Assembly: GCF_024757985.1 (NCBI RefSeq)
Contig: NZ_CP103289.1
Location: forward strand, 558,001 to 622,000
Reading direction: 5' to 3'
DNA length: 64,000 nt
Source: Cellulomonas sp. NS3
GTDB lineage: Bacteria > Actinomycetota > Actinomycetes > Actinomycetales > Cellulomonadaceae
Shown piece after piece: positions 1-64,000 of this stretch. The first letter of the stretch is position 1. Every line of letters starts with the position of its first letter. The notes beneath the pieces are model-generated. The model searched no databases and had not been told where the DNA came from. It saw only the letters and a program-made list of their open reading frames with translations. The position numbers and the translations under genes were made by a program.

Positions 1-3000
1 CAACCCCAGCACCTCGCGCGTGAGGTCCTGCTCGCTGCGACGGACGACGTCCTTCACGAGGAACCGCAGCGCCCGTGCGCGGACGTCCACGTAGAGCTGC
101 CTCGTGTACGGGTCCGGTGGCCCACCGACGTTGTGGTAGAGGTACGCGTGCACCACGGCACGCTGGTAGCTCCATGCGGCGGCGTGGACCTGTCCCTGCG
201 CGCGGAGCATGTCCGCGCGCAGCCGGTGCAGGTGGCTCATGAGCTCGTGGTCCGGGTCCGGCGGGTCCGCGGACGCGCCGCCCGTGGGCCGGTCCGGCTG
301 CGCGGTCCGCGCGGCGGTGCCCCACAGCTCCTGCACGCGCGAGAACGGCGGCAGGGCGGTTGTCGCGTCGGGGTCGGCCGCCGCGCGCGCGTTGTCGTGG
401 GCGATGAAGAGCAGCTGCGCCCGCTCGTAGGCCAGCCACGGGGCGACCCAGTGCTCGTGGTCGGCGTCCGCCACGATGTCCGACGAGCGCACGTAGGCGG
501 CGTCGGCCAGCCGGAACGACCGGTCCGTCCAGGGCGCGTACGTCCAGGCCCGCGCGACGAACAGCTGGGCGGTCGCGGTGACCCGTCGCTCCGTCGCGGC
601 GTCCTCGCCGCCGCCGCGGATCTCCTGCAGCGTCTGCAGCGCCTCCTGGATGCGGAGCCAGTCCACCTTCTCCGACTTGGTCGACCAGGGTGGGTAGAGG
701 TCGGCGATGTCGGCGAGCGCACGGTGCAGCTCCGCGAGCTCGGGCCACGCCCGCCGCCCGACGAGCGCCGCGACGCTCGACGGGTTGTCGCTCGCCTCCC
801 GCCGCGTGACGAGCTGGTGCAGGTCGGTGACGAGCTTGTCGCAGAAGTCGAAGTGGACGTAGTTCCCCCACCAGTGGAACGCGTCGAGGAACAGGGCCGC
901 CGCCTCGAGCACGAAGCGACGCTGCTCGGCCGGCTCCGTCAGCGCGCCGGAGTGGTACAGCCACTCCCGCGCCGCGGCCTGCCAGGCGGGGTCCTCGTAC
1001 CGGAACTGGGCGGCGAACGACCCGCCGGCACCGTCTGCCCCGTGCGCCCCGCTCTCCATCCGCGACCGGAAGTACGCCGCCGCGGCGCGGGACAGCGACG
1101 CCACGCGCGGCTGGTCGCTGGCCTGCAGGCGGGCGAGGAAGCTCGTGCGCACGTGCTCCTGGAGCCGCAGCACCGTGCCGTCGCCGTCGACGGTGTCGAC
1201 GAACGACAGCGTGGCGAGCTGGTCGAAGAGCCGCGGGACGCCACCCCGGTGACCCCCCGGCGCCAGGAGCGCGCGCAGCAGGTCGGCCGTGACGACGCGC
1301 GGGACGGCGGCCGCCTGCACGGCGCGCAGCAGGTCCTTGCGTCCCGAGCGTTCGAGCAGCTCGGTGACGAGGAGGGCGCACTGGTGCGGGCCCGGCCGCG
1401 GGAGGCCCAGCAGCACGGCGTCGAGCCGTCCGGGCTCGGGCGCCGCAGGTCCCCAGAGGATCTCGGCGACGAGCCGCAGCGTCGCGGGGTGCCCGCGGGT
1501 CAGCGCGAGCAGGCGCGCGGCGGTCAGCTGGTCGAGCGACGCCCCACGGCCGTCGGGCGACCGCTCGGCCCGGAACCGGCGGACGAACGCCCGCATCGCC
1601 GGCTCGTCGAGGTCGGACAGGACGTGCGGGGAGGCCCGGTCGGCGCCGAGCCGGCGCACGGCTCGGTCCGGCGCCGCGCCCGCGCCGGGTGGCGCCGTGA
1701 GACCGAGGACGGCGACCAGCCGGGTGGGCCCCGCCCCGCCCGTCGCCGCCAGCGTGTGCAGGAGCTCGGTGAGCCAGGTCCCGATGGGCTCGTCGAGCAC
1801 CTTGTCGACGTCGTCGAGGAGCAGGAGCGGGGGACCGTCGGGGCCGCCCGCGCGGCGCCGCCAGCACTCGGCGAACCGCGCCGCCACGTGCTCGGCCGCC
1901 CTCCCGACCGCCCGCACCTGCTCGTCCGGCTCGACCGGCCTGCGGAGCCGCTTCATGCTGGCCGCCAGGTCGGCCTCGCCCTCGGTCAGCAGGTGCTCGC
2001 GTGCCTCCGCCGCGGCACGCTCGATCGCGCTCAGGTCCCCGTCGACCAGCAGGGCGCGGGCGACGTCGGACAGCAGCTCGACCCACAGCGCGTAGCTCGC
2101 GTGCGCGCCGCCCACGGACGTCGCGGTCGCTTCGCCGGTGTGCCCCGGGTCGTACCGCTCCAGGTCGACGAGGTACGTCGGCCGCCGGCACGTGGCGGCG
2201 ATCTGACGCAGCACGCTCGTGCGGCCCGACCCCAGCTCGCCGTGCAGCTCCGCAAGCGGGCGCGCGTCGTCGTCCTCCCGCAGGACCTGGTGCACCAGGT
2301 CGTCCCGCCCGACGAACCCCGCCGCGCCGCTCAGCCCCGGGGCCGAGCCCGCGGGAGGAAGGTCCTCCTCGTCGTGGATCGGGGTCCCGAGATCCTCCGC
2401 CTCCGTCGCGCCGGTGTACCCGTCCGGCCACCGCACGTCGCGGAACCTGACCCCGCGCGGGCGGACCCCCGCGAGGTCGGCCTTCTCGAGGTCGGTGTGG
2501 TCGAGCCGCGCGCCGTCGAGCACGGCGCACCCCAGCGTCGCGTCGACCAGGACGGTGCGGGTGAGGTCCGCCCCGTCCAGGCGCGCGCCGTCGAGCGCGG
2601 CGCGGTCGAGGTGCGTGTAGCCCAGGTACGCGCCCTCGAGGTGCGCACCGCGCAGGTCCGCGCGGCGCAGGTCGAGGCCACCGAGCCGGAAGAGCTCGAC
2701 GCCGTACGCCGACGCCGGTCGGCTCACGAGCAGGGTCAGCGCGGTCTGGGCGTCGAGCGGGAGGTCCACGGCGTCTCCTCGCTGCACGACGCACAGCTCG
2801 CGCACCACGGTCTCGAGCACGCGTGCGCACACGACGCGGTGGGTCGCGCTGTCCGCCAGGCGGTCGAGGAGGTGGAGTGCGCCGATGCGGGTCTCGAGGT
2901 GCTCGTCGCGCAGCCGCTCCATGGCGTCGGCGAAGCGGGCGGCGCGCTCGTCGACCGTCCGGTCGTGCCGCTGGGCGGCGAACTGGCGCCAGGCCAGGGC

Positions 3001-3456
3001 CGCCCCCGACAGGGCGATGACGGCGGCCAGCGCCTGGGCGATCGGCGCCCGTGCGGCGCTCTGCACGGTGAGCCGGGCTGTTTCCGCCGCGATCCGGTCC
3101 TTGCCGGTGACCTCGGCCGCCGCCAGCTCGGCTGCGGTCAGCGGTGGGTAGAGGACCTGCGGCAGGAGCACGAGGGCGGCGAGCGTGAGGACCGTCCCGA
3201 CGACGAGCACCACGACCAGCGTCCGGCGGCTCATGGGCGCGGCCGCGTCGGGGTCGGCCGCCCGCGCGTACGGGACGCCCGCCGGTGGGCAGTCGTCGGG
3301 TGCCTCCGGGCGGCTGCGGTCGGCCCTCCGCAGCGCGGCACGGAGGCGGCGCGAGGGCGACGGCCGCGGGCCGACCCCGCTCTCCGGGGCGCCTTCGGGG
3401 CCCTGCCGGCCGTCCTCGGCCGTGGTGTTCCGCGTGGTCGTGTCGTGCTCGGACAT
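1..3456 (-). CDS. Membrane-anchored pentapeptide-repeat STAND-like NTPase (3' end beyond window)
   Basis: The frame stays open from the ATG at 3456 to the window edge, giving 1152 codons with no stop, so the C-terminus lies outside. An AGGAAGG ribosome site precedes the ATG. In order: a polar Arg-rich N-terminus (1-75), two hydrophobic segments (about 79-99 and 137-156), a helical stretch like that preceding pentapeptide repeats in actinobacteria, pentapeptide repeats (about 260-330, ADLRGAHLEGAYL type), then an NTPase with Walker A GELGSGRTS (about 405-414) and Walker B LLLLDDVD (about 544-551), and a long helical region continuing to the edge that could be a TPR-like sensor. The layout fits a STAND NTPase, a class used in signalling and in some antiphage systems. 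What it senses is unknown. The gene lies just downstream of a GH5 gene but is separated by a strong hairpin. Confidence 0.88.
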   Translation of the reverse strand, partial: MSEHDTTTRNTTAEDGRQGPEGAPESGVGPRPSPSRRLRAALRRADRSRPEAPDDCPPAGVPYARAADPDAAAPMSRRTLVVVLVVGTVLTLAALVLLPQVLYPPLTAAELAAAEVTGKDRIAAETARLTVQSAARAPIAQALAAVIALSGAALAWRQFAAQRHDRTVDERAARFADAMERLRDEHLETRIGALHLLDRLADSATHRVVCARVLETVVRELCVVQRGDAVDLPLDAQTALTLLVSRPASAYGVELFRLGGLDLRRADLRGAHLEGAYLGYTHLDRAALDGARLDGADLTRTVLVDATLGCAVLDGARLDHTDLEKADLAGVRPRGVRFRDVRWPDGYTGATEAEDLGTPIHDEEDLPPAGSAPGLSGAAGFVGRDDLVHQVLREDDDARPLAELHGELGSGRTSVLRQIAATCRRPTYLVDLERYDPGHTGEATATSVGGAHASYALWVELLSDVARALLVDGDLSAIERAAAEAREHLLTEGEADLAASMKRLRRPVEPDEQVRAVGRAAEHVAARFAECWRRRAGGPDGPPLLLLDDVDKVLDEPIGTWLTELLHTLAATGGAGPTRLVAVLGLTAPPGAGAAPDRAVRRLGADRASPHVLSDLDEPAMRAFVRRFRAERSPDGRGASLDQLTAARLLALTRGHPATLRLVAEILWGPAAPEPGRLDAVLLGLPRPGPHQCALLVTELLERSGRKDLLRAVQAAAVPRVVTADLLRALLAPGGHRGGVPRLFDQLATLSFVDTVDGDGTVLRLQEHVRTSFLARLQASDQPRVASLSRAAAAYFRSRMESGAHGADGAGGSFAAQFRYEDPAWQAAAREWLYHSGALTEPAEQRRFVLEAAALFLDAFHWWGNYVHFDFCDKLVTDLHQLVTRREASDNPSSVAALVGRRAWPELAELHRALADIADLYPPWSTKSEKVDWLRIQEALQTLQEIRGGGEDAATERRVTATAQLFVARAWTYAPWTDRSFRLADAAYVRSSDIVADADHEHWVAPWLAYERAQLLFIAHDNARAAADPDATTALPPFSRVQELWGTAARTAQPDRPTGGASADPPDPDHELMSHLHRLRADMLRAQGQVHAAAWSYQRAVVHAYLYHNVGGPPDPYTRQLYVDVRARALRFLVKDVVRRSEQDLTREVLGL

Positions 3457-3667
3457 GGCCTTCCTCGCCGGGAGTCGTCGTCCACCCTTCGGCGAGGAGA
3501 GACCCGAGCGCGGACCGAGATACCGGGGGTGCGCCTGGCGGCTGCCCCGGTCCGGCGGCTGGACGACGCCACGAGCCGGCTGGCCGGTGCGACCTCGCGG
3601 GGGGACGACGACGGCGCGCACCGCCCGGGCGGGTGCCCGTGCCGTGCGCGCCGTCGCGTGCGCTCCC

Positions 3668-3696
3668 GCCGCCCGCGGACCGGGTCCGTGGGCGGC
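3668..3696 (-). terminator. Hairpin terminator after the GH5 gene
   Basis: Two 14-nt arms (3668-3681 and 3683-3696) pair with one G-T wobble around a tiny loop. It sits 7 bp past the stop of the endoglucanase gene and about 210 bp before the STAND-like gene, so it should end the endoglucanase transcript. There is no clear T-tract, as is common in high-GC actinobacteria. Confidence 0.7.
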
Positions 3697-3702
3697 CCGT
3701 CG

Positions 3703-5415
3703 TCAGCCGACCGTGCCGGTGACCGCCGTCCCGTTCCGGACGACCGTGTACTGCAGCGTCTCGCCGCTCCAGAAGTGGAACGTCAGGACGACCGGCGCGC
3801 CGTCGGTCACCTCGGCGAAGAACGCCGGCCGCAGCACGATCGTCCCCGCGGCGGTGTCCGGCGCGAACGTCACGTCGTACTCCTTGAAGGACGTCCAGCT
3901 GTGCGGCCCCGCGTTCGAGCCGTCGAGGTAGCGCGCCTCCATCGTCGCGAGGCGGTCACCCCGGAACTCCGTCGGCACCGCGAACGCGTCGGTGGTCCCG
4001 GTCGCGTCCTGGAGCGCCGGGATGTCGGCGCTGACGACCTCGAGCCGCCACGGGACGCCCTTCGAGAACCGGACCTCGAGCACCGCGCGCGTGCCGTGCT
4101 CGCCGGAGCCGACGAGCCGGGTCAGCAGCGCCGCCGGCAGCGTGAGCGCGTCGCCCGCGAGCGTGAAGTCCTTGCCGGCCTTGAGCTTCTTGCCGTCGAG
4201 GTACAGGCCCTTGAAGGTCTGGCCGTTCGGGTTCAGCGTCACGGTCTGCGCCGCGACGGCGCCCGGGCGGACGAACACCTGGTCGGTCGACGCGGTGCCC
4301 GAGCGGCGCGTCCAGCTCGACCGGATCTGCGCGTACAGCGCCGGGTCGCTCCACGTGAACGCGGTGCGGTCCAGGTGCTGGCCGTTGTCCCAGAGCATCG
4401 TCGTGACGCCGGTCGTGCGCGCCTGGTGGCCGAGGGCCTCGAAGAACTTGAGCTTCTCGCCCTGCTCGATCGTGCCGGTGTGCCGGTCGAAGCCGAGCAG
4501 CCCGTACTCGCCGAGGATCACGGGGATGCCGCGCGCGACGAACGTGTCCCGCACGCGGTCGAACGTCCCGGTGAGGTCCGCCTGCGCGGCCGCGTCGAAG
4601 CGCGTCCCGCCCGCGACGTTCACGCTGAACGGCCAGTAGCCGTAGTAGTGGAACGTCGCCGCGAGGTTCGGGTCGTCGAGCTCCTCGAACGTCGCGACGA
4701 GCGCGTCGAGCCGGCCCTGGTCCGCGTTGGTGTGCAGCGTCGGCAGCACGAGCACGCGGTCGGCGTTGCGGCCGCCCGACGAGCGCACGACCTCGTGGAA
4801 CCGCACGTTGAGCTCGTGCAGCAGGGCGTAGCTCTGCTCGTCGCCGGACACCCCGGCGAACTGCGGCTCGTTGATGCTCTCGAACAGCAGCGTGCGCGGG
4901 TGGTCGCGGAACCGCTCGGCGAGCTGCTCCCACGTCGCGGTGAACTGCGCGAGGACCTCGTCGTGCCGGGTCGGCATCTGGTTCGTCCACATCCACGAGT
5001 CGTGGTGCAGGTCGAGCAGCACGCTCAGGTCGGCGTCGAGCGCCCAGTCGACGACCTCCTCGACCCGGTCGAGGACCGCCGGGTCGATCGTGTACGTCGG
5101 CGCGGGGCCCGAGTGCTGGCCCAGCGTCACGGGGATGCGGACGCTCTGGAAGCCGGCGTCCTCGACCGCGCGCAGCAGGTCCTCGGTCACGCGCGGGTTG
5201 CCCCACGCGGTCTCGTCGGCTCCGACAGCGTCGAGCGTGTTGCCGAGGTTCCAGCCCGGCTGCATCTCGGCGACGACCTCGGACGCGGGGTCGACGGCGG
5301 CGGGGCGCGGGCCCGCCTGCGGTGCTGTGCCGGCGCTCGCGGGAGCGACGACGGTGGTGGTCAGTGCGAGTGCGGCGGCCAGAGCGGTCAGGCTCGTCCA
5401 GGCGGGTCGTCTCAC
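3703..5415 (-). CDS. Secreted GH5 endoglucanase with Ig-like and CBM46-like C-terminal domains
   Basis: Hydrolyses beta-1,4-glucans (cellulose, possibly xyloglucan or mixed-linkage glucan) outside the cell. The 570-aa product has a signal peptide (about 1-28, ending ASA), a GH5 catalytic domain opening with GWNLGNTLDA (54-63), the metal/substrate motif LHHDSW (137-141), acid/base Glu183 in INEP and nucleophile Glu303 in GEYG. This resembles subfamily GH5_4. After about residue 373 come an Ig/X2-like domain and a domain resembling CBM46, the arrangement of Bacillus Cel5B-type enzymes. The GTG start at 5415 follows AAGGG. A palindromic LacI-type site lies 76 bp upstream, suggesting induction by a cello-oligosaccharide. 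It stands alone, ended by a hairpin. Confidence 0.93.
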   Translation of the reverse strand: MRRPAWTSLTALAAALALTTTVVAPASAGTAPQAGPRPAAVDPASEVVAEMQPGWNLGNTLDAVGADETAWGNPRVTEDLLRAVEDAGFQSVRIPVTLGQHSGPAPTYTIDPAVLDRVEEVVDWALDADLSVLLDLHHDSWMWTNQMPTRHDEVLAQFTATWEQLAERFRDHPRTLLFESINEPQFAGVSGDEQSYALLHELNVRFHEVVRSSGGRNADRVLVLPTLHTNADQGRLDALVATFEELDDPNLAATFHYYGYWPFSVNVAGGTRFDAAAQADLTGTFDRVRDTFVARGIPVILGEYGLLGFDRHTGTIEQGEKLKFFEALGHQARTTGVTTMLWDNGQHLDRTAFTWSDPALYAQIRSSWTRRSGTASTDQVFVRPGAVAAQTVTLNPNGQTFKGLYLDGKKLKAGKDFTLAGDALTLPAALLTRLVGSGEHGTRAVLEVRFSKGVPWRLEVVSADIPALQDATGTTDAFAVPTEFRGDRLATMEARYLDGSNAGPHSWTSFKEYDVTFAPDTAAGTIVLRPAFFAEVTDGAPVVLTFHFWSGETLQYTVVRNGTAVTGTVG

Positions 5416-5490
5416 GGGTTGCCCTTCTACGCGGGGGGCCTCGTTGCCCCGGGGGCGCGGTGCGACACGGGCCGCGACGGCTCGGTCCGT

Positions 5491-5506
5491 GTCGAAGCGC
5501 TTCGAC
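5491..5506. promoter_or_regulatory. LacI-family operator-like palindrome upstream of GH5 gene
   Basis: GTCGAAGCGCTTCGAC is a perfect 16-bp palindrome with the central CG typical of LacI/GalR operators. It lies 76 bp before the endoglucanase start. The core GAANCGNTTC recurs upstream of the esterase at 32086 and the second endoglucanase at 45396. Confidence 0.65.
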
Positions 5507-5589
5507 TGCAGCGTAGGCGACTCCGCGCCGGAACGGCACCCCCTGCCGTGGAGTGGTGTGCGGCGGTTGCCGGGGGGTCCGCGGTCCGG

Positions 5590-5832
5590 CTACGCCTCGC
5601 CCCCGACGGCCGCCGGGTCGCCGTCGCGCGCCCGCTCCTGGCGCAGCAGGTCGCCCGGCTGGCAGTCGAGCGCCTCGCACAGGGCCTCGAGCGTCGTGAA
5701 CCGGACCGCCTTGGCGCGGCCGTTCTTCAGCACCGCGAGGTTGGCCGGCGTGATGCCGACGCGTTCCGCGAGCTCGCCGACCGACATCTTCCGGCGCGCG
5801 AGCATGATGTCGATGTCGACGACGATGGGCAT
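5590..5832 (-). CDS. Small Xre-family (YozG-like) HTH regulator
   Basis: An 80-aa protein that is almost entirely a helix-turn-helix domain (SVGELAERVGITPANLAVLKNG, about 17-38), ending in an acidic tail. The motif TTLEALCEALDCQPGDLL is the usual end of this small Xre subfamily. Its ATG overlaps the stop of the upstream DUF2975 gene (TGATG), so the two are translationally coupled. Families of this kind pair a membrane protein of unknown function with a compact repressor. Autoregulation through the inverted repeat upstream of the operon is inferred. Confidence 0.88.
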   Translation of the reverse strand: MPIVVDIDIMLARRKMSVGELAERVGITPANLAVLKNGRAKAVRFTTLEALCEALDCQPGDLLRQERARDGDPAAVGGEA

Positions 5833-6329
5833 CAGATCACCTCGTCGAGCTCGGCGCGCAGCGTGGTCGCGGTCGAGTCGAGCGCGACCGCCTTCGCGAG
5901 CAGCGCACGCATTACGAGCACGAGCAGCGCGATCCCGATCCCGCCGATCGCGCCGACGCCGATGATCAGGACGATGCCGGGGGCGACGGCCTCGCCGGGC
6001 GCCAGGACCGTGCCGAGCGCGAGGGCCAGCACGGAGCCGGCGACGGCGGCGCCGATCACGACGTCGACGTAGCGGAACGCCGCGGGGCTGAACACCGTGT
6101 CGCGCCGCACCATCGTGAGCAGCCGCCAGAGGCACACGAGCGCGACCTCGACCGCGGCGACGGCCAGGAAGCAGATCACGACGATCGGCCAGCGCAGGTG
6201 CGTGAGCTCGCCCACCTCGCCGTCCGGGTCGACCGCGAGGAGCGGGAGCATCGCCGCCTGGAGCGCGAGCATCGCCGCGAACATCAGCACGATCACCACC
6301 CGGAGCGCGAGAACCGCCATGCGTCCCAT
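5832..6329 (-). CDS. DUF2975 membrane protein, partner of the Xre regulator
   Basis: A 165-aa integral membrane protein with four hydrophobic segments and the DUF2975 pattern (LRWPIVVICFLAVAAVEVAL; TVFSPAAFRYVD). The ATG at 6329 was chosen because GGGAAGG lies 8 nt ahead; an in-frame GTG at 6338 would sit directly on that ribosome site. It overlaps the HTH gene by one base (TGATG). DUF2975/YoaS proteins are usually encoded with such a regulator, but their biochemical role is not established. It may sense the envelope and release the regulator; that is inference. Confidence 0.85.
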   Translation of the reverse strand: MGRMAVLALRVVIVLMFAAMLALQAAMLPLLAVDPDGEVGELTHLRWPIVVICFLAVAAVEVALVCLWRLLTMVRRDTVFSPAAFRYVDVVIGAAVAGSVLALALGTVLAPGEAVAPGIVLIIGVGAIGGIGIALLVLVMRALLAKAVALDSTATTLRAELDEVI

Positions 6330-6350
6330 GTCGTGCACCTTCCCGTCGAC

Positions 6351-6381
6351 CTATCGAAGAACGATAGGAATCTATCGTTCT
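6351..6381. promoter_or_regulatory. Inverted repeat, probable Xre operator
   Basis: Arms AGAACGATAG (6358-6367) and CTATCGTTCT (6372-6381) pair perfectly over 10 bp with a 4-nt spacer. A further CTATCGAAG half site starts at 6351. The site is unusually A/T-rich for this genome and lies 22-52 bp upstream of the DUF2975 start, between that gene and azlD. It is a good candidate operator and promoter for the DUF2975-Xre operon. Confidence 0.65.
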
Positions 6382-6413
6382 AAGACGCCGTCGGCAAGAC
6401 TGCCCGGCGAACC

Positions 6414-6707
6414 TCACCCGAGCAGCACGTCGGCCAGCACGAACCCCGCGAGACCGCAGGCGAGCGTCAGCAGGAGCGAGCGCCGGAGCGCACCGAGCAG
6501 CGCACCCGCCGCGGCGGCCAGCACCGGCGGCTCCGGCAGCTCGCCGCCACCCAGCAGCGCGACCGCCGCCAGCCCGGCGAACAGCGGAGCCGGCAGCGCG
6601 TCGAGCACGTCGGCCGCGCGCCCGTGCGGCGTCGGGAGGAGCGTCATCGGCAGGACCCGCGACGCCACCGTCACGAGCGTCAGGGCGAGCAGCAGCGCGG
6701 TGGTCAC
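6414..6707 (-). CDS. azlD: AzlD-like branched-chain amino acid exporter small subunit
   Basis: A 97-aa protein with about four hydrophobic helices and the AzlD signature near ASRVLPMTLLP. It forms an inner-membrane exporter with AzlC that moves branched-chain amino acids or related substrates out of the cell. Its GTG start overlaps the azlC stop (GTGA), so the two are coupled. The exact substrate cannot be told from sequence. Confidence 0.85.
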   Translation of the reverse strand: MTTALLLALTLVTVASRVLPMTLLPTPHGRAADVLDALPAPLFAGLAAVALLGGGELPEPPVLAAAAGALLGALRRSLLLTLACGLAGFVLADVLLG

Positions 6708-7417
6708 GGCCGTGCCTCCGCCGTCGGGCCGGTCGTGGCGAGCGCACGCTCGACCGCGGGGTCGTCGCGGCGTCGCCGCACCGTCGCGGCGCACGCGCCC
6801 GCCACGACGACCGCCGCGAACGCCCCGGACTGCGGCACGGCGAGCGCCGCCGCCCCGGTCGCGATCGCCGCCGTCGCCGCGCGCAGCACGTCGGCGCGGG
6901 ACCGGCACGTGAGCGCCGCGAGGCCGACGAAGAGGATCACGAACACGACGCCCGCCGCCTGCTCGGCGCCGAGCAGGTCGGCGCCGAGCGCCCCGGCCGT
7001 GGTCCCGGCGACCCAGGCGGCGTACGCACCGAGACCCACGACCACCAGCGTCCGCGCGGCGGGCCGGTCGCGGGCCACCGCGAGCCCTGCGGTCTCGTCG
7101 AGCAGGACGAGCGCCAGGAGACCGCGCCGCGCCCGTCCGGCCCGGAGCCGGGGGAGGACGACCGCGGCGAGCGGCACGTGCCGCAGCCCGAGCGCCGCGA
7201 CGGCGACCAGGACGCCCTCCGGCGAGGCCCCGGCCTGCACGAGGCCGACCATCGTGAACTGGGCCGCGCCGGAGAACAGCAGCACCGACGAGGCGAGGGT
7301 CGTGCCCGTCCCGAGGAGCGGCGCGGCCGTCGCGCCGTAGATGACGCCGAAGACGCCGATCGCCGCGGCGACCGGGAGGGTGTCGAGCACGAGGCCCGCG
7401 CGGGTGGATCTGTCCAT
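6704..7417 (-). CDS. azlC: AzlC-like branched-chain amino acid exporter large subunit
   Basis: A 237-aa membrane protein with AzlC motifs: DTLPVAAAIGVFGVIYGATA near the N-terminus, SSVLLFSGAAQFTMVGL, and LLDETAGLA. The family has about six to eight helices and works with AzlD. The ATG at 7417 opens the gene; only 28 bp separate it from the divergent MocR-type regulator at 7446, which is the obvious candidate controller. Confidence 0.9.
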   Translation of the reverse strand: MDRSTRAGLVLDTLPVAAAIGVFGVIYGATAAPLLGTGTTLASSVLLFSGAAQFTMVGLVQAGASPEGVLVAVAALGLRHVPLAAVVLPRLRAGRARRGLLALVLLDETAGLAVARDRPAARTLVVVGLGAYAAWVAGTTAGALGADLLGAEQAAGVVFVILFVGLAALTCRSRADVLRAATAAIATGAAALAVPQSGAFAAVVVAGACAATVRRRRDDPAVERALATTGPTAEARP

Positions 7418-7445
7418 GAGCCGACCGTAGGGACACACTGGTCCC

Positions 7446-8885
7446 GTGCCCGGGTCCAATCCAGCGGTGCCGACCGGTACCAATCCTTCGCCGCACCTCG
7501 AGCTCGCCCCGATCGCCGGAACCGCCATGCCGTCCGTGGCCCTCGCCGAGGCGCTGCGCCGTGCGGTGCGCGACGGCCGGCTGCCCGCGGGGTCGCGCCT
7601 GCCGCCGTCGCGCGGGCTCGCGGACCAGCTCGGGGTCTCGCGCGGCGTCGTCGTGCGGGCGTACGAGCAGCTCGTCGCGGAGGGGTACCTGCGCTCGCGG
7701 ACCGGCTCCGGGACGGTCGTCGGCCACGTGCACGTCCCCCCGGCCGCGCCGGTCGTGCCGTCGCGGCCGTACGTCCCCGCCAACCCCGGGGTGCCCGCGC
7801 TCGGCTGGTTCCCCCGCACCGAGTGGCTGCGCGCGGCCGAGACGGCGGTGCGCGAGGCCACGGACCGCGAGCTCGGGTACGGCGACCCGCGCGGGCACCC
7901 GCGCCTGCGGCGCGCGCTCGCCGCCTACCTCGGGCGGACGCGCGCGGTCGTCGCACCCCCGGACCAGGTGGTCGTCACCGCGGGCTTCGCGCAGGGCGCG
8001 CGGCTCGTGGCCGAGGCCCTCGCGCGGCACGGCGTCGACGAGGTCGGCGTCGAGGACCCCGGCTCGGCGGGCGTCGTCGCGACCCTCCGCGCGGGGGGAG
8101 TCCGGACCGCCGCCATCCCGGTCGACGCCGACGGGATCCGGGTCGACGCGCTCGCGGCGGGCGACCTGCGCGCCGTCCTCGTGACTCCCGCGCACCAGTT
8201 CCCGACCGGCGCGGTGCTGACCCCGGCCCGGCGCGCGGCGCTGCTCGCGTGGGCCGACGAGCGCGACGCCGTCGTCGTCGAGGACGACTACGACGCCGAG
8301 TACCGGTACGACCGGTCGCCCGTCGGCGCGCTCCAGGGGCTCCGGCCCGACCGGGTCGTCCACGGCGGCAGCGTCTCCAAGAGCCTCGCGCCCGGGCTCC
8401 GGCTCGGCTGGCTCGTCGCGCCGGCGTGGCTCCTCGGCACGCTCGTGGAGGTCAAGCACCACGCGGACATCGCAGCCCCTGTCCTCGAGCAGCTCACGCT
8501 CGCGGTGTTCCTCGAGAGCGGCGGGCTCGACCGGCACGTCCGGCGCACGGCCGTGCACTACGCGGCCCGGCGGGCGCACCTGCTCACGGCCGTCGAGCGG
8601 CACCTGCCGGGGTGGCGCGCGACCGGCGTCGCGGCGGGCCTGCACGCGGTGGTCGTGCCCCCGCGCCCGCTGGCCGCGGACGTGCTCGACGCGATGGTCG
8701 CGGCGTCGGGCGACGTCGGCGTCGTGCCGCTCGCGGCGTTCGCGCACGGCGGTGGGCATCGCGGCGCGCACGTCAGCGGGCTCGTCGTCGGCTACGGCGA
8801 CGTCGCGCGCGACCAGCTCGACCGCGGCCTGGCCGCGATGGCGGCGGCCCTCGGCGGGCGGCGTCCGGCGTCCCCGCGCGCCTGA
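7446..8885 (+). CDS. MocR/PdxR-type GntR regulator with aminotransferase-like domain
   Basis: A 479-aa regulator. Residues about 15-85 form a GntR winged helix (ALRRAVRDGRLPAGSRLPPSR, LGVSRGVVVRAYEQL). The rest is a class-I aminotransferase fold with the PLP lysine in GSVSKSLAPGLRLGW. MocR proteins bind DNA in response to PLP or amino acid ligands. It diverges from azlCD by 28 bp, so it probably controls export of an amino acid. The GTG at 7446 has no good ribosome site; an in-frame GTG at 7467 is an alternative. Two CCAATCC repeats 24 bp apart lie in this start region. Confidence 0.9.
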   Translation: MPGSNPAVPTGTNPSPHLELAPIAGTAMPSVALAEALRRAVRDGRLPAGSRLPPSRGLADQLGVSRGVVVRAYEQLVAEGYLRSRTGSGTVVGHVHVPPAAPVVPSRPYVPANPGVPALGWFPRTEWLRAAETAVREATDRELGYGDPRGHPRLRRALAAYLGRTRAVVAPPDQVVVTAGFAQGARLVAEALARHGVDEVGVEDPGSAGVVATLRAGGVRTAAIPVDADGIRVDALAAGDLRAVLVTPAHQFPTGAVLTPARRAALLAWADERDAVVVEDDYDAEYRYDRSPVGALQGLRPDRVVHGGSVSKSLAPGLRLGWLVAPAWLLGTLVEVKHHADIAAPVLEQLTLAVFLESGGLDRHVRRTAVHYAARRAHLLTAVERHLPGWRATGVAAGLHAVVVPPRPLAADVLDAMVAASGDVGVVPLAAFAHGGGHRGAHVSGLVVGYGDVARDQLDRGLAAMAAALGGRRPASPRA

Positions 8886-9002
8886 CGTGCGTTGTGCTCG
8901 CCGTCACACGGCCGGGTGGAACCCCCGCATCATCCGGGTGCACCGCGTCCCGCGCGCTCACGTGCCGGCGGTGCCCGGCCGATGGACGACGAGGAGGTGA
9001 CC

Positions 9003-10553
9003 GTGCCCACGCTCGTCGAGCTCGTGTCCCTGGTCGCGGCCGTCCTGGCGACGATCACGGGCGTGCGCGTGCTGCGTCGCCGCCGGACCTCGCCGCTCGC
9101 GCCGCCCCTCGCGCTCATGCTGTTCGCGGCCTCCGAGTGGGCCGCGGCACGCGCGCTGCTGCACGTCGCCGAACGGTCCGTCCCGGCGACCGTGGCCCTG
9201 CACTACGCGGTCTTCCCCGGAGCGGCCGTCGTCGTCGGTGCCGCGTTCTGGTACTTCCTCGTGCTCTCCGGCCGCACGCTCTCGCGCCGGACCGCCGTGC
9301 TCCTGTGCGTCCACCCCGTCGTGCTCGGGCTCGTGCTCCTCACGAACCCGTGGCACGAGGCGTTCCTGCGCCTCGACGTCGTCGACGGGGCGGTCGTGGA
9401 CGGCGTCGGGCCGCTGTTCTGGGTGCACAGCGCGTACAGCTACGCGCTCCTGGTGCCCGGGATCGGGCTCGTGCTGCGCGCCATGGCCCGCGCCGTGCCC
9501 GGGCACCGGCACGTCTACGCCGTCGCGGTCCTCGGTGCCACGGTCCCCTCGGTCGGCAACGTGCTGACCACGGTCATCGCGACGCGGTCCGAGAACCTGC
9601 ACCTCACGCCCGTGTTCTTCCTGGTGAGCGCCGCCATCTGGGCGTGGGTCGAGCGGTTCCGCCAGCACAGCCGCGTCGTCCCCGTCTCCACCCGCCAGGT
9701 GCTCGAGGCGCTCGCGGACGCCGTCGTCGTGCTCGACCCGGCCGGGCGGCTGCTCGACGTCAACGCCGCGGCGCGCGTGCTGCTGCGCGGCCCCGACGGT
9801 GCGCCGCTCGACGACCGCGTGATCGGTGCGCCGTGGGACGAGCACCTCGGGTCGGAGCTCGGCGACGTGCTCGCCGACGGCGGGAGCCGCGTGCTCACGA
9901 CCTCCTCGGGCGCCGTGCTCGACGTGCGCGTGACGCGGATGACGGACCACGGTGGCCACCCGGTCGGCACGGTCGTCGTGCTGCGCGACGTGACCGAGCT
10001 CGAGCGGCTGCGCGCCGAGCTCGCGCACCAGGCGACGCGCGACGGGCTCACCGGGCTGCACAACCGGCGGGCGTTCGAGCAGCGACTCCGCGACGCCGTC
10101 GAGCACGCGCGGTCGACGGGCACCCCGCTGAGCGTCGTGCTGCTCGACCTCGACCACTTCAAGACCGTCAACGACACGCACGGCCACGCCGTCGGTGACC
10201 GCGTGCTGGTCGCCGTCGCGGACGCGCTCGCCGAGGCGGCGGCCGAGGGCGAGACGGTCGCGCGCCTCGGGGGCGAGGAGTTCGTCCTGCTGCTGCCCGG
10301 CCGGACCGCTCCGGAGGCCGCCCAGCGGGCCGACGAGGCGCGGGCCCGCTGTGCCGGCGCGGCCGTGGCGGTGCCGGGGGGCGACGTGCGCGTCACGATC
10401 AGCGCCGGGGCGGCGGAGCTGTCGCCGGACGGCACGTCGGAGGGGATCCTGCGGGCCGCCGACGTCGCGATGTACGCCGCCAAGGCCGCCGGGCGGGACC
10501 GGGTCGTCACCGCGCCCGAGCGCGGGGTGCGGCGTCGCGCCGTCCGGCGGTAG
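9003..10553 (+). CDS. Membrane diguanylate cyclase with 7TM, PAS and GGDEF domains
   Basis: A 516-aa protein making cyclic di-GMP from two GTP. The N-terminal 220 residues hold seven hydrophobic segments like the histidine-kinase N-terminal 7TM region. A PAS-like domain follows (about 232-335, AVVVLDPAGRLLDVNAAA), then a GGDEF domain with the active-site loop RLGGEEF near residue 423 and the nucleotide motif DLDHFKTVNDTHGH. GTG 9003 is preceded by GAGGAGG at 6-nt spacing, which decides it over the ATG at 8982. An inhibitory RxxD motif is not evident before GGEEF. The ligand sensed by the 7TM part is unknown. Confidence 0.92.
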   Translation: MPTLVELVSLVAAVLATITGVRVLRRRRTSPLAPPLALMLFAASEWAAARALLHVAERSVPATVALHYAVFPGAAVVVGAAFWYFLVLSGRTLSRRTAVLLCVHPVVLGLVLLTNPWHEAFLRLDVVDGAVVDGVGPLFWVHSAYSYALLVPGIGLVLRAMARAVPGHRHVYAVAVLGATVPSVGNVLTTVIATRSENLHLTPVFFLVSAAIWAWVERFRQHSRVVPVSTRQVLEALADAVVVLDPAGRLLDVNAAARVLLRGPDGAPLDDRVIGAPWDEHLGSELGDVLADGGSRVLTTSSGAVLDVRVTRMTDHGGHPVGTVVVLRDVTELERLRAELAHQATRDGLTGLHNRRAFEQRLRDAVEHARSTGTPLSVVLLDLDHFKTVNDTHGHAVGDRVLVAVADALAEAAAEGETVARLGGEEFVLLLPGRTAPEAAQRADEARARCAGAAVAVPGGDVRVTISAGAAELSPDGTSEGILRAADVAMYAAKAAGRDRVVTAPERGVRRRAVRR

Positions 10554-10636
10554 CGCACCCCGAGGCCCGTGCGGCGGCTGCGGACCTCACGCACCGTGCG
10601 CCGGTCGGGCCCGTGACGGGGCGCGGGACCCGGACG

Positions 10637-12175
10637 TCAGGAGGGCGACGAGCAGCGCTCGTCGGAGCTCCGCCGCGTCCCCGCGTCGTGCAGGGCGCGC
10701 GCGCCCGGGCCCGCCGGGGCGTCGGTGGTGGCGTCCGCGTGGCCGTCCCGGTCGCCGTCCGTCGCGACCGCGTCGATCACGTCCCCGCCCGACGCGAGCT
10801 CGCCCAGCACGACCGGGTCGCGCCGGCCCTGGGCCCGCGCGGCGACCCGCTCCGCGAGCGTCCGGTGCGCGTGCACGTACGCCGGGACGAGGAGCGCGAG
10901 GGCCGCGAGCCACGCGAGCGGGTTGCCCCACACGACGCCCTCGTAGCCCCACGACGCGCCCAGCACGACGGCCGCACCGACCCGGCAGACCAGCTCGAGC
11001 ACGCCGGTGAGGGTCGGGACCCAGGTGTGCCCGAGCCCCTGCAGCGCGCCGCGGAGCACGAACAGCGCGCCGAGGACCGCGTAGAGCGCGCCGTTGACGT
11101 GCAGGAAGTACGCGGCCATCGACACCACGGCCTCCTCGCCCGGGCCCACGAAGACCCGCACGAGCGTCGCCCCGCCCAGCGCGATCCCCGCGCCGAGGAC
11201 CGCGGAGCCGCCGACCGTGAGCCACAGCGCCTGCACGACGCCGGTCCGGATCCGGTCCGCGCGCCCGGCGCCGAGGTTCTGCGCCGCGAACATCGACACC
11301 GCGAGCCCCGCGGAGCCGAGCAGCGCCATCGCGAACTGGTCGACGCGCGACGCCGTCGTGTACGCGGCGACGGCGTCGGCCCCGAGGTCGTTGAGCCGGA
11401 CCTGCACCGCGAGGATGCCGATCGCGATGATCGACGCCTGGAACCCCATGGGCAGCCCGAGCCGCAGCTGGTGGCGCAGCTCGTCGCGCGTGACCCGCCA
11501 GTCCTCGCGGCGCACGTGCAGCGCGGGCACCCGGCGGCGCACGTGCGCGAGGCACAGCGCGACCGACGCGCCCTGCGACACCACGGTCGCGAGCGCCGCA
11601 CCGCCGACGCCCAGCCCGAGGCCCGGCACGGCCCCGAGGACGAGCACGATGTTGAGCACGCAGCTCGCGACGAGGTAGAGCAGCGGGGTCCGGGAGTCGC
11701 CGATCGCGCGCAGGACCGCCGAGAGGTAGTTGAAGAACATGATCGCCGCGGCGCCGAGGAACGTGACGACGGCGAACGTCGTGGCCTGCGGCAGCAGCTC
11801 GGGCGGCGTGCGCAGCAGGCGCAGCGCGGGCTCGGCGAGGAACGGGGCACCGGCGGTGACGAGCAGGCTCACCGCCGCGCTGAGGATCGTGCCGGCGGCC
11901 ACCGACCGGCGCACGGCCCGCGCGTCGCCCGCGCCGAAGGCCTGCGCCGTGGGGATCGCGAAGCCGGTCGTCATGCCCCACGCGAAGCCCAGCAGCAGGA
12001 ACAGGAAGCTGCCCGTGGCACCGACGGCGGCGAGGGCCTCGACCCCGAGCACGCGCCCGACGACGATCGCGTCGGTCACCTGGTAGAGCTGCTGGACGAC
12101 GTTGCCGAGGAACAGCGGCACGGTGAACAGGGAGATGACGCGCCAGGGGCTTCCGGACGTCAGGGATCGGGGCAC
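10637..12175 (-). CDS. MATE-family multidrug/sodium antiporter
   Basis: A 512-aa membrane protein with twelve hydrophobic segments in two MatE halves. It begins PWRVISLFTVPLFLGNVVQQLYQ, with the family motif TDAIVVGRVLGVEALAAVG, and the second half starts near LRLGLPMGFQASI. MATE pumps export cationic drugs or metabolites using Na+ or H+ gradients. GTG 12175 follows GGAGGA at good spacing. A 60-residue hydrophilic tail after the last helix (VDAVATDGDRDGHADAT) is unusual. It is convergent with the diguanylate cyclase gene. Confidence 0.9.
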   Translation of the reverse strand: MPRSLTSGSPWRVISLFTVPLFLGNVVQQLYQVTDAIVVGRVLGVEALAAVGATGSFLFLLLGFAWGMTTGFAIPTAQAFGAGDARAVRRSVAAGTILSAAVSLLVTAGAPFLAEPALRLLRTPPELLPQATTFAVVTFLGAAAIMFFNYLSAVLRAIGDSRTPLLYLVASCVLNIVLVLGAVPGLGLGVGGAALATVVSQGASVALCLAHVRRRVPALHVRREDWRVTRDELRHQLRLGLPMGFQASIIAIGILAVQVRLNDLGADAVAAYTTASRVDQFAMALLGSAGLAVSMFAAQNLGAGRADRIRTGVVQALWLTVGGSAVLGAGIALGGATLVRVFVGPGEEAVVSMAAYFLHVNGALYAVLGALFVLRGALQGLGHTWVPTLTGVLELVCRVGAAVVLGASWGYEGVVWGNPLAWLAALALLVPAYVHAHRTLAERVAARAQGRRDPVVLGELASGGDVIDAVATDGDRDGHADATTDAPAGPGARALHDAGTRRSSDERCSSPS

Positions 12176-12267
12176 GGCAGGTCCTCCGCGAGACGGGGTG
12201 GGTGTGTTCGCGGTGGTCGGTCGTGCCGGTCGCTCGCCTCTATCGGATCGTTTCGACCCGGGGTTCG

Positions 12268-12633
12268 TCAAGCCGGGTCGCGGGTGGTTCCTCGTGCGCG
12301 ACGGAGCTCGCGGCGGGTGCCGGGCCCGGGTGCGGCCGCCTGCTCGACCCGCGCCGGAGGTGCGGCGTCCACCTCGGGACGCGCACGGCGTGCGGCGACG
12401 CGGGCCACCGCCGCCTCGACGGTGTCCGGCGGCCGGGCGTCGCGGGCCGTCCGCGCGTCGGTCCAGCGCGCCAGGAAGTAGCTGCCCGCACCGAGGCCGA
12501 GCACGAGCGCGAGGTCCCACCAGGGCGAGCGGTCCTGGGCCCGGTCGAGGACGACGACGCCGACCGCGAGCAGCCCGAAGGTGATCGCCGCCCCGGTGTC
12601 CCAGCGGTCCCAGCCGCGTGTGCGCTCCGCCAC
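12268..12633 (-). CDS. Small two-helix membrane protein, function unknown
   Basis: A 121-aa protein from GTG 12633, which follows GGGAGGG by four bases. Two hydrophobic segments (GAAITFGLLAVGVVVL and WWDLALVLGLGAGSYFLA, about 13-55) are followed by a basic, Ala/Arg/Pro-rich cytoplasmic tail. No family was recognised. It lies between the MATE gene and a DUF6223-like gene on the same strand, 92 bp upstream of the former. Confidence 0.6.
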   Translation of the reverse strand: MAERTRGWDRWDTGAAITFGLLAVGVVVLDRAQDRSPWWDLALVLGLGAGSYFLARWTDARTARDARPPDTVEAAVARVAARRARPEVDAAPPARVEQAAAPGPGTRRELRRARGTTRDPA

Positions 12634-12720
12634 GGTGCCCTCCCGGCTCGTCGGACCCGACCCGAGCGTGCACCGCCCGGGGCTGCATCGTCCCACCGGC
12701 TCCCCGTCCGCGCACCGCCC

Positions 12721-13182
12721 TCAGGCCGAGGTGCTCCGCCTCCCGGCGCGGGCCAGCGCCAGGCCGCCGAGCGCGGTCGCGACCACCCCGAGCACCACGC
12801 CGACGATCGCGCCGCCCAGACCGTTGCCGGTGCCGAGCCCGCCCTCGGCGGTCGCCGCGTAGAACGCGCCGAGCCCCGCACCGACGACCCCGAGAGCCAG
12901 CGCCGCGAGGGCCGGCGTCCGGCCGGACCCCGGCCCGCCGGTCCGCCCTCCCGCGCCGCGGCGCAGCGCGAGCCCGCCGGCGACCACCCCGGCGAGCGCG
13001 ACGACGGCGACCACCGTCGGTCCCAGGCGCCCCGGGGTCATGCCGGTGACGGGCGTCGAGGCGGCGACGGTCAGCGCGGCGGCGGGCGCGGCGGCCGCCC
13101 ACCCGGCGAGGACCGCGGCGGACGTGGCGGCGGTCGTGGTGCGGACGCGTCGGACCGGCGTCCCCGGTGTGCGTGCGCTCAT
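12721..13182 (-). CDS. DUF6223-like small integral membrane protein
   Basis: A 153-aa membrane protein with four hydrophobic segments. The block GRLGPTVVAVVALAGVVAGG and the C-terminal GGLGTGNGLGGAIVGVVLG match what I know of DUF6223 proteins in Streptomyces and relatives. Function is unknown. The ATG at 13182 was taken as start. It diverges from the histidine kinase gene across 261 bp and could be its target, though nothing in the sequence proves that. Confidence 0.7.
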   Translation of the reverse strand: MSARTPGTPVRRVRTTTAATSAAVLAGWAAAAPAAALTVAASTPVTGMTPGRLGPTVVAVVALAGVVAGGLALRRGAGGRTGGPGSGRTPALAALALGVVGAGLGAFYAATAEGGLGTGNGLGGAIVGVVLGVVATALGGLALARAGRRSTSA

Positions 13183-13443
13183 GTCGGTCTCCTTCGTCGG
13201 CGTCGGGCGCCCGGGGCGTCCGGCGGCTTCGGCTGGGGCCTCCGGTGGTCGGCCCTCGCGGCCAGCGTCCGCCCGGCGGGCGGGTGCCGTCGTCGTGCAG
13301 GCGCAGGCTCTCCGGCCTGCGCCCGGCGCCGTACCGGGCTGCTGCGCGCGCGGCAGCACCCGCCCGGCTACCGCGTGCGCAGCAGCCGGCGGTCCACCCG
13401 GGGAGGGTCCCGCCCACCAGGGGCGCGGGACTACGGTGCCCGC

Positions 13444-14568
13444 ATGAGCGCAGGACGGTTCGGCGTCCCCCCGCGCGTCCGCGACGGGGTCGTCGCGGTC
13501 AGCGTGGCCGCGGCGCTCGTCGTCACAGGGCTGTCCGGGGAGCGCCCGTCCGGAGCCGCCGGAGCGCTCGGCGCCGTGCTGCTCGCCGCCGCCGGGCTGG
13601 CGCTCGCGGTCGGCCGCCGCGCCCCGGTCGTCGTGCTCCTCGTCACCGGTGCGTGCGCCGTCGGGTACCAGGCGGCGGGGTACGACGTGCCCGCGGTCGC
13701 CTTCCTGTTCGCGGTCTACGCCGCGGTGCGCGCCGGCCACCGCGCCGTCACGGTCGCCGCGAGCGTCGCGATGCTCGCCGCGCTGCCGCTCGTCGGGCTC
13801 CTGGCCGGACGCGACCTGGGTGCGGCGCTCGCGCAGGGGCGTGACGCGCTCGAGCTCGCCTGGCTCGTCGCAGCCGCCGCCGCGGGGGAGGCGCTGCGGC
13901 AGGCCGAGCACCGTGCGGACGAGGCCGAGCGCACCCGCGAGGAGGTCGCGCGGCGCCGGGCCGACGAGGAGCGCGTGCGCATCGCCCGCGAGCTGCACGA
14001 CTCGCTCACGCACCAGATCGCGATCGTCACCGTGCAGGCGGACGTCGCGGTGCACGTCGCCCGGCGGCGCGGGGAGGAGGTGCCGGACGCGCTGCTCGCG
14101 ATCCAGCAGGCCGGCCGGGAGGCGTCCCGCGAGCTGCGCGCGACGCTGTCCGCGCTGCGCGACGACGACACCGCCCCGCCGCGCGGGCTCGACCACGTCC
14201 CCGAGCTCGTCGACCGGGCTCGCGGCTTTGGGCTCGACGCGACCCTCACCATCGACGGCGACGGCCGCGGCGTCCCCGCAGCGGTCGGCCGGACCGCCTA
14301 CCGGGTCGTGCAGGAGTCGCTCACGAACGTCGCCCGGCACTCCGGCTCCGCGACCGCGACGGTCCGGATCGAGTGCCGCCCCGACCGGCTCGCGATCACG
14401 GTGGACGACGACGGCCGCGCCCGGCCCGGTGCGGCCCCGGTGCTCGGAGTCGGGCTGCTCGGGATGCAGGAGCGGGTCGGCGCGCTCGGCGGCCGGCTGC
14501 GCGCGCTGCCCCGCAGCGAGGGTGGCTTCCGGGTGCGGGCCGAGCTGCCCGTGGACACCGCGCCGTGA
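13444..14568 (+). CDS. NarL/DesK-type sensor histidine kinase
   Basis: A 374-aa membrane sensor kinase. About four to five hydrophobic segments occupy residues 13-150; a coiled stretch follows, then HisKA_3 with the phospho-acceptor His185 in RELHDSLTHQIA, and an HATPase domain with the N box QESLTNVARHSG and glycine box GVGLLGMQERV. The ATG is preceded by TACGGT at 6 nt, suggesting a leaderless transcript. The stop overlaps the start of the response regulator (GTGA), so they form a two-component pair. The stimulus is unknown. Confidence 0.93.
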   Translation: MSAGRFGVPPRVRDGVVAVSVAAALVVTGLSGERPSGAAGALGAVLLAAAGLALAVGRRAPVVVLLVTGACAVGYQAAGYDVPAVAFLFAVYAAVRAGHRAVTVAASVAMLAALPLVGLLAGRDLGAALAQGRDALELAWLVAAAAAGEALRQAEHRADEAERTREEVARRRADEERVRIARELHDSLTHQIAIVTVQADVAVHVARRRGEEVPDALLAIQQAGREASRELRATLSALRDDDTAPPRGLDHVPELVDRARGFGLDATLTIDGDGRGVPAAVGRTAYRVVQESLTNVARHSGSATATVRIECRPDRLAITVDDDGRARPGAAPVLGVGLLGMQERVGALGGRLRALPRSEGGFRVRAELPVDTAP

Positions 14569-15239
14569 TCCGGGTCCTGCTCGTCGACGACCAGCCGCTC
14601 CTGCGCAGCGCCTTCCGCGCGCTGCTCGACCTGGAGGACGACCTCGAGGTCGTCGCCGAGGCGGGCGACGGCGCGCAGGCCGTCGCGCTCGCCCGCGAGC
14701 ACCTGCCGGACGTCGCGCTCGTCGACATCCAGATGCCGGGGGTCGACGGGATCGAGGCGACCCGCCGCATCGCGGCCGACCCCGCGCTCGCCGGCGTGCA
14801 CGTCGTGATCCTCACGAGCTACGGCTTCGACGAGTACGTGCTCGACGCGCTGCGCGCCGGTGCGGCCGGATTCCTGGTCAAGGACGTCGTCCCCGAGGAC
14901 CTGCTGCACGCGGTGCGCGTCGCGGCCCGCGGCGACGCGCTGCTGGCACCGGCCATCACGCGCCGGCTCATCGACCGGTACGTTCGCGGGCCGGCACCCG
15001 GGCGGGCCTCCGCCGGGGCGGCGGCGCTGACCTCGCTCACCGAGCGGGAGCGGGAGGCCGTCGCGCTCGTCGCGCACGGGCTCTCGAACGACGAGGTCGC
15101 GGCGCACATGGTCATCAGCCCGCTGACCGCGAAGACGCACGTCAACCGCGCTATGACGAAGCTGCACGCGCGCGACCGGGGGCAGCTCGTGGTGCTCGCC
15201 TACGAGTCGGGGCTCGTGGTGCCGGGCGGCTCACCCTGA
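14565..15239 (+). CDS. NarL/FixJ-type response regulator
   Basis: A 224-aa regulator. The receiver domain (about 1-118) has the acidic pair DD (8-9), phospho-acceptor Asp54 in VDIQMPG and the lysine in LVKD. A LuxR-type HTH (about 155-215, LTEREREAVALVAHGLSNDEVA) binds DNA. The GTG start overlaps the kinase stop. It is presumably phosphorylated by the kinase encoded just before it. Its 3' end overlaps a small opposite-strand gene by 40 bp. Confidence 0.94.
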   Translation: MIRVLLVDDQPLLRSAFRALLDLEDDLEVVAEAGDGAQAVALAREHLPDVALVDIQMPGVDGIEATRRIAADPALAGVHVVILTSYGFDEYVLDALRAGAAGFLVKDVVPEDLLHAVRVAARGDALLAPAITRRLIDRYVRGPAPGRASAGAAALTSLTEREREAVALVAHGLSNDEVAAHMVISPLTAKTHVNRAMTKLHARDRGQLVVLAYESGLVVPGGSP

Positions 15240-15373
15240 CCGGAGCACGGACGAGCCTGCTGCTGCTTCTTCCGGTTCTTCCGGGTGATGCTCAGGACGA
15301 GCACCACCACGACCACAGCGCTGACGGCGGCCCAGAGCCAGCCCTCGGATCCGAGCGAACCTCTTGACGTCAT
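15200..15373 (-). CDS. Small single-pass membrane protein
   Basis: A 57-aa open frame starting at an ATG with GGGAG at suitable spacing. It has one hydrophobic helix (LWAAVSAVVVVVLVLSI) followed by a basic KNRKKQQQ stop-transfer signal and a polar tail. No family was recognised. Its end overlaps the response regulator gene on the other strand, which lowers confidence. Confidence 0.5.
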   Translation of the reverse strand: MTSRGSLGSEGWLWAAVSAVVVVVLVLSITRKNRKKQQQARPCSGQGEPPGTTSPDS

Positions 15374-15480
15374 GGCGGACTCCCTCGCGTCGTCGGTGAG
15401 AAGGCGCGGGACGGCCCGTCCCGACCATGGTCGGAACGATGACGGTCCGCTGGGCGGGCACAGCTCGACGCATCGCGCGG

Positions 15481-16116
15481 TCAGCCCCGCCGCGCGGGCA
15501 GCGTGAACGTCCACCCCCGGGCCAGCAGACGCGGGACCAGCCGGTCCACCGCCTCGACGGTCGCGCTGCGGTCCCCGCCGCCGTCGTGCAGCAGGACCAC
15601 CCCGCCGGGTGTCAGGCCCTGCTCGAGCCGGCGCAGGAGCTCGTCGGCAGGTGGCGGCGGGTCCCAGTCGCCGACCGCGAGGCTCCACCCGAGCGGCTGC
15701 ATCCCGAGCCCGGCAGCCACGCCCGGCGTCGCGCCCCACGCGCCGAACGGCGCCCGGAAGTACGGGACGGGCACCCCGGGCGCGGCTGCCTCGATCGCGG
15801 CGGCGGTCTCGCGCAGGTCGGCGCGCACACGCTCCGGGTCCCAGGTGCTCAGGTCGTCGTGGTGCGTCGAGTGGTTGCCGAGCACGTGCCCCTCGGCGAC
15901 GACCCGGCGGACCAGCTCGGGGTGCTCGCGGACGTGGTCGCCCCACAGGCAGAACACCGCGCGGACGCCGTGCCGGGCGAGCGCGTCGAGCAGCGCCGGG
16001 GTGCTCACGGGGTGGGGGCCGTCGTCGAACGTCAGGGCGACGGTCGGGCCGGGGACGCCGGTGCTCTCGACGAGGCGCCGCGTCGGGCCGTCCGGGGTGC
16101 TCGGGTCAGGACGCAT
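15481..16116 (-). CDS. Polysaccharide deacetylase (NodB homology, CE4)
   Basis: A 211-aa NodB-domain hydrolase. It has the four CE4 motifs: TFDDGPH (catalytic base and metal Asp), GNHSTHH (metal histidines), RAPFG, and LHDGGG. CE4 enzymes remove N- or O-acetyl groups from peptidoglycan, chitin oligomers or xylan. There is no signal peptide, so it may act inside the cell or leave by another route; the enzyme is also small for the family. It has no ribosome site; TGCGAT lies 6 nt before the ATG. Confidence 0.88.
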   Translation of the reverse strand: MRPDPSTPDGPTRRLVESTGVPGPTVALTFDDGPHPVSTPALLDALARHGVRAVFCLWGDHVREHPELVRRVVAEGHVLGNHSTHHDDLSTWDPERVRADLRETAAAIEAAAPGVPVPYFRAPFGAWGATPGVAAGLGMQPLGWSLAVGDWDPPPPADELLRRLEQGLTPGGVVLLHDGGGDRSATVEAVDRLVPRLLARGWTFTLPARRG

Positions 16117-16256
16117 GCGTCGATCGCACCACGTCCCGGGCCGCGACGTGCCCGCTGGCGCGCCGCCGCGTCAGCCGACAACGCAGGCTCGCGATCGGGC
16201 CCTTGTCGATGTGGGCGGTCGGCGGTAGACCGGAGCTCCCCGAGCGAGGAGGCGCC

Positions 16257-17015
16257 GTGGAGGACGCGACCCGGTCCGGTGACCTGAGCGGCACGCGGTT
16301 CGTCGGCGCGGACCTGCGCGGCGCGCGGTTCGTCGAGTCCGACCTGACCGGTGTCGTCATGCGCGGCGTGGAGGTGCGAGGGCTCGAGATCGACGCCCCG
16401 TGGCTCGCCGACGGCGACGCCGGGCTGCTCGTCAACGGGGTCGACGTGACGCCGTTCGTCGAGGCGGAGCTCGACCGCCGGTTCCCGGGGCGCAGCCAGC
16501 GGTACGCGCGGGACCCCGACGGGCTCCGGGCGGCCTGGGCGGCGCTCGAGCGCACGTGGGCCGCGACGCTCGCCCGCGTCGACGCGATGCCGGACGGCAC
16601 CACGGACGTGCAGGTCGACGGCGAGTGGTCGTTCGCGCAGACGCTGCGGCACCTGGTCCTGGCGACCGACGTGTGGCTGCGCCGGGCGGTCCTCGGCATC
16701 GAGCAGCCGTTCCACCCGCTGGGCCAGGCGGACTCGGGCGCCGCCTCGTCGGGCATCGACGTGACGGTGCTCACGACCGCCACGCCGACGTACGCGGAGG
16801 TGCTCGAGGCCCGCGCGGACCGCGTCGCGATGGTGCGTGACCACCTCGCGACCGTCACCGTCGACGACCTCACGGTCCCGCGCGCGAACCCGTGGTCGCC
16901 CGAGCACCCCGAGACGACCCTCTCGTGCCTGCACACGATCCTCGAGGAGGAGTGGGAGCACCACCGCTTCGCCGTGCGGGACCTCGACAGCATCGAGGTC
17001 GCGTCGCGCGGGTGA
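16257..17015 (+). CDS. DinB-fold protein with N-terminal pentapeptide repeats
   Basis: A 252-aa cytoplasmic protein from GTG 16257, preceded by GAGGAGG. Residues about 8-40 form a short pentapeptide-repeat stretch (LSGTRFVGADLRGARFVESDL). The remainder is a DinB_2-like four-helix fold with candidate metal histidines in LRHLVLATDVW and EEEWEHHRFAVRD. DinB-like proteins include thiol-dependent transferases (mycothiol in actinobacteria). A fusion to pentapeptide repeats recurs in actinobacteria; its purpose is unknown. Confidence 0.82.
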   Translation: MEDATRSGDLSGTRFVGADLRGARFVESDLTGVVMRGVEVRGLEIDAPWLADGDAGLLVNGVDVTPFVEAELDRRFPGRSQRYARDPDGLRAAWAALERTWAATLARVDAMPDGTTDVQVDGEWSFAQTLRHLVLATDVWLRRAVLGIEQPFHPLGQADSGAASSGIDVTVLTTATPTYAEVLEARADRVAMVRDHLATVTVDDLTVPRANPWSPEHPETTLSCLHTILEEEWEHHRFAVRDLDSIEVASRG

Positions 17016-17021
17016 CGGCAC

Positions 17022-18641
17022 TCAGCCGGCAGCCGCTGCCGCAACCGCGCCCACGGCCGCACCCTCCGGCGCCCGGTCGAGCGTCGACCGCGGCGCGACG
17101 ACGATCTCGACCGCCGCGTCCGGCCCGAGCAGCTCGCGTGAGCCCTCGGGCACCGGCACCCGCACGCGCCAGCTCCCCGGCCGCTCGTCGAGGTCGGTGA
17201 GAGGGTCCGACGCCGTGGGGTCCCAGTCGCGCAGCGCGCCCGGGATCTGCGAGCTCCACGTCGCCCACGTCCCGTACCGCCCGCCGGCGTCCGGGCCGAT
17301 GTCGACCACGAGCGTGTCCGACCAGTCGGCGGTCTGCTCGAGGTGGTCGAGGAACGACAGCAGCCCGTCGCGCTCGCGCAGCGACACCAGCCGGAGGCGC
17401 AGCACGTGCCGCATCGACGCCACCGTGTCCCCGGTGCGCTCGTCGGTCGGCCGGGTCGCTGTGCTCGACAGGAACGTGGTGACGAGCGGGACGGGGGTGT
17501 CGACGCCGTCACGCGCCGTGCGCCGCTCGATCTGGACCGGGCACAGGTGCGCGGCGCTCTGCTGGTGCAGCACCACCGGCAGCCCGCGGATCGACAGCGC
17601 CGTCTCGAGCTGCCAGGACGTGTCGTCGGTGTCGTTGCCGGGCAGGCGGAGCCCGACGAGGCGCGCGGTCACGGCCAGGTCGCCGAACAGGAAGCGGCGC
17701 AGGTTCTGGTAGCCCTCCTCGGAGTTCACGATCCCGTACCGGCCGCTGTGGCTGCGGTGCACGAGCGAGCGCGGAGCTCCCTCGACGTAGGCGTTGTCGA
17801 CCTGCACGAGCCCGTCGCTGCGCGGCCCGACGGCGCGCGTCGAGAGCCCCAGCGCCGTGGTGTAGTCCGCCGAGTTCGTGCCGACCAGGCAGAACATCCG
17901 GTCGACGGGGAACCCGCCCTGCGGCACCGCGGCGGGCCGGAACGCCTCGCGGTCGGCGGTGCCGGGCACGCGCTCCGGCGTCAGGTACTCGAACATCCGG
18001 TCGGGCCCGAAGATGTCGGCGCCGAGCACGCCCGTGAGGTCGCGGACCTTCTCGAGCAGCCCGAAGCCGACGAACTCGATGCCGCCGTGCGGGCTCGCGT
18101 AGGTGAACACGCGGTCGACGAGCGCCGTGGCCGCGTCGAGCGTGCCGCCGAACCGCTCGTCGTCGGGCACCACACGCTGCAGGAGCGAGCGCACGATCAG
18201 CCCGCCCATGGAGTGCGCGACGAGGAACACCCGCGGCGCACCCGTGGTGCGGCGCACGAGCAGCACGAGGTCGAGCAGGCTCTGCGCGGCGCGCTCGAGC
18301 GAGAACCCCGCAGGGTCGTGTGTCAGCGTCGAGGCGAACTCGTCGTAGAAGCGGTGCACCCACACCGTCGCGGACGGCACCGCGCCGGGCGGCTGCTGCC
18401 GCAGGTACGCCTCCTGGTTGCCGTGCACGAGCAGCCGGTACCCGTGGTCGGTCATGAGCCGCAGCAGCGGGCTCTCGAACTGGTGGAACGCGGGGCGGTC
18501 GGCGCCGTCGACCCGGACCTGCACCGACCCCTCGTTGAAGCCGTAGAACGGGTCGTCGACCGCGGTGTCGATGCCGGCACCGCCCCCGGCGAAACCTCGG
18601 ACGTAGATGATCGGCAGACGGCCGTCGCCCTCGTACGGCAT
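17022..18641 (-). CDS. PGAP1/lipase-like alpha/beta hydrolase
   Basis: A 539-aa hydrolase from ATG 18641 behind GAGGAG. The first 330 residues form an alpha/beta hydrolase with the oxyanion region IIYVRGFAGG, nucleophile Ser144 in AHSMGG, and a probable catalytic His in LVHRSHSGRYGI. The C-terminal 200 residues (RRFLFGDLAVTARL onward) look beta-rich and match nothing I recognise. There is no signal peptide, so action is probably cytoplasmic. Substrates are probably lipids or esters. It is convergent with the DinB gene with only 6 bp between stops. Confidence 0.82.
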   Translation of the reverse strand: MPYEGDGRLPIIYVRGFAGGGAGIDTAVDDPFYGFNEGSVQVRVDGADRPAFHQFESPLLRLMTDHGYRLLVHGNQEAYLRQQPPGAVPSATVWVHRFYDEFASTLTHDPAGFSLERAAQSLLDLVLLVRRTTGAPRVFLVAHSMGGLIVRSLLQRVVPDDERFGGTLDAATALVDRVFTYASPHGGIEFVGFGLLEKVRDLTGVLGADIFGPDRMFEYLTPERVPGTADREAFRPAAVPQGGFPVDRMFCLVGTNSADYTTALGLSTRAVGPRSDGLVQVDNAYVEGAPRSLVHRSHSGRYGIVNSEEGYQNLRRFLFGDLAVTARLVGLRLPGNDTDDTSWQLETALSIRGLPVVLHQQSAAHLCPVQIERRTARDGVDTPVPLVTTFLSSTATRPTDERTGDTVASMRHVLRLRLVSLRERDGLLSFLDHLEQTADWSDTLVVDIGPDAGGRYGTWATWSSQIPGALRDWDPTASDPLTDLDERPGSWRVRVPVPEGSRELLGPDAAVEIVVAPRSTLDRAPEGAAVGAVAAAAAG

Positions 18642-18776
18642 GGGCTCTCCTCCTCGCTCGGGACGCGACGACCGGCAGCGCTGCCGGTCCGTCGGGCTCT
18701 CGTCCGCTCGGAGGACAGCGCCGGACGCGCCCTGATACGTCCGTCGCGCGCTCCGTCGCGGTGGCAGGGTGGGCGG

Positions 18777-19187
18777 GTGCTGATCGCCATGGCAGGACTC
18801 CCGGGCACGGGCAAGAGCGTCGTCGTCGAGGCGGTCGCGCGGCACCAGCTCGCGCTGGGCCGCACCGTGGTCGTGGACGCCGTCAACGCCGTCGACGAGG
18901 CGCGCGGGCAGTGGCGGGACCTCGCCCGGGCCGCGGGCGTGCCGCTGCACTTCGTCGAGGTGGTCTGCTCGGACGCCGCGCTGCACCGGCAGCGGCTCGA
19001 GGGGCGCCGCCGCGACATCGAGGGCTTCGCCGAACCGACCTGGGGGTCGGTGCAGCGGGTCCGCGCCGAGTTCGCGCCGTGGGCCGACGCGGCGCTGCAG
19101 GTCGACTCGGTGCGGCCGCTCGACGAGGTCGTGGCGACCGTCCTCGCGCACGTGCGGCCGGGGGAGCGGAGCCCCGTGAGGGCCTGA
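18777..19187 (+). CDS. P-loop kinase (AAA_33-like) lacking a usual internal segment
   Basis: A 136-aa protein with Walker A AGLPGTGKS (about 6-14), then RTVVVDAVNAVDEARGQW and VEVVCSDAALHRQRLEGRR, which match the C-terminal half of predicted actinobacterial P-loop kinases. In relatives that I recall, about 45 residues lie between the P-loop and the VVVDAVN block; here they are absent without breaking the frame. That would remove a substrate-binding part, so activity is uncertain. CAGGGT lies 6 nt before the GTG, suggesting leaderless expression. Diverges from the hydrolase gene. Confidence 0.7.
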   Translation: MLIAMAGLPGTGKSVVVEAVARHQLALGRTVVVDAVNAVDEARGQWRDLARAAGVPLHFVEVVCSDAALHRQRLEGRRRDIEGFAEPTWGSVQRVRAEFAPWADAALQVDSVRPLDEVVATVLAHVRPGERSPVRA

Positions 19188-19249
19188 GCCCCGCGGTGCG
19201 TCGCGCGCTCACCGGCGCGTGGTCGGACCAGGAGCCCGCCGCCGTCCGG

Positions 19250-19825
19250 TCAGGCGGTGAACCCCGTCTCGCGGATCACGCGGGCCGGCACCCCGGCGAC
19301 GACCGTGTCCGCCGGCACGTCCTTGGTCACGACCGCCCCGGCGCCGACGATCGCCTCGTCCCCGATCGTCACGCCCGGGACGACCGTCACGCCCGCGCCG
19401 AGCCACACCTTCCGGCCGAGGACGACGGGCGCCGGCTCCATGTCGGCGCGGCGGTCCGGGTCGGCCGCGTGGTTCAGCGTCACGATGGTGCTGCCGTGCC
19501 CGATGAGCGTGCCGTCCCCGATGGTGATGCCGCCGGCGTCCTGGAAGCGGCAGCCCATGTTGATGAAGACACCCGTGCCCAGCACGAGGTTCTTGCCGAA
19601 CTCGCACGAGAACGGCGGGAAGAGCGCGACCGACTCGTCGACCGGCCTGCCGGTGAGCCGCGCGAGCAGCGCCCGCACCTCCTCGGGCGTCCGGTAGCCG
19701 CCGTTGAGCTCCGCGGTGACCCGCAGCGCGTCCTGCGCCGCGCTGTGCAGGAACCGGTGCGCCTCCGACCCGCCCTCGATGGTCGCCCTGCGCCCGACGT
19801 GGTCGAGAAACTCCGCCAGCTCCAT
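19250..19825 (-). CDS. Maltose/galactoside O-acetyltransferase-like protein
   Basis: A 191-aa left-handed beta-helix acetyltransferase of the LacA/Maa type. It has the N-terminal Mac-like helical region, hexapeptide repeats (ITIGDGTLIGHGSTIVTLNH, VWLGAGVTVVPGVTIGDEAIVGAGAVV) and the catalytic His in TLNHAADP. The family moves acetyl from acetyl-CoA to sugar hydroxyls. CACGAT lies 6 nt before the ATG. It is slightly shorter at the N-terminus than E. coli LacA. Confidence 0.88.
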   Translation of the reverse strand: MELAEFLDHVGRRATIEGGSEAHRFLHSAAQDALRVTAELNGGYRTPEEVRALLARLTGRPVDESVALFPPFSCEFGKNLVLGTGVFINMGCRFQDAGGITIGDGTLIGHGSTIVTLNHAADPDRRADMEPAPVVLGRKVWLGAGVTVVPGVTIGDEAIVGAGAVVTKDVPADTVVAGVPARVIRETGFTA

Positions 19826-19872
19826 GCGTCGATCGTGCCACCGCGCGCCCGCAGGGACCGGGTGGCGCCGGG

Positions 19873-20463
19873 TCACGCCGTGCCGGCGGCGGCCCGCGCC
19901 GCGGCCTCGACCTGCGCCCGGTAGCGCGCCCGGGCCTCCCGGGTGGCGTCGTCCACCGGGCTGCCCGCCGCAGACCCGGTGCCGACGACGCCGTCGAGCC
20001 CTTCGCGGAGGATGTCGGCGTGGCCCGTGTGGCGGCTCGTCTCGACCAGCACGTGCACGACCACGTCGACGAGCCGCACGTGGGGCCGCGGCCACCACGG
20101 CACGTGCCCGGGGGCGTCGAGCGGCAGCGCGTCGATCGTCGCGTCCGCGTGCCGGCAGGCCCGGGCGTAGCGGTCCAGGACCTCCGCGCGGGTCTCGTGC
20201 TCGGTGACCCAGAAGTGGGCGCGGTTCGCCGCGGAGTCGTCCCACCGGGGGAGCGGCTCGGGGAAGGGGCGGCCGACGACCTCCCCGAGGTACCGGGCCT
20301 CCGTGAGCGTCAGGTGCTTCACGAGGCCCAGCAGGTTGGTGCCGGTCTCGGTCAGAGGACGGCGCACGTCGTGCTCCGACAATCCCTCGAGCGTGCCGAG
20401 CAGGGACGCCCGGATCCAGCGGAGCTCGTCGTGCAGGGACGTGGTCACGCGGTCCAGGGTCAT
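19873..20463 (-). CDS. DUF664/DinB-family protein
   Basis: A 196-aa DinB-fold protein. The pattern LLGLVKHLTLTEARYLGEV, the central HFWVTEHETRAEVLDRY and the C-terminal VETSRHTGHADILRE, with its two histidines, match DUF664 mycothiol-dependent DinB enzymes. A transferase or isomerase role in thiol chemistry is inferred. Candidate metal ligands are His51 and the pair in RHTGH. It lies 47 bp upstream of the acetyltransferase gene on the same strand and could be co-transcribed with it. Confidence 0.86.
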   Translation of the reverse strand: MTLDRVTTSLHDELRWIRASLLGTLEGLSEHDVRRPLTETGTNLLGLVKHLTLTEARYLGEVVGRPFPEPLPRWDDSAANRAHFWVTEHETRAEVLDRYARACRHADATIDALPLDAPGHVPWWPRPHVRLVDVVVHVLVETSRHTGHADILREGLDGVVGTGSAAGSPVDDATREARARYRAQVEAAARAAAGTA

Positions 20464-20493
20464 GGGACCACCCTCCCAGCCGCGGTCGTCGGC

Positions 20494-21195
20494 TCAGTGC
20501 CGCCCGCGGCGCGCCGCCAGCACCTGCGGGAGGCCGACGAGCGTGACGACCGCCCCGGCCAGGAGCAGCACCACACCGAGCAGGACGTTGCCCGGCCTCG
20601 GCGGCGGCGGCGCGCTGCACGCGGAGAACCCGGTGTCCTCCGCGAGGAACTGCTCGTAGGGCACCGCCTCGCCGTACGCGAGGACCTGCCCCGCGCCGGC
20701 CGTCCCGGCGGGGAGGGTCGCGGGGCTCCGGGCGCACGCGCTCTCCACGACGACCTCGGCGGCTGCCGGCAGCGGCCCGGTCAGCGGCGTGGTCTCGCGG
20801 AACCCGGCCGGGGTGCGGCCGAGCTGCACGGACCCGTCCCAGTCCTCGGGGACGGCACCGGCCCGGTCGACGCGCCACAGCACGGTGCCGTCGTCCGTCC
20901 CGTCGTCCGAGCCCGCGCGCACCTCGACGGTCTCGATCTGCTGCGCCGACCGGGGGCCGGTGTGCACCACGGGTGCACCGCCGTCCGCCACCGTGAAGCC
21001 GACCGACGGGACCTCGGGGCGGCACGGGGCCATCGCGCACACGCCGGCCTCGCCGACGACCGCCGCGACCCGCGGGCCGGCGAGCGCGGCGCCGAGGAGC
21101 ACGAGCGCGAGGCCGACGACCAGCGTCGTGACCGCACCGCGCAGGCCGGGCGCCGGTCCCGGGCGCACGGGCGGTGCCACCGGAGGTCCGCTCAT
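20494..21195 (-). CDS. Two-helix membrane protein with extracytoplasmic Cys-containing domain
   Basis: A 233-aa protein beginning with a Pro-rich cytoplasmic tail (MSGPPVAPPVRPGPAP). One hydrophobic segment (VTTLVVGLALVLLGAALA, about 23-40) is followed by an outer domain of about 150 residues with cysteines (VCAMAPCRPE, ESACARS, FSACSAPP) that could form disulfides, then a second membrane helix and a basic tail. No family was recognised. Confidence 0.7.
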   Translation of the reverse strand: MSGPPVAPPVRPGPAPGLRGAVTTLVVGLALVLLGAALAGPRVAAVVGEAGVCAMAPCRPEVPSVGFTVADGGAPVVHTGPRSAQQIETVEVRAGSDDGTDDGTVLWRVDRAGAVPEDWDGSVQLGRTPAGFRETTPLTGPLPAAAEVVVESACARSPATLPAGTAGAGQVLAYGEAVPYEQFLAEDTGFSACSAPPPPRPGNVLLGVVLLLAGAVVTLVGLPQVLAARRGRH

Positions 21196-21267
21196 GGGAC
21201 GGATCGTCCCAGGGGTGGGGGGCCTCGGCGGGGCCCGGCCGGTCACGATCCGGCGACGATCGCCGGC

Positions 21268-22071
21268 TCAGCGCAGCGCGAACAGCCTCGGGTCGTCGAG
21301 GTCGAGGACCAGGTTCTCGTCGTCCCCGACCCACAGGCCGCCGAGGCGGTGGATCTCCAGGTACCAGGGGGACGGCGCCCGCCGGCCCACGCCGTTCGGG
21401 TCCATGAACGTGCCGCCGAGGTGGTTGTGCGAGAACCGCTCGTCGACCTCCGGCTCGTCGTCCTCGGGGTCCCACAAGGAGTCGTCGGGTGCCGTGCCCG
21501 CGTGCGGGTCGCCCACTCGCTCGACCGCCCAGAGCTCGCCCATGAGCCCGAGCCGCGTCCGCTCGTCGGCCTGCATGCCCGGCTCGTCCTCGTCGAGCTG
21601 GGCGCCCTGGCGCGGACGGGGGGTGCGCGGGCCGGTGAGCTCGTCCTGCGTGAGCCAGACGGCGGCGTAGAAGGCGCCGGTGTCCCGGTCGCACGCGAGG
21701 ACCGCCTGGGGGTGCGGCCGGGCGGCGTCGACGTCGGCCCAGAAGGGGTCGTCGGGGTGCTCGACCCCGGACCGGTCACCGCGCAGCGCCGCCGCGAGGT
21801 GCGCCGGCGCGGGCAGGAAGCCGCCCTCGTCGGCCCAGTCGAAGATCGCGACGGCGACGAGGTCGGGACGCGCGCGACGGTAGCTCTCCGGCAGGGCGAC
21901 GGTGGCGTCGTGCACGAGCGGCTGCCCGGTGCGCGGCGACCGCGGCCACGTCGCCGGGTCGATCGCCGGCCCCGCCGGACCGGCCCAGCCCGCCCAGAGG
22001 GCTGCCGGGGTGGGCGGGCGCACGTCGTCCGCGGTCCCGAGGACCAGGTCGTAGGCCGGCAGGTTCGGCAT
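21268..22071 (-). CDS. Hypothetical cytoplasmic protein
   Basis: A 267-aa acidic soluble protein from ATG 22071. The C-terminal block LGGTFMDPNGVGRR...LEIHRLGGLWVGDDENLVLDLDD is reminiscent of YwqG/DUF1963-type immunity or regulator proteins, but the match is too weak to name. It is monocistronic, divergent from the ADP-ribosyltransferase gene. Codon use is normal for the window. Confidence 0.7.
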   Translation of the reverse strand: MPNLPAYDLVLGTADDVRPPTPAALWAGWAGPAGPAIDPATWPRSPRTGQPLVHDATVALPESYRRARPDLVAVAIFDWADEGGFLPAPAHLAAALRGDRSGVEHPDDPFWADVDAARPHPQAVLACDRDTGAFYAAVWLTQDELTGPRTPRPRQGAQLDEDEPGMQADERTRLGLMGELWAVERVGDPHAGTAPDDSLWDPEDDEPEVDERFSHNHLGGTFMDPNGVGRRAPSPWYLEIHRLGGLWVGDDENLVLDLDDPRLFALR

Positions 22072-22249
22072 CGGTCCACTCCTCGTACGCGTCGACGGTC
22101 TCGGTCGGCGACGGTAGCGGACGCCCGGAGCGGCCCCCTGGACCGGGGCGACGCGCCGACGGACGGCTGGTGCACGATGGGCAGGCGCGGGCACGGGCCG
22201 ACGCGCCGACGCCAGCCGCGCACAGCGGTCGTGATCCGGGAGGACCTCC

Positions 22250-22798
22250 ATGAGCGAGCAGCCCGTCACCCGCACGCCGGTCACCTACCACTCCTGCGAC
22301 CACGTCACAGGACCGTTCTTCCACGGCACCCGGTCCGTGCTCGCGCCCGGTGCCGAGCTCGTCCCGGGCCACGGCTCGAACTACCAGCAGGGGCGGGTGT
22401 CCCGGCACCTCTACTTCAGCGCGCTCGTCGAGACCGCGGTGTGGGGTGCGGAGCTCGCGACGGCGCTCGCTGCGGACGCCGGTCCAGGCACGGACGGTCG
22501 GGAGGATGGTCGGGGCGGCGCCGAGCCCGGCGGCGGCTCTCGCGCGAGCGGCGAGCGGGCGGGCGGCGGACGCGGCCACGTCTACGTCGTCGAGCCCCTC
22601 GGCCCGTTCGAGGACGACCCGAACGTCACGGACAAGCGGTTCCCCGGCAACCCCACGCAGTCCTACCGGACCCGCGACCCGCTCCGTGTCGTCGCCGAGC
22701 TCGAGGAGTGGGAGGGGCACGCGCCCGAGGTCCTGCAGTCCATGCTCGACGGCCTCGCGCGGCTGCGCCAGGAAGGGCTCGACGTCATCGAGGACTGA
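22250..22798 (+). CDS. arr: NAD+:rifampin ADP-ribosyltransferase (Arr) with a Gly-rich insertion
   Basis: Arr transfers ADP-ribose from NAD+ to a hydroxyl of rifamycins, inactivating them. The 182-aa product has the family blocks GPFFHGT (His25), HGSNYQQGR, RHLYFSALVETAVWGAELA (Tyr55), GHVYVVEPLGPFEDDPNVTDKRFPGNP and QSYRTRDPLRVV. Typical Arr proteins are about 140 residues. Here a 30-residue Gly/Ala/Arg/Glu-rich segment (about 77-108) interrupts the fold between conserved blocks, and there is an extra C-terminal helix (about 152-182). GGGAGG precedes the ATG. Whether it still confers rifampin tolerance is uncertain. Confidence 0.88.
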   Translation: MSEQPVTRTPVTYHSCDHVTGPFFHGTRSVLAPGAELVPGHGSNYQQGRVSRHLYFSALVETAVWGAELATALAADAGPGTDGREDGRGGAEPGGGSRASGERAGGGRGHVYVVEPLGPFEDDPNVTDKRFPGNPTQSYRTRDPLRVVAELEEWEGHAPEVLQSMLDGLARLRQEGLDVIED

Positions 22799-22840
22799 GT
22801 CCCGGGTCGGACGGCGCCGGTGGCCCCACGCGGCCGCGGG

Positions 22841-23821
22841 TCACCCGCCGATCCCCGTGAGCGCACCCCCGTGCGGGTCGGCGAGCGCGCGCGGCTCCCC
22901 GTCGACCGCGACGACGAAGTGCCGGCCGCCCGCTGCGGGGCTGAGCCCCGCGGTCGCCGGGAGGACCTGCGCGCCCTCGTTGCTGATCCAGTGCCCGGGC
23001 AGCGAGGCGACCGCCGCGACGAACGCGGACCGTGCCGCGGCGTCGAGGTAGGCCAGCACGGCGCTGTGCAGGACGACGAGCGTCGCCCCGCCGGGCGCCT
23101 CGGCCGCGAGCGCCGGCAGCACGTCGAGCAGGTCGCCCGGCACGACGCGCGGCGGGTCGCGGCGGGCGATCCCCAGCGCCGCGCGCAGCCGGGTGCGCCG
23201 CTCGGCGTGCTCGGGCCAGACGAGCGTCTCGAGCCAGGCGCACGCGTCGTCGTCGGACACGTCCACCGGGGCGAGGTCGATGCCGGCGCGCCACGCGACG
23301 TCGGGCAGGCGGCCGGGTGCGCGGACCCCGGGGCGGAGGGAGCAGGGCAGGACCACGTCGGCCGGGCCGTCGGCGGGGTCGAGCCGTGTCCCGTCGTCGT
23401 AGCGGTAGGAGTAGCGGTCCGGCAGCAGGCACAGGCCCGTGGACGCCCCGACCTCGAGCAGGGCCAGCGGCTGCGGCAGCGCGGCGAGGAACGGCAGCAG
23501 GACGGCGCACCGTCCGGCCTCGTTGGTCTGCGTCGCCCGCGCGAGGACCGTCGAGCGGACCTGCGGCCACCGGCCCAGCAGGGTCGAGCGCAGCTCGTCG
23601 TACGAGCCGTCGGCGCCGTGCCACCGCGCCGCGGCGAAGACGAGGTTCGGCTGCCGCTTGCCGGGCGGGAGCGTCGCGAGGAGGTCGGCGACGACGGCGT
23701 CCTCACTGACGCCCGCCGCCCAGGTCGCGTAGGTCCGGGAGACGCCTCGTGCCTCCCGTTCGCCGAACGCCCGGTAGGCCTCGCTGACGGCGGCGGTCCC
23801 CCGGTGGATGCTCGGGTCCAT
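22841..23821 (-). CDS. DUF2332 family protein
   Basis: A 326-aa protein matching DUF2332: early EAYRAFGEREARGVSRTYATWA, the block ARATQTNEAGRCAVLLPFLAAL, LLEVGASTGLCLLPDRYSYRY and the later PGDLLDVLPAL / TLVVLHSAVLAYL. The LEVGASTGL segment resembles the SAM-binding loop of a methyltransferase, so a methyltransferase-like fold is likely, but no substrate is known. CATCCT lies 6 nt upstream of the ATG. Confidence 0.88.
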   Translation of the reverse strand: MDPSIHRGTAAVSEAYRAFGEREARGVSRTYATWAAGVSEDAVVADLLATLPPGKRQPNLVFAAARWHGADGSYDELRSTLLGRWPQVRSTVLARATQTNEAGRCAVLLPFLAALPQPLALLEVGASTGLCLLPDRYSYRYDDGTRLDPADGPADVVLPCSLRPGVRAPGRLPDVAWRAGIDLAPVDVSDDDACAWLETLVWPEHAERRTRLRAALGIARRDPPRVVPGDLLDVLPALAAEAPGGATLVVLHSAVLAYLDAAARSAFVAAVASLPGHWISNEGAQVLPATAGLSPAAGGRHFVVAVDGEPRALADPHGGALTGIGG

Positions 23822-23986
23822 CGGCACAGGATGCCCGCCCCGGCGTGCGGGCGCCCAGTCGCCTGCGGCCGGGCGGGCCGTCCAGCGGGTGATGTGGTGC
23901 GAGGTGCTTGCGGCGGGTCGTCCCCGACCTCCACCATCATGGGCGCGGCCGGCACGATGCCGGCAGCCCGACCTCCGGAGCGCCCC

Positions 23987-24445
23987 ATGTCGCAGCACCC
24001 CGTCCCCGCCCGACCGACCGCCGCGTTCGTGGGGGCGTCCTGGGTGGCGCTGGCCATCGCCCTCACCGCGTTCGGGGTCGGCCTGTGGAACGCGACGATG
24101 GAGCTCTCGGAGAAGGGGTTCTACGGGACGCTGCTCCTGCTCGGCCTGTTCTCGGCGATCGCGCTCCAGAAGTCCGTCCGTGACCGCGCCGAGGGTGTGC
24201 CGGTCACGTCGATCTTCCTCGGGCTGTCGTGGAGCATGGTCGTCGTCTCCCTCGTGCTCATGGCGACGGGGCTGAGCAACGCCGCGCTGGAGCTGTCCGA
24301 GAAGGGCTTCTACGGCCTCGCCTACACGATGGCCATGTTCTCCGTGGTCGCCGTGCAGAAGAACGTGCGCGACCTCGCCGCCGCCGGGCCCGCCGTCCCG
24401 CAGCAGCCCGCCGACCCGGAGGTCCAGCCGACCGCCTGGCAGTGA
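23987..24445 (+). CDS. YiaA/YiaB-type membrane protein
   Basis: A 152-aa membrane protein with two repeats of a two-helix unit. Both repeats contain the same loop: ATMELSEKGFYGTLLLLGLF and AALELSEKGFYGLAYTMAMF, each followed by (Q)KxVRD. This is the YiaA/B two-helix domain. Function is unknown; helices are probably paired in the inner membrane. The ATG at 23987 sits behind GGAG. The internal duplication is visible by eye. Confidence 0.85.
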   Translation: MSQHPVPARPTAAFVGASWVALAIALTAFGVGLWNATMELSEKGFYGTLLLLGLFSAIALQKSVRDRAEGVPVTSIFLGLSWSMVVVSLVLMATGLSNAALELSEKGFYGLAYTMAMFSVVAVQKNVRDLAAAGPAVPQQPADPEVQPTAWQ

Positions 24446-24517
24446 GCGCGCCGACGGACCCGCCCGCAGGAGGCGTGACGCACGCGACCACCGGTGGTGG
24501 GCCCGGGGCAGCAGGTC

Positions 24518-25495
24518 TCAGCGACGCAGCCGGATCGGCATGACCAGGCCGAGGTCGTGCGGCCGGTCGGCCGGGGAGACGCGGAGCGCGGACCGCTCGT
24601 CGATCGCCAGGGCGACGTGCTCGGCGCGCGCCGCCCGGACGGCGTCGAGCAGGAAGTTCCGGGAGAAGCCGAGCATGTCCCGCGCGCCGGGCGGCGCGAG
24701 CGCGACCCGGCCGCCGTCGAGCCGCACGACGACGACGTCGTCCGCCCGCGCGGCCGTCTCGACGAGCTCGCCGGACGCGACCGTCACGCCGGGTGACCCG
24801 CTCGGCAGCACGAGCCGCTCCTCGTCGGGGTACGGCGCGTCGAGCGGCTCGCCCGCGACCCCGAGGACCTCGAGAGCGCCGGCCCCGAGGACCACCGGAC
24901 CCGCGTCGGGAGCGGTGGTCGGCGGGATCGCGTCGAGCAGGGCGAGCGGCGCGACGACGCGCACGGGCGGGCCCGAGGGCTGCCGCACGGGCACCGTCGC
25001 GACAGCCAGGCGGGAGCCGTCGCAGCCGACGAGGCGGAGCCTGGCACCCGCGAGGTGGAGCAGGACGCCGGCGAGCCCCGGCCACGCGGGGTGCGCCCCG
25101 ACCGCGTGGCGGACGGCGCCGACCGCGGCGAGGAGGTCCGCGGTGACGACCGTGCTGCGCGCAGGCTCGGGGAGCAGGCTCCCGGCCGCGTCGAGGTGGG
25201 CCCGGGCCGCGACCAGGTCCTCCTCGAGCCGGCGGCGGTGCCGCGCCAGCACGGCGTGGGCCCGGCCGGGCGCGGCGAGGACCTCCGCCAGGTCCGCCAC
25301 CGGCATCCCGGCCTGGCGCAGGCTCGCCACCAGCCGGGCCGTGCGGACCTGCGCCGGCGTGTACCAGCGGTAGCCGGTCACGGGGTCCACGTGGGCCGGG
25401 CGGAGCACGCCGGCCGTGTCGTAGAAGCGCAGCGCGGTCACGGGCAGGCCGGCGGCCCGCGCGAGGGCGCCGATGCTGAGCAGGTCGTCGGGCAC
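24518..25495 (-). CDS. MerR-family regulator fused to a DNA-clamp-like domain
   Basis: A 325-aa protein. Residues 1-115 are a MerR winged helix and coiled coil (SIGALARAAGLPVTALRFYDTAGVLRP; YRWYTPAQV). Residues 120-325 resemble the DNA polymerase III beta sliding clamp: DLLAAVGAVRHAV near the start and a closing FSRNFLLDAVRAARAEHVAL...LVMPIRLRR that mirrors the beta-clamp end. Such fusions are known in actinobacteria; the clamp part is probably a ligand or dimerisation domain. The GTG lies 5 bp after the MFS gene stop. A 22-bp dyad-containing motif lies 16-37 bp ahead, identical in layout to one before the MFS gene, suggesting autoregulation. Confidence 0.85.
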   Translation of the reverse strand: MPDDLLSIGALARAAGLPVTALRFYDTAGVLRPAHVDPVTGYRWYTPAQVRTARLVASLRQAGMPVADLAEVLAAPGRAHAVLARHRRRLEEDLVAARAHLDAAGSLLPEPARSTVVTADLLAAVGAVRHAVGAHPAWPGLAGVLLHLAGARLRLVGCDGSRLAVATVPVRQPSGPPVRVVAPLALLDAIPPTTAPDAGPVVLGAGALEVLGVAGEPLDAPYPDEERLVLPSGSPGVTVASGELVETAARADDVVVVRLDGGRVALAPPGARDMLGFSRNFLLDAVRAARAEHVALAIDERSALRVSPADRPHDLGLVMPIRLRR

Positions 25496-25499
25496 GCGC

Positions 25500-26771
25500 T
25501 CACTGTGGGCCCTCGACCCACGCGAGGGTCAAGCCCGGCCGGGAGCCCGCGGCGTGCGCGGCCTGACGCCGGGCTCCCGCAGCGCACGCCGCGAGACCGG
25601 CGGCCGTGGACGTCAGGGCCCAGCCGGTCGAGGTGTGCTCGGCGAGCGCACCGAGCGCCGTCGTCGTCACCAGCACGGGCGCGAGCTGGACGAGGCCCGC
25701 GAGCGCCTGCACCCGGGCGAGGTGCGTCCGCGGGGCGCTGCCGAGCACGACGGGCGCCAGCAGCGCGACGAACGTGCCGTTGCCGCACCCGAGCACCAGC
25801 GCGCCGACGGCGGCGACCACGACCGCCGCGGGGCCGCCGAGCACCGGGCCGACGGCGAGGACCAGCGCCCCGCCGGCGCTCACGACGAGTGCGGACGCGG
25901 GGGACCCGACGCGTCGGGGTGCGCGACGGCGGGCCGGGAGCAGCGCCGCACCGATCACCCCGAGCCCCAGTGCGCCCGTGACGGCGCCGGTGGCGCCCGG
26001 CCCCCAGCCGGACGCCCGGCCCAGCAGCGGCACGAGCACCGAAGGGACGGGCAGCAGCAGCGCCGCCCCGGCGCCGAGGAGCAGGAGCGCGCCGCGCAGA
26101 CCGGGTGTCCGGCCGACCACCCGCAGGCCGCCGGCGACGTCGAGCCCCCGGGCGCGCGGCCGGCCCGCGCACGGTCCGCCGGCCGCAGGTCCGGGCCGCT
26201 CCCGGACGGCGACGAGGACGCCCACCGAGACGCCGAGCGTCACCGCCGCACCCCAGGCGACGGCGGGGAGGCCGACCGTGCCGACGAGGACGCCGCCGAG
26301 CGGCGCAGCGGTCATCAGCACGACCTGGCCGACGCCCTGCCGCACCGCGAGCGCTCGGGCGAGCTGGTCGTCCGGCACGAGGCGCCGCGGCATCGAGCCG
26401 GACGCGGGGAGGCAGAGCGCGGTGACCGTGCCGAGCCCGAGCGACGCGGCCACCAGCAGCCACGTGGGCGTCCCGAACCGTGCGAGGGCCGGTGCCAGCG
26501 CGACGGTCAGCGCGAGCAGCGTCGCCTCGCCGGCGACGAGGAGTCGTCGCGCCCCGGACCGGTCCGCGACCGCTCCGCCGACCACGAGCAGGACGAGGCG
26601 GGGTGCGGCGCCGAGGGTCACGACGAGGGCGGCCGTCGTCCCGCCGAGCTCGGCCGCTGCCCAGCCGAGCGCGAACGCGAGCACCGCGTCGCCGAGCCGC
26701 GCGAGCGCGAACCCGGAGAGCCACACGACGTAGGAGCGGGGGAGCGCCCGCACGGGCGCGTCGACGGTCAT
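25500..26771 (-). CDS. MFS transporter, probable efflux pump
   Basis: A 423-aa protein with twelve hydrophobic segments and MFS motif A-like GGAVADRSGARRLLV between helices 2 and 3. It resembles drug/macrolide exporters of the MFS. It is the first gene of a two-gene unit with the MerR-clamp regulator. The ATG is 37 nt downstream of a TTGACC-dyad promoter motif, with GAGCGT 6 nt before it and no ribosome site, consistent with a leaderless mRNA. Substrate is unknown; control by the adjacent MerR is likely. Confidence 0.88.
   Translation of the reverse strand: MTVDAPVRALPRSYVVWLSGFALARLGDAVLAFALGWAAAELGGTTAALVVTLGAAPRLVLLVVGGAVADRSGARRLLVAGEATLLALTVALAPALARFGTPTWLLVAASLGLGTVTALCLPASGSMPRRLVPDDQLARALAVRQGVGQVVLMTAAPLGGVLVGTVGLPAVAWGAAVTLGVSVGVLVAVRERPGPAAGGPCAGRPRARGLDVAGGLRVVGRTPGLRGALLLLGAGAALLLPVPSVLVPLLGRASGWGPGATGAVTGALGLGVIGAALLPARRRAPRRVGSPASALVVSAGGALVLAVGPVLGGPAAVVVAAVGALVLGCGNGTFVALLAPVVLGSAPRTHLARVQALAGLVQLAPVLVTTTALGALAEHTSTGWALTSTAAGLAACAAGARRQAAHAAGSRPGLTLAWVEGPQ
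25511..25532 (-). promoter_or_regulatory. MerR-type promoter/operator before the MerR-clamp gene
   Basis: On the minus strand the motif reads TTGACCCTCG-N7-CGAGG. TTGACC can serve as -35 and the CCTCG/CGAGG dyad is placed where MerR proteins bind between -35 and -10. It lies inside the last codons of the MFS gene, and its first base is 37 nt from the GTG at 25495. CACAGT is the candidate -10. Confidence 0.6.
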
Positions 26772-26786
26772 GGCGGCACGCTCGCG

Positions 26787-26808
26787 CCTCGTCCTGGTCG
26801 AGGGTCAA
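26787..26808 (-). promoter_or_regulatory. MerR-type promoter/operator before the MFS gene
   Basis: Second copy of TTGACCCTCG-N7-CGAGG on the minus strand. The first base is again exactly 37 nt from the start codon (ATG 26771). The matching spacing strongly suggests that both genes are controlled by the MerR-clamp protein and begin with leaderless transcripts. Confidence 0.65.
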
Positions 26809-26865
26809 CCGCGGCCCCGAGAAAACCGCCGCGGCCCCGCCCCGCTCGCCGCTACGGTTCCCGCC

Positions 26866-27693
26866 ATGTCCTCGAACCTGGCGTGCATCGGCCTCGACCT
26901 GACCGACGAGAGCGAGTTCCACCGGGTCGTCGGCCTCGCCGCCGGGCGCGCGACGGTGCTCGGCGAGCGTGACGGGAACCGAATCCTGCGCTGGCAGGAC
27001 GACGACGGCGCACGCCTCGTGCTCGTCCTCGACGGTTCCCGGAGCCTCGTTGCTGTGACGCCGTCGTTCGCGTCGGAGCCGGGCGCGGTGCTCGGGTCCC
27101 TGACGCACGCGAACGAGGAGTGCTGGACGGCGGCCGTGACGGAGGACGGCGAGCAGGTCACCGCGCTCGCGGCGGACCTCGAGCAGTCGGCGCTCGTGGG
27201 CCCCGGCCCGGCCGCGGGCGGGCGCGCCGGTGTCGTCGCGCTCGGCACCGACGTCCACGTGCTCCCGGACGTCGCGGCGTTCGAGGCGTCGCCGGCGTCC
27301 CTGCTCGACCCCGACCGGGCCGAGCACGGCGAGCCGCCGGCGCACTACGCCGAGAACGGGTGGCCCTGGCCGCCGCGGATGTCCGCCGAGTCCTTCGTCT
27401 CCTACGGCGTGTTCGGGGACGCGGCGCAGGCGGAGCCGTTCGCGCGGCTGAACGGCACGGTGCTGCGCTCGCGGACGTGCCGCAACTCGCTGACGGGTGG
27501 GGTGTTCCACGTGGCGCGCGTGCGGACCGTGGGCTTCGAGGCCGACGTGTGCCTCGCCGCGGCCGAGCACCCGGACGCCCCGCCGCCCGGCTCGGTCGTG
27601 GCCGGGCGCGTGTACCTCGTCGCGGCGCTGGAGACGCTGCCGGCGACGCAGCCGTCGTCGCGGCGCGGCTCCCGCCTGCCCTGGCGGCGTTGA
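26866..27693 (+). CDS. Hypothetical cytoplasmic protein
   Basis: A 275-aa soluble acidic protein with no recognised domain. It is divergent from the MFS gene and has TACGGT 7 nt before the ATG, suggesting a leaderless transcript. Two similar halves can be made out loosely (VVGLAAGRATVLGERDG... and GVFGDAAQAEPFARLNGTVLRS...), both beta-rich, but I could not align them well. The end is basic (SSRRGSRLPWRR). Confidence 0.72.
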   Translation: MSSNLACIGLDLTDESEFHRVVGLAAGRATVLGERDGNRILRWQDDDGARLVLVLDGSRSLVAVTPSFASEPGAVLGSLTHANEECWTAAVTEDGEQVTALAADLEQSALVGPGPAAGGRAGVVALGTDVHVLPDVAAFEASPASLLDPDRAEHGEPPAHYAENGWPWPPRMSAESFVSYGVFGDAAQAEPFARLNGTVLRSRTCRNSLTGGVFHVARVRTVGFEADVCLAAAEHPDAPPPGSVVAGRVYLVAALETLPATQPSSRRGSRLPWRR

Positions 27694-27820
27694 GCGCGCG
27701 GCGCCGCGTCGCCTCCTCGCGTCGGGGATCTCTCACGTGTGCGTCGAACGGCGGCCGCCGGATCGACACGTCGCCGGAGCGGGATCCGCCACGCGTCACG
27801 CCAGGGCAGGGCCTCTCGGG

Positions 27821-28456
27821 TCAGTCGACGCCACGACCGGGAGCACTCATGTCCCCGGTCCCGGGGACGCCCTCCCCACGCCCGTAGCGCAGGAGGACGG
27901 TGCCCCGCGGGCCGGCGGCGGGCGGCTCGAGCAGGTCCAGGTTCGTGGGCACGGCGCCGCCCGCGAACACCGTCTTCCCGGTCCCGAGGAGGATCGGGTG
28001 CACCCAGAGGTCGAGGCGGTCGAACAGCTGCTCGCGCAGGAGCGACTGCACCAGGTTGAGGCTCCCGACGACCTTGACGTGCTCGTGCCGGTCGCGGACC
28101 TCCCGCACCGCCCGGGCCAGGTCGGGGCCGAGCTGGCTGGACCCGGCCCACGACAGGTCCGGCCTGCCGCGCGACGCCACGTACTTGGGGACGCGGTTGA
28201 ACAGCGTCGCGATGGAGTCGTCGGACCCGCCGGCCTGGTGCGGCCAGTAGGCGGCGAAGATCTCGTACGTCCGCCGGCCGAGGAGGAGCGCGTCCGTGCC
28301 CTCGTAGGCCTCGGCGACCTGCGCGCCGGACACGTCGTCCAGCAGGGGAGCCTGCCAGCCACCGAACGGGAACCCGATCGGGTCCTCGTCGGGAGTTCCC
28401 GGCGCCTGCGCGACGAGGTCCAGCGTGGCGAACAGCTCGACGTGGATCAGTCCCAT
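27821..28456 (-). CDS. RibD C-terminal/dihydrofolate reductase-like protein
   Basis: A 211-aa reductase-fold protein. It has the DHFR/RibD_C blocks: ELFATLDLVAQAPG, DALLLGRRTYEIFAAYWP, VKVVGSLNLVQSLLREQLFDRLDLWVHPILLGTGKTVF. These proteins bind NADPH; most in actinobacteria have no proven substrate and are not the main folate DHFR. GAGGAG precedes ATG 28456. It lies 14 bp downstream of the MFS gene on the same strand and is probably co-transcribed with it. Confidence 0.88.
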   Translation of the reverse strand: MGLIHVELFATLDLVAQAPGTPDEDPIGFPFGGWQAPLLDDVSGAQVAEAYEGTDALLLGRRTYEIFAAYWPHQAGGSDDSIATLFNRVPKYVASRGRPDLSWAGSSQLGPDLARAVREVRDRHEHVKVVGSLNLVQSLLREQLFDRLDLWVHPILLGTGKTVFAGGAVPTNLDLLEPPAAGPRGTVLLRYGRGEGVPGTGDMSAPGRGVD

Positions 28457-28470
28457 GGTGCGCTCCTCGG

Positions 28471-29916
28471 TCAGTGCGTCGGGCCGTCGGGCACCGTGAG
28501 CGTGGTGCCGCGCTCGCGGTCCGGTGCGGGGATGTCGTCGGGGCCCTCCTCCGGCGACGGCGCCGCCTCGAGGTACGTCCGGGAGATCGCGCGGTACACC
28601 GGCGTGCGGAACGCGAGGAGCGCCGCCCCGACGATGAGCAGGCCGCTGACCAGGAAGATCAGCGCGATGCCGCGTGCGTCGCCCGTGCCGAGCAGGGGCT
28701 CCAGGGCCTCGGCTCCCTCGTCGGACCGCGACCACGGGATGATCCAGAACTGCGCGAGCGGCGAGATCACGAAGGCCGTGATCGGCGCCGCCGCGCTCTC
28801 GAACGCCATCGCGAAGCCGAACACCCGCCCCTGCCGCTCGAGCGGGACGACGCGCTGGATGACCGTCTGCTCGGCCGCCTCGACCGCGGGGATGAGGCAC
28901 AGGTACAGGAAGATCCCGACGATGTAGAGCCACGCCCACTCGCGGATCGTGAACATCGCCCCGAGCACGCCCATGGCGACGACGAGGAGCAGCATCGTGC
29001 GCATCGGGTTGCGGCCGAGCCCGAACCTGGCGACCGCGAGCCCGCCGACGATGAAGCCGGTCGAGCCGATGCCGAAGAAGATGCCCCACATCTGCACCGA
29101 GAACAGCTCGAGCCCGTAGGGGTCCATGAGCGACATGTAGACGCCGCCGACGAGGTTGTTGAACGTCGAGAAGATGATGAGCGCGAACAGGCCCTGGGCG
29201 GCGCGGATCACCGCGATCGACCCGCGCAGGTCGATCGCGGCGGCGGCGCTCTCCGCCGGGGCGGCCGCGACCCGGTCCTCCGGGAAGCTGATCGTCAGGA
29301 GGTGCACGAGCGTCACGGCGGTCAGCCCGAGCGCGACGACGATCGTCCAGCCCATGCCGAGAAACCCGACGGACAGACCGGAGACGACGGCGGTGACGAT
29401 GAACGCGGCGCCCTGCACGGTGCCGACGAGGCCGTTGGCGTTCGCGCGGCGCTCGTCGGGCACGAGGATCGTCACGACCGTGGACAAGGCGATGCTGCGC
29501 ATGTGCTCGACGACGGCGCCCGCGAGGATGATCACCGCGAACACCCAGAACCACGGGGCGCTCAGGTCCGCGACGGTCTCCTCGCCGAGCGCCAGGAACA
29601 GCCCCCCGGCGAGGCCGAACGCGACGAGGGTCGCCAGGGTGGACATGCGCATGACGGTGAGCTTGCGGCGGTGGTCGACGACGGCGCCGAAGAAGATGCT
29701 GCTGAACGAGATGAACAGCATGTACGCGCCGCCGATGAGGCCCGTGGCGAGGACGGAGCGCGTCGCGAGGTAGGACCAGAACGTCAGTGCCCACCACAGG
29801 TAGCTCGTCGTGATGTTCGCGACCGCGGTGTTGACGAGCACGTGGCCGAAGGTGCGCATCGCGGCCGACGGGTCGGCGGCGGCGGCGGTCGGTGTGGCGG
29901 GGTGGTCGGAGCTCAC
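28471..29916 (-). CDS. MFS transporter (MFS_3 / enterobactin-exporter type)
   Basis: A 481-aa protein with twelve hydrophobic helices. The start TSYLWWALTFWSYLATRSVLATGLIGG and motif FFGAVVDHRRKL fit MFS_3-type exporters. GTG 29916 follows GGAAGGA. The C-terminal tail of about 45 residues is hydrophilic and acidic. It precedes the RibD-like reductase by 14 bp. Upstream, two 35-bp repeats with a palindromic core lie in the shared region with the divergent oxidase gene. Substrate unknown. Confidence 0.88.
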   Translation of the reverse strand: MSSDHPATPTAAAADPSAAMRTFGHVLVNTAVANITTSYLWWALTFWSYLATRSVLATGLIGGAYMLFISFSSIFFGAVVDHRRKLTVMRMSTLATLVAFGLAGGLFLALGEETVADLSAPWFWVFAVIILAGAVVEHMRSIALSTVVTILVPDERRANANGLVGTVQGAAFIVTAVVSGLSVGFLGMGWTIVVALGLTAVTLVHLLTISFPEDRVAAAPAESAAAAIDLRGSIAVIRAAQGLFALIIFSTFNNLVGGVYMSLMDPYGLELFSVQMWGIFFGIGSTGFIVGGLAVARFGLGRNPMRTMLLLVVAMGVLGAMFTIREWAWLYIVGIFLYLCLIPAVEAAEQTVIQRVVPLERQGRVFGFAMAFESAAAPITAFVISPLAQFWIIPWSRSDEGAEALEPLLGTGDARGIALIFLVSGLLIVGAALLAFRTPVYRAISRTYLEAAPSPEEGPDDIPAPDRERGTTLTVPDGPTH

Positions 29917-30027
29917 GGGCGGTCCTTCCGGCGCGTACGGGGTCTCAGCAGTAGACCGCTGCGCCGCCGTGAAGTCATCGGAAAACCGGCGGCGGCGGCG
30001 AGGCGGTCGTCCGGAGAGGGTGCCCAC

Positions 30028-30097
30028 GACCGCCGAGGTGCACCTGCAGCAGCGGCTCACCCGACCGCCGAGGTGCACCTGCAGCAGCGCCTGACCG
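30028..30097. repeat. Two tandem 35-bp repeats with palindromic core
   Basis: Units 30028-30062 and 30063-30097 differ at four of 35 positions. Each contains the perfect palindrome AGGTGCACCT followed by GCAGCAGCG. They sit between the divergent MFS (start 29916) and PPOX-type (start 30189) genes, so they could be paired operator sites 35 bp apart, though a simple duplication is also possible. Confidence 0.7.
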
Positions 30098-30188
30098 GAC
30101 CGCCTGCCGCGCGCCGCGCGGCAGGGATGAACGACCGCCGGGACGCCGTTGACCTCGACGTGAGCCACCCCCGCACCGAGGAGACGCC

Positions 30189-30614
30189 ATGACCACCGAC
30201 ACGTCCCTGACCGCCGCCGACCTCGAGCTGCTGCGCCGCCCGCTGCACGGGTTCCTCACCGTGGCCGACGGCCCCGTGCCGCCCCAGCCGCGACCCGTCT
30301 GGTACGAGGTGACGGACGACGGCGACGTCCAGCTCTTCACCGGGCCGGACACCGTGAAGGTGCGCCGGCTGCGTCGCGACCCGCGCGCGTCGATCGTCGT
30401 CGCCGCCCCGGTGGGGGAGCGCGAGCACTGGGTCTCGGTGACGGGACGGGTCACCGTCGAGGCGGACGGTGCGCACGACCTGGCGTCCCGCCTCGCCGCG
30501 CGCTACTGGGACATGACGGACCCGGTGCGTGCGCGGGACCTCGCCGCGATCCTCGCGGAGGACCAGGTGCGGCTCGTCCTCCACCCCGAGGCCGTCGGTC
30601 GCTACGTGTACTGA
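30189..30614 (+). CDS. PPOX-class F420/FMN-dependent oxidoreductase
   Basis: A 141-aa split-barrel flavoprotein of the pyridoxamine-phosphate-oxidase class. Typical blocks are LLRRPLHGFLTVADG, QPRPVWYEVTDDGDVQLFTG, KVRRLRRDPRASIVVAAP and EHWVSVTGRVTVE. Actinobacterial members bind F420 or FMN and reduce diverse substrates. GAGGAG precedes the ATG. It diverges from the MFS gene. Confidence 0.87.
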   Translation: MTTDTSLTAADLELLRRPLHGFLTVADGPVPPQPRPVWYEVTDDGDVQLFTGPDTVKVRRLRRDPRASIVVAAPVGEREHWVSVTGRVTVEADGAHDLASRLAARYWDMTDPVRARDLAAILAEDQVRLVLHPEAVGRYVY

Positions 30615-30620
30615 CGCCCC

Positions 30621-30653
30621 GTCGCCCGGGCGTCAGGCGGCCCGACGGGCGAC
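30621..30653. terminator. Bidirectional terminator-like hairpin
   Basis: Arms GTCGCCCG (30621-30628) and CGGGCGAC (30646-30653) pair perfectly; the loop has further G/C pairing potential. It lies between the convergent stops of the PPOX-type and esterase genes. Confidence 0.6.
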
Positions 30654-30688
30654 CGCGGGGTGCGCAGCCGCCCGTCACGAGCCGCAGG

Positions 30689-31969
30689 TCAGGAGCTCGT
30701 GCAGGTCAGCGCCGGCGTCGGCGCCGCACCGCTCCCGAGGAGGCCGAACGCGGTGCTGCCCCCCGCGGGCAGCCGCCCGTTCCAGTCGGCGCTGCGCACG
30801 ACGACCTGGCCGCCCTGCGTCGTCAGCGTGCCGTTCCACACCTGGTCCACGCGCTCGCCGGACGGGCGCCACGTCACGCTCCACGAGGTCGACGGCGAGC
30901 CGGCCCTCACGGTCACCTCGCCCTGGAAGCCGCCGGACCAGGTGGTGACGGTGCGGTACGTCGCGGTGCAGGTGCCGGCCGGGACCGGGGTCGTCGGCTC
31001 GGGCGTCGGCGTGGGGGACGTCGTCGGTGTCGGGGGCGTCGTGGCGGTGGGCGTGGCCGACGGGGTGGGCGTCGGGGTCGTCGTCGTCGACGGCAGGGAC
31101 GTGAAGAACCGCCAGATCTCCCCGGGGACCCACGACTGCTGCTGCCCGCGGTCGCGCGCGTCCCACTGGTGGCCGCTGTCGGACGCGAGCCAGACCACGG
31201 GATAGCCGTCGCGGCACGTGTAGGCGGTGCGCATGTGCGTCCCGCTGCCGGCGGCGGGCTCGGGTGCCTGCTGCGCCCGGCAGCCGTTGTTCCGCAGCGC
31301 GCGGTCCCGCAGCGCGCGGCCCTGCGCGATCGCGAGGACGTCGTCGACCACGCCGTGGGACCCGAGGTACGCGACGGGCTGCGTGCCGCCGGCGCACCCG
31401 GAGAGCTGTGCGCCGTTGAGGACGGCGACCGCGCGGAACACGTCGGCGCGCGCGCACGCCAGGGCGTTGCTCATGCCGCCGCCGTAGCTGAAGCCGGTCG
31501 CGAACCGCTGGGTCGTGTCGATGCACAGCGCGCCCTCGACGCGGCGCAGCACCTCGTCGACGAACGCGACGTCCTGCCCGCCCGTGTTGGGCCAGGCGTT
31601 GTCGATGCCCTGCGGCGCGACGAACACCGTGCTGCTGCCCGCGAGCGCCTCGAGCCCGTAGAAGCCCTGGTTCACGACGTCGGCGGCCGTCCCGTGCCAC
31701 CAGTGCAGCGCGAGGACGAGGCGGTGCGGACGGTCCGGGTCGTACCCGGGGGGCACGTCGAGCCGGAAGGTGCGGGACTGCCCGCCGCTCGTGACGGTGT
31801 GGGTGCCGGTCGCCAGGGCGGCGGGCCGGCCGCACCCGCCGGTGACGGCCGCGGGCACGGTGCCGCCGGGCAGGCCTGCGGCGGGCGCGGTCAGCCCGGC
31901 GACGGCGAGCGCGGCGGCCGCGGCGGCGAGGAGGACTCTCAGGCCCCGGGACGAGGTGGTGTTCCGCAC
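30689..31969 (-). CDS. Secreted CE1/PHB-depolymerase-family esterase with C-terminal CBM2
   Basis: A 426-aa exported esterase. A signal peptide covers about 1-32. The catalytic domain has VLALHWWHGT, nucleophile Ser161 in GFSYGG, Asp near 209 in GSHGVVDD and His267 in SGHQWD. A Thr/Pro linker (about 294-333) leads to a CBM2 (from Cys339, WSGGFQGEVTV, WNGTL, to the final CTSS). In cellulolytic actinobacteria such enzymes are feruloyl or acetyl xylan esterases rather than true PHB depolymerases. GTG 31969 follows GGAGGGA. A LacI-like half-conserved site lies 117 bp upstream. Confidence 0.92.
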   Translation of the reverse strand: MRNTTSSRGLRVLLAAAAAALAVAGLTAPAAGLPGGTVPAAVTGGCGRPAALATGTHTVTSGGQSRTFRLDVPPGYDPDRPHRLVLALHWWHGTAADVVNQGFYGLEALAGSSTVFVAPQGIDNAWPNTGGQDVAFVDEVLRRVEGALCIDTTQRFATGFSYGGGMSNALACARADVFRAVAVLNGAQLSGCAGGTQPVAYLGSHGVVDDVLAIAQGRALRDRALRNNGCRAQQAPEPAAGSGTHMRTAYTCRDGYPVVWLASDSGHQWDARDRGQQQSWVPGEIWRFFTSLPSTTTTPTPTPSATPTATTPPTPTTSPTPTPEPTTPVPAGTCTATYRTVTTWSGGFQGEVTVRAGSPSTSWSVTWRPSGERVDQVWNGTLTTQGGQVVVRSADWNGRLPAGGSTAFGLLGSGAAPTPALTCTSS

Positions 31970-32085
31970 GTGTCGCTCCCTCCGGCAGGGGTCCGGGCGG
32001 CGTCGCGCCGGACCGTCTCCGCGGGATCGGGGCCCGCAGGCTCCGGCGAACCTACACCGGTGGAGAAGCGTCTGAGCAGGGGGTT

Positions 32086-32095
32086 GAAACGGTTC
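32086..32095. promoter_or_regulatory. LacI-type operator-like element upstream of the esterase
   Basis: GAAACGGTTC matches the GAANCGNTTC pattern seen upstream of both endoglucanase genes. The variable positions are not complementary here, so it is a weaker copy. It lies 117 bp before the esterase start. Confidence 0.45.
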
Positions 32096-32226
32096 GGTCG
32101 GCAGGTCGTCCGCCGCTCGCCGACGTGCCGGGCCCCGTGGACGAGGCCTCCCGGGCCGCGGGCCAGGAGCTCCCGCAGGTGCGGTCACCGCGCTCGACGA
32201 CCCGTCCCGAGCACTACCGTTCGGGC

Positions 32227-32667
32227 ATGAGCAACCTCACCGCCGTCGGCGACCGTGACTCCTGGCGCTGCTGGCTGTGCGACGAGCCCGTCGACCCCGA
32301 CGCCTCGGTGAACTCGGACCTCGGCCCCAGCGTCGACCTCGGCGTCGCGAAGTCGAAGAAGGCCGCGGCCGGCACCGAGCGGCTCGCGCACCGGGCGTGC
32401 AACACCCGTAAGGGCGCGGTCACGCCGGTCGTGCCGTGGTCGCCCGAGCTCTTCGTGGTCGACCCCGCGCCGATCGTCGCGACGGTCGAGCGCCTCGGTC
32501 GCAAGGGCGGCCGCGAGGTCGTGGCGCGCTGCCCGAGCCGTGCGGACGCCGACGAGGCCGCCGCCTGGCTCGTCGACCGGCTGTCGAGGTTCGCCCCCGA
32601 CCTGGCGGTCACGACGCAGGTCGAGCCCGGCGGCGGGCAGTTCCTGCTGGTGCTGCGCGCCGCCTGA
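32227..32667 (+). CDS. Small protein with CxxC...HxxCN zinc/HNH-like motif
   Basis: A 146-aa cytoplasmic protein. The N-terminal half carries CWLCDEPVDP and HRACNTRKG, which together resemble the zinc-binding frame of HNH nucleases but with the first catalytic histidine not obvious. The C-terminal half is an alpha/beta region. It may be a degenerate HNH or a zinc ribbon protein. TACCGT lies 6 nt before the ATG, so it is probably leaderless. Confidence 0.78.
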   Translation: MSNLTAVGDRDSWRCWLCDEPVDPDASVNSDLGPSVDLGVAKSKKAAAGTERLAHRACNTRKGAVTPVVPWSPELFVVDPAPIVATVERLGRKGGREVVARCPSRADADEAAAWLVDRLSRFAPDLAVTTQVEPGGGQFLLVLRAA

Positions 32668-32714
32668 GCGTTATCCCGTTCCCCGCGCCGCGGCCGGCTG
32701 GCTAGGGTCCGCGG

Positions 32715-34145
32715 GTGCCTTCCGGACGTGCGCTGCTGCCCCGATCGACACCTGCCGCCGCGCGGGTCTCGTCCCGGGCGCTGACCGCCCTGCTCGATCG
32801 GCTGGAGGCGGCGCCCGTCGAGTGCCACTCGCTCGTGGTCGTGCGCCGCGGCCACGTCGTCGCCGAGGGCTGGTGGGCGCCGTACTCCGCGGAGCGCCCG
32901 CACCTCCTGTACTCGCTGACCAAGACGTTCACCGCGGTCGCCGTCGGGCTCGCGGTCGCGGACGGTCTGCTGACGCTCGACGACCGGGTCGTGGACGTGC
33001 TGCCCGACCACGTCCCGGCCGACGTCTCGGACCAGGCGCGTCGCCTCACGGTGCACCACCTGCTCACGATGACGACGGGGCGCCGTGCCGACAGCCTCGA
33101 CGAGGCGTGGCAGCTCGAGCCCCGCGACCTGGTGAAGGGCTTCCTCCGGGTCCCGTTCGTCGACGCCGAGGGCACGCGGCACACCTACGACAACGCGACG
33201 ACGTTCGTCCTCGCCCGGATGGTCGAGCGGGTGACCGGGCGGGGTCTGCCCGAGCTGCTCGACGAGCGCCTGTTCGTGCCCATGGGCGTCGAGCACGCCG
33301 AGTGGGACCGCGTCGCGGACGGCGCCGTGTACGGGTTCCACGGGCTGCACCTCACGACGGAGGCGGTCGCCGCGTTCGGTGACCTGCTGCGGCGCGGCGG
33401 GCGCTGGGGCGACCGGCAGCTCGTGCCGCGCGACTGGGTCGAGCTCGCGACCCGCCACCACGTCGACACCGTGCCGTACAAGGACGACGCGTCGCACGAC
33501 ACCGACTTCGCCCGCGGGTACGGCTACCAGGTGTGGAGGTCACGGCACGGGTTCCACGGCCACGGCGCCTACGGCCAGCAGTGCGTCGTGGTGCCGTCGC
33601 ACGACCTCGTCGTCGCGGTGACCGCCGAGGGCGAGGCGCAGGAGGTGCTCGACGCCCTCTGGGAGTGCCTGCTGCCCGGCCTGGACGCCGCGACGAGCCC
33701 GGAGGACGACGAGGCCCTCGCGGAGCGGATGCGCCGCCTGTCGCTCGCGCCGGTCGACGGCTCGGCCGACCCGGGACGCCGGGCCGAAGGGACGCTCGAC
33801 GGCGGTGCGGCGGACTCGGCGGTGCCTGACGGGACGTCCGTGGGCGTGGACCCCGTGGCCGGTGGCTGGGTCCTGCGGCTCGCGCCGTCGCTCCCGGTCG
33901 ACGTCGGCCACGGCGAGTGGCGCGAGAGCGCACCGCTCGGCAGGCCCGTCGTCGCGTCCGGCGCCTGGCACGGCGACACCTTCGTCGCCGACCTGCGCGT
34001 CGTCACGACCCCGCACCGGGTGCGCGTCGTGGTGGACCCCGGCGCCGGGACGGCCACCGCGACGTGGAGCACCGTCCCCCTGCCCAGCCCGCTCCTGGAG
34101 CGGCACCTGCGGGCGCCGCTGAGCACCCGGCCGGAGCACGGGTAG
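32715..34145 (+). CDS. Serine beta-lactamase-like hydrolase (class C/PBP4-like)
   Basis: A 476-aa serine hydrolase. The SxxK motif is Ser67-Lys70 in YSLTKT, the tyrosine motif is Tyr158-Asp-Asn160, and HGHGAYGQQ near 285 replaces the KTG triad, as in esterase-type relatives. A C-terminal beta-rich domain follows after about 330. No signal peptide is seen, so it is likely cytoplasmic; real substrates are often esters or peptides, not beta-lactams. TAGGGT lies 6 nt before the GTG, suggesting leaderless expression. Confidence 0.88.
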   Translation: MPSGRALLPRSTPAAARVSSRALTALLDRLEAAPVECHSLVVVRRGHVVAEGWWAPYSAERPHLLYSLTKTFTAVAVGLAVADGLLTLDDRVVDVLPDHVPADVSDQARRLTVHHLLTMTTGRRADSLDEAWQLEPRDLVKGFLRVPFVDAEGTRHTYDNATTFVLARMVERVTGRGLPELLDERLFVPMGVEHAEWDRVADGAVYGFHGLHLTTEAVAAFGDLLRRGGRWGDRQLVPRDWVELATRHHVDTVPYKDDASHDTDFARGYGYQVWRSRHGFHGHGAYGQQCVVVPSHDLVVAVTAEGEAQEVLDALWECLLPGLDAATSPEDDEALAERMRRLSLAPVDGSADPGRRAEGTLDGGAADSAVPDGTSVGVDPVAGGWVLRLAPSLPVDVGHGEWRESAPLGRPVVASGAWHGDTFVADLRVVTTPHRVRVVVDPGAGTATATWSTVPLPSPLLERHLRAPLSTRPEHG

Positions 34146-34175
34146 CCGAGCGGGGCGGGCGCCATACTGCTCCGG

Positions 34176-34787
34176 GTGGCGTCCCCCCGTGCCGTGCAGC
34201 AGGCCTACTCGCTCCTCGCCCAGCGGTACATCGACGCCGTGGGCTCGCTCGAGCACGTGCACGCGGACGACCTCGCGCTCATCGACCGGCACCTGCGCCC
34301 GGTCTCCGGGCCGGTGCTCGACCTCGGGTGCGGCCCCGGCCACCTCACGGGCTTCCTCCGGACGATGCACCCCGACGTCACCGGGCTGGACCTGGTGCCG
34401 GAGTTCCTCGAGCACGCACGCGCCCACCAGCCCGAGGCACGGTTCGAGTCCGGCTCGATCCTGGAGCTGGGGCTCGTGCGCGCGCCGGGCTCCGTCGCGG
34501 GCGCGCTCGCCTGGTACTCGCTCATCCACCTCGAGCCGGAGCAGCTGGACGACGCGCTCACGGCCGTCCGCCGGGTCATGGCACCGGGCGGCGCGCTCGT
34601 CGTGGGGTTCTTCGACGGTCCCGAGGTCGAGCCGTTCGCGCACAAGGTGACCACGGCGTACCGGTGGCCGGTCGAGGAGATGTCGCGCCGGCTCGCGCGC
34701 GCCGGGCTGGTCGAGCGCGAACGGGTGCAGCGGGCCCCCGCGGGGGAGGGACGGCCGCACGCGGCGATCGCCGCTCAGGCCGGCTGA
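34176..34787 (+). CDS. SAM-dependent methyltransferase
   Basis: A 203-aa class-I methyltransferase. The SAM-binding motif I is VLDLGCGPGHLTGFL (about 47-61), motif II GLDLVPEFLEHAR, and a later APGGALVVGFFDG. Substrate is unknown. CATACT lies 7 nt before the GTG start. It follows the serine hydrolase by 30 bp and could be co-transcribed, but the probable own promoter argues for independence. Confidence 0.9.
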   Translation: MASPRAVQQAYSLLAQRYIDAVGSLEHVHADDLALIDRHLRPVSGPVLDLGCGPGHLTGFLRTMHPDVTGLDLVPEFLEHARAHQPEARFESGSILELGLVRAPGSVAGALAWYSLIHLEPEQLDDALTAVRRVMAPGGALVVGFFDGPEVEPFAHKVTTAYRWPVEEMSRRLARAGLVERERVQRAPAGEGRPHAAIAAQAG

Positions 34788-34803
34788 CCGCCGCCGGACG
34801 CGC

Positions 34804-35481
34804 TCACAACGGGCCGGCAGCGACGGCGAGCTGCCCGTCGCCGAGCGGGATCGGCGGCGTCCCGGCGACGACCAGGCAGGCGCGCTGCCACGGTCGCTGC
34901 TGCTCCAGGAAGGGCAGCTCCTCGGCCATCCACTCGTGCCAGAACGCCACGGCCTCCTGGGCGTCGCCGTTGACGCCGAGCGCGACGTCGCGGGCGATGC
35001 CGCGCTCCTGGGCCGCGGCGAGGTCGGACTGCACCCACACCGTCGCGTCGACGAGGTCGGCCCACTCCCGACGGCTGGCGCCGACCCCCTCGACCACGAC
35101 GAGCGCGAGGCCGGCGGGGACGTCGATCGCCCCCTCCCGCCCGTGGCGCTCCCACGCCGGGGGACGGAACGACACCGCGTCGCCGCGGCGCAGCGGCCGC
35201 AGGACGTGCTCGGCGAGCAGGTCACCCCAGCCGAAGAACGACTCGTGCCAGGCGACGTCGTCGGTGCGGACGACCGCGGAGCGACCCACCCGTCGCGACA
35301 GGCGCTCGGCCAGCGTGGACTTGCCCGACGCGCTGCGACCGTCGACGGCCACGACCCGTGGTCGGCCCGCCGGCTCCCCGGCCGCGCGCAGCAGCAGGTC
35401 GACGACCTCGTCCTCGGGCACCGCCCGCCACGCGCCGGCGGCGGGCTCTCCCGGGGGCAGCGTCAGGTGCACAGGACCCAT
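34804..35481 (-). CDS. Uridine-kinase-like P-loop kinase
   Basis: A 225-aa P-loop protein with Walker A AVDGRSASGKSTLAERLS and a D-containing VRTDDVAWHESFFGW block, like nucleoside/uridine kinase-type proteins. The C-terminal part ends in a hydrophobic-rich LVVAGTPPIPL. The start may instead be GTG 35472, which has CAGGAT 7 nt upstream; the ATG at 35481 overlaps that hexamer. The phosphorylated substrate is unknown. Confidence 0.85.
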   Translation of the reverse strand: MGPVHLTLPPGEPAAGAWRAVPEDEVVDLLLRAAGEPAGRPRVVAVDGRSASGKSTLAERLSRRVGRSAVVRTDDVAWHESFFGWGDLLAEHVLRPLRRGDAVSFRPPAWERHGREGAIDVPAGLALVVVEGVGASRREWADLVDATVWVQSDLAAAQERGIARDVALGVNGDAQEAVAFWHEWMAEELPFLEQQRPWQRACLVVAGTPPIPLGDGQLAVAAGPL

Positions 35482-35559
35482 CCTGCCGTCCCGCCCGGGT
35501 CTCGTGCTGCGCGCCCGCGCCGGCTCCGCCGGCGGTCAGGCCGGGCCTGTCGCCGGCCC

Positions 35560-35621
35560 GTCAGCTCCAGCCCGTGCCCGCCGCCGCCCCGTCAGCTCCA
35601 GCCCGTGCCCGCCGCCGAGCG
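35560..35621. repeat. 31-bp tandem duplication spanning the end of the TerD-FtsK-like gene
   Basis: Units 35560-35590 and 35591-35621 are nearly identical. The second contains the last codons and stop of the minus-strand TerD-FtsK-like gene, the first is a copy of the same 3' end placed just after it. It looks like a recent slippage duplication and changes no reading frame. Confidence 0.75.
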
Positions 35622-37262
35622 CAGGACGCCGTCGAGCACGTCCGCGTCGTCCGGGCCGAGGTCCGGGGTGTACCGCCACTGCGTGCCCGTCCAGCCGTCG
35701 GCGAGGTGGTCGTCGGGCTCGAGCGGGAGCCGCATCGACTCACGGAACAGCGTCGTGACGAGCGGGCTGCCGGCGTGGACGGGGCTGTGCTCGCCGGTGA
35801 GGAGCACCTGGACGCCGGCCGACGGGCCCTCGTCGACGAGGTAGCGCAGCCGGCCCACGGCCGCGTCGTCGAGCGCGGTCGGGAAGTCGTGCAGGACGAG
35901 CAGGCGGTCGGCGACGTCGCCGCCGAGCGCGTCCATCGCGCCGGCCGAGCGGGCCATCTGCACGAGGTCGACGCGGCGGACGAGGGCGTCGAGCACCGTC
36001 CCCGCGGCCGCGACGGAGGTCGCCGCCGGGGTCATCATGACGCGGCTGCCCGGCTGGGCGAGCGCGGCGAGCGAGGGCGCGAGGCCCCCGGTGAGGTCGA
36101 CGACGAGCACCTCGAGGCCGCCCGCCGGGTAGGCCGCGAGCAGCCGGGTGACGAGCGCGCGCACCTTGCGGACGGCGGCGCCGCCCGGGTCGGTCCGGGT
36201 GTCAACCCACAGGGGTCGCGTCAGCGGGAGGGCGAGCAGCATCGGGAGCTGGAGCCACGGCGCCTCCTCGACGTGGAGCTCCCCGACGCGCACCGCCGGT
36301 GCGGGCTGCGACGGGGGTCGCCAGCCACGCCACGCGGGCGACGTCCACGGGGCCATCGCGGCCGGGAGCCGGGTGTCGTACTCCGCGAGCTCGGCGGCGA
36401 GCTGCCGCAGGTCCGCGTCGTGCCGCGCGCGCGCCTGACCCACGAGGTCGGCGTGCTCGCGCTCCGCCGCCGCGGACGCCTGCTGGTGCGCCGCGCCGCC
36501 GCGCAGCCGGGGGTCGGCGACGATCTCGCCGAGCGCCGCGTCGCGCCGGCCGTCGGCGTACCCGACGCTCGACCGCAGGGCGGCCGTCGAGCGGGCGGCG
36601 TCCTCGAAGATCGCCGCGGCCTGCCGCAGGAGACGCTCGCCGTCGCTGGTGCCGGGCGGCAGCGGCGCCGCCGGACCGGGCGGAGGCGGCAGGGCCGTGC
36701 CCGGACCGCGAGACGCGGAGGGCGCCGGGGGAGCGGGGGCCGGCGTGGCGTCCTCGTCGTCCACCTCGACGCCGTGCGCGGTGACCGCCTGGGCCAGCCC
36801 GCCGTCGTACCCCTGCCCGACGGCCCGGACCTTCCACGCCGGACCGCGGCGGTAGACCTCGACGGCGACGACCGCGCGCTCGCTCGTGAGCCCGACGAGC
36901 GGGAACCGCGCCCGCTCGGTGCCGTCGCCGCCGCGCAGCACCGCGGTGAGGAGCGGCAGGGCACCGAGCGCCGGGCGGTGCGGGTCGACGCTCACCACGC
37001 ACAGGACGGCGTGGACGCGCGCCGGGACGGACGCGAGGTCGAGCCGCACCCGCGCGGGCGTGCCCGGCTCGAGCACCGCGCCCGGCGCCGTCGGCTGGTT
37101 GTAGAACACGAGGTCGTCCGAGGAGGCGACCCGCTGCTGCGCGTCGACGAGCAGCACCGAGACGTCGCAGTCGGCGACGGCCGCCCCCACGACCTCGACC
37201 AGCACGCCGGCGTCCGGCCAGGGGGCGTTCTGCCCCTTGGCGAGGTCGAGCGGTGGGCTCAC
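35592..37262 (-). CDS. TerD-domain protein fused to a FtsK-like domain without Walker A
   Basis: A 556-aa protein. Residues 1-170 are a TerD domain (LDLAKGQNAPW, SSDDLVFYNQPTAPGAV, WKVRAVGQGYDGGLAQ). A Pro-rich linker (about 172-205) and a helical, coiled-coil-like region (about 205-290) lead to a C-terminal domain laid out like FtsK/SpoIIIE: LEVLVVDLTGG (Walker B-like), RLLVLHDFPTAL and AGVQVLLTGEHSP. Where the P-loop should be, the sequence is WVDTRTDPGGAAVRKV, so ATP hydrolysis is doubtful. TerD proteins bind calcium and act in stress or tellurite/phage responses. GTG 37262 overlaps the stop of the upstream TerD gene, forming an operon. Confidence 0.82.
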   Translation of the reverse strand: MSPPLDLAKGQNAPWPDAGVLVEVVGAAVADCDVSVLLVDAQQRVASSDDLVFYNQPTAPGAVLEPGTPARVRLDLASVPARVHAVLCVVSVDPHRPALGALPLLTAVLRGGDGTERARFPLVGLTSERAVVAVEVYRRGPAWKVRAVGQGYDGGLAQAVTAHGVEVDDEDATPAPAPPAPSASRGPGTALPPPPGPAAPLPPGTSDGERLLRQAAAIFEDAARSTAALRSSVGYADGRRDAALGEIVADPRLRGGAAHQQASAAAEREHADLVGQARARHDADLRQLAAELAEYDTRLPAAMAPWTSPAWRGWRPPSQPAPAVRVGELHVEEAPWLQLPMLLALPLTRPLWVDTRTDPGGAAVRKVRALVTRLLAAYPAGGLEVLVVDLTGGLAPSLAALAQPGSRVMMTPAATSVAAAGTVLDALVRRVDLVQMARSAGAMDALGGDVADRLLVLHDFPTALDDAAVGRLRYLVDEGPSAGVQVLLTGEHSPVHAGSPLVTTLFRESMRLPLEPDDHLADGWTGTQWRYTPDLGPDDADVLDGVLRSAAGTGWS

Positions 37263-38563
37263 CCGAGGTACCGGGCGAGCGACGGGATGCTGTCGGCGGG
37301 GGTCCGGGCCTGCAGGCCCTCGCCGACGGCCTGCAGCTTCCACGCCGCCCCCTGCCGGTACACGCGCGCCATGAGCATGCCGGTGAACGGCATCCCACCG
37401 GCCAGGGTGTAGCGGGCGAGCTCGACCCCCGTGGTGTGGTCGACGAGCCGGCAGAACGCGTTCTGCACCTGCTCGAACGTCTGGCCCTGGTACGACGTCA
37501 CCACGAGCATCACGCTCGTCACGTGGACGGGGACGCGGGTGAGGTCGATCAGCATCGTCTCGTCGTCGCCCTCGCCCTCCCCGGTCCGGTTGTCACCCAT
37601 GTGCTGGACGGAGCCGTCGCGCGTGCGGAGCTGGTTGTAGAAGGCGACGTCCACCGGGTCGGAGCCCGCGAACAGGATCGCGGAGGCGTCGAGGTCGATC
37701 TCGACCTCGCGGCTGCCGAACATCCCGCGCTTCTTGACCGGGTCCCAGCCCAGGCCCATGCGGACCATCGTGAGCGCGACGCCGCCGTCCTTGGTCAGCG
37801 TGACCTTCTGGCCCTTGGTCAGGCTCACCGGGCGCGCCTTGGTCAGCTGCACCTCGCCGCTGCTCGCGGCGTCGGGCTGGGCGTACGCCGGCGCGGGGGG
37901 TGCGGGCGGCGTCTCGACCGGCGGCGTCGTCTGCGCCGGGGGCGGGCCCCACGACCGGGCAGGGCGCGCGGCCGGCGCGGGCGGCGCCGGCGGGGCGGGC
38001 GGCGGGACGGCGGCGGCGGGGGCCGGGGGTGCGACGGCCGGCGCGGCCGCGGGGGCGGGCTCGTCGTCGACGGACACGCCGTGGTCGGTGATGAGGTCGG
38101 CGAGCCCGCCCGCGTACCCCTGCCCGACGGCGCGCACCTTCCACGCCCCGGCGCGCCGGTACAGCTCGACCGCGACGACGATGCTCTCCGTCGTCAGGTC
38201 CGTCATCGAGAACTCGACCAGCGGGGTCCCGGCGTCGTCGGCCACGCGCGCGACGGGCTGGCCCACCCGGCCGAACGCCGCGGTCGTGTCGTCGAGGCTC
38301 GTGACGACGCGGACCGCGTGGACGTCGGCGGGCACGGCTGCGAGGTCCACCTCGACGCGCCACGGCTGCCCGGCGGACGGCTGCAGGCACCGCACGCCCG
38401 GCCCGGTCGGCTGGTTGTAGAAGACGAAGTCGGCGTCGGAGCGGACCTTGCCGTTCTCCGTGACGAGCAGGGCGGAGATGTCCGCGGGTGCCGGGACGTC
38501 GACGGTCAGCGTGACGCGGGGCGCGGTCAGCGGGGCGTTGGCCCCCTTGGTGAGCTGGTCCAC
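37259..38563 (-). CDS. Double TerD-domain stress protein
   Basis: A 434-aa protein with two TerD domains: 1-170 (LTKGANAPLTAPRVTL, SDADFVFYNQPTGPGV) and about 236-434 (LTKGQKVTLTKDGG, MGLGWDPVKKRG, VEIDLDASAILF, FYNQLRTRDGSVQHMGDNRTGEGEGDDE). A Pro/Ala linker of about 60 residues joins them. The second domain keeps the acidic calcium-binding loops, while the first lacks several. GGAAGG precedes GTG 38563. It is the first gene of the operon, with its stop overlapping the start of the TerD-FtsK-like gene. Confidence 0.9.
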   Translation of the reverse strand: MDQLTKGANAPLTAPRVTLTVDVPAPADISALLVTENGKVRSDADFVFYNQPTGPGVRCLQPSAGQPWRVEVDLAAVPADVHAVRVVTSLDDTTAAFGRVGQPVARVADDAGTPLVEFSMTDLTTESIVVAVELYRRAGAWKVRAVGQGYAGGLADLITDHGVSVDDEPAPAAAPAVAPPAPAAAVPPPAPPAPPAPAARPARSWGPPPAQTTPPVETPPAPPAPAYAQPDAASSGEVQLTKARPVSLTKGQKVTLTKDGGVALTMVRMGLGWDPVKKRGMFGSREVEIDLDASAILFAGSDPVDVAFYNQLRTRDGSVQHMGDNRTGEGEGDDETMLIDLTRVPVHVTSVMLVVTSYQGQTFEQVQNAFCRLVDHTTGVELARYTLAGGMPFTGMLMARVYRQGAAWKLQAVGEGLQARTPADSIPSLARYLG

Positions 38564-38674
38564 CAGGATCCTTCCGTGGGTCGCCGACCGGGCGAGGCAC
38601 CGGCCACGGGGAATGTACCGGCCGGGCGGGGCTGCGGGGCAGTGCCGCCCGGAACGGGTGCGGGTGATCGGGGC

Positions 38675-38930
38675 TCAGCGGCCCCGCAGGAAGCTCCGCA
38701 GGGCGGTCGGGGGCGTGCCGGTGACCCGCTCGACCGCGTCGGACGGCTCGGCCACGACGTCGCCCGCGATCGCCGTGCACGTGCTGACCCGATCCGGGCC
38801 ACGCCGCTCAGGGACAGCGACTCCGGGCCCGTGACGTCGTAGGTCGCGCCCACGTGCGCGTCCGGGTCCAGGAGCACCGTGGCCGCGACCCGGGCGACGT
38901 CGGCCCGTCGACCGCCGGGCGTGCGCGCCC
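38675..38930 (-). pseudogene. Remnant of an NmrA-like NAD(P)-binding protein
   Basis: Minus-strand translation gives ADVARVAATVLLDPDAHVG and YDVTGPESLSLSGVA, typical of the late part of NmrA/NAD(P)H-binding proteins, then a break, then in another frame GDVVAEPSDAVERVTGTPP to a stop. The N-terminal Rossmann half is missing and there is a small deletion with frameshift near 38790. The next gene, an esterase on the plus strand, starts 14 bp beyond. Confidence 0.75.
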
Positions 38931-38943
38931 TAGGGTCCAGAGC

Positions 38944-39789
38944 GTGTCCGCCCCGGTGCCGTACCGCCCGCTCCCGCTCGACCTCGCCGACGTCCGGTAC
39001 GCGCACGGCCCCGACTCCCGGCCCCGCCCCGGCGTGCCGGCGGGCGAGACGGTCGAGCTCGAGTGGTCCGGCAGCACGGTCTACCCGGGCACGTCGCGCA
39101 GGGTCTGGGTGCACGTCCCCGCGCACGACGGCACCGCCCCGCCGGCGGCCCTCATGGTGTTCAACGACGGCTGGTGGTACCTCGACCCGGACGGTGAGGT
39201 CCGCGGCGCGGTCGTCCTGGACAACCTCGTCCACAGAGGAGACATCCCGTTCACGGTGGGCGTCTTCGTCGAGCCCGGCGTCGTCGTGGGGAGCGCGCAC
39301 CCGAAGAACCGCAACGCCGAGTACGACGCGTTCGACGACCGCTACGTCACGTTCCTGCTCGAGGAGATCCTGCCGCTGGTCACCGCGCGGTACCGGATCA
39401 CGGACGACCCCGAGCGGTGGGGGATCTGCGGCGGCAGCAGCGGGGGCAACGCGGCCTTCACCGCCGCCTGGCTGCGCCCGGACCGGTTCCGGCGCGTCGT
39501 GTGCTTCCTGTCGAGCTTCGCCCAGATGCCCGGTGGCAACCCGTACCCGGAGCTCCTCGCCCGCACGGAGGCGAAGCCGCTGCGCGTCTTCCTGCAGGCC
39601 GGGCACCGCGACCTGAACTGGAACGCGCCGACGAGGAACTGGCTCGCCGAGAACCTGCGGGTCGGCGCCGCGCTGGCGGAGGCCGGCTACGACCTCCGCC
39701 TCGTGCTCGGGGACGGCGGCCACAGCCCCAACCACGGCGGCGTCCTGCTGCCCGACGCCCTCCGGTGGGCGCTGGATCCGGCCCGCTAG
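38944..39789 (+). CDS. Esterase of the Fes/enterochelin-esterase-like (CE1-like) family
   Basis: A 281-aa alpha/beta hydrolase. It has the N-terminal beta region SRRVWVHVPAHDGTAPPAALMVFNDG, the nucleophile Ser in GICGGSSGG (about 165), Asp near FLQAGHRDLNW and the C-terminal His in GDGGHSPNHGG. Relatives cleave siderophore esters or carbohydrate esters. No signal peptide is seen. TAGGGT lies 7 nt before the GTG, suggesting leaderless transcription. Confidence 0.88.
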   Translation: MSAPVPYRPLPLDLADVRYAHGPDSRPRPGVPAGETVELEWSGSTVYPGTSRRVWVHVPAHDGTAPPAALMVFNDGWWYLDPDGEVRGAVVLDNLVHRGDIPFTVGVFVEPGVVVGSAHPKNRNAEYDAFDDRYVTFLLEEILPLVTARYRITDDPERWGICGGSSGGNAAFTAAWLRPDRFRRVVCFLSSFAQMPGGNPYPELLARTEAKPLRVFLQAGHRDLNWNAPTRNWLAENLRVGAALAEAGYDLRLVLGDGGHSPNHGGVLLPDALRWALDPAR

Positions 39790-39874
39790 GCGCCCCGCAC
39801 CATCGCGGCGGTCCGTCCGCGGCTCGGTCAGGGACACTGGTGACAGCAACCGCCCGCTCGACAAGGAGTCCACC

Positions 39875-40831
39875 GTGCCCGAAGGAACCGTCCGCTGGTT
39901 CGACGCCGAGCGGGGGTTCGGCTTCCTGTACCTCGGCGACGACGCCGAGGACCTGTTCGTGCACGCGTCCGAGATCCTCGACGACGACGGCCCGCGGGTG
40001 CTCCGCGAGGGTCAGGTCGTCGAGTTCGACCTCGGCGAGGGCGAGCGCGGCCCGCAGGCCCGCCGCGTCCGGGTCGTCGGTGACCACGCCCCCGACGCGG
40101 TGCTGGGCGTGCTCGGCACCGTCTCCTGGTACGAGCCCGGCAAGGGGTACGGCTTCGTCACCCCCGACTCCCGGGGCACCGAGATCTTCGTCCACAGCTC
40201 GGCCATCGTCGGCGGCGGCGTGATCTCGGAGGGACAGCGGGTCGCGTTCCTGATCGTCGACGGGGAGCGGGGGCCGCAGGCGGACCACCTGCTGCCGCTC
40301 GGTGCCGACGCCGCGCCGCGGGCCGTGGCGTCCGACGGCGCGGACGGCACCGTGTCCTGGTACGACGTCGACAAGGGCTTCGGTTTCGCCACCCCCGACG
40401 CCGGTGGCGACGACGTGTTCGTGCACGTCCGGGCGCTGCCGGCGGGGCTGACCGGGCTTACCGAGGGGGACCGCATCTCCTACGACATCGCCGCGAACGA
40501 GAAGGGCCCGCAGGCCCGCAACGTGCAGCTCGTGCGCGGCACGACGCAGCGGGGCGCGACCCCGGCACCGGCGCGCGGACGGCCCGAGCGGGCACGGTCG
40601 GAGCGCCCACCGGCCTCCGCCGGCCCGGTGCGCGGCGGCGAGGGCGTGGTCGCGCGCTACGACGCCGACCGCGGGTTCGGGTTCATCACCCCGGACGCGG
40701 GCGGTGCCGACCTGTTCGTGCACGTGTCGGTCGTGCGCGGCGCCGACGTGCTGATGGAGGGCGACCGCGTCCGGTTCACGGTGCGGCAGAGCGACCGGGG
40801 ACCGCAGGCCGACCGCGTCGAGCTGGTCTGA
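39875..40831 (+). CDS. Protein with four tandem cold-shock domains
   Basis: A 318-aa protein of four CspA-like OB folds: about 1-67, 80-138, 157-221 and 255-318. Each keeps an RNP1-like block (RGFGFLYL, KGYGFVTP, KGFGFATP, RGFGFITP) and an RNP2-like block (DLFVHAS, EIFVHSS, DVFVHVR, DLFVHVS), and the common ending ERGPQA. An Arg/Pro/Ala-rich linker (about 222-252) separates domains three and four. Bacterial cold-shock proteins are normally single domains of about 70 residues that melt RNA structure. AAGGAG precedes the GTG. Confidence 0.92.
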   Translation: MPEGTVRWFDAERGFGFLYLGDDAEDLFVHASEILDDDGPRVLREGQVVEFDLGEGERGPQARRVRVVGDHAPDAVLGVLGTVSWYEPGKGYGFVTPDSRGTEIFVHSSAIVGGGVISEGQRVAFLIVDGERGPQADHLLPLGADAAPRAVASDGADGTVSWYDVDKGFGFATPDAGGDDVFVHVRALPAGLTGLTEGDRISYDIAANEKGPQARNVQLVRGTTQRGATPAPARGRPERARSERPPASAGPVRGGEGVVARYDADRGFGFITPDAGGADLFVHVSVVRGADVLMEGDRVRFTVRQSDRGPQADRVELV

Positions 40832-40834
40832 CCG

Positions 40835-40852
40835 CGCGGGCGACCGCCCGCG
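40835..40852 (+). terminator. Terminator hairpin after the quadruple cold-shock gene
   Basis: Arms CGCGGGC (40835-40841) and GCCCGCG (40846-40852) pair perfectly around a 4-nt loop and are followed by TCTT. The hairpin starts four bases after the stop codon. Confidence 0.75.
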
Positions 40853-40868
40853 TCTTGAGGCAGAGTGC

Positions 40869-40898
40869 TTGACCCGACTCCGGAGCGCGCGCTACCAC
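40869..40898 (+). promoter_or_regulatory. Sigma-70-like promoter
   Basis: TTGACC (40869-40874) and TACCAC (40893-40898) are separated by 18 bp, directly after a terminator and about 110 bp before the PCD-glyoxalase gene. Confidence 0.45.
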
Positions 40899-41006
40899 CG
40901 GTGCGAGAGACGCACGACGGTCACCTCGACCCGCGCGACACGATCGAGGACACGGCCGAGCGACGAGCACGAGCCCTGCCCCCGAGTCGCCGAAGAGGAT
41001 CCGACC

Positions 41007-41693
41007 ATGGACATGCTGAGCGGTGACGAGATCGCCGAGGCCGGGCTGACCGACTGGCGGAAGCTGGCCCAGGGGCTGCACGCCCGCTACCTGGTCGACG
41101 ACTTCGGCGCGGGCGCGCGGTTCGTCGCGGCGGTCGGGGAGGCGGGTGACGCCCTCGGGCACCACCCGACCGTGTCGCTGGGCCGGGGGCACGTCGACCT
41201 GAAGCTGGTCAGCGCCGACGCCGTGTACCGCGAGAAGGACGGCACCGAGCACGTCGTCGAGTGGGTGACCCAGAAGGACCTCGACCTCGCGCGGCGGATC
41301 ACCGAGGTCGCCGCCGAGCACGGGCTCGCCGCCGACCCGGCCTCGGTCAGCGTCGTCGAGCTCGGCCTCGACACGGCGCAGCCCGGCACCATCGCCCCGG
41401 TGTGGGCCGCTCTGCTGACCGGCGACGCCGGGTCGCAGGGCCGCGGCTCCCCGAGCGACGAGGTCCGGGACGCCACGGGACGGGCGCCGAACCTGTGGTT
41501 CGGGGACGCGGACGAGCACGAGGCCCCGCGTCAGCGCTTCCACGTCGAGGTGTACGTGGCGCCCGAGGTGGCCGGGCAGCGCATCGCCGCCGCCGTCGCC
41601 GCGGGCGGGACCGTCGTCGACGACAGCGACGCGCCGGCGCTCACCGTGATCGCCGACCAGGACGGCAACACGGGCGTCGTCTGCGTCGCGTAG
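41007..41693 (+). CDS. Pterin dehydratase-like / glyoxalase-like fusion protein
   Basis: A 228-aa protein. Residues 1-100 match 4a-hydroxytetrahydrobiopterin dehydratase (WRKLAQGLHARYLVDDF, GDALGHHPTVSLGRGHVDLKL). The rest is a glyoxalase/VOC half (LGLDTAQPGTIAPVWAALLTGD, HVEVYVAPEVAGQRIAAAVAAGG). No phenylalanine hydroxylase is nearby, so a classical pterin recycling role is not supported here. The fusion is common in actinobacteria; what it acts on is unknown. Confidence 0.85.
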   Translation: MDMLSGDEIAEAGLTDWRKLAQGLHARYLVDDFGAGARFVAAVGEAGDALGHHPTVSLGRGHVDLKLVSADAVYREKDGTEHVVEWVTQKDLDLARRITEVAAEHGLAADPASVSVVELGLDTAQPGTIAPVWAALLTGDAGSQGRGSPSDEVRDATGRAPNLWFGDADEHEAPRQRFHVEVYVAPEVAGQRIAAAVAAGGTVVDDSDAPALTVIADQDGNTGVVCVA

Positions 41694-41817
41694 GCCGCAG
41701 TCGTGGCCGGCTCGTCGGTCCGGGGCCACCGCGGTCCGTCCGACGTGGAGGTGCGGGGCCGGGAGCCGATCGCCGCTGGTCGGGTCGCGCGACCGGCGCC
41801 CACGGCACGATGGAGCC

Positions 41818-42318
41818 GTGACCACCCCGTCCCGCACCCCGCAGCCCGCCGTGGCCCGCACGCAGCAGTTCCTCGACCGGCACGCGCCCGGTGTGAGCGT
41901 CCTCGTGCCGGACGCCGACACCTCGACCGTCGCCGCCGCGGCGGTCGCACTGGGCGTGCGCCCCGGCCAGATCGCCAAGACCCTCGCCGTGCGCGCGGGG
42001 GAGAGCGTCCTCCTGCTCGTCATGAGCGGCGACGCACGCCTGGACAACCGCAAGTTCCGCGACCGCTTCGGGGCCAAGCCCCGGATGCTCGGCGCCGAGG
42101 AGACCGAGGAGCTCACCGGGCAGCCGGTCGGCGGCGTCGGACCCCTCGGCCACCCGTCCGGGCTGCCGGTGTTCGCGGACGAGTCGCTCCGGGCGTACGA
42201 CGCCGTGTACCCGGCCGCGGGCAGCCGCTCGAGCGCGGTCCGGCTGACGCTCGAGCAGCTCGAGACGCTGACGCACGCGACGTGGGTTGACGTCAGCACG
42301 CTCCCGGCTGCCGGCTGA
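41818..42318 (+). CDS. YbaK/EbsC-type aminoacyl-tRNA deacylase-like protein
   Basis: A 166-aa protein of the YbaK/ProX editing family. Family features are the conserved lysine in GQIAKTLAV, VMSGDARLDNRKFR and GGVGPLGHPSGLPVFAD. Such proteins hydrolyse mischarged tRNA, commonly Cys-tRNAPro. CACGAT lies 6 nt before the GTG start. It stands alone between the PCD-fusion and a HAD hydrolase gene. Confidence 0.9.
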   Translation: MTTPSRTPQPAVARTQQFLDRHAPGVSVLVPDADTSTVAAAAVALGVRPGQIAKTLAVRAGESVLLLVMSGDARLDNRKFRDRFGAKPRMLGAEETEELTGQPVGGVGPLGHPSGLPVFADESLRAYDAVYPAAGSRSSAVRLTLEQLETLTHATWVDVSTLPAAG

Positions 42319-42339
42319 CGTCCGGCGGGCTCCCGGAGC

Positions 42340-42996
42340 TCACGGCTCCGCTGCAGACAGACCCGCCAGGAGTGCCAGCGCGTCGCCCGGTGACACGGAG
42401 GTGCGTTCGGGTCGGAGGTCCCGCAGCGGCCACGGCCGACCGTGGCTGATCCAGTGCGTGCGCAGTCCTGCGGCGTGTCCCCCGGCGACGTCCGCGGTGG
42501 CGTCGTCCCCCACCATCCAGCAGCCGGCGCCGTCCGCCGCCCCGAGCCGGGCCAGGGCCGAGGCGAAGATCGCCGCGTCGGGTTTCGCGACGCCCGCCTC
42601 CTCGGACACGCACCAGCCGTCGACGCGGTCCGCGATGCCGGTCCGGCGCAGTTTGCCGACCTGGTTGTCCGTGCGCCCGTTGGTGACGACCATGAGCCGC
42701 CACCCGGCGGACCGCAGGGTGTCCAGGCGCTCGAGGACGTCGGGGAAGGCGGGCGTCAGCAGCGGCATCTGCGCGCGGAAGTCCTGCCAGAGCGTCTCCG
42801 GTGGTCCCGCCTCCGGGAACCGCCGGGAGACGCCCTCGAAGAACTGCCGGCGTTGCGCGACCGTCCGGTCGAGCTCTCCGAGCCACGCGTGGTCGTCGTC
42901 GGGCAACGACCACCGGTCGGCGAACGACCTCGCCCACGCGGCGAAGCCCGCCGAGCGGTCGACGAGCGTGCCGTCGAGGTCGAGCAGCGCGATCAC
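42340..42996 (-). CDS. HAD-superfamily hydrolase
   Basis: A 218-aa phosphatase-type HAD protein. Motif I is DLDGTLVD (6-13, nucleophile Asp6), motif II VVTNG, motif III the lysine in GVAKPD, motif IV GDDATADV. A helical cap (about 15-85) suits small phosphometabolites. GAGGCGG lies just before the GTG start. Convergent with the YbaK-like gene. Confidence 0.92.
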   Translation of the reverse strand: MIALLDLDGTLVDRSAGFAAWARSFADRWSLPDDDHAWLGELDRTVAQRRQFFEGVSRRFPEAGPPETLWQDFRAQMPLLTPAFPDVLERLDTLRSAGWRLMVVTNGRTDNQVGKLRRTGIADRVDGWCVSEEAGVAKPDAAIFASALARLGAADGAGCWMVGDDATADVAGGHAAGLRTHWISHGRPWPLRDLRPERTSVSPGDALALLAGLSAAEP

Positions 42997-43138
42997 GACC
43001 CGCCTCGTCGTGGCCTCGGCCGCTGGGTCGGGGCCCGGAGGCGTCCCTCGGCGCCCGTGCGGTCAGGGTGACAGGTCGCCCACGCGCGGCGAGGTGCCGG
43101 ACTGCACGTCGCTCGCTCCCCGGTCCGGTCCGGCGCAC

Positions 43139-43498
43139 TCACCCCGGCGGCTCCTGGTACAGGCCCACGACGCTCCCGCCCGGGTCGCGGAACCGGGCGG
43201 TCAGCTCGCCGGGGTCCGCGCCGACCGGCTGGACGATCTCGCAGCCCTCGGCGACCACGCGCTCGACCGCCGCGGCGAGGTCGTCGACCCAGACGTAGAC
43301 GAGCACGCCGGGCGGGGTCGGCTCCCGGTGCGGGACCCAGTGGCCGCTGACCTCGTCCGTCGAGTCCTCGAAGAACCAGGTGCCGTGCGCGGAGCGCACC
43401 GTCCAGCCGAAGACCCGGGCGTAGAACTCGGCCGACCTCTGCGGGTCGTCCGCCGGGAGCTCGACGTGGCAGATCTTCCCGTGGCGCAGCGTCGTCAT
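43139..43498 (-). CDS. VOC (glyoxalase-like) protein
   Basis: A 119-aa single-unit VOC protein: ICHVELPADDPQRSAEFYARVFGW, TPPGVLVYVWVDDLAAAVERV and FRDPGGSVVGLYQEP. It has the two beta-alpha-beta-beta-beta halves of the family. The His in CHVELP and Glu/Gln near the end could bind metal. Function is unknown; members range from antibiotic binding to dioxygenases. GAGGAGG lies ahead of ATG 43498. Confidence 0.88.
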   Translation of the reverse strand: MTTLRHGKICHVELPADDPQRSAEFYARVFGWTVRSAHGTWFFEDSTDEVSGHWVPHREPTPPGVLVYVWVDDLAAAVERVVAEGCEIVQPVGADPGELTARFRDPGGSVVGLYQEPPG

Positions 43499-43576
43499 GA
43501 CGACCTCCTCCGGTCCATGGTCGCCGCCGTCCGGCCGCGCGGGTCGTCGTCCGCGCGATCGGGCGGAGGCGGCAGG

Positions 43577-43615
43577 GCCGTCGTGGTCCGGACTCGACGT
43601 CCGGACCACGACGGC
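43577..43615 (-). terminator. Strong terminator hairpin after CBM2-GH5 gene
   Basis: Arms of 17 nt (43577-43593 and 43599-43615) pair perfectly around a 5-nt loop. It lies 54 bp past the stop of the minus-strand endoglucanase gene and 79 bp before the VOC gene. Confidence 0.8.
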
Positions 43616-43668
43616 GGCGCCGCACCGACGTCGGGGGCGCTCGTCGCTCAGCCCCCGTCAGAGCGCGG

Positions 43669-45300
43669 TCAGCGACCCATGATCGCGTCGATGATGCCCT
43701 GCTGGGTCACGGTCGCGGTGCGCCGGTCGAACAGCGCGAACCCGTACTGGCCGTTGTGCCCGTTGTCCCAGTAGGCGGTGACGGCGCCGTACTTCGCCGC
43801 GGTGGCGACGAGGGTGCGCGCGTAGTCGGCGCGGTACCGGTTGTTCGACGGGTCGAACGCGGTCTTGTCGATCGAGCCGTACTCGCCGACGAAGACCGGG
43901 TACCCCTTCGTGACGAACGTGTCGTGCATCTTCTTCAGCTGCGCGTCCATGAAGTCCTGCTGGCCCCACGTCGACTTCTTCGCCGGGTCCGTCGCGTTCG
44001 GGCCCCACTGCGTGACGGCGCCGTCCTCGGTGCCGGCGAAGTCCCACGGGTCGTAGTAGTGGACGGAGATCATGATGCGCCGCTCGGCGCTGGGGACGGC
44101 CGTCGACCGGTACTGGTCGGTCGGGACGACGAAGCCGTAGCTCCCCGCGGTGTAGTCGATGTTGGTGTTCCAGCCCGGCACGAGCAGCCACCGGGACGCG
44201 TTGTTGCCGCCGGTCCGGCGCACGGTGTCGACGAAGATCTGGTTGTACGCGTTGAGGTTGGAGTAGCACGGCTGCGTCGGGGTGCCGTACTGCCCGTCGA
44301 AGTTCTCGTTCATGGACTCGAAGACCAGGCGTCCGCCGTAGCCCCGGAGCTCGGACGCCACCTGCTGCCAGACCTTCTGGTACTTGTCCTTGATCGCCGT
44401 CTGCGAGGGCGCGTCGCAGATGAGCCAGGCGCCACCGACGCTCTTGTAGCCGTCACCGTGCATGTTGATGACCACGTACAGCCCGCGGTCGTAGGCCAGC
44501 TTCACGACCTCCTCGACCCGGTCGAGCCACGCGGGGTCGACGGTGTAGCCGGGTGCGGACCCGATCTTGCCCAGGTAGGAGACCGGGACGCGGACCGTGC
44601 TGAAGCCGGCGGCCTTGACCCGGTCGAGGAGAGCGCCCGTCACGACCGGGTTGCCCCATGCCGTCTCGTCGGGCATCCCGTTGACGTTGGCCTCGAGCTG
44701 GTTGCCCAGGTTCCAGCCCGTGCCCATGCCGGCGACGAGCTGCGCGGCGTTGACGGTGACCGGCCCCGGCCCCGGCGTGGGCGTGGGCGTGGGTGTCGGG
44801 GTCGGTGTCCGCGTCGGCGTGGTGGTCGGCCTCGGCGACTGGGTCGGCGTCGTGGTGGGCGACGTCGTCGGCGAGCTGGTCGGGGTCACCGGGCCGCCGG
44901 TGCACGCGACACCGTTGAGCGTGAACGCGCTCGGCACGGGGTTCGAGCCGGCGAAGGTACCGTTGAAGCCGAAGGACGCGGTGCCGTTCGTCGCGAGCGA
45001 CCCGTTCCACGCCGCGTTGCGCACCGTCACCGCCGCGCCGGACTGGCTGACGGAGCCGCCCCACAGCTGGGTCACGCTCTGGCCGGCCCCGAAGGCGAAG
45101 CGGAGCTCCCAGCCGGTGACGGGGTCGCCCAGGTTCGTCACGCGCAAGTCGGCGCCGAAGCCGCTCTGCCACTGGTTCGTGACCGCGTAGTCGACGCGGC
45201 AGCCGGCGGCGGCGCTCGCGGGGGCGGTGACCACGACGGAGCCGGCCACGGCGACCGCGGCCGCTGCGGCGACGGTGAGCGCCTTGCGTAGTGAGAACAC
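43669..45300 (-). CDS. Secreted CBM2-GH5 endoglucanase
   Basis: A 543-aa cellulase. It has a signal peptide (about 1-32), an N-terminal CBM2 (Cys34 to Cys133, with WELRFAF, VTQLWGG and NAAWNG aromatic positions), a Pro/Thr linker (about 138-180) and a GH5 domain starting VAGMGTGWNLGNQLEAN. Acid/base is Glu332 in ESMNEN, nucleophile Glu473 in GEYG, with INMHGDG before them. It resembles subfamily GH5_4, as does the GH5 gene at 3703, but with reversed accessory layout. GTG 45300 follows GAGAGG. A perfect 12-bp palindrome lies 96 bp upstream; a 17-bp hairpin ends the gene. Confidence 0.95.
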   Translation of the reverse strand: MFSLRKALTVAAAAAVAVAGSVVVTAPASAAAGCRVDYAVTNQWQSGFGADLRVTNLGDPVTGWELRFAFGAGQSVTQLWGGSVSQSGAAVTVRNAAWNGSLATNGTASFGFNGTFAGSNPVPSAFTLNGVACTGGPVTPTSSPTTSPTTTPTQSPRPTTTPTRTPTPTPTPTPTPGPGPVTVNAAQLVAGMGTGWNLGNQLEANVNGMPDETAWGNPVVTGALLDRVKAAGFSTVRVPVSYLGKIGSAPGYTVDPAWLDRVEEVVKLAYDRGLYVVINMHGDGYKSVGGAWLICDAPSQTAIKDKYQKVWQQVASELRGYGGRLVFESMNENFDGQYGTPTQPCYSNLNAYNQIFVDTVRRTGGNNASRWLLVPGWNTNIDYTAGSYGFVVPTDQYRSTAVPSAERRIMISVHYYDPWDFAGTEDGAVTQWGPNATDPAKKSTWGQQDFMDAQLKKMHDTFVTKGYPVFVGEYGSIDKTAFDPSNNRYRADYARTLVATAAKYGAVTAYWDNGHNGQYGFALFDRRTATVTQQGIIDAIMGR

Positions 45301-45395
45301 GGGGATGCCTCTCGGGTGCGGGGACGCGCACGGGCGGCGGACGCCCGGCGGCGGACTGGCAAGTCCACCAGACGGGCGTCACCGCGGCACCGGTC

Positions 45396-45407
45396 TGAAT
45401 CGATTCA
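45396..45407. promoter_or_regulatory. LacI-type operator-like palindrome upstream of CBM2-GH5
   Basis: TGAATCGATTCA is a perfect 12-bp palindrome containing GAATCGATTC, matching the GAANCGNTTC pattern found upstream of the two other secreted hydrolases. It lies 96 bp before the start codon. Confidence 0.6.
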
Positions 45408-45450
45408 TTCGATGATGGTCTTCTCAGGAAACGCCGAAAGCGACGCCCCT

Positions 45451-45888
45451 TCAGGAGGCGTGCGCGCAGCCGCTCCCGCCGGTGCCCGGCGCCCGGCCCT
45501 CCCGGGCGCCCGAAGCCGCGCGGTGCGCCTGCCCGATCCGGATGACGTCGTCGAGCTTGTCGCGCGTGGCGGTCAGCTCGTCGAGCTGGGCCTGCACGCG
45601 CGCGCGCTCGGCCAGCAGCCGCTCGTGCATCTCGTCGGTGAGGACGCCGCGCTCCATGCACGGCAGGATCCCCAGGACGGCCTTGCTGCCGAGCCCGGCG
45701 GCGTAGAGGTGCTGGATGAACCTGACCCGGTCGACCGCCTCGGGCGCGTAGTGGCGCTGCCCGCCGGCGCTGCGCTCGGAGGCGAGCAGACCCTGCTCCT
45801 CGTAGTACCGCAGCGCCCGCACGCTGACGCCGGCTCGTGCGGCGACCTCCCCGATGCGCACCCGTTCCTCCGACCGCTCGACCCGCAC
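45451..45888 (-). CDS. MerR-family regulator
   Basis: A 145-aa MerR protein: winged helix (VRIGEVAARAGVSVRALRYYEEQGLL, about 10-36), HYAPEAVDRVRFIQHLYAAGLGSKAV and a coiled-coil dimerisation helix (about 85-120). No metal-binding cysteine cluster is present apart from a lone Cys in LPCMERG, so it probably senses a small molecule. It diverges from the SDR gene; the shared region holds a typical MerR promoter. Start is GTG 45888. Confidence 0.9.
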   Translation of the reverse strand: MRVERSEERVRIGEVAARAGVSVRALRYYEEQGLLASERSAGGQRHYAPEAVDRVRFIQHLYAAGLGSKAVLGILPCMERGVLTDEMHERLLAERARVQAQLDELTATRDKLDDVIRIGQAHRAASGAREGRAPGTGGSGCAHAS

Positions 45889-45918
45889 TTGCCTCTGACG
45901 TCAACGTCAGGTTATAGC
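45889..45918 (+). promoter_or_regulatory. MerR-controlled promoter of the SDR gene
   Basis: TTGCCT (45889-45894) and TATAGC (45913-45918) are 18 bp apart. Between them CTGACGT-CA-ACGTCAG (45895-45910) is a perfect dyad, the classical position for a MerR activator. It points at the SDR gene, whose ATG is 10 bp further on. Confidence 0.7.
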
Positions 45919-45927
45919 GTCCTGCCC

Positions 45928-46617
45928 ATGACTACTGCACTCGTCACCGGGGCCAACCGCGGCCTCGGTCGCCACTTCGCCGCCGAGCTCCTCGCCCGAG
46001 GGGCGACGGTCTACGCCGGCGCCCGCGATCCCGAGACCCTCGACCTGCCCGGCGTCCGGCCCGTCGCCCTGGACATCACCGACCCCGCCGCCGTGACGGC
46101 GGCCGCCGCACTGGCCGGCGACGTCGACCTGCTGATCAACAACGCCGGGATCTCCACCGGCGCACCGCTGCTCGGCGACCTGGACGGCGTGCGCGCCGAG
46201 CTGGACGTCAACTTCTGGGGCACGCTCGCGATGGTCCGCGCCTTCGCTCCCGTCCTCGCGGCCAACGGCGGCGGCACGATCGTCAACGTCGCCTCCGCGC
46301 TGTCCTGGTTCGCCGCCCCGGGCGCCGGCGCGTACGCGGTGTCCAAGGCCGCGAACTGGAACATGAGCAACGCGCTGCGCCTCGAGCTCGCCGGGCAGGG
46401 GACGCAGGTCACCTCCGTCCACCTGGGCCTGGCGGACACGGACATGGCCAAGGCGATCCAGGGGCCGAAGACGGACCCGGCCGTGGTCGTCCGCAGGACG
46501 CTGGACGCGGTCGAGGCCGGCGACCTCGAGGTCGTCGTCGACGAGTGGAGCGCGATGGTCAAGGCCTCGCTGGCCGAGGACCCCCGCGCGTTCTACGACC
46601 GCTTCCGCACGGCCTGA
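45928..46617 (+). CDS. Short-chain dehydrogenase/reductase
   Basis: A 229-aa SDR. NAD(P) motif is TGANRGLG (7-14), the NNAG motif is present (LLINNAGIS), with catalytic Ser in NVASALS and Tyr/Lys in YAVSKAA. It likely reduces a small ketone or aldehyde. It is the apparent target of the divergent MerR regulator, which suggests induction by the compound it acts on. Confidence 0.92.
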   Translation: MTTALVTGANRGLGRHFAAELLARGATVYAGARDPETLDLPGVRPVALDITDPAAVTAAAALAGDVDLLINNAGISTGAPLLGDLDGVRAELDVNFWGTLAMVRAFAPVLAANGGGTIVNVASALSWFAAPGAGAYAVSKAANWNMSNALRLELAGQGTQVTSVHLGLADTDMAKAIQGPKTDPAVVVRRTLDAVEAGDLEVVVDEWSAMVKASLAEDPRAFYDRFRTA

Positions 46618-46673
46618 ACCGTCCGCCGGGGTCGCGGCGCACCTCTCGTGGGGGGTGCGCCGCGCGGAGCGCC

Positions 46674-47130
46674 CTACCGCACGTCGGCGCGCGCGGTCGG
46701 GCGGCGGCCGGCGCGGCTCGGAGCGGGCCGCTGCGCGAGGGCGAGGGGTGCGAGCAGCGCGAACGTCCCGGCGAGCACCGCGTCCCCGGCCATCGCCCCG
46801 CGCAGGCCGACGGCATCAGCGAGCACGCCGACGTCGACGGGGCCGAGCAGGAGGCCCAGGTACGCCGTCGTCGGTGTGCCGGGACGTCTCGGGTGGCCCG
46901 GCTGAGGAGGGTCGGGAAGAGCACGGACGTCCCGACCGCCGCGAGGCACAGCGCGGTGAGCGCGACCGGGATGCTCGGAGCGACGCCGAGCAGCAGCGTG
47001 CCGAGCAACGCCGTCGCGGACCTGGCGACGGGCCGCCGGATCTCCAGCGTGCGCCAGTCCCTGTTCGACCAGGGCGTCGCGTGCGCCCGCCGCAGGGCTG
47101 ACCACGAGCGCTCCCGCCATGCCGTGGGAG
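46674..47130 (-). pseudogene. Decayed MFS transporter remnant
   Basis: Several minus-strand frames together give MFS-like pieces: RSATALLGTLLLGVAPSIPV and FPTLLSRATRDVPAH, then after a frameshift/deletion near 46880 TAYLGLLLGPVDVGVLADAVG and GTFALLAPLALAQR to a stop. The N-terminal two-thirds is missing. No single frame covers the whole region. Confidence 0.75.
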
Positions 47131-47291
47131 CTCGTGGTGCGCTGAGTCGGATCCGGAGCCACCGCACCGCCCCGGCGTCTCCGGGGCTGACCGCTCCACG
47201 CCTGCGAGCGGCTCGGCCGGCCCCCGGCCGGGGTGGCTCGCACGCGATATTCGGTGCTGCCGCGCGCCCCCGCCGGGGCATGCTGGCCGCC

Positions 47292-47870
47292 GTGGACACG
47301 TACCTGCAGACCGACCGCGTGACGCTGCGCCGGTTCCGCGCCGACGACGCCGACCTGCTGATCGAGCTCGACAGCGATCCGGAGGTCATGCGCTACCTGT
47401 CCGGGGGCGAGCCGACCGCGCCGGGGCTGGTCCGCGACCGCATCCTGCCGGGCCTCCTCACCGCCTACGACCGGTGGGCCGGCGCCTTCGGGGTCTTCGC
47501 GGCGTACGAGAAGGCGGGCGGCGCCTTCGTCGGGTGGTTCTGCCTGCGCCCCGAGCGCGAGGGACCGTTGGGCGAGGTCGAGCTCGGGTACCGGCTGCGT
47601 CGGGCCGCGTGGGGGAGCGGCTACGCCACGGAGATGTCCGCCGCCCTGGTGGACAAGGCCTTCACCGACCTCGACGTGCGCGTCGTCTGGGGCGCGACGA
47701 TGGCGCTCAACCGTCCGTCGCAGCGCGTCATGGAGAAGGTCGGGATGACGGTCACGCAGACGTTGCCGACGCCCGAGGGCATGCAGGCCGTGGAGGGCGC
47801 GGAGCTCGGCGGCTACCGGTACGAGATCACGAGGGACCAGTGGGAGCGGCAGCGGGCCGTTCGTCTCTGA
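47292..47870 (+). CDS. GNAT-family N-acetyltransferase
   Basis: A 192-aa acetyltransferase of the RimJ/RimL type. The start TYLQTDRVTLRRFRADDADLL is typical; the acetyl-CoA loop is RRAAWGSGYATEMS (about 105-118) and the later block ALNRPSQRVMEKVGM is conserved. Substrate is unknown. GTG 47292 has CATGCT 7 nt upstream; an in-frame ATG at 47280 is possible but would overlap that hexamer. Confidence 0.88.
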   Translation: MDTYLQTDRVTLRRFRADDADLLIELDSDPEVMRYLSGGEPTAPGLVRDRILPGLLTAYDRWAGAFGVFAAYEKAGGAFVGWFCLRPEREGPLGEVELGYRLRRAAWGSGYATEMSAALVDKAFTDLDVRVVWGATMALNRPSQRVMEKVGMTVTQTLPTPEGMQAVEGAELGGYRYEITRDQWERQRAVRL

Positions 47871-48014
47871 CGTCACGTCGGGGACCGCGCTCGCCGACAC
47901 CGGTGCCGGCTCCGGGAGATCGCCCGACCGGTCGGCGCGCGCCCCTTCTCCGCGCACGTACGATCTCAGCCCTTGCCCGCGCTCGTCCCCGCGCGGCACC
48001 AGCCAGGAGTGTCC

Positions 48015-50387
48015 ATGCCTCTCACGTCCCGGCGCCGTCCGGCCGCGCCCACGTCCTGGCGCGGGCGTCGTGCGCTGCTGGTGGCCGTGCTGGTCGCGCT
48101 CGTCGCACCCGTCGCAGCCGCGCCCGTATCGGCCGAGAGCGGAACGGTCTCCGGCCGGGTGATCCTGCCCGCGGGCGTCGACCCCGCGCGCGTGACCGAC
48201 GTCATGCTCTGGGCCCACCCGGTGGACGGGGTCAGCAGCTTCTTCACCCGCCCGTCCGCCGACGGCACCTACGAGCTGAACGTGAACGTGCCGAGCGTCA
48301 TCAGCGTCGTCCCGCCTGCCGACGTCGGGCTCGTCCACGAGTACTACGGGGGCGCGCACCAGCGGTCGAAGGCGCAGGTCGTCCAGCCAGGCCCGGACCG
48401 CACCGGCCTCGACGTGACGCTCGACGTCGGCGGGACGATCCACGGTCGGCTGACCGTCCCGCCCGGCTACTCCTCGAGCCAGTGGTACGTGCGCTCCCTG
48501 AACGTCGACGACCGGCAGAGTGGCAGCTACGAGTCGCCGGTGGGCGCCGACGGCTCGTACGTCCTGCGCGCCTTGCCGACGGGCAGGTACCGCCTCGAGT
48601 TCAACGGTCCCGGATTCGAGTACTGGAAGGACTCGGCGACCGAGGAGGGTGCGACGCTCGTGCCGGTGACCCTCGGGCGCGCGACGACAGGGGTGGACCC
48701 GGTCGTGAAGGTCACCACGTACCTGAGCGCGCGGGTCGAGGCGGCGATCGTGCCTCCGGGGACGCCTGTACGCGTCAGCGTCCAGGTGGGGGCCCGCGAC
48801 AGCACGGTGCCGGGCGGGACCGTGGAGGTCGTCGACGGCTCCGGCCGGGTGGTCGGCCGGGCGTCGCCCGTCTCGGGGGCGGCGGACGTCTCCGTCACCG
48901 GGCTCCCGGCCGCACAGCACCACCTGCGGGTGCGGTTCCTCGGCGACGCGACCTACGAAGCGTCCGAGGGCGCCGTCGACGTGTGGGTCTCCGAGACCGA
49001 ACCCCTCACCGTGACGCGGATCGCGCCGTCCACGGGTCCGGCGCGGGTCCGGGGAGCGGGCAACGTCTGGGTCGATGTCGTCGGCACGGGCTTCACCGCG
49101 GGCACGACCGCCCTCGTGGCCGGGCAGCCGGTGTCCACCACGGTGGTGTCGCCGACGGCGCTGCGCGCGTGGGTGCCACGCGGGGAGGTCGGCACGGTGG
49201 ACGTCACGGTGCGGGACGGCGCCACGACCAGCGCGTCCGCGGCGCCGCTCAGGTGGGCGACCGCCGTCGGCACCCCCCCGACGCGCATCCTCGACGGCGG
49301 GGTGGTCGGCCCCAACTGCGCGTCGGTGGGCGTCGCCGACGTCCCGATCGCGGACGTCACCGGGGTGTGGCTCAATGTCACGGTCGTCAGCCCCGCAGGG
49401 CCCGGGTACGTCGTCGTCGGTCCCGCTTCCTCCTACGACGGCACGACCTGGCAGATCCCGGAGCTCAGCGGGTCGACGGTGAACTTCGAGCCGGGGCAGG
49501 ACGTCGCGAACTCGGCGTACGTCCCGATCTCCCGCGACGGGAGGGTCTGCTATGGCTCCGCAGGTGCGCCGGTCCGCGTCCTGCTCGACCTCACCGGCTA
49601 CACGCTCGCCGGCTCCGGCGTCACCGCAGCACCGTCGACCAGGATCCTCGACACGCGGCCCGGCGGGGTGGGAGCCGTACGCGGGCCGGTCGCGCCGCGC
49701 ACGCTGCAGACCGTCGCGGTGGCCGGGCGGGCCGGCGTGCCGGCGAACGCCACGTCGGTGATGCTCAACGTCACGGTGACCGGGCCGACGGAGCCCGGGA
49801 ACCTGCGGGTGTTCCCCGGCGGGCAGGCCGTCCCGTCCACGTCGGTCGTCAACTTCGCGCCCGGCCAGGACAAGGCGAACGCCACGACGGTCCAGCTGGT
49901 CGACGGTGCGGTCTCGTTCTGGTCGGACACGTCGGGGCCCGGCTCGACCAACCCCGTGCACGTGATCCTCGACGTCGTCGGATGGACGACGCCGGGCAGT
50001 GCGCTGACCTCGGTGGCGCCGACACGAGTCATCGACACGCGGGGAGGGTCACGAGTGGGGCCGATCGCGCAGCCGCTGCACCCGCGCGCCGGAACCTCGT
50101 TCTCGGTCGTCGAGAGCGGTGCCGTTCCCGCCGGGGCGACGGCCGTCCTCCTCAACGTCACGGCCGTCGGACCGCGAGCGCCGGGAAACCTCCGGGTGTA
50201 CCCCGACGATGACGGCACCGGCAGGGGGGCGCCGCCGAACGCCTCGGTGCTCAATTACATCGTCGGCCGGGACATCCCGAACCAGGTGCTGGTGGCGCTC
50301 CCGTCGAACGGCCGCGTCACGTTGTACTCCGACTCGCACGCCGGGACGACGGACGCGTTGGTCGACGTGGTGGGCTACGTCCGCTGA
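48015..50387 (+). CDS. Large secreted protein with Ig-like, IPT/TIG and RVLDTR-type modules
   Basis: A 790-aa exported protein. A signal peptide (about 1-40, ending VSAES) is followed by carboxypeptidase-regulatory-like beta domains (about 42-225), a Big_3/Ig-like domain (about 236-330, VPGGTVEVVDGSGRVVG), an IPT/TIG-like domain (about 335-415) and three repeats that start at about 420, 541 and 669 with PTRILDGG, STRILDTR and PTRVIDTR. Each repeat has LNVTVxxP, a VVNFxPGQDxAN line and a closing VxLDxxGY. Two further genes at 61.9-64 kb use the same module. AGGAG precedes ATG 48015. Likely surface adhesion or polysaccharide binding; no catalytic residues were seen. Confidence 0.85.
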   Translation: MPLTSRRRPAAPTSWRGRRALLVAVLVALVAPVAAAPVSAESGTVSGRVILPAGVDPARVTDVMLWAHPVDGVSSFFTRPSADGTYELNVNVPSVISVVPPADVGLVHEYYGGAHQRSKAQVVQPGPDRTGLDVTLDVGGTIHGRLTVPPGYSSSQWYVRSLNVDDRQSGSYESPVGADGSYVLRALPTGRYRLEFNGPGFEYWKDSATEEGATLVPVTLGRATTGVDPVVKVTTYLSARVEAAIVPPGTPVRVSVQVGARDSTVPGGTVEVVDGSGRVVGRASPVSGAADVSVTGLPAAQHHLRVRFLGDATYEASEGAVDVWVSETEPLTVTRIAPSTGPARVRGAGNVWVDVVGTGFTAGTTALVAGQPVSTTVVSPTALRAWVPRGEVGTVDVTVRDGATTSASAAPLRWATAVGTPPTRILDGGVVGPNCASVGVADVPIADVTGVWLNVTVVSPAGPGYVVVGPASSYDGTTWQIPELSGSTVNFEPGQDVANSAYVPISRDGRVCYGSAGAPVRVLLDLTGYTLAGSGVTAAPSTRILDTRPGGVGAVRGPVAPRTLQTVAVAGRAGVPANATSVMLNVTVTGPTEPGNLRVFPGGQAVPSTSVVNFAPGQDKANATTVQLVDGAVSFWSDTSGPGSTNPVHVILDVVGWTTPGSALTSVAPTRVIDTRGGSRVGPIAQPLHPRAGTSFSVVESGAVPAGATAVLLNVTAVGPRAPGNLRVYPDDDGTGRGAPPNASVLNYIVGRDIPNQVLVALPSNGRVTLYSDSHAGTTDALVDVVGYVR

Positions 50388-50569
50388 GCAGGCCAGCCGT
50401 CGGCGGGGGCTGACCGGTGCCCCGGCTGGTGACCCGGCGCGCGGGCGGGCCACGAGACCACGCTCCCGGCGAGCGCCTCGGTCTCCGTGCAGCCGGCGCG
50501 CCCGGTGGCACGTCGGTGACGACGCGTGACAGGACGGTGTCCGGAACCCCGTCGAGGCAGGATGGCGTG

Positions 50570-51580
50570 ATGCCCACCACCCGACAGGTTCGTCACGGCC
50601 TCGTGTCGGCTTCCCTCGCCGCCCGAGACGACGACGAGCTGGCAGCGCTGCTCCGCGGTGCGTCCGACAGCGCCGTGGGAGTGGGCGGTGGCTCCTCGGT
50701 GGTCGACGTCGACGGTGTCCCGGTGTTCGTGAAGCGCGTCCCGCTCACCGACCGCGAGCTCGCGCACCCGCACAGCACGGCGAACCTGTTCGGCCTGCCG
50801 ACCGCCTGCCAGTACGGCATGCACCCCCTCGCCGGCCCGGGCTTCGGCGCGTGGCGCGAGCTCGCCGCCAACCTGACCGTCACCGAGGGGGTGCTCGCCG
50901 GTGCGTCCGAGTGCTTCGCCCTGCTGCACCACTGGCGCGTGCTCCCGGGCCGCCCACCCGTCGCCGACGAGCACCGGGACGTCGAGGCGGTCGTCGCGCA
51001 GTTCGAGGGCGACCCCGCCGTGCGGGCCCGCTTCGAGGAGCTCGCGGCTGCCAGGTTCAGCCTCGCGCTGTTCCTCGAGCACCTGCCCGGACGCCTGCCC
51101 GACTGGCTGGGCGACCCGGTGGGCCGCGCCGAGGAGATCGAACGGCACCTTGTCGAGGCCGTCGCGTTCCTGCGGAGCCGAGAGCTGCTGCACCTGGACG
51201 GGCACTTCGGGAACATGCGGGCCGACGACGAGCGGATCTACCTCGTCGACTTCGGGCTGGCCACGTCGCCACGCTTCGACCTGTCCGAGCCCGAACGTGA
51301 CTTCGTCGCGCGCAACGTCCACCACGACGCCGACTACGCGGCGATGCGACTGGTGAACTGGCTCGTCACCACGGTGTGCGGGGTGCCGATGCCGGCCAGC
51401 GGTGGTCCGGTCGCCCGCAACGCGTACGTGCGTCGGTGGGCGGACGGGCACGTCCCGCGGGACGTGCCGGCCGCGGTCGCGGGCGTCCTCGACCGGCACG
51501 CTCTCGCTGCGGCCCGGATGAACGACTTCTGCTGGCGCCTCGTCGACGGCGACGTCCACGCGCAGTACACGGGCGTCTAG
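50570..51580 (+). CDS. Protein-kinase-like phosphotransferase
   Basis: A 336-aa kinase-fold protein. The ATP lysine is Lys55 in VFVKRV; the catalytic loop HLDGHFGNM has Asp210 and Asn215; the metal Asp227 is in VDFGLA. The family block STANLFGLPTACQYG and GFGAWRELAA matches what I know from actinobacterial serine/threonine-kinase-like proteins without a membrane anchor. It may phosphorylate a small molecule or protein. CAGGAT lies 6 nt before the ATG. Followed by DUF3140 on the opposite strand. Confidence 0.85.
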   Translation: MPTTRQVRHGLVSASLAARDDDELAALLRGASDSAVGVGGGSSVVDVDGVPVFVKRVPLTDRELAHPHSTANLFGLPTACQYGMHPLAGPGFGAWRELAANLTVTEGVLAGASECFALLHHWRVLPGRPPVADEHRDVEAVVAQFEGDPAVRARFEELAAARFSLALFLEHLPGRLPDWLGDPVGRAEEIERHLVEAVAFLRSRELLHLDGHFGNMRADDERIYLVDFGLATSPRFDLSEPERDFVARNVHHDADYAAMRLVNWLVTTVCGVPMPASGGPVARNAYVRRWADGHVPRDVPAAVAGVLDRHALAAARMNDFCWRLVDGDVHAQYTGV

Positions 51581-51607
51581 CGCGTCGTGTCGCCGCGTGC
51601 GCCCGGC

Positions 51608-51946
51608 TCAGCCGAGAGGGTCGTGCCCCCAGTTCATGAGCGACCACCGCCACGGGGTGTCCGTCACGTCACCGTCGGGCCGCTGCGCGAGGTGCCGGTG
51701 CACGTACCCGACGACCTTCCGCATGTGCGCGGCGTCGTCGGCCGTGAGGTCCGTCTTGTTCGTGCGCAGGATCTCGACGATGCGGCGCCCGGACCGGTGA
51801 CCCGTCGACTCGCCGTCGCCGCCCGTGTCGCCGACCGACCGGGACTCCTCGGTCTCCAGCCACCGCTCGAGCGCCGCGGGGGTCATCGTCACCGCGGCCT
51901 GCCAGTCGTCCCAGATCTCGGCGACCACGTCGTCCGTCTGTGCCAT
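51608..51946 (-). CDS. DUF3140 protein
   Basis: A 112-aa protein matching DUF3140 almost end to end: EIWDDWQAAVTMTPAALERWL, SGRRIVEILRTNKTDL, HMRKVVGYVHRHLAQRP and WRWSLMNWGHDPL. The family is widespread in actinobacteria and often annotated as DNA-binding, but the function is not established. ATG 51946 was chosen. Convergent with the kinase-like gene. Confidence 0.92.
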   Translation of the reverse strand: MAQTDDVVAEIWDDWQAAVTMTPAALERWLETEESRSVGDTGGDGESTGHRSGRRIVEILRTNKTDLTADDAAHMRKVVGYVHRHLAQRPDGDVTDTPWRWSLMNWGHDPLG

Positions 51947-52455
51947 GCGTGCGCTCCTCACAGGTCGTCGGTCGAGAAGGTGTCGCAGGCTCGAGGCTGC
52001 TCCCGTCGTCTCCGATGGTGAACCACCGCTGCCGCCGCCGCTCGCTGGAGCCGGGGCTCCGCATGTGCGGATCCGCGCTGCCGACCGACCGCAGGTCGAG
52101 CCTCCATCGGGAGGCTCGACCTGGCGTCGGTCCACCGTGCAGGCCGGCTGGCACGGTCCAGCGGGACGGTTCAGGTGATCGACGACCGACCGGACTGCCC
52201 GGTCGTGACGATCCCTGGTGGACGGCGCCCGACCCTTCGAGGTAGTCGCACCCGGCTGGCGCGGCGTCGACCCCAGCGAGATGCTCGGTGACGAGTCGCC
52301 CTTGCTCCCCGTCCGCCGACCACCGTCAGCGCCACGGAGCCGGGCCTCCGCTGAACCGGGGCGGTTCGCTCCTGGGAGGATCGGTTCCATGGCCACATGG
52401 ATCATGCTGCTCACGGCGTTGGTCTCAGCGCGCTTCACCTGGGACGGATAGGCAC
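51947..52455. other. 509-bp divergent intergenic region with an isolated hairpin
   Basis: Between the divergent DUF3140 and DUF72 genes no convincing coding frame was seen on either strand. The only clear structure is a 14-bp perfect inverted repeat at 52092-52123. A weaker 7-bp repeat (ACGACCG/CGGTCGT) lies around 52185-52210. Confidence 0.6.
52092..52123. other. 14-bp perfect inverted repeat with tetraloop
   Basis: Arms CAGGTCGAGCCTCC (52092-52105) and GGAGGCTCGACCTG (52110-52123) flank the loop ATCG. It lies 5' to both neighbouring genes, so it terminates neither of them. It may be the terminator of a small RNA or of a lost gene, or a regulatory structure. Confidence 0.65.
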
Positions 52456-53163
52456 GTGGAGGTGGTCGTCGGGCTGTGTGGTTGGACGGTCTCCCAGGCG
52501 TCGTACGTACGTCGCTTCCCCGTCGTCGAGGTGCAGCACACGTTCTACGAACCGCCGTCCGACGCCGTGCTGATGCGCTGGCGAGCCCAGGTTCCGGCCG
52601 CTTTCGAGTTCACGATCAAGGCGTGGCAGATCGTCACCCACGAGTCCAACAGCCCCACCTACCGGCGACTGAAGCAGCCTCTGCCGGACAGCGCCCGTGG
52701 GCAGGTCGGAGCGTTCCGGACCACGCCTCCGGTCCTCGCGGGATGGCAGCGGACCCTCGAGTGCGCCCGGATCCTGCAGGCCACCGCCGTGCTGCTCCAG
52801 TGTCCGAAGAGCTTTCGCCCGACGGCCGACAACGTCGGACGGCTGCGCAGCTTCATGTCGCAGGTGGAGCGGCCAGCGGGGCGGCTGCTGTGGGAACCGC
52901 GTGGTGAGTGGCCCACGGAGCTGCTCACGGAGCTCTGCGCCGAGCTGGATCTCGTTCACGTCGTCGACCCGATGCAGACCGACACCGTGACGCCCGAGCG
53001 CACCTACTACCGCCTGCACGGCACCGACGGCTCGCGTCACGTCCACACGGACGACGAGCTGCGCCGGCTCCGCGACCTGGTCGACGGCCGACCGTCGCCC
53101 TACGTCATGTTCAACAACCTGCCCCGCGTCGGCGATGCAGAGCGGTTCGTCGCTCTGCTCTGA
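52456..53163 (+). CDS. DUF72 (YecE-like) protein
   Basis: A 235-aa protein of the DUF72 TIM-barrel family. Family blocks are VGLCGWTVSQASYVRRF, VEVQHTFYEPPSDAVLMRWRAQVP, FEFTIKAWQIVTHE, and the later YYRLHGTDG and VMFNNLPRVGDAERF. Function is unknown, possibly nucleic-acid related in some reports. The GTG has no ribosome site. The product is slightly short at the C-terminus. G+C here is lower than in the rest of the window. Confidence 0.88.
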   Translation: MEVVVGLCGWTVSQASYVRRFPVVEVQHTFYEPPSDAVLMRWRAQVPAAFEFTIKAWQIVTHESNSPTYRRLKQPLPDSARGQVGAFRTTPPVLAGWQRTLECARILQATAVLLQCPKSFRPTADNVGRLRSFMSQVERPAGRLLWEPRGEWPTELLTELCAELDLVHVVDPMQTDTVTPERTYYRLHGTDGSRHVHTDDELRRLRDLVDGRPSPYVMFNNLPRVGDAERFVALL

Positions 53164-53317
53164 TCAGAGTCAGGTGCCTACGGCATCGCGGTACTGGCTC
53201 CAGCTGGCGAAGCCGGCGGGGACGGCCAGGTCGACTGGACACCCGCCGCGGTCTGCAGGAGCGCGTCGACGTTCGTGCGGCCAGCGGGGCACGGCGAACC
53301 ACGAGGATCGCCCGGAC

Positions 53318-54178
53318 CTACTCGACGACCGCATCCGCGAGGTCGACGACGGCGTCGGCCAGGAAAGGGCCGAACCAGATGCGGTCGTTGTGCCCCGCGC
53401 CCGGCACCACGACCTCGCCCTGCAGGTTGCGCACCTGTGACGCGAGCTCGGCCGAGAGCCGGGACGGCACCACGTCGTCGGCGGTGCCGTGCAGCACGAG
53501 CACCGGGACCTCGCTGCCGGACAGGTGCTCCGCGCTCGGGAACCGGTCGCGCAGGACCAGCCCGACGGGCAGGAACGGCAGCTGCGCCCGCGCCACGTCG
53601 ACGAGCGACGGGAACGGTGACCGCAGCAGCACACCGGCGGGCGGGTCCGTGGTGACCAGCCGCGACGCCACGCCGGTCCCGATCGACTCCCCGACGTACA
53701 AGGTCCGGCCCGGCTCGAAGCCCTCCGCGCGGAGCGCGGCGGCCGCCGCACGGGCGTCGAGCGCCAGGCCCTCCTCGCTCGGCCGACCCGGGTTGCCGCC
53801 GTACCCCCGGTACTCCAGCAGCAGCACCGTGAACCCTCGGCTCGCGATCTCCCGCGCGACGTCCAGCCGACCGAGCCGGTTGCCGCCGTTGCCCGGCAGG
53901 TACAGGACGGCGACGTCCCGGTCCGCACCGCTCGGCGGGACGAGCCACGCCGTCAGCTCGAGCGCGTCCTCGGTCCGCAGGGTGACGTCTCTCCCACCCG
54001 GCAGGCGGTCCGCGACCGAACCGACGTCGGTCCGGTCCGGGACGTAGATGAGCGCTCGCTGCAGCACGACCACCAGTGTGACCAGCACCAGGGCACAGGC
54101 GAGGACCACGGTGACGCCGCGCCCCAGTCGGCGCGCGAGGCTCCGCGGCATCCGCTCGGACTGGCCCGGCCGAGTCAC
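53318..54178 (-). CDS. Membrane-anchored alpha/beta hydrolase (BEM46/ABHD13-like)
   Basis: A 286-aa hydrolase with an N-terminal hydrophobic anchor (about 21-40). The block VAVLYLPGNGGNRLGRLDVA, LLLEYRGYGGNPGRPSEEGL, nucleophile Ser165 in VGESIGTG, Asp in LHGTADDVVP and His in GAGHNDRIW match the ABHD13/BEM46 type. It faces outward and may hydrolyse an ester or thioester. AGGAGG precedes GTG 54178. Residues beyond the stop show another possible gene tail, which is not supported. Confidence 0.88.
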   Translation of the reverse strand: MTRPGQSERMPRSLARRLGRGVTVVLACALVLVTLVVVLQRALIYVPDRTDVGSVADRLPGGRDVTLRTEDALELTAWLVPPSGADRDVAVLYLPGNGGNRLGRLDVAREIASRGFTVLLLEYRGYGGNPGRPSEEGLALDARAAAAALRAEGFEPGRTLYVGESIGTGVASRLVTTDPPAGVLLRSPFPSLVDVARAQLPFLPVGLVLRDRFPSAEHLSGSEVPVLVLHGTADDVVPSRLSAELASQVRNLQGEVVVPGAGHNDRIWFGPFLADAVVDLADAVVE

Positions 54179-54616
54179 GAGGACCTCCTGGGAACACGAC
54201 GCGCGACGGGCTGGCCACCTGCCCGGGCTCTGGCGGCGCGCCCGGCGGGTCGAGGTGACCGGCTGCTGCCCGGCCGGGCGATCTGAGCGGCTGCCTCTCC
54301 GCCCGGACCCCCCGACGTCGTCACGGTAGTAGCGCCACGGACAGGTCGTCTTGCTTGCCGAGGGCATCATGCGTCTTCCCGGCCCGCGACACCGGGCGGC
54401 CATCACCAGGCGCGGGAGGTGGTGGAGGAACTCATCGGACGTGTCCGGAGCCCGACACACTGACCTGCGGTGGGACGACGAGGTGGACACGGCGCGCGTC
54501 TCACCTAGGTGTCCGAATCCTCAGGACGGCGAGGTACCGCACGCTGTCGGAGGCGGTGCGACGATGGCACGGCTCGGCACCGGGAGCGGCGGGAGGAACC
54601 GACGGAAGGTTGCCAC
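54179..54616. other. 438-bp region without supported genes
   Basis: Upstream of the BEM46-like hydrolase gene. No frame shows family motifs or typical codon use. The end (54496-54524) holds a sequence that recurs imperfectly at 55084-55112, flanking the GyrI-like remnant. Otherwise nothing was recognised. Confidence 0.5.
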
Positions 54617-54885
54617 GTGACGCAGCGGATGCGGCGAGAGCCCGAGGTTCGGTGGCGTGACGCCCAGCCGTACGTCGGGATCCGCCGTGCGGTGACGATG
54701 ACGACGATCGACCAGCTCGCCGACCGCATCCCCGAGATCGTCGGGTGGCTCGCAGCGCGCGGGACGGACGTCGCTGCGCCGCCGTCCTGAGGTTTCACGT
54801 CATCGACATGGAGCGGGAACTCCTGGTCGAGGCGGGTGTCCCCGTCGACGAGCCGGTCGGCGGTGCCTGCGCGACGCCAATACTG
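54617..54885 (+). pseudogene. Frameshifted GyrI-like effector-binding domain remnant
   Basis: The first frame runs from GTG 54617 behind GGAAGG: REPEVRWRDAQPYVGIRR, TTIDQLADRIPEIVGWLAARG to a stop at 54790. The same domain continues one frame over with VLRFHVIDMERELLVEAGV and VPVDEPV, then loses similarity after about 54885. The pattern is that of AraC/GyrI effector-binding proteins of about 155 residues, so this is a truncated copy with one frameshift near 54785. Confidence 0.72.
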
Positions 54886-55169
54886 TCCGATGCGTATGGC
54901 CGGCGTCCCGCCGCGGGGCCTGCACGAGGACAGGGAGGTCGGGACGCCCGGACATCTGCCGGACAGGTCGCTGGGATTCGGACAGGTAGAACGAGGTCCC
55001 ACACCCACGACTGTAGGAACTCACCGGACTCGTCCGAGGCCGGGCGCTCTGACGCTCGCACCTACGGGAGCGTGAGACGTTCGCCGTCTCAACTTCGTGT
55101 CCGGATCCTCGGTGCGATGCGGCCCCGCCGCGTCCGCTCCACGCGGCGAACAACTGCCTGCTGCCTCCT

Positions 55170-55517
55170 TCACCCGCGGGTCAGTTCTCTCAGCACGAGG
55201 CGCGAGGCGTGCTCGGGGTCAGAGGTCCGAACCCGCTGAGGTGCTCCAGCCGATCGAAGCGTTCGCGCAGACGGCACCCAGCCCGACGCCGGCGGGAGGC
55301 GGGAGGCCCGGCACTGTGGCCGGGGAGGGCTCTCCCAGTGGTTGCAGTTGATGGGGACACGCGCGCCGTTCCGCACGCTGTACACCCAGTCGCAGACGAT
55401 CACGTTCATGCGACGGTCCGGCATCCAGAGAGTGGTGCATCCGTTGTCGACCTCGTGCGTGACCTCGCGGTACGGGTCCCAGAGCTGAAGGTGGGCCCCG
55501 ATGTCGTCGCTGCTCAC
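55170..55517 (-). CDS. Doubtful small gene with degraded 3' end
   Basis: A 115-codon frame from GTG 55517 (GGACAGG upstream). The first 65 residues have normal codon use and a protein-like composition (AHLQLWDPYREVTHEVDNG, RMNVIVCDWVYSVRNG, NCNHWES). After that codon use turns random, suggesting the true C-terminus is lost. No family was recognised. It diverges from the secreted protein gene at 55620. Confidence 0.35.
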   Translation of the reverse strand: MSSDDIGAHLQLWDPYREVTHEVDNGCTTLWMPDRRMNVIVCDWVYSVRNGARVPINCNHWESPPRPQCRASRLPPASGWVPSARTLRSAGAPQRVRTSDPEHASRLVLRELTRG

Positions 55518-55563
55518 CCTGTCCTCTTCCCTCTTGCCGGTCCTCTTCTCGAGGAGCCAGGAT

Positions 55564-55593
55564 CAGACCTGTCACCCACGGGCGACAGGTCTG
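55564..55593. promoter_or_regulatory. 10-bp inverted repeat in a divergent upstream region
   Basis: Arms CAGACCTGTC (55564-55573) and GACAGGTCTG (55584-55593) pair perfectly around a 10-nt loop. It lies 27 bp before the start of the secreted protein gene, and 47 bp before the start of the opposing frame. It could be an operator or a structured leader. Confidence 0.5.
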
Positions 55594-55619
55594 GGGGACT
55601 CGTGAGCAAGGGGGATCAC

Positions 55620-56003
55620 GTGAAGGCATCTGTCCGCACCATCATGGTCGGCATCGTCACCGGCGCGCTCGTGACGATCGGCGCCCAGTCCGCGAGCGCG
55701 GATTCGAGCTCGAACGTGTACGGGTTCTTTCCCAACCGGCTGGGGCACGCCACGTTCACGAGCGATGGCGAGATCTTCAGGGTCTGGGACGACGAGAGCG
55801 ACAGCCGGTCCGTGTCCGTGGCGTGGCAGGTCAACAACGGACCGACGCACTTCTGCGACAACTCCAACGGTGACAACAGCGTGAAGACCTGTGACCTCGC
55901 ATACGCCGAAGGTCAGCGCATCACCTGGCAGGTCGTGGTGTGGAGTCTGGGCGGCCCGCAGCAGGCGCAGTACTCCGGGTCGATGCAGTACGACCGCACC
56001 TGA
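55620..56003 (+). CDS. Small secreted protein, function unknown
   Basis: A 127-aa exported protein. The signal peptide covers about 1-28 (IMVGIVTGALVTIGAQSASA). The mature part is beta-rich with YGFFPNRLGHATFTSDGEIFRVWDDES and two cysteines in HFCDNSNGDNSVKTCDLAYAEG that may form a disulfide. It resembles small secreted actinobacterial proteins of unknown role. GGGGGA precedes GTG 55620. A strong hairpin lies 46 bp after the stop. Confidence 0.78.
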   Translation: MKASVRTIMVGIVTGALVTIGAQSASADSSSNVYGFFPNRLGHATFTSDGEIFRVWDDESDSRSVSVAWQVNNGPTHFCDNSNGDNSVKTCDLAYAEGQRITWQVVVWSLGGPQQAQYSGSMQYDRT

Positions 56004-56438
56004 TCTTCGGGGGGGCGCACTGCGACCAGCGCTGCTGGGCCAGGGCCTGGGGCCCGGGGGCGTTCACACCCCCGGGCCCTCCCCGGGCTCAGACCCGCGG
56101 CGGAGGGCGGTCGGCGGGCGTCCGCGGGCTCACCTTGCCCGGTCGGCCGTACGCCACCCGTCGCAGCAGCGACTCGAACGGGCCTGCCCGCCCGGCGCGG
56201 TGCAGCGCGACCGCGGATGGCGACCGTCACGAGCCTCGGAGGCCCTGCAACCCTCGTGGCGACCCACAGCACTCCGGCTCGCTCCGGGCCGACGACGCCG
56301 CCGTATGCGAGGGCCCTGATGAGACCAAGAGGGGCAAGAGGTCGCCGGCGGCCGCGGGGCCGACGGGCTCCCCACCTGTCGCCGAGCGTCATCTCACGTA
56401 CTCGTCCGCATCTTCTCTTTGCCGTCACCGACGACGAC
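56004..56438. other. 435-bp convergent intergenic region
   Basis: Between the stops of the small secreted protein and the beta-helix-like protein. Apart from the terminator hairpin at 56050-56079 no coding frame with normal codon use or motifs was seen. Confidence 0.6.
56050..56079 (+). terminator. Terminator hairpin after the small secreted protein gene
   Basis: Arms GGGCCCGGGGG (56050-56060) and CCCCCGGGCCC (56069-56079) pair perfectly over 11 bp with an 8-nt loop, 46 bp after the stop. Confidence 0.8.
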
Positions 56439-57317
56439 TTATGACGGTGCGCACTGTCCCACGCGCGCGCCGCCGACCTGGACGGTCGCTGTCTGGACAC
56501 CGCGCGGCCCGGTGTTGCCGCGGCAGACCAGGTCGCCCGCCACCGTCGTGCCCGCGACCGCGATCGAGTGCGGGTTGTCGGCGAACGTCAGCGCTCCGAC
56601 GGTGCTGGGACTTCGAGCCGGGTCGCACAAGATGGGGTCGCCGTACGGGTGCGCACCCACGCTGACGATCCAGTGGCTCCGCGCAACCCGGAGCTCGCCG
56701 GCGACGTCGACGCCGCACAACGAGACGCCGAGCGTCTGGCGCGGGGGCAGCACGGCGTCGGCCACGAGCACGTCCCCGGCGACCGTCAGGTCGGAGGCGG
56801 TGACCTGGAGGCCGTCCGAGGTGATTGAGCCCCTGACCCGGACGTCGTCCAGCTGCAGGGCCAAGCCGGTCTCGAGCACCGTGTCGCCGGCCCGGACGTG
56901 GAGATCACCGCCGATCGTGACCCCGTCGAGCGCGAAGGTGCCGACAGCCGCGTGGATCGAGCCTCGCACTGTCGCGCGGTCGATCCTGACGAGTGCCGCG
57001 TGGTTCAGATCGATCGTGCCGAAGGTGGTGGCATCGGCGAACAGCTCACCGTTCACGGAGGTGCGCGAGTACACCTCGCTGCTCCGGAGGGTGGCGGAGG
57101 CGCCTGACCCGACGCTGAGCGTCGAGGCGAAGACGTGGTCGAGCGTGCACGCCTCTCCGCTGACCACGTACACGTACGCGAGATGCACGTCCCGGAGCGT
57201 TCCTGAGCACTTCGTCCACAAGTCGTCGGCGGTCGCGGGCGGCGCGACGGCTGCCACAGAGAGCAGCGCGGCGACGAGCACCCCGAGCACTCGAACGAAA
57301 TTCGCGGCAGCGGACAT
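56439..57317 (-). CDS. Secreted beta-helix-like protein
   Basis: A 292-aa exported protein. Signal peptide about 1-30 (VLGVLVAALLSVAAVAPPATA). The rest is a run of short beta-strand repeats of alternating hydrophobic and G/D residues (VNGELFADATTFGTIDLNHA, VRGSIHAAVGTFALDGVTIGGDL, VRGSITSDGLQVTASDLTVAGDV), suggesting a right-handed beta-helix or bactofilin-like solenoid. Cysteines near both ends may form disulfides. Function unknown. AAGGGGG precedes ATG 57317. Confidence 0.75.
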   Translation of the reverse strand: MSAAANFVRVLGVLVAALLSVAAVAPPATADDLWTKCSGTLRDVHLAYVYVVSGEACTLDHVFASTLSVGSGASATLRSSEVYSRTSVNGELFADATTFGTIDLNHAALVRIDRATVRGSIHAAVGTFALDGVTIGGDLHVRAGDTVLETGLALQLDDVRVRGSITSDGLQVTASDLTVAGDVLVADAVLPPRQTLGVSLCGVDVAGELRVARSHWIVSVGAHPYGDPILCDPARSPSTVGALTFADNPHSIAVAGTTVAGDLVCRGNTGPRGVQTATVQVGGARVGQCAPS

Positions 57318-57558
57318 CGTGGGCCCCCTTGGCAGCCGGTGCCCGATCGCAACCACGCATGGACGACCCCGGCACTCACCATGGTGCTCGGCCCGGGATG
57401 CTCGAACAAGCCTGGCGCCGCTCGCGCGCTTGCTGAGCGCGTCTGCGTCAAGGGCTCGGCACGAGCGACGTGCGACAGGGCACCCCAGAGCCGAGCACAC
57501 CCGCAGTGGGCATCGTGGCTGGTGGCACCGAAGCGGGAACATCTCCGCCGGCGCCTAA

Positions 57559-57579
57559 GTTGAGTCAAGCAGGCTCAAC
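57559..57579. promoter_or_regulatory. HAIR element 1 (HspR binding site)
   Basis: GTTGAGT-N7-GCTCAAC resembles the HspR-binding HAIR consensus CTTGAGT-N7-ACTCAAG, with outer changes. It lies about 180 bp before dnaK, and the operon encodes HspR itself. Confidence 0.8.
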
Positions 57580-57621
57580 CCCACCGCCGCGGACTTGCGC
57601 ACCACCCCGCCGCGGCGCAGA

Positions 57622-57642
57622 CTTGAGCGCAGCAGGCTCAAG
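57622..57642. promoter_or_regulatory. HAIR element 2 (HspR binding site)
   Basis: CTTGAGC-N7-GCTCAAG is a perfect inverted repeat close to the HAIR consensus, 63 bp downstream of the first copy. The two together imply cooperative repression of dnaK by HspR, relieved on heat shock. Confidence 0.85.
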
Positions 57643-57755
57643 ACGGCCCGCCGCCTGGCTGTGCGCCCCCACCGGCGCCACCGGGCGAGCACACGCCGCC
57701 GCGAGCACGACACGAACCGCAGCAGCAGGACCACCGAAGGAAGAGGCACACGCAC

Positions 57756-59615
57756 ATGGCACGAGCAGTCGGGATCGACCTGGGTACCACCAACTCGGTG
57801 GTCGCCGTCCTCGAGGGTGGCGAGCCCACCGTCATCGCGAACGCCGAGGGCGCCCGCACGACGCCGTCGGTGGTCGCCTTCTCCAAGACGGGCGAGGTGC
57901 TGGTCGGCGAGGTCGCCAAGCGCCAGGCCGTCACCAACGTCGACCGCACCATCAGCTCCGTGAAGCGCCACGTCGGCACGGACTGGTCGGTCGCGATCGA
58001 CGACAAGAAGTACTCCGCGCAGGAGATCTCCGCGCGCGTGCTCGGCAAGCTCAAGCGCGACGCCGAGGAGTACCTGGGCGAGCCGGTGACCGACGCGGTC
58101 ATCACGGTCCCCGCCTACTTCAACGACGCCGAGCGCCAGGCGACCAAGGACGCCGGCCAGATCGCGGGCCTCAACGTCCTGCGCATCGTGAACGAGCCGA
58201 CGGCCGCGGCCCTCGCGTACGGGCTCGACAAGGGCAAGGAGGACGAGCTCATCCTCGTCTTCGACCTCGGTGGCGGCACGTTCGACGTGTCCCTCCTCGA
58301 GGTGGGCAAGGACGATGACTTCTCGACGATCGAGGTCCGTGCGACGTCCGGCGACAACCGCCTCGGTGGCGACGACTGGGACAACCGCATCGTCGAGCAC
58401 CTCATCAAGCAGGTGAAGAACTCCTCGGGCGTCGACCTGTCGAAGGACAAGATCGCGCTGCAGCGTCTGCGCGAGGCCGCGGAGCAGGCGAAGAAGGAGC
58501 TCTCCTCGGCGACGAGCACCAACATCTCGATGCAGTACCTGTCGATGAGCGAGAACGGCCCGATCCACCTCGACGAGAAGCTGACCCGCGCGCAGTTCCA
58601 GCAGATGACCGCGGACCTGCTCGAGCGGACCAAGGCGCCGTTCCAGGCCGTCATCCGCGACGCCGGGATCAAGCTCTCCGACATCGACCACGTGGTCCTC
58701 GTCGGCGGCTCGACCCGCATGCCCGCCGTGGCGGACGTCGTGCGCGAGCTCACGGGTGGCAAGGAGCCCAACAAGGGCGTCAACCCGGACGAGGTCGTCG
58801 CCGTCGGCGCCGCGCTGCAGGCCGGTGTCATCAAGGGTGAGCGCAAGGACGTCCTGCTCATCGACGTCACGCCCCTGAGCCTCGGCATCGAGACCAAGGG
58901 CGGCGTGATGACCAAGCTCATCGAGCGCAACACGGCCATCCCGACCAAGCGCAGCGAGATCTTCTCGACGGCCGACGACAACCAGCCGTCCGTGCTGATC
59001 CAGGTGTTCCAGGGCGAGCGCGAGTTCGCGCGGGACAACAAGCCGCTCGGCACGTTCGAGCTGACCGGCATCGCGCCGGCGCCGCGTGGCGTCCCGCAGA
59101 TCGAGGTCACGTTCGACATCGACGCGAACGGCATCGTGCACGTGTCCGCGAAGGACCGCGGCACGAACAAGGAGCAGTCGATGACGATCACCGGTGGCTC
59201 GGCGCTGCCGAAGGACGAGATCGACCGCATGGTCAAGGAGGCCGAGGCGCACGCCGCCGAGGACAAGGCCCGCCGCGAGGAGGCCGAGACCCGCAACTCC
59301 GCCGAGCAGCTCGTCTACTCGACCGAGAAGGTCCTCGCCGACAACGCGGACAAGGTCTCCGAGGAGGTCTCGACCGAGGTGAAGGCCGCGATCACGGAGC
59401 TGCGGACCGCGCTCGAGGGCACCGACCTCGACGAGGTCAAGGCCAAGCAGGCCAACCTCGCGACCGTCAGCCAGAAGATCGGCGAGGCGATCTACGCCTC
59501 GAACGCCGCCGCGGACGCCCAGGGCGCGCCGGCCGAGGGTGCCCCCGCGGGTGACGCCCCGGCGGACGAGGACGTCGTCGACGCCGAGATCGTGGACGAG
59601 GACGAGCGCAAGTGA
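57756..59615 (+). CDS. dnaK: Chaperone DnaK (Hsp70)
   Basis: A 619-aa Hsp70. The ATPase domain starts [17 protein letters not shown], with [36 protein letters not shown] and [10 protein letters not shown]. The substrate-binding domain (about 365-480) and helical lid follow, ending in the acidic AEIVDEDE tail. It folds and rescues proteins with GrpE and DnaJ in the cytoplasm. First gene of the operon, controlled by HAIR elements. The length is normal. Confidence 0.98.
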
Positions 59616-60271
59616 CGAACGAGAACGCACGCCACGCGGGGTCGGGCGAGCCCGACCCCGCGGAGGGCGCCCCCCGGTTCACCGACAAGCGCCGCATCGA
59701 CCCGGAGACGGGCCTGCTGCGGGAGCCGACCCCGGCCGAGGAGGCCGAGGCTGCGGCCGCCGGCGGAGGAGCCGACGACCCCGTCGCGCACCTCGACTTC
59801 GAGACGCCCGACACCGGTGCCGTCGCGGCGGCCGAGGCGCTCGCGGCGGAGCGGCTCGACGAGCTCCAGCGGCGCAACGCGGCCTACTACAACCTCGAGC
59901 AGCAGTACTCGGGCTACGTGAAGCGGTCGAAGGCCGAGGCCCTCGTCGCACGCGAGCAGGGTGTCGCGGACGTCGCGGAGGCCCTCATCGGGGTCCTCGA
60001 CGACATCGCGCTCGCCCGGCAGCACGGCGACCTGCAGGGCCCGTTCCTGTCGATCGCCGAGAAGCTCGAGTCGACGCTCGCGCGGTTCAAGATCGAGCGG
60101 TTCGGCGCCGAGGGCGAGGTGTTCGACCCGACGGTGCACGAGGCGCTCATGCACTCGCACTCGGCGGACGTCACCGAGCCCACGGTCGGCACGGTGCTCC
60201 AGCCGGGGTACCGCATCGGCGAGCGCGTGCTCCGGCCCGTGCGCGTCGCCGTGATCGACCCGGACGCCTGA
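59612..60271 (+). CDS. grpE: Nucleotide exchange factor GrpE
   Basis: A 219-aa GrpE. An acidic variable N-terminus is followed by the long helix ([29 protein letters not shown]) and the beta domain with [44 protein letters not shown]. It exchanges ADP for ATP on DnaK. Its GTG overlaps the dnaK stop by four bases (GTGA), so the two are translationally coupled. The N-terminal extension of about 60 residues is typical of actinobacteria. Confidence 0.95.
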
Positions 60272-60299
60272 GCGTCCGCAGACGAGGAAGGGAGGCGCC

Positions 60300-61292
60300 G
60301 TGACCGGCCAGGACTGGCTCGAGAAGGACTTCTACGCCGTGCTCGGCGTCCCCAAGGACGCGGACGCCGCCACGATCAAGAAGGCGTATCGCAAGCTCGC
60401 GCGCAACATGCACCCGGACCACAACCCGGGTGACGCGCGCGCGGAGGCGAAGTTCAAGGAGGTCGGGGAGGCGTACGCCGTCCTCTCCGACACCGAGCAG
60501 CGCGCGCAGTACGACCAGCTGCGCGCGATGGCCGGCGGCGCCCGGTTCGCGCCGGGCGCCGGCGGCTCCGCCGGGTTCGAGGACCTGTTCGGTGGGATGT
60601 TCGGCGGTGCGACGCAGGGTCAGCGCGTCCGCTTCCAGCAGACCGGCGGCGCGCCCGGCGGCACCAACTTCGAGGACCTGCTCGGCGGCCTCTTCGGCGG
60701 CGGCGCAGGCGGCGGTGGCGGGTTCACACCGTCGCGCGGGCCCCGGCAGGGCGCCGACCTCTCCGCGGTCACGACGCTGCCGTTCCGCCAGGCGGCGACC
60801 GGCTCGACGGTCTCTCTCGACGTCGAGGGCCGTGTCGTCAACGCCCGCATCCCCGCCGGCGTGAAGGACGGGCAGAAGATCCGGCTGCGCGGCAAGGGCC
60901 GGCCCGGGGAGCAGGGCGGACCGGCGGGCGACCTCGTCGTCACCGTCCGCGTGACCCCGCACCCGGTGTTCGCGCTCGAGGGCAGCAACGTGCGCGTCAC
61001 CGTCCCGGTCGCCTTCGACGAGGCCGCGCTCGGCGCGCAGGTCGACGTCCCGACGCTCGACGGCAGCACCGTGCGGGTCAAGGTCCCCGAGGGCACGCCG
61101 TCGGGGCGGACCCTGCGCGTCAAGGGCAAGGGCGTCACGACGCCGTCCGGCACGGGCGACCTGCTCGTGACCGTCCAGGTCGTCGTCCCGCAGCGCCTCA
61201 CGGGCGCCGCGCGCGAGGCCGTCATGGCGTTCGGCGTCGCCACGTCGGGCGAGAACCCGCGCGCCGACCTGCTGGCGCGCGCCCGGGAGTGA
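60300..61292 (+). CDS. dnaJ: DnaJ/CbpA-type co-chaperone without zinc fingers
   Basis: A 330-aa Hsp40. The J domain (about 10-72) has the catalytic HPD in NMHPDHNPGD. A Gly/Phe-rich region (about 78-150) and two C-terminal beta domains (about 155-330) follow. The product has no cysteine at all, so the CxxCxGxG zinc-binding domain of classical DnaJ is absent and the protein is of the CbpA type. It starts 28 bp after grpE with GGAAGGGAGG upstream of GTG. It stimulates the DnaK ATPase. Confidence 0.94.
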   Translation: MTGQDWLEKDFYAVLGVPKDADAATIKKAYRKLARNMHPDHNPGDARAEAKFKEVGEAYAVLSDTEQRAQYDQLRAMAGGARFAPGAGGSAGFEDLFGGMFGGATQGQRVRFQQTGGAPGGTNFEDLLGGLFGGGAGGGGGFTPSRGPRQGADLSAVTTLPFRQAATGSTVSLDVEGRVVNARIPAGVKDGQKIRLRGKGRPGEQGGPAGDLVVTVRVTPHPVFALEGSNVRVTVPVAFDEAALGAQVDVPTLDGSTVRVKVPEGTPSGRTLRVKGKGVTTPSGTGDLLVTVQVVVPQRLTGAAREAVMAFGVATSGENPRADLLARARE

Positions 61293-61732
61293 GGCCGATG
61301 GTCTCCGAGGACGCGCAGGTCTACGTGATCTCGGTCGCGGCCGAGCTCGCGGGCATGCACCCGCAGACGCTCCGCCAGTACGACCGGCTCGGCCTCGTCT
61401 CGCCCGGGCGCACGCGCGGGCGGGGCCGGCGGTACTCGCTGCGCGACATCGCGACGCTCCGCGAGGTGCAACGGCTCTCGCAGGACGAGGGCGTCAACCT
61501 CGCGGGCATCAAGCGCATCCTCGAGCTCGAGCAGCAGGTGGACCGGCTCCAGCGGCAGGTCGAGTACCTGCGCGCGTTCACCGAGCCGGGCCGCCGCGTG
61601 TTCACCGCGGCACCGTCGGGCGACGTCGTCGCGGTCCGTCCGGGGCAGCGCCCGCCGGGCCCGCGCACCGTGCGGGGCGAGCTCACGGCGACGCCGGGGG
61701 CGCTCGTGCTCTGGCGGCCGAGCGGGCCCTGA
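61289..61732 (+). CDS. hspR: Heat-shock repressor HspR (MerR family)
   Basis: A 147-aa MerR-type repressor: VYVISVAAELAGMHPQTLRQYDRLGLVSPGRTRGRGRRYSLRDI is the conserved N-terminal DNA-binding part, followed by a coiled coil (ILELEQQVDRLQRQVEYLRAF). HspR binds HAIR sites together with DnaK and represses the operon. The GTG at 61289 overlaps the dnaJ stop; the ATG at 61298 is an equally good start. It is the last gene of the operon. Confidence 0.96.
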   Translation: MRPMVSEDAQVYVISVAAELAGMHPQTLRQYDRLGLVSPGRTRGRGRRYSLRDIATLREVQRLSQDEGVNLAGIKRILELEQQVDRLQRQVEYLRAFTEPGRRVFTAAPSGDVVAVRPGQRPPGPRTVRGELTATPGALVLWRPSGP

Positions 61733-61903
61733 GGGCGCGGGCTCCACGGCTGCCGAGCGGGTGCCGGGGGGACGGCGCGGCCGTCGGGTGAACGGCTGGA
61801 AAAGTCGGCACCCTGGGCAGGCGCTTCCCGCTAGGGTCTCGAGCGCGCCCGTCGTGCGGCGCCGGGCGCGGGCCGTTCCCCCGTGGCATCCAGGGGGAGC
61901 CTC

Positions 61904-63406
61904 ATGCGCGTGCGTCGTGCCGTTCGCCGTTCGGTCGGTCTGGCGGGAGCTCTCCTGCTCCTGGGCGCGGGCCTGGGCGTCGCCCCGTCCGCCGCCTCCG
62001 CCGGCTGCTCCTCCGTCGAGGGCCGTGTGGTCGACCGGTACAACGGGAGGGTGACGGCGCTCCCCGGCATGACGGTCGAGGTCGTGCGCACGAACGGGAC
62101 CTTGGTCGGCACCGACGTGACCGACGCGGGCGGCGCGTACTCGGTCACGATCCCGTGCGAGGTCACCCAGGCGCTCGCCGTCCGAGCCACCGACCCGACG
62201 GGACGCTACGCGTCGAGGTACGCGCCGTCGGCGACCTACCTGTGGGACTCAGAGCTCTTCTTCGCCACCCAGGAGACGGGCGTGCGCCGGCTGACGATCG
62301 GGCTGCAGCCCGCGGGCCGGTTCGTGCCCGTGCCGCCGAGCCGCGTGCTCGACACCCGCCTCGACGGTCGACCGATACCGCAGGGCGAGTCCCGGCCCTT
62401 CGAGATCGTGGGGCTCGGGGTCGGCGGCCGGGGCGAGGACGTCACCGCGGTCGTCCTCAACGTGACGGCGACGCAGGGCACGGCACCGTCGAGCTTCATC
62501 GCGCTCGACGACAACCCGTTCACGCCGCAGCCGCCGCGGTCGAGCGTGCTGAACTCCTCGGCCGGGCGTGACGTCGCGAACCTCGTGACCGTGCCGATCA
62601 CCCCGGGCGGCCCGAGCACGAGCCCCGTCCGCTTCATGTTCTACAACAACACGGGCTCGACGCACCTAGTCGCGGACATCGCCGGCTACTACTCGACCGC
62701 CGGCGGCGCGGGCCTCCAGCCGGTGAGCCCGACCCGCGTCCTCGACACCCGCGAGTCGGCGCCGCTGGGTCCTCGGGGGACGCGGCGGGTCGACCTCGCG
62801 GGGGCGCCGACGGGAGCGGTGGCAGCGGCCGTGACGCTCACGAGCACCCAGGTGACCGCGGCGACCACGTACGTCTCGGCGTACCCGACCGGCGCCGCCG
62901 CCGGGCCCACGACGAGCGTGCTCAACGGGTACCGCGGCTCCGACGTCCCCAACCTCGCGATCGTGCCGCTCGGCGAGGACGGGTCCATCACGCTGTACAA
63001 CGACCAGGGCTCCGCGCACCTCGTCCTCGACGTCGTGGGGTGGTACGTCAGCGAGGGCGGGGCGGACTACCACGCGATCGACACACGTCGCGCGAACGGG
63101 ACCAGGTACCTCGGGGCGCGCGACGCGCAGGCCTACACCGCCCAGGGAGCGGACTACGCCGTGCCCGACGACGCGTCGGCCATCGCGTTGAACCTCACGA
63201 CCACCATGGCGACCGCGCCGTCCTTCCTGACGGTGCACCCGACGGACACGCCGCGCCCGTGGGCCAGCAACACCAACGCCCGCGTCGGAGCCGACACGGC
63301 GACCGCCGTCATCAGCCGGCTCGGGCAGGGCTTCACCGTCTACAACGACACCGGCAACGTGCTCCCGATCGTTGACGTCTCGGGGTACTTCGCCGAGCAC
63401 GACTGA
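61904..63406 (+). CDS. Secreted protein with three RVLDTR modules
   Basis: A 500-aa exported protein. Signal peptide about 1-34 (ending AASA). A short beta domain (about 36-135, SVEGRVVDRYNGRV) precedes three repeats starting near residues 145 (PSRVLDTR), 275 (PTRVLDTR) and 388 (YHAIDTR), each with LNVTxTxGTAP, a VLNxxxGxDVxN line and a terminal VxDVxGY. The third repeat has diverged. GGGGG lies before ATG 61904. It lies 171 bp after hspR with its own start region. The role is probably extracellular binding; no catalytic residues were seen. Confidence 0.85.
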   Translation: MRVRRAVRRSVGLAGALLLLGAGLGVAPSAASAGCSSVEGRVVDRYNGRVTALPGMTVEVVRTNGTLVGTDVTDAGGAYSVTIPCEVTQALAVRATDPTGRYASRYAPSATYLWDSELFFATQETGVRRLTIGLQPAGRFVPVPPSRVLDTRLDGRPIPQGESRPFEIVGLGVGGRGEDVTAVVLNVTATQGTAPSSFIALDDNPFTPQPPRSSVLNSSAGRDVANLVTVPITPGGPSTSPVRFMFYNNTGSTHLVADIAGYYSTAGGAGLQPVSPTRVLDTRESAPLGPRGTRRVDLAGAPTGAVAAAVTLTSTQVTAATTYVSAYPTGAAAGPTTSVLNGYRGSDVPNLAIVPLGEDGSITLYNDQGSAHLVLDVVGWYVSEGGADYHAIDTRRANGTRYLGARDAQAYTAQGADYAVPDDASAIALNLTTTMATAPSFLTVHPTDTPRPWASNTNARVGADTATAVISRLGQGFTVYNDTGNVLPIVDVSGYFAEHD

Positions 63407-63443
63407 GCACGAGCGAGCACCACTCAGCACCGACGGGACGGGC

Positions 63444-63471
63444 GCCGGGAGGCGGCGGCCTCCGTTCCGGC
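63444..63471 (+). terminator. Terminator-like hairpin between tandem RVLDTR genes
   Basis: An inner GGAGGC-GGCG-GCCTCC stem (63448-63463) is nested in outer GCCGG/CCGGC arms (63444-63448 and 63467-63471). It lies 38 bp after the stop of the preceding gene. Confidence 0.55.
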
Positions 63472-63566
63472 CCGACAGCACCCGTCTGTTCGACCCCTTC
63501 CCTCTCCCGCGCTCACCCCTCGGTGCGCGCCCCACGTCGCCCTCGGGCGAACCTCCAGGAGCCGTC

Positions 63567-64000
63567 ATGCGTCTTCCCGTCCGTGCTGCGAGCCTGCTCG
63601 CAGCGTCCCTCGTCCTCGTCGGCGGGCTCGCGGCCCCCTCGGTCGCCGCCCCCGGCGAGCTCCTCCCCGAGCTCGACCTGGGCGGGCTCCGCCAGCCGGT
63701 GCCGGCACCCGAGCACGGTGCGGCCGACGGCCGTCGCGCAGCAGCGGCCGGGATCACGCCCCCGGGACGCTTCGTCCCGATGGAGAGCACCCGCGTGATC
63801 GACACGCGCGATCCCGACGACAGCGTGCTCGGTCCCGGTGAGGGCCGCTGGTACGACTTCAGCGACGTCCCGGCAGGGATCGTCGCGCTCGTGATGAACG
63901 TGACGGCGACCCAGGGGACGGCGTCGACGAGCTTCGTGTCGGTCGTCGACGCGAACTTCGAGGAAGCGGTGCCCACGACGAGCGCGGTGAACTCCTCGGC
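63567..64000 (+). CDS. Secreted protein with RVLDTR module (5' part, cut by window edge)
   Basis: The first 144 codons of an exported protein. Signal peptide about 1-28 (SLVLVGGLAAPSVAA). An Ala/Gly/Pro-rich stretch precedes a module beginning near residue 74 (MESTRVIDTRDPDD) with MNVTATQGTASTSFVSVV, like the first module of the previous gene. AGGAG precedes ATG 63567. It is a tandem paralogue of the gene at 61904; the C-terminus is outside the window. Confidence 0.83.
   Translation, partial: MRLPVRAASLLAASLVLVGGLAAPSVAAPGELLPELDLGGLRQPVPAPEHGAADGRRAAAAGITPPGRFVPMESTRVIDTRDPDDSVLGPGEGRWYDFSDVPAGIVALVMNVTATQGTASTSFVSVVDANFEEAVPTTSAVNSS

What the first reader, a model, noticed from the sequence alone, without database searches (positions are those of the whole stretch)
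1..3456. Very long membrane-anchored pentapeptide-repeat STAND-like NTPase
One frame of 1152 codons joins two membrane helices, pentapeptide repeats, a P-loop NTPase (GELGSGRTS, LLLLDDVD) and a long helical region running out of the window. STAND NTPases sense invaders or metabolites and some act as antiphage effectors. The combination with pentapeptide repeats and membrane helices at the N-terminus is not a layout I can tie to a described system.
Basis: partly seen in the sequence, partly recalled or inferred. Interest (0 to 1): 0.62.

Follow-up and report, generated by a model that had tools for sequence, protein, structure and literature searches.

The report
Membrane-anchored STAND-like fusion beside an acetyltransferase
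A large bacterial protein joins a membrane anchor, a pentapeptide-repeat rod and a signalling-ATPase-like body whose ATP-binding residues look worn; it sits with an acetyltransferase gene in a small stretch of DNA that a close relative lacks, so the two probably work together in a task not yet known.

Summary
The minus-strand gene (ATG at window 3456) runs 266 bases past the window edge: 1,240 aa with two membrane helices, about 16 pentapeptide repeats, then an AAA_16/STAND-like P-loop body with GxP motif, winged-helix region and long helical C-terminus. It is a fusion: residues 75-345 match stand-alone membrane/pentapeptide proteins; from residue 381 it matches a rare 810-aa soluble family (28% identity), found full length, among genomes searched, only in three of one distant genus. 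There the nucleotide-site residues are intact; here Walker-A Lys is Arg, sensor-I Arg is missing and winged-helix His is Gln. So it is STAND-like in build, perhaps not a working ATPase. A close congener lacks it: a 4.8-kb insert, holding only this gene and a convergent GNAT acetyltransferase gene, sits between two carbohydrate-enzyme genes. A related, rare GNAT lies beside the STAND relative in one genome of the distant genus, and probably in a second across a contig break. No PADLOC model matches the protein and no defence island surrounds it. Best reading: an accessory sensor/scaffold with an acetyltransferase partner; an immune role is possible but unproven.

The parts
1..3456 (-). Coding sequence of the 1,240-aa fusion protein (residues 1-1152 in the window; the last 88 residues and the stop lie beyond the left edge, to base -266)
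3459..3466 (-). Ribosome-binding-site-like GAGGAAGG upstream of ATG 3456
   Evidence: sequence
3154..3222 (-). Transmembrane helix 1 (about residues 79-101)
   Evidence: hydropathy
2986..3048 (-). Transmembrane helix 2 (about residues 137-157)
   Evidence: hydropathy
2437..2691 (-). Pentapeptide-repeat rod (about residues 256-340)
   Evidence: Pfam PF00805 (best stretch 266-303); periodicity test
2422..3234 (-). N-terminal module homologous to stand-alone membrane/pentapeptide proteins (residues 75-345); ends in WPDGY, like the WPxGF near the end of L062 and L065 proteins
1657..2316 (-). P-loop NTPase-like domain, starts at FVGR (about residues 381-600)
   Evidence: AAA_16 33.2 bits; alignments
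2215..2241 (-). Walker A GELGSGRTS (406-414); Arg412 (2221-2223, codon CGC) in place of Lys
1804..1827 (-). Walker B LLLLDDVD (544-551)
1477..1500 (-). GxP motif TRGHPATL (653-660)
   Evidence: profile aligned with GHP of PH0952
1159..1161 (-). Gln766 in the winged-helix region, where three relatives have His
1..1089 (-). Long C-terminal region, probably helical and TPR-like (from about residue 790; continues outside the window to 1240)
   Evidence: alignment; TPR_12 E 9e-4 in relative P0002, below its cut-off
1..3606 (.). In-window part of the 4.77-kb insert (window about -1160 to 3606; G000:C1:556840-561606) absent from congener G002; its other gene, the GNAT, is an open frame at window -1165..-284, plus strand
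3703..5415 (-). Right neighbour, not part of the module: GH5 cellulase with CBM_X2 and CBM46; marks the conserved flank

Best explanation
The gene encodes a membrane-tethered, STAND-like scaffold that works with the GNAT acetyltransferase encoded tail-to-tail beside it; the pair is an accessory module that comes and goes between species. Shown: the fusion anatomy; homology of the body to a rare STAND-like family; an insert/empty-site difference from a close congener; a related rare GNAT next to the STAND relative in a distant genus. Inferred: the two membrane helices and the pentapeptide rod hold the body at the inner face of the membrane; the C-terminal helical region senses a ligand or partner; the usual STAND ADP/ATP switch is altered or lost because Walker-A Lys, sensor-I Arg and winged-helix His are replaced, so the protein probably acts by binding and scaffolding rather than ATP hydrolysis; GNAT is the most likely enzymatic output (acetylating a protein, RNA or small molecule).
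For: Fusion: residues 75-345 align with three stand-alone membrane/pentapeptide proteins (36, 34, 33% identity; 7 of 59 other class genomes matched residues 75-259), and the body begins at FVGR where two of the three relatives start MDLFVGR. Body family: G092, G224 and G462 full length. STAND-like: AAA_16; PH0952 best PDB match, E 7e-4 with profile A2 and 0.0055 with A3; GxP and winged-helix region. Substitutions. Insert: flanks 92% and 95% identical and adjacent in G002 (boundaries). GNAT pair: 40% identity over 183 aa between the window and G224 GNATs, each beside the STAND gene and convergent with it; the GNAT profile hits 5 of 393 class genomes, among them G000, G092 and G224, the three with a STAND member (hypergeometric 1e-6, 8e-4 if collapsed to genera); the G092 contig ends fit the same gene order.
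Against: Only two lineages show the pair, and contact of the two proteins is untested. GNATs of the group occur without the STAND body in G428, G438 and on two plasmids. In G092 sigma-like, zf-HC2 and unknown ORFs lie between GNAT and the contig end where STAND should follow (colinear DNA in G224); they are missing in the window. A Walker-A Arg does not prove loss of nucleotide binding. The PH0952 match is weak (its single best stretch alone has E 0.02 or worse). The structure model failed (mean pLDDT 39.6), so the C-terminal fold is not shown. Gain here or loss in G002 was not decided.
Confidence: 0.45

Rival explanations
1. An antiphage or conflict system: the STAND-like body senses an invader, and the membrane module (or the GNAT) acts as effector that stops or kills the cell.
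For: STAND-like build; presence in an insert that a congener lacks; CAP12-type TIR and CATRA/GT4-conflict genes on the GNAT contig of G092 and, by eye, a WD40/NACHT-like ATPase beside the GNAT of G224; a GNAT relative followed by a caspase-family gene on a Rhodococcus plasmid; published precedents in passages seen: a STAND NTPase called inactive (BrxB) and a BREX-related system with both STAND and GNAT components (PMC12839542), a GCN5-like acetyltransferase and pentapeptide repeats among conflict-system domains (PMC7159879).
Against: PADLOC lists nothing for the protein or for its relative P0002; flanking genes are GH5, GH11/CE4, GNAT, TetR, VWA and the like; residues used by the STAND switch are replaced; no phage, viral-contig or plasmid copy of the body found.
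Confidence: 0.25
2. A membrane signalling protein for carbohydrate use or envelope stress: like MalT it senses a sugar or wall fragment and controls the adjoining cellulase and xylanase genes, the GNAT being incidental or a detoxifier.
For: GH5 and GH11/CE4 genes flank the insert; MalT is a TPR-sensor STAND homologous to PH0952 (passages of PMC6468293); sigma-like and zf-HC2 ORFs lie in the G092 cluster.
Against: The glycosidase genes are neighbours in G002 without it, so it is not needed there; by eye I recognised no glycosidase beside the relatives in the stretches read (those ORFs were not all family-searched); no DNA-binding domain is listed for the protein at E<=1, apart from a sub-threshold DnaG/DnaB-binding match.
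Confidence: 0.15
3. A decaying or recently fused gene with no present function: a pentapeptide protein and a STAND body fused by chance and the NTPase site drifting.
For: Three nucleotide-site residues replaced; the fused form was seen in one genome only of those searched; many small indels against relatives.
Against: A 1,240-codon frame without stop, strong third-position bias, a good ribosome site, Walker B, GxP and many other residues kept; the GNAT partner keeps its RGRGLG motif.
Confidence: 0.15

Closest known systems
TPR-sensor STAND proteins (PH0952, MalT)
   Same: FVGR start, P-loop region, Walker B, GxP motif, winged-helix region, long C-terminus; PH0952 is the best PDB sequence match (passages of PMC6468293)
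   Different: Walker-A Lys to Arg, no sensor-I Arg, winged-helix His to Gln; N-terminal membrane plus pentapeptide module; partner GNAT
Stand-alone membrane/pentapeptide-repeat proteins of actinobacteria (L062-L064, L067, L068)
   Same: Membrane helices (by eye), a shared helical stretch, pentapeptide repeats; WPxGF in L062 and L065
   Different: They are 311-419 aa and carry no NTPase
Soluble 810-aa STAND-like family (P0002, P0003, P0004)
   Same: Whole body, 28% identity, P-loop to C-terminus; P0003 also has a related GNAT beside it
   Different: No N-terminal fusion; Walker-A Lys, sensor-I Arg and winged-helix His present
GNAT acetyltransferases
   Same: Acetyltransf_1 33.5 bits over cut-off 20.7; RGRGxG motif; profile matches GNAT structures, best 3ey5 E 6e-6
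   Different: A rare group (5 of 393 class genomes at E<=1e-15) with a C-terminal FLEE..CEG tail in some; no NCBIfam family for the window protein at E<=0.01
BrxB and BREX-related (BRC) systems (passages of PMC12839542)
   Same: BrxB is described as an inactive STAND NTPase; BRC loci include both a STAND NTPase and, in a subset, a GNAT
   Different: None of the other named components (PglZ, HerA/FtsK, TGT, DUF6079, DUF4007) appears among the Pfam names of the ten flanking proteins scanned

Membership tests
STAND NTPase, TPR-sensor class | Walker A GxxxxGK[ST] | tested here: not met
   GELGSGRTS, Arg412 for Lys; codon CGC differs from AAG at all three bases, so one miscalled base cannot explain it; three relatives have Lys
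STAND NTPase, TPR-sensor class | Walker B hhhhD | tested here: met
   LLLLDDVD 544-551, aligned Asp invariant in 4 of 4
STAND NTPase, TPR-sensor class | GxP motif in the helical domain | tested here: met
   TRGHPATL; profile aligned with GHP in PH0952
STAND NTPase, TPR-sensor class | Winged-helix residue contacting ADP phosphates (His382 in PH0952) | tested here: inconclusive
   Gln766 where 3 of 3 relatives have His; that this position equals PH0952 His382 is inferred from motif position, not from an alignment to that structure
STAND NTPase, TPR-sensor class | C-terminal superstructure repeats (TPR) | tested here: inconclusive
   No TPR match in the window protein; TPR_12 E 9e-4 below its cut-off in P0002; model pLDDT 39.6
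STAND NTPase, TPR-sensor class | Inducer-driven oligomerisation | not testable with these tools
   needs protein
Pentapeptide-repeat protein | Tandem A(D/N)LXX repeats with central L/F | tested here: met
   PF00805 E 8.6e-13; periodicity
Known antiphage defence systems (PADLOC 2.0) | Match to a system protein model, or defence-gene surroundings | tested here: not met
   0 models for P0001 at E<=1; of 9 flanking proteins plus P0002 only an ArsR-type regulator hits (Csa3 E 2.5e-8, CARF3)
GNAT superfamily (partner gene) | Acetyl-CoA motif and Pfam match | tested here: met
GNAT toxin-antitoxin (TacT/AtaT type, recalled) | GNAT beside a ribbon-helix-helix antitoxin gene | tested here: not met
   little room for one: 17 bp to the STAND stop on one side; about 170 bp between the GH11 gene's start and the first ATG of the GNAT frame on the other. 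Genes under 90 aa were not listed

The most novel reading that the evidence does not exclude
A rare GNAT group is the constant part of an undescribed actinobacterial signalling or conflict module with exchangeable large partners: a STAND-like ATPase (soluble, or membrane-fused and nucleotide-dead as here), or a 757-759-aa protein with C-terminal membrane helices, once with a caspase-family gene nearby. In the window lineage the sensor has become a membrane-bound pseudo-ATPase that controls the acetyltransferase without ATP turnover.
Probability: 0.25. Interest if true: 0.7.

Novelty: new variant of a known kind. Interest (0 to 1): 0.45.

Why it matters
If the pair works as proposed, it is a compact, testable link between a STAND-type sensor and acetylation. 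The natural pairing of versions with intact (three relatives) and altered (window) nucleotide sites would let one ask what the ATP switch is for. It also gives the stand-alone actinobacterial membrane/pentapeptide proteins a possible role, as an anchor or scaffold for a signalling body.

Tried and rejected
Rejected: the plus-strand 2,023-aa frame (antisense); the G082 match (a 69-aa frame antisense to a MurJ-like gene recognised by eye); partial matches (43 genomes besides the own, none covering more than about 250 of 806 profile positions in the listing; 9 of 12 matching genomes) as family members; a defence-island setting; one miscalled base as the source of the Walker-A change (all three bases differ). 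Profile comparison of the body with the 757-aa Rhodococcus protein gave nothing (hhalign probability 0.06).

Led nowhere: two genome-contig scans with single proteins; viral-contig scans with body and GNAT; plasmid and phage tblastn of the body; phage tblastn of the G224 GNAT; promoter and terminator scan (none found); structure prediction from one sequence (unusable, so no fold search was run). Literature searches (listings, and passages of five papers) showed no description of a pentapeptide-STAND fusion of this layout or of a two-gene GNAT-STAND pair; what comes nearest is in passages on conflict systems: pentapeptide repeats, STAND and caspase domains as variable partners of TRADD-N (PMC7159879, PMC8195603), Orc/CDC6 fused to STAND or pentapeptide repeats (PMC10853773), and BRC loci with STAND and GNAT (PMC12839542). 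The library lacks most subscription papers. No genome-search runs were left to look for the GNAT in G002 or G462.
Full report
The observation. The minus-strand frame is real and longer than reported. With the neighbouring sequence (G000:C1:545001-563500, locus L009) the gene runs from ATG at window 3456, preceded by GAGGAAGG, to a stop 266 bases left of the window: 1,240 aa. Its third-position GC is 0.95. Two hydrophobic stretches (72-108, 137-157) and about 16 pentapeptide repeats (about residues 256-340) are confirmed (Pfam PF00805 E 8.6e-13). The body matches AAA_16 just above cut-off when residues 377-1152 are scanned alone (33.2 against 32.6 bits); in the full-length scan AAA_16 was not listed, and AAA_22 and nSTAND_NTPase5 appeared below their cut-offs. 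NCBIfam lists only pentapeptide families, all below cut-off, and PADLOC nothing.

A fusion of two families. A search of 60 class genomes with residues 75-259 gave matches in 7 of the 59 others (E 3e-8 to 7e-4). Five whose frames I listed and accept (L062-L064, L067, L068) are stand-alone proteins of 311-419 aa with membrane helices (by eye) followed by pentapeptide repeats. A sixth (L065, 327 aa) looks alike. The seventh (L066) carries an in-frame stop in the match and was not examined. Alignment with three of them gives 36, 34 and 33% identity. The WPDGY at the end of the window's rod resembles the WPxGF near the end of L062 and L065 proteins. From residue 381 (FVGR) the protein instead matches a family of 809-814-aa proteins that begin at or shortly before FVGR: P0002 (G092), P0003 (G224) and P0004 (G462), each 28% identical to the window protein.

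How rare the body is. Own full-length match only: 1 of 79 relatives, 1 of 7 in the genus, 1 of 396 in the order. In 393 class genomes: own, G092 and G224, plus a spurious match in G082. In 396 phylum genomes: own full length, and 43 others with partial matches only. In the family of G092, 3 of 35 full length, all one genus, and 9 more with partial matches. In the large draws only two candidates per genome were scored, so distant members could be missed.

What kind of body. With the A2 profile the best PDB match is PH0952, the TPR-sensor STAND of Pyrococcus horikoshii (E 7e-4 for the whole chain, 0.02 for its best single stretch; 0.0055 and 0.15 with the four-row profile A3); that stretch runs from Walker B to GxP. 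The other matches are mostly AAA+ Clp and ABC-type ATPases by the P-loop region. Of seven other actinobacterial ATPases tested, three share the P-loop region, the GxP region and part of the winged-helix region with the profile (E-values there are for a set of 7), and these score best with AAA_16. TPR_12 appears below its cut-off in P0002 and, more weakly, P0003. I therefore call the layout STAND-like, with the C-terminal repeats likely but not shown. Structure prediction from the single sequence failed (mean pLDDT 39.6).

Altered nucleotide site. In the four-row alignment the three relatives have GxxGxGK[ST], LVV[IV]AR (sensor-I Arg; motif name recalled) and RLHEF. The window protein has GELGSGRTS, LVAVLGL and RLQEH. 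Arg412 is coded CGC, three changes from AAG, so it is not one miscalled base. PMC6468293 (passages read) reports that in PH0952 ADP contacts the P-loop, the GxP motif and His382 of the winged helix; that Gln766 is the equivalent of His382 is my inference from motif position. The window protein keeps Walker B and GxP. It probably does not run the usual ADP/ATP cycle. That is inference, and Walker-A Arg could still allow binding. A STAND NTPase described as inactive is known in BREX (BrxB; passage of PMC12839542).

An insert with a partner. G002 is the one congener with a close GH5 relative (96% identical; 1 of 6 congeners at E<=1e-30). There the GH5 flank (95% DNA identity) and the GH11/CE4 flank (92%) are neighbours: L009 11840-16606, 4.77 kb, is replaced by about 83 bp. 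In the ORFs listed (90 codons or more) the insert holds two genes: this one and a convergent GNAT frame ending 17 bp from its stop (L009 11835-12716). GC is 0.768 in the insert against 0.727 and 0.732 in the flanks, and local alignment of the two ends gave no clear direct or inverted repeat. The direction (gain here or loss in G002) is not proved, but 0 of 6 other congeners carry the body.

A GNAT also lies beside the STAND relative. In G224 a GNAT 40% identical over 183 aa (E 9e-33) lies on the same contig, convergent with the STAND gene and roughly 1.8 kb away. A profile of the two finds 5 of 393 class genomes at E<=1e-15: G000, G224, G092, G428 and G438 (up to seven candidates scored per genome). 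The three with a STAND member are all among them (hypergeometric 1e-6; 8e-4 collapsed to genera). The two calls drew 393 genomes each with the same settings; I did not check that the sets are identical. In G092 the GNAT sits 1.5 kb from one contig end, followed by sigma-70 region 4-like, zf-HC2 and unknown ORFs in DNA colinear with G224, and the STAND stop is 28 bp from another contig's end, which fits the same order. The ends do not overlap, so the join is inferred. For G462 the STAND also lies near a contig end and the GNAT was not sought.

GNAT without STAND. In G428 and on a Rhodococcus plasmid the GNAT follows a 757-759-aa protein with C-terminal hydrophobic segments (by eye; 27% identical to each other over a 721-column alignment, E 1e-34; no Pfam match). 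On the plasmid a caspase-family gene follows about 0.7 kb on. In G438 and on a Streptomyces plasmid (whose gene table is incomplete) no evident partner was seen. So of seven GNAT loci read, three go with the STAND body (one across a contig break), two with the 757-759-aa protein and two with neither.

Function. Flanking genes in the window genome are GH5-CBM46, GH11-CE4, GNAT, TetR, VWA, ArsR-type, dienelactone-hydrolase-like and DUF2975 genes and a GGDEF gene. PADLOC hits one of nine flanking proteins, the ArsR-type regulator (Csa3 E 2.5e-8, CARF3, over its HTH). On the GNAT contig of G092 there are conflict-type genes (CAP12 TIR, CATRA/GT4), but I made no control for how common they are in such genomes. 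Published passages place pentapeptide repeats, STAND NTPases and acetyltransferases among domains of conflict systems, and BRC loci carry a STAND NTPase and, in a subset, a GNAT (PMC7159879, PMC8195603, PMC10853773, PMC12839542); none of the passages I saw describes this two-gene pair. My best reading is an accessory membrane scaffold/sensor with an acetyltransferase output; antiphage activity is a live but weaker rival.

Verdict. The layout is real, is a new variant of known parts, and the gene pair is the more interesting finding. The mechanism is inferred.

Noticed in passing
L085 (G092:C15) 1578-4052, 46-1512 and 10731-11624: CATRA-N/C fused to a GT4-conflict glycosyltransferase, a CHAT-like ORF (by eye) and a CAP12-type TIR protein lie on the same contig as the GNAT; the TIR gene is next to it, on the other strand.
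   Followed up: partly
L089 (Rhodococcus sp. DMU1 plasmid NZ_CP050953.1) 6520-11207 and L086 (G428) 6293-9221: A 757-759-aa protein with C-terminal hydrophobic segments and no Pfam match is followed at once by the GNAT; on the plasmid a caspase-family gene follows.
   Followed up: partly
L009 4159-7803: A 1,214-aa VWA-domain protein gene: the DNA on either side of this stretch is nearly adjacent in G002, so this region differs from G002 in a second place.
   Followed up: no
L059 (G224) 1915-5556: A large ATPase with WD40-like repeats (by eye, not family-searched) lies beside the GNAT of G224.
   Followed up: no
L085 12.5-14.07 kb; L059 7359-8153: Sigma-70 region 4-like, zf-HC2 and unknown ORFs follow the GNAT in G092, with colinear DNA in G224; they are missing in the window.
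   Followed up: partly
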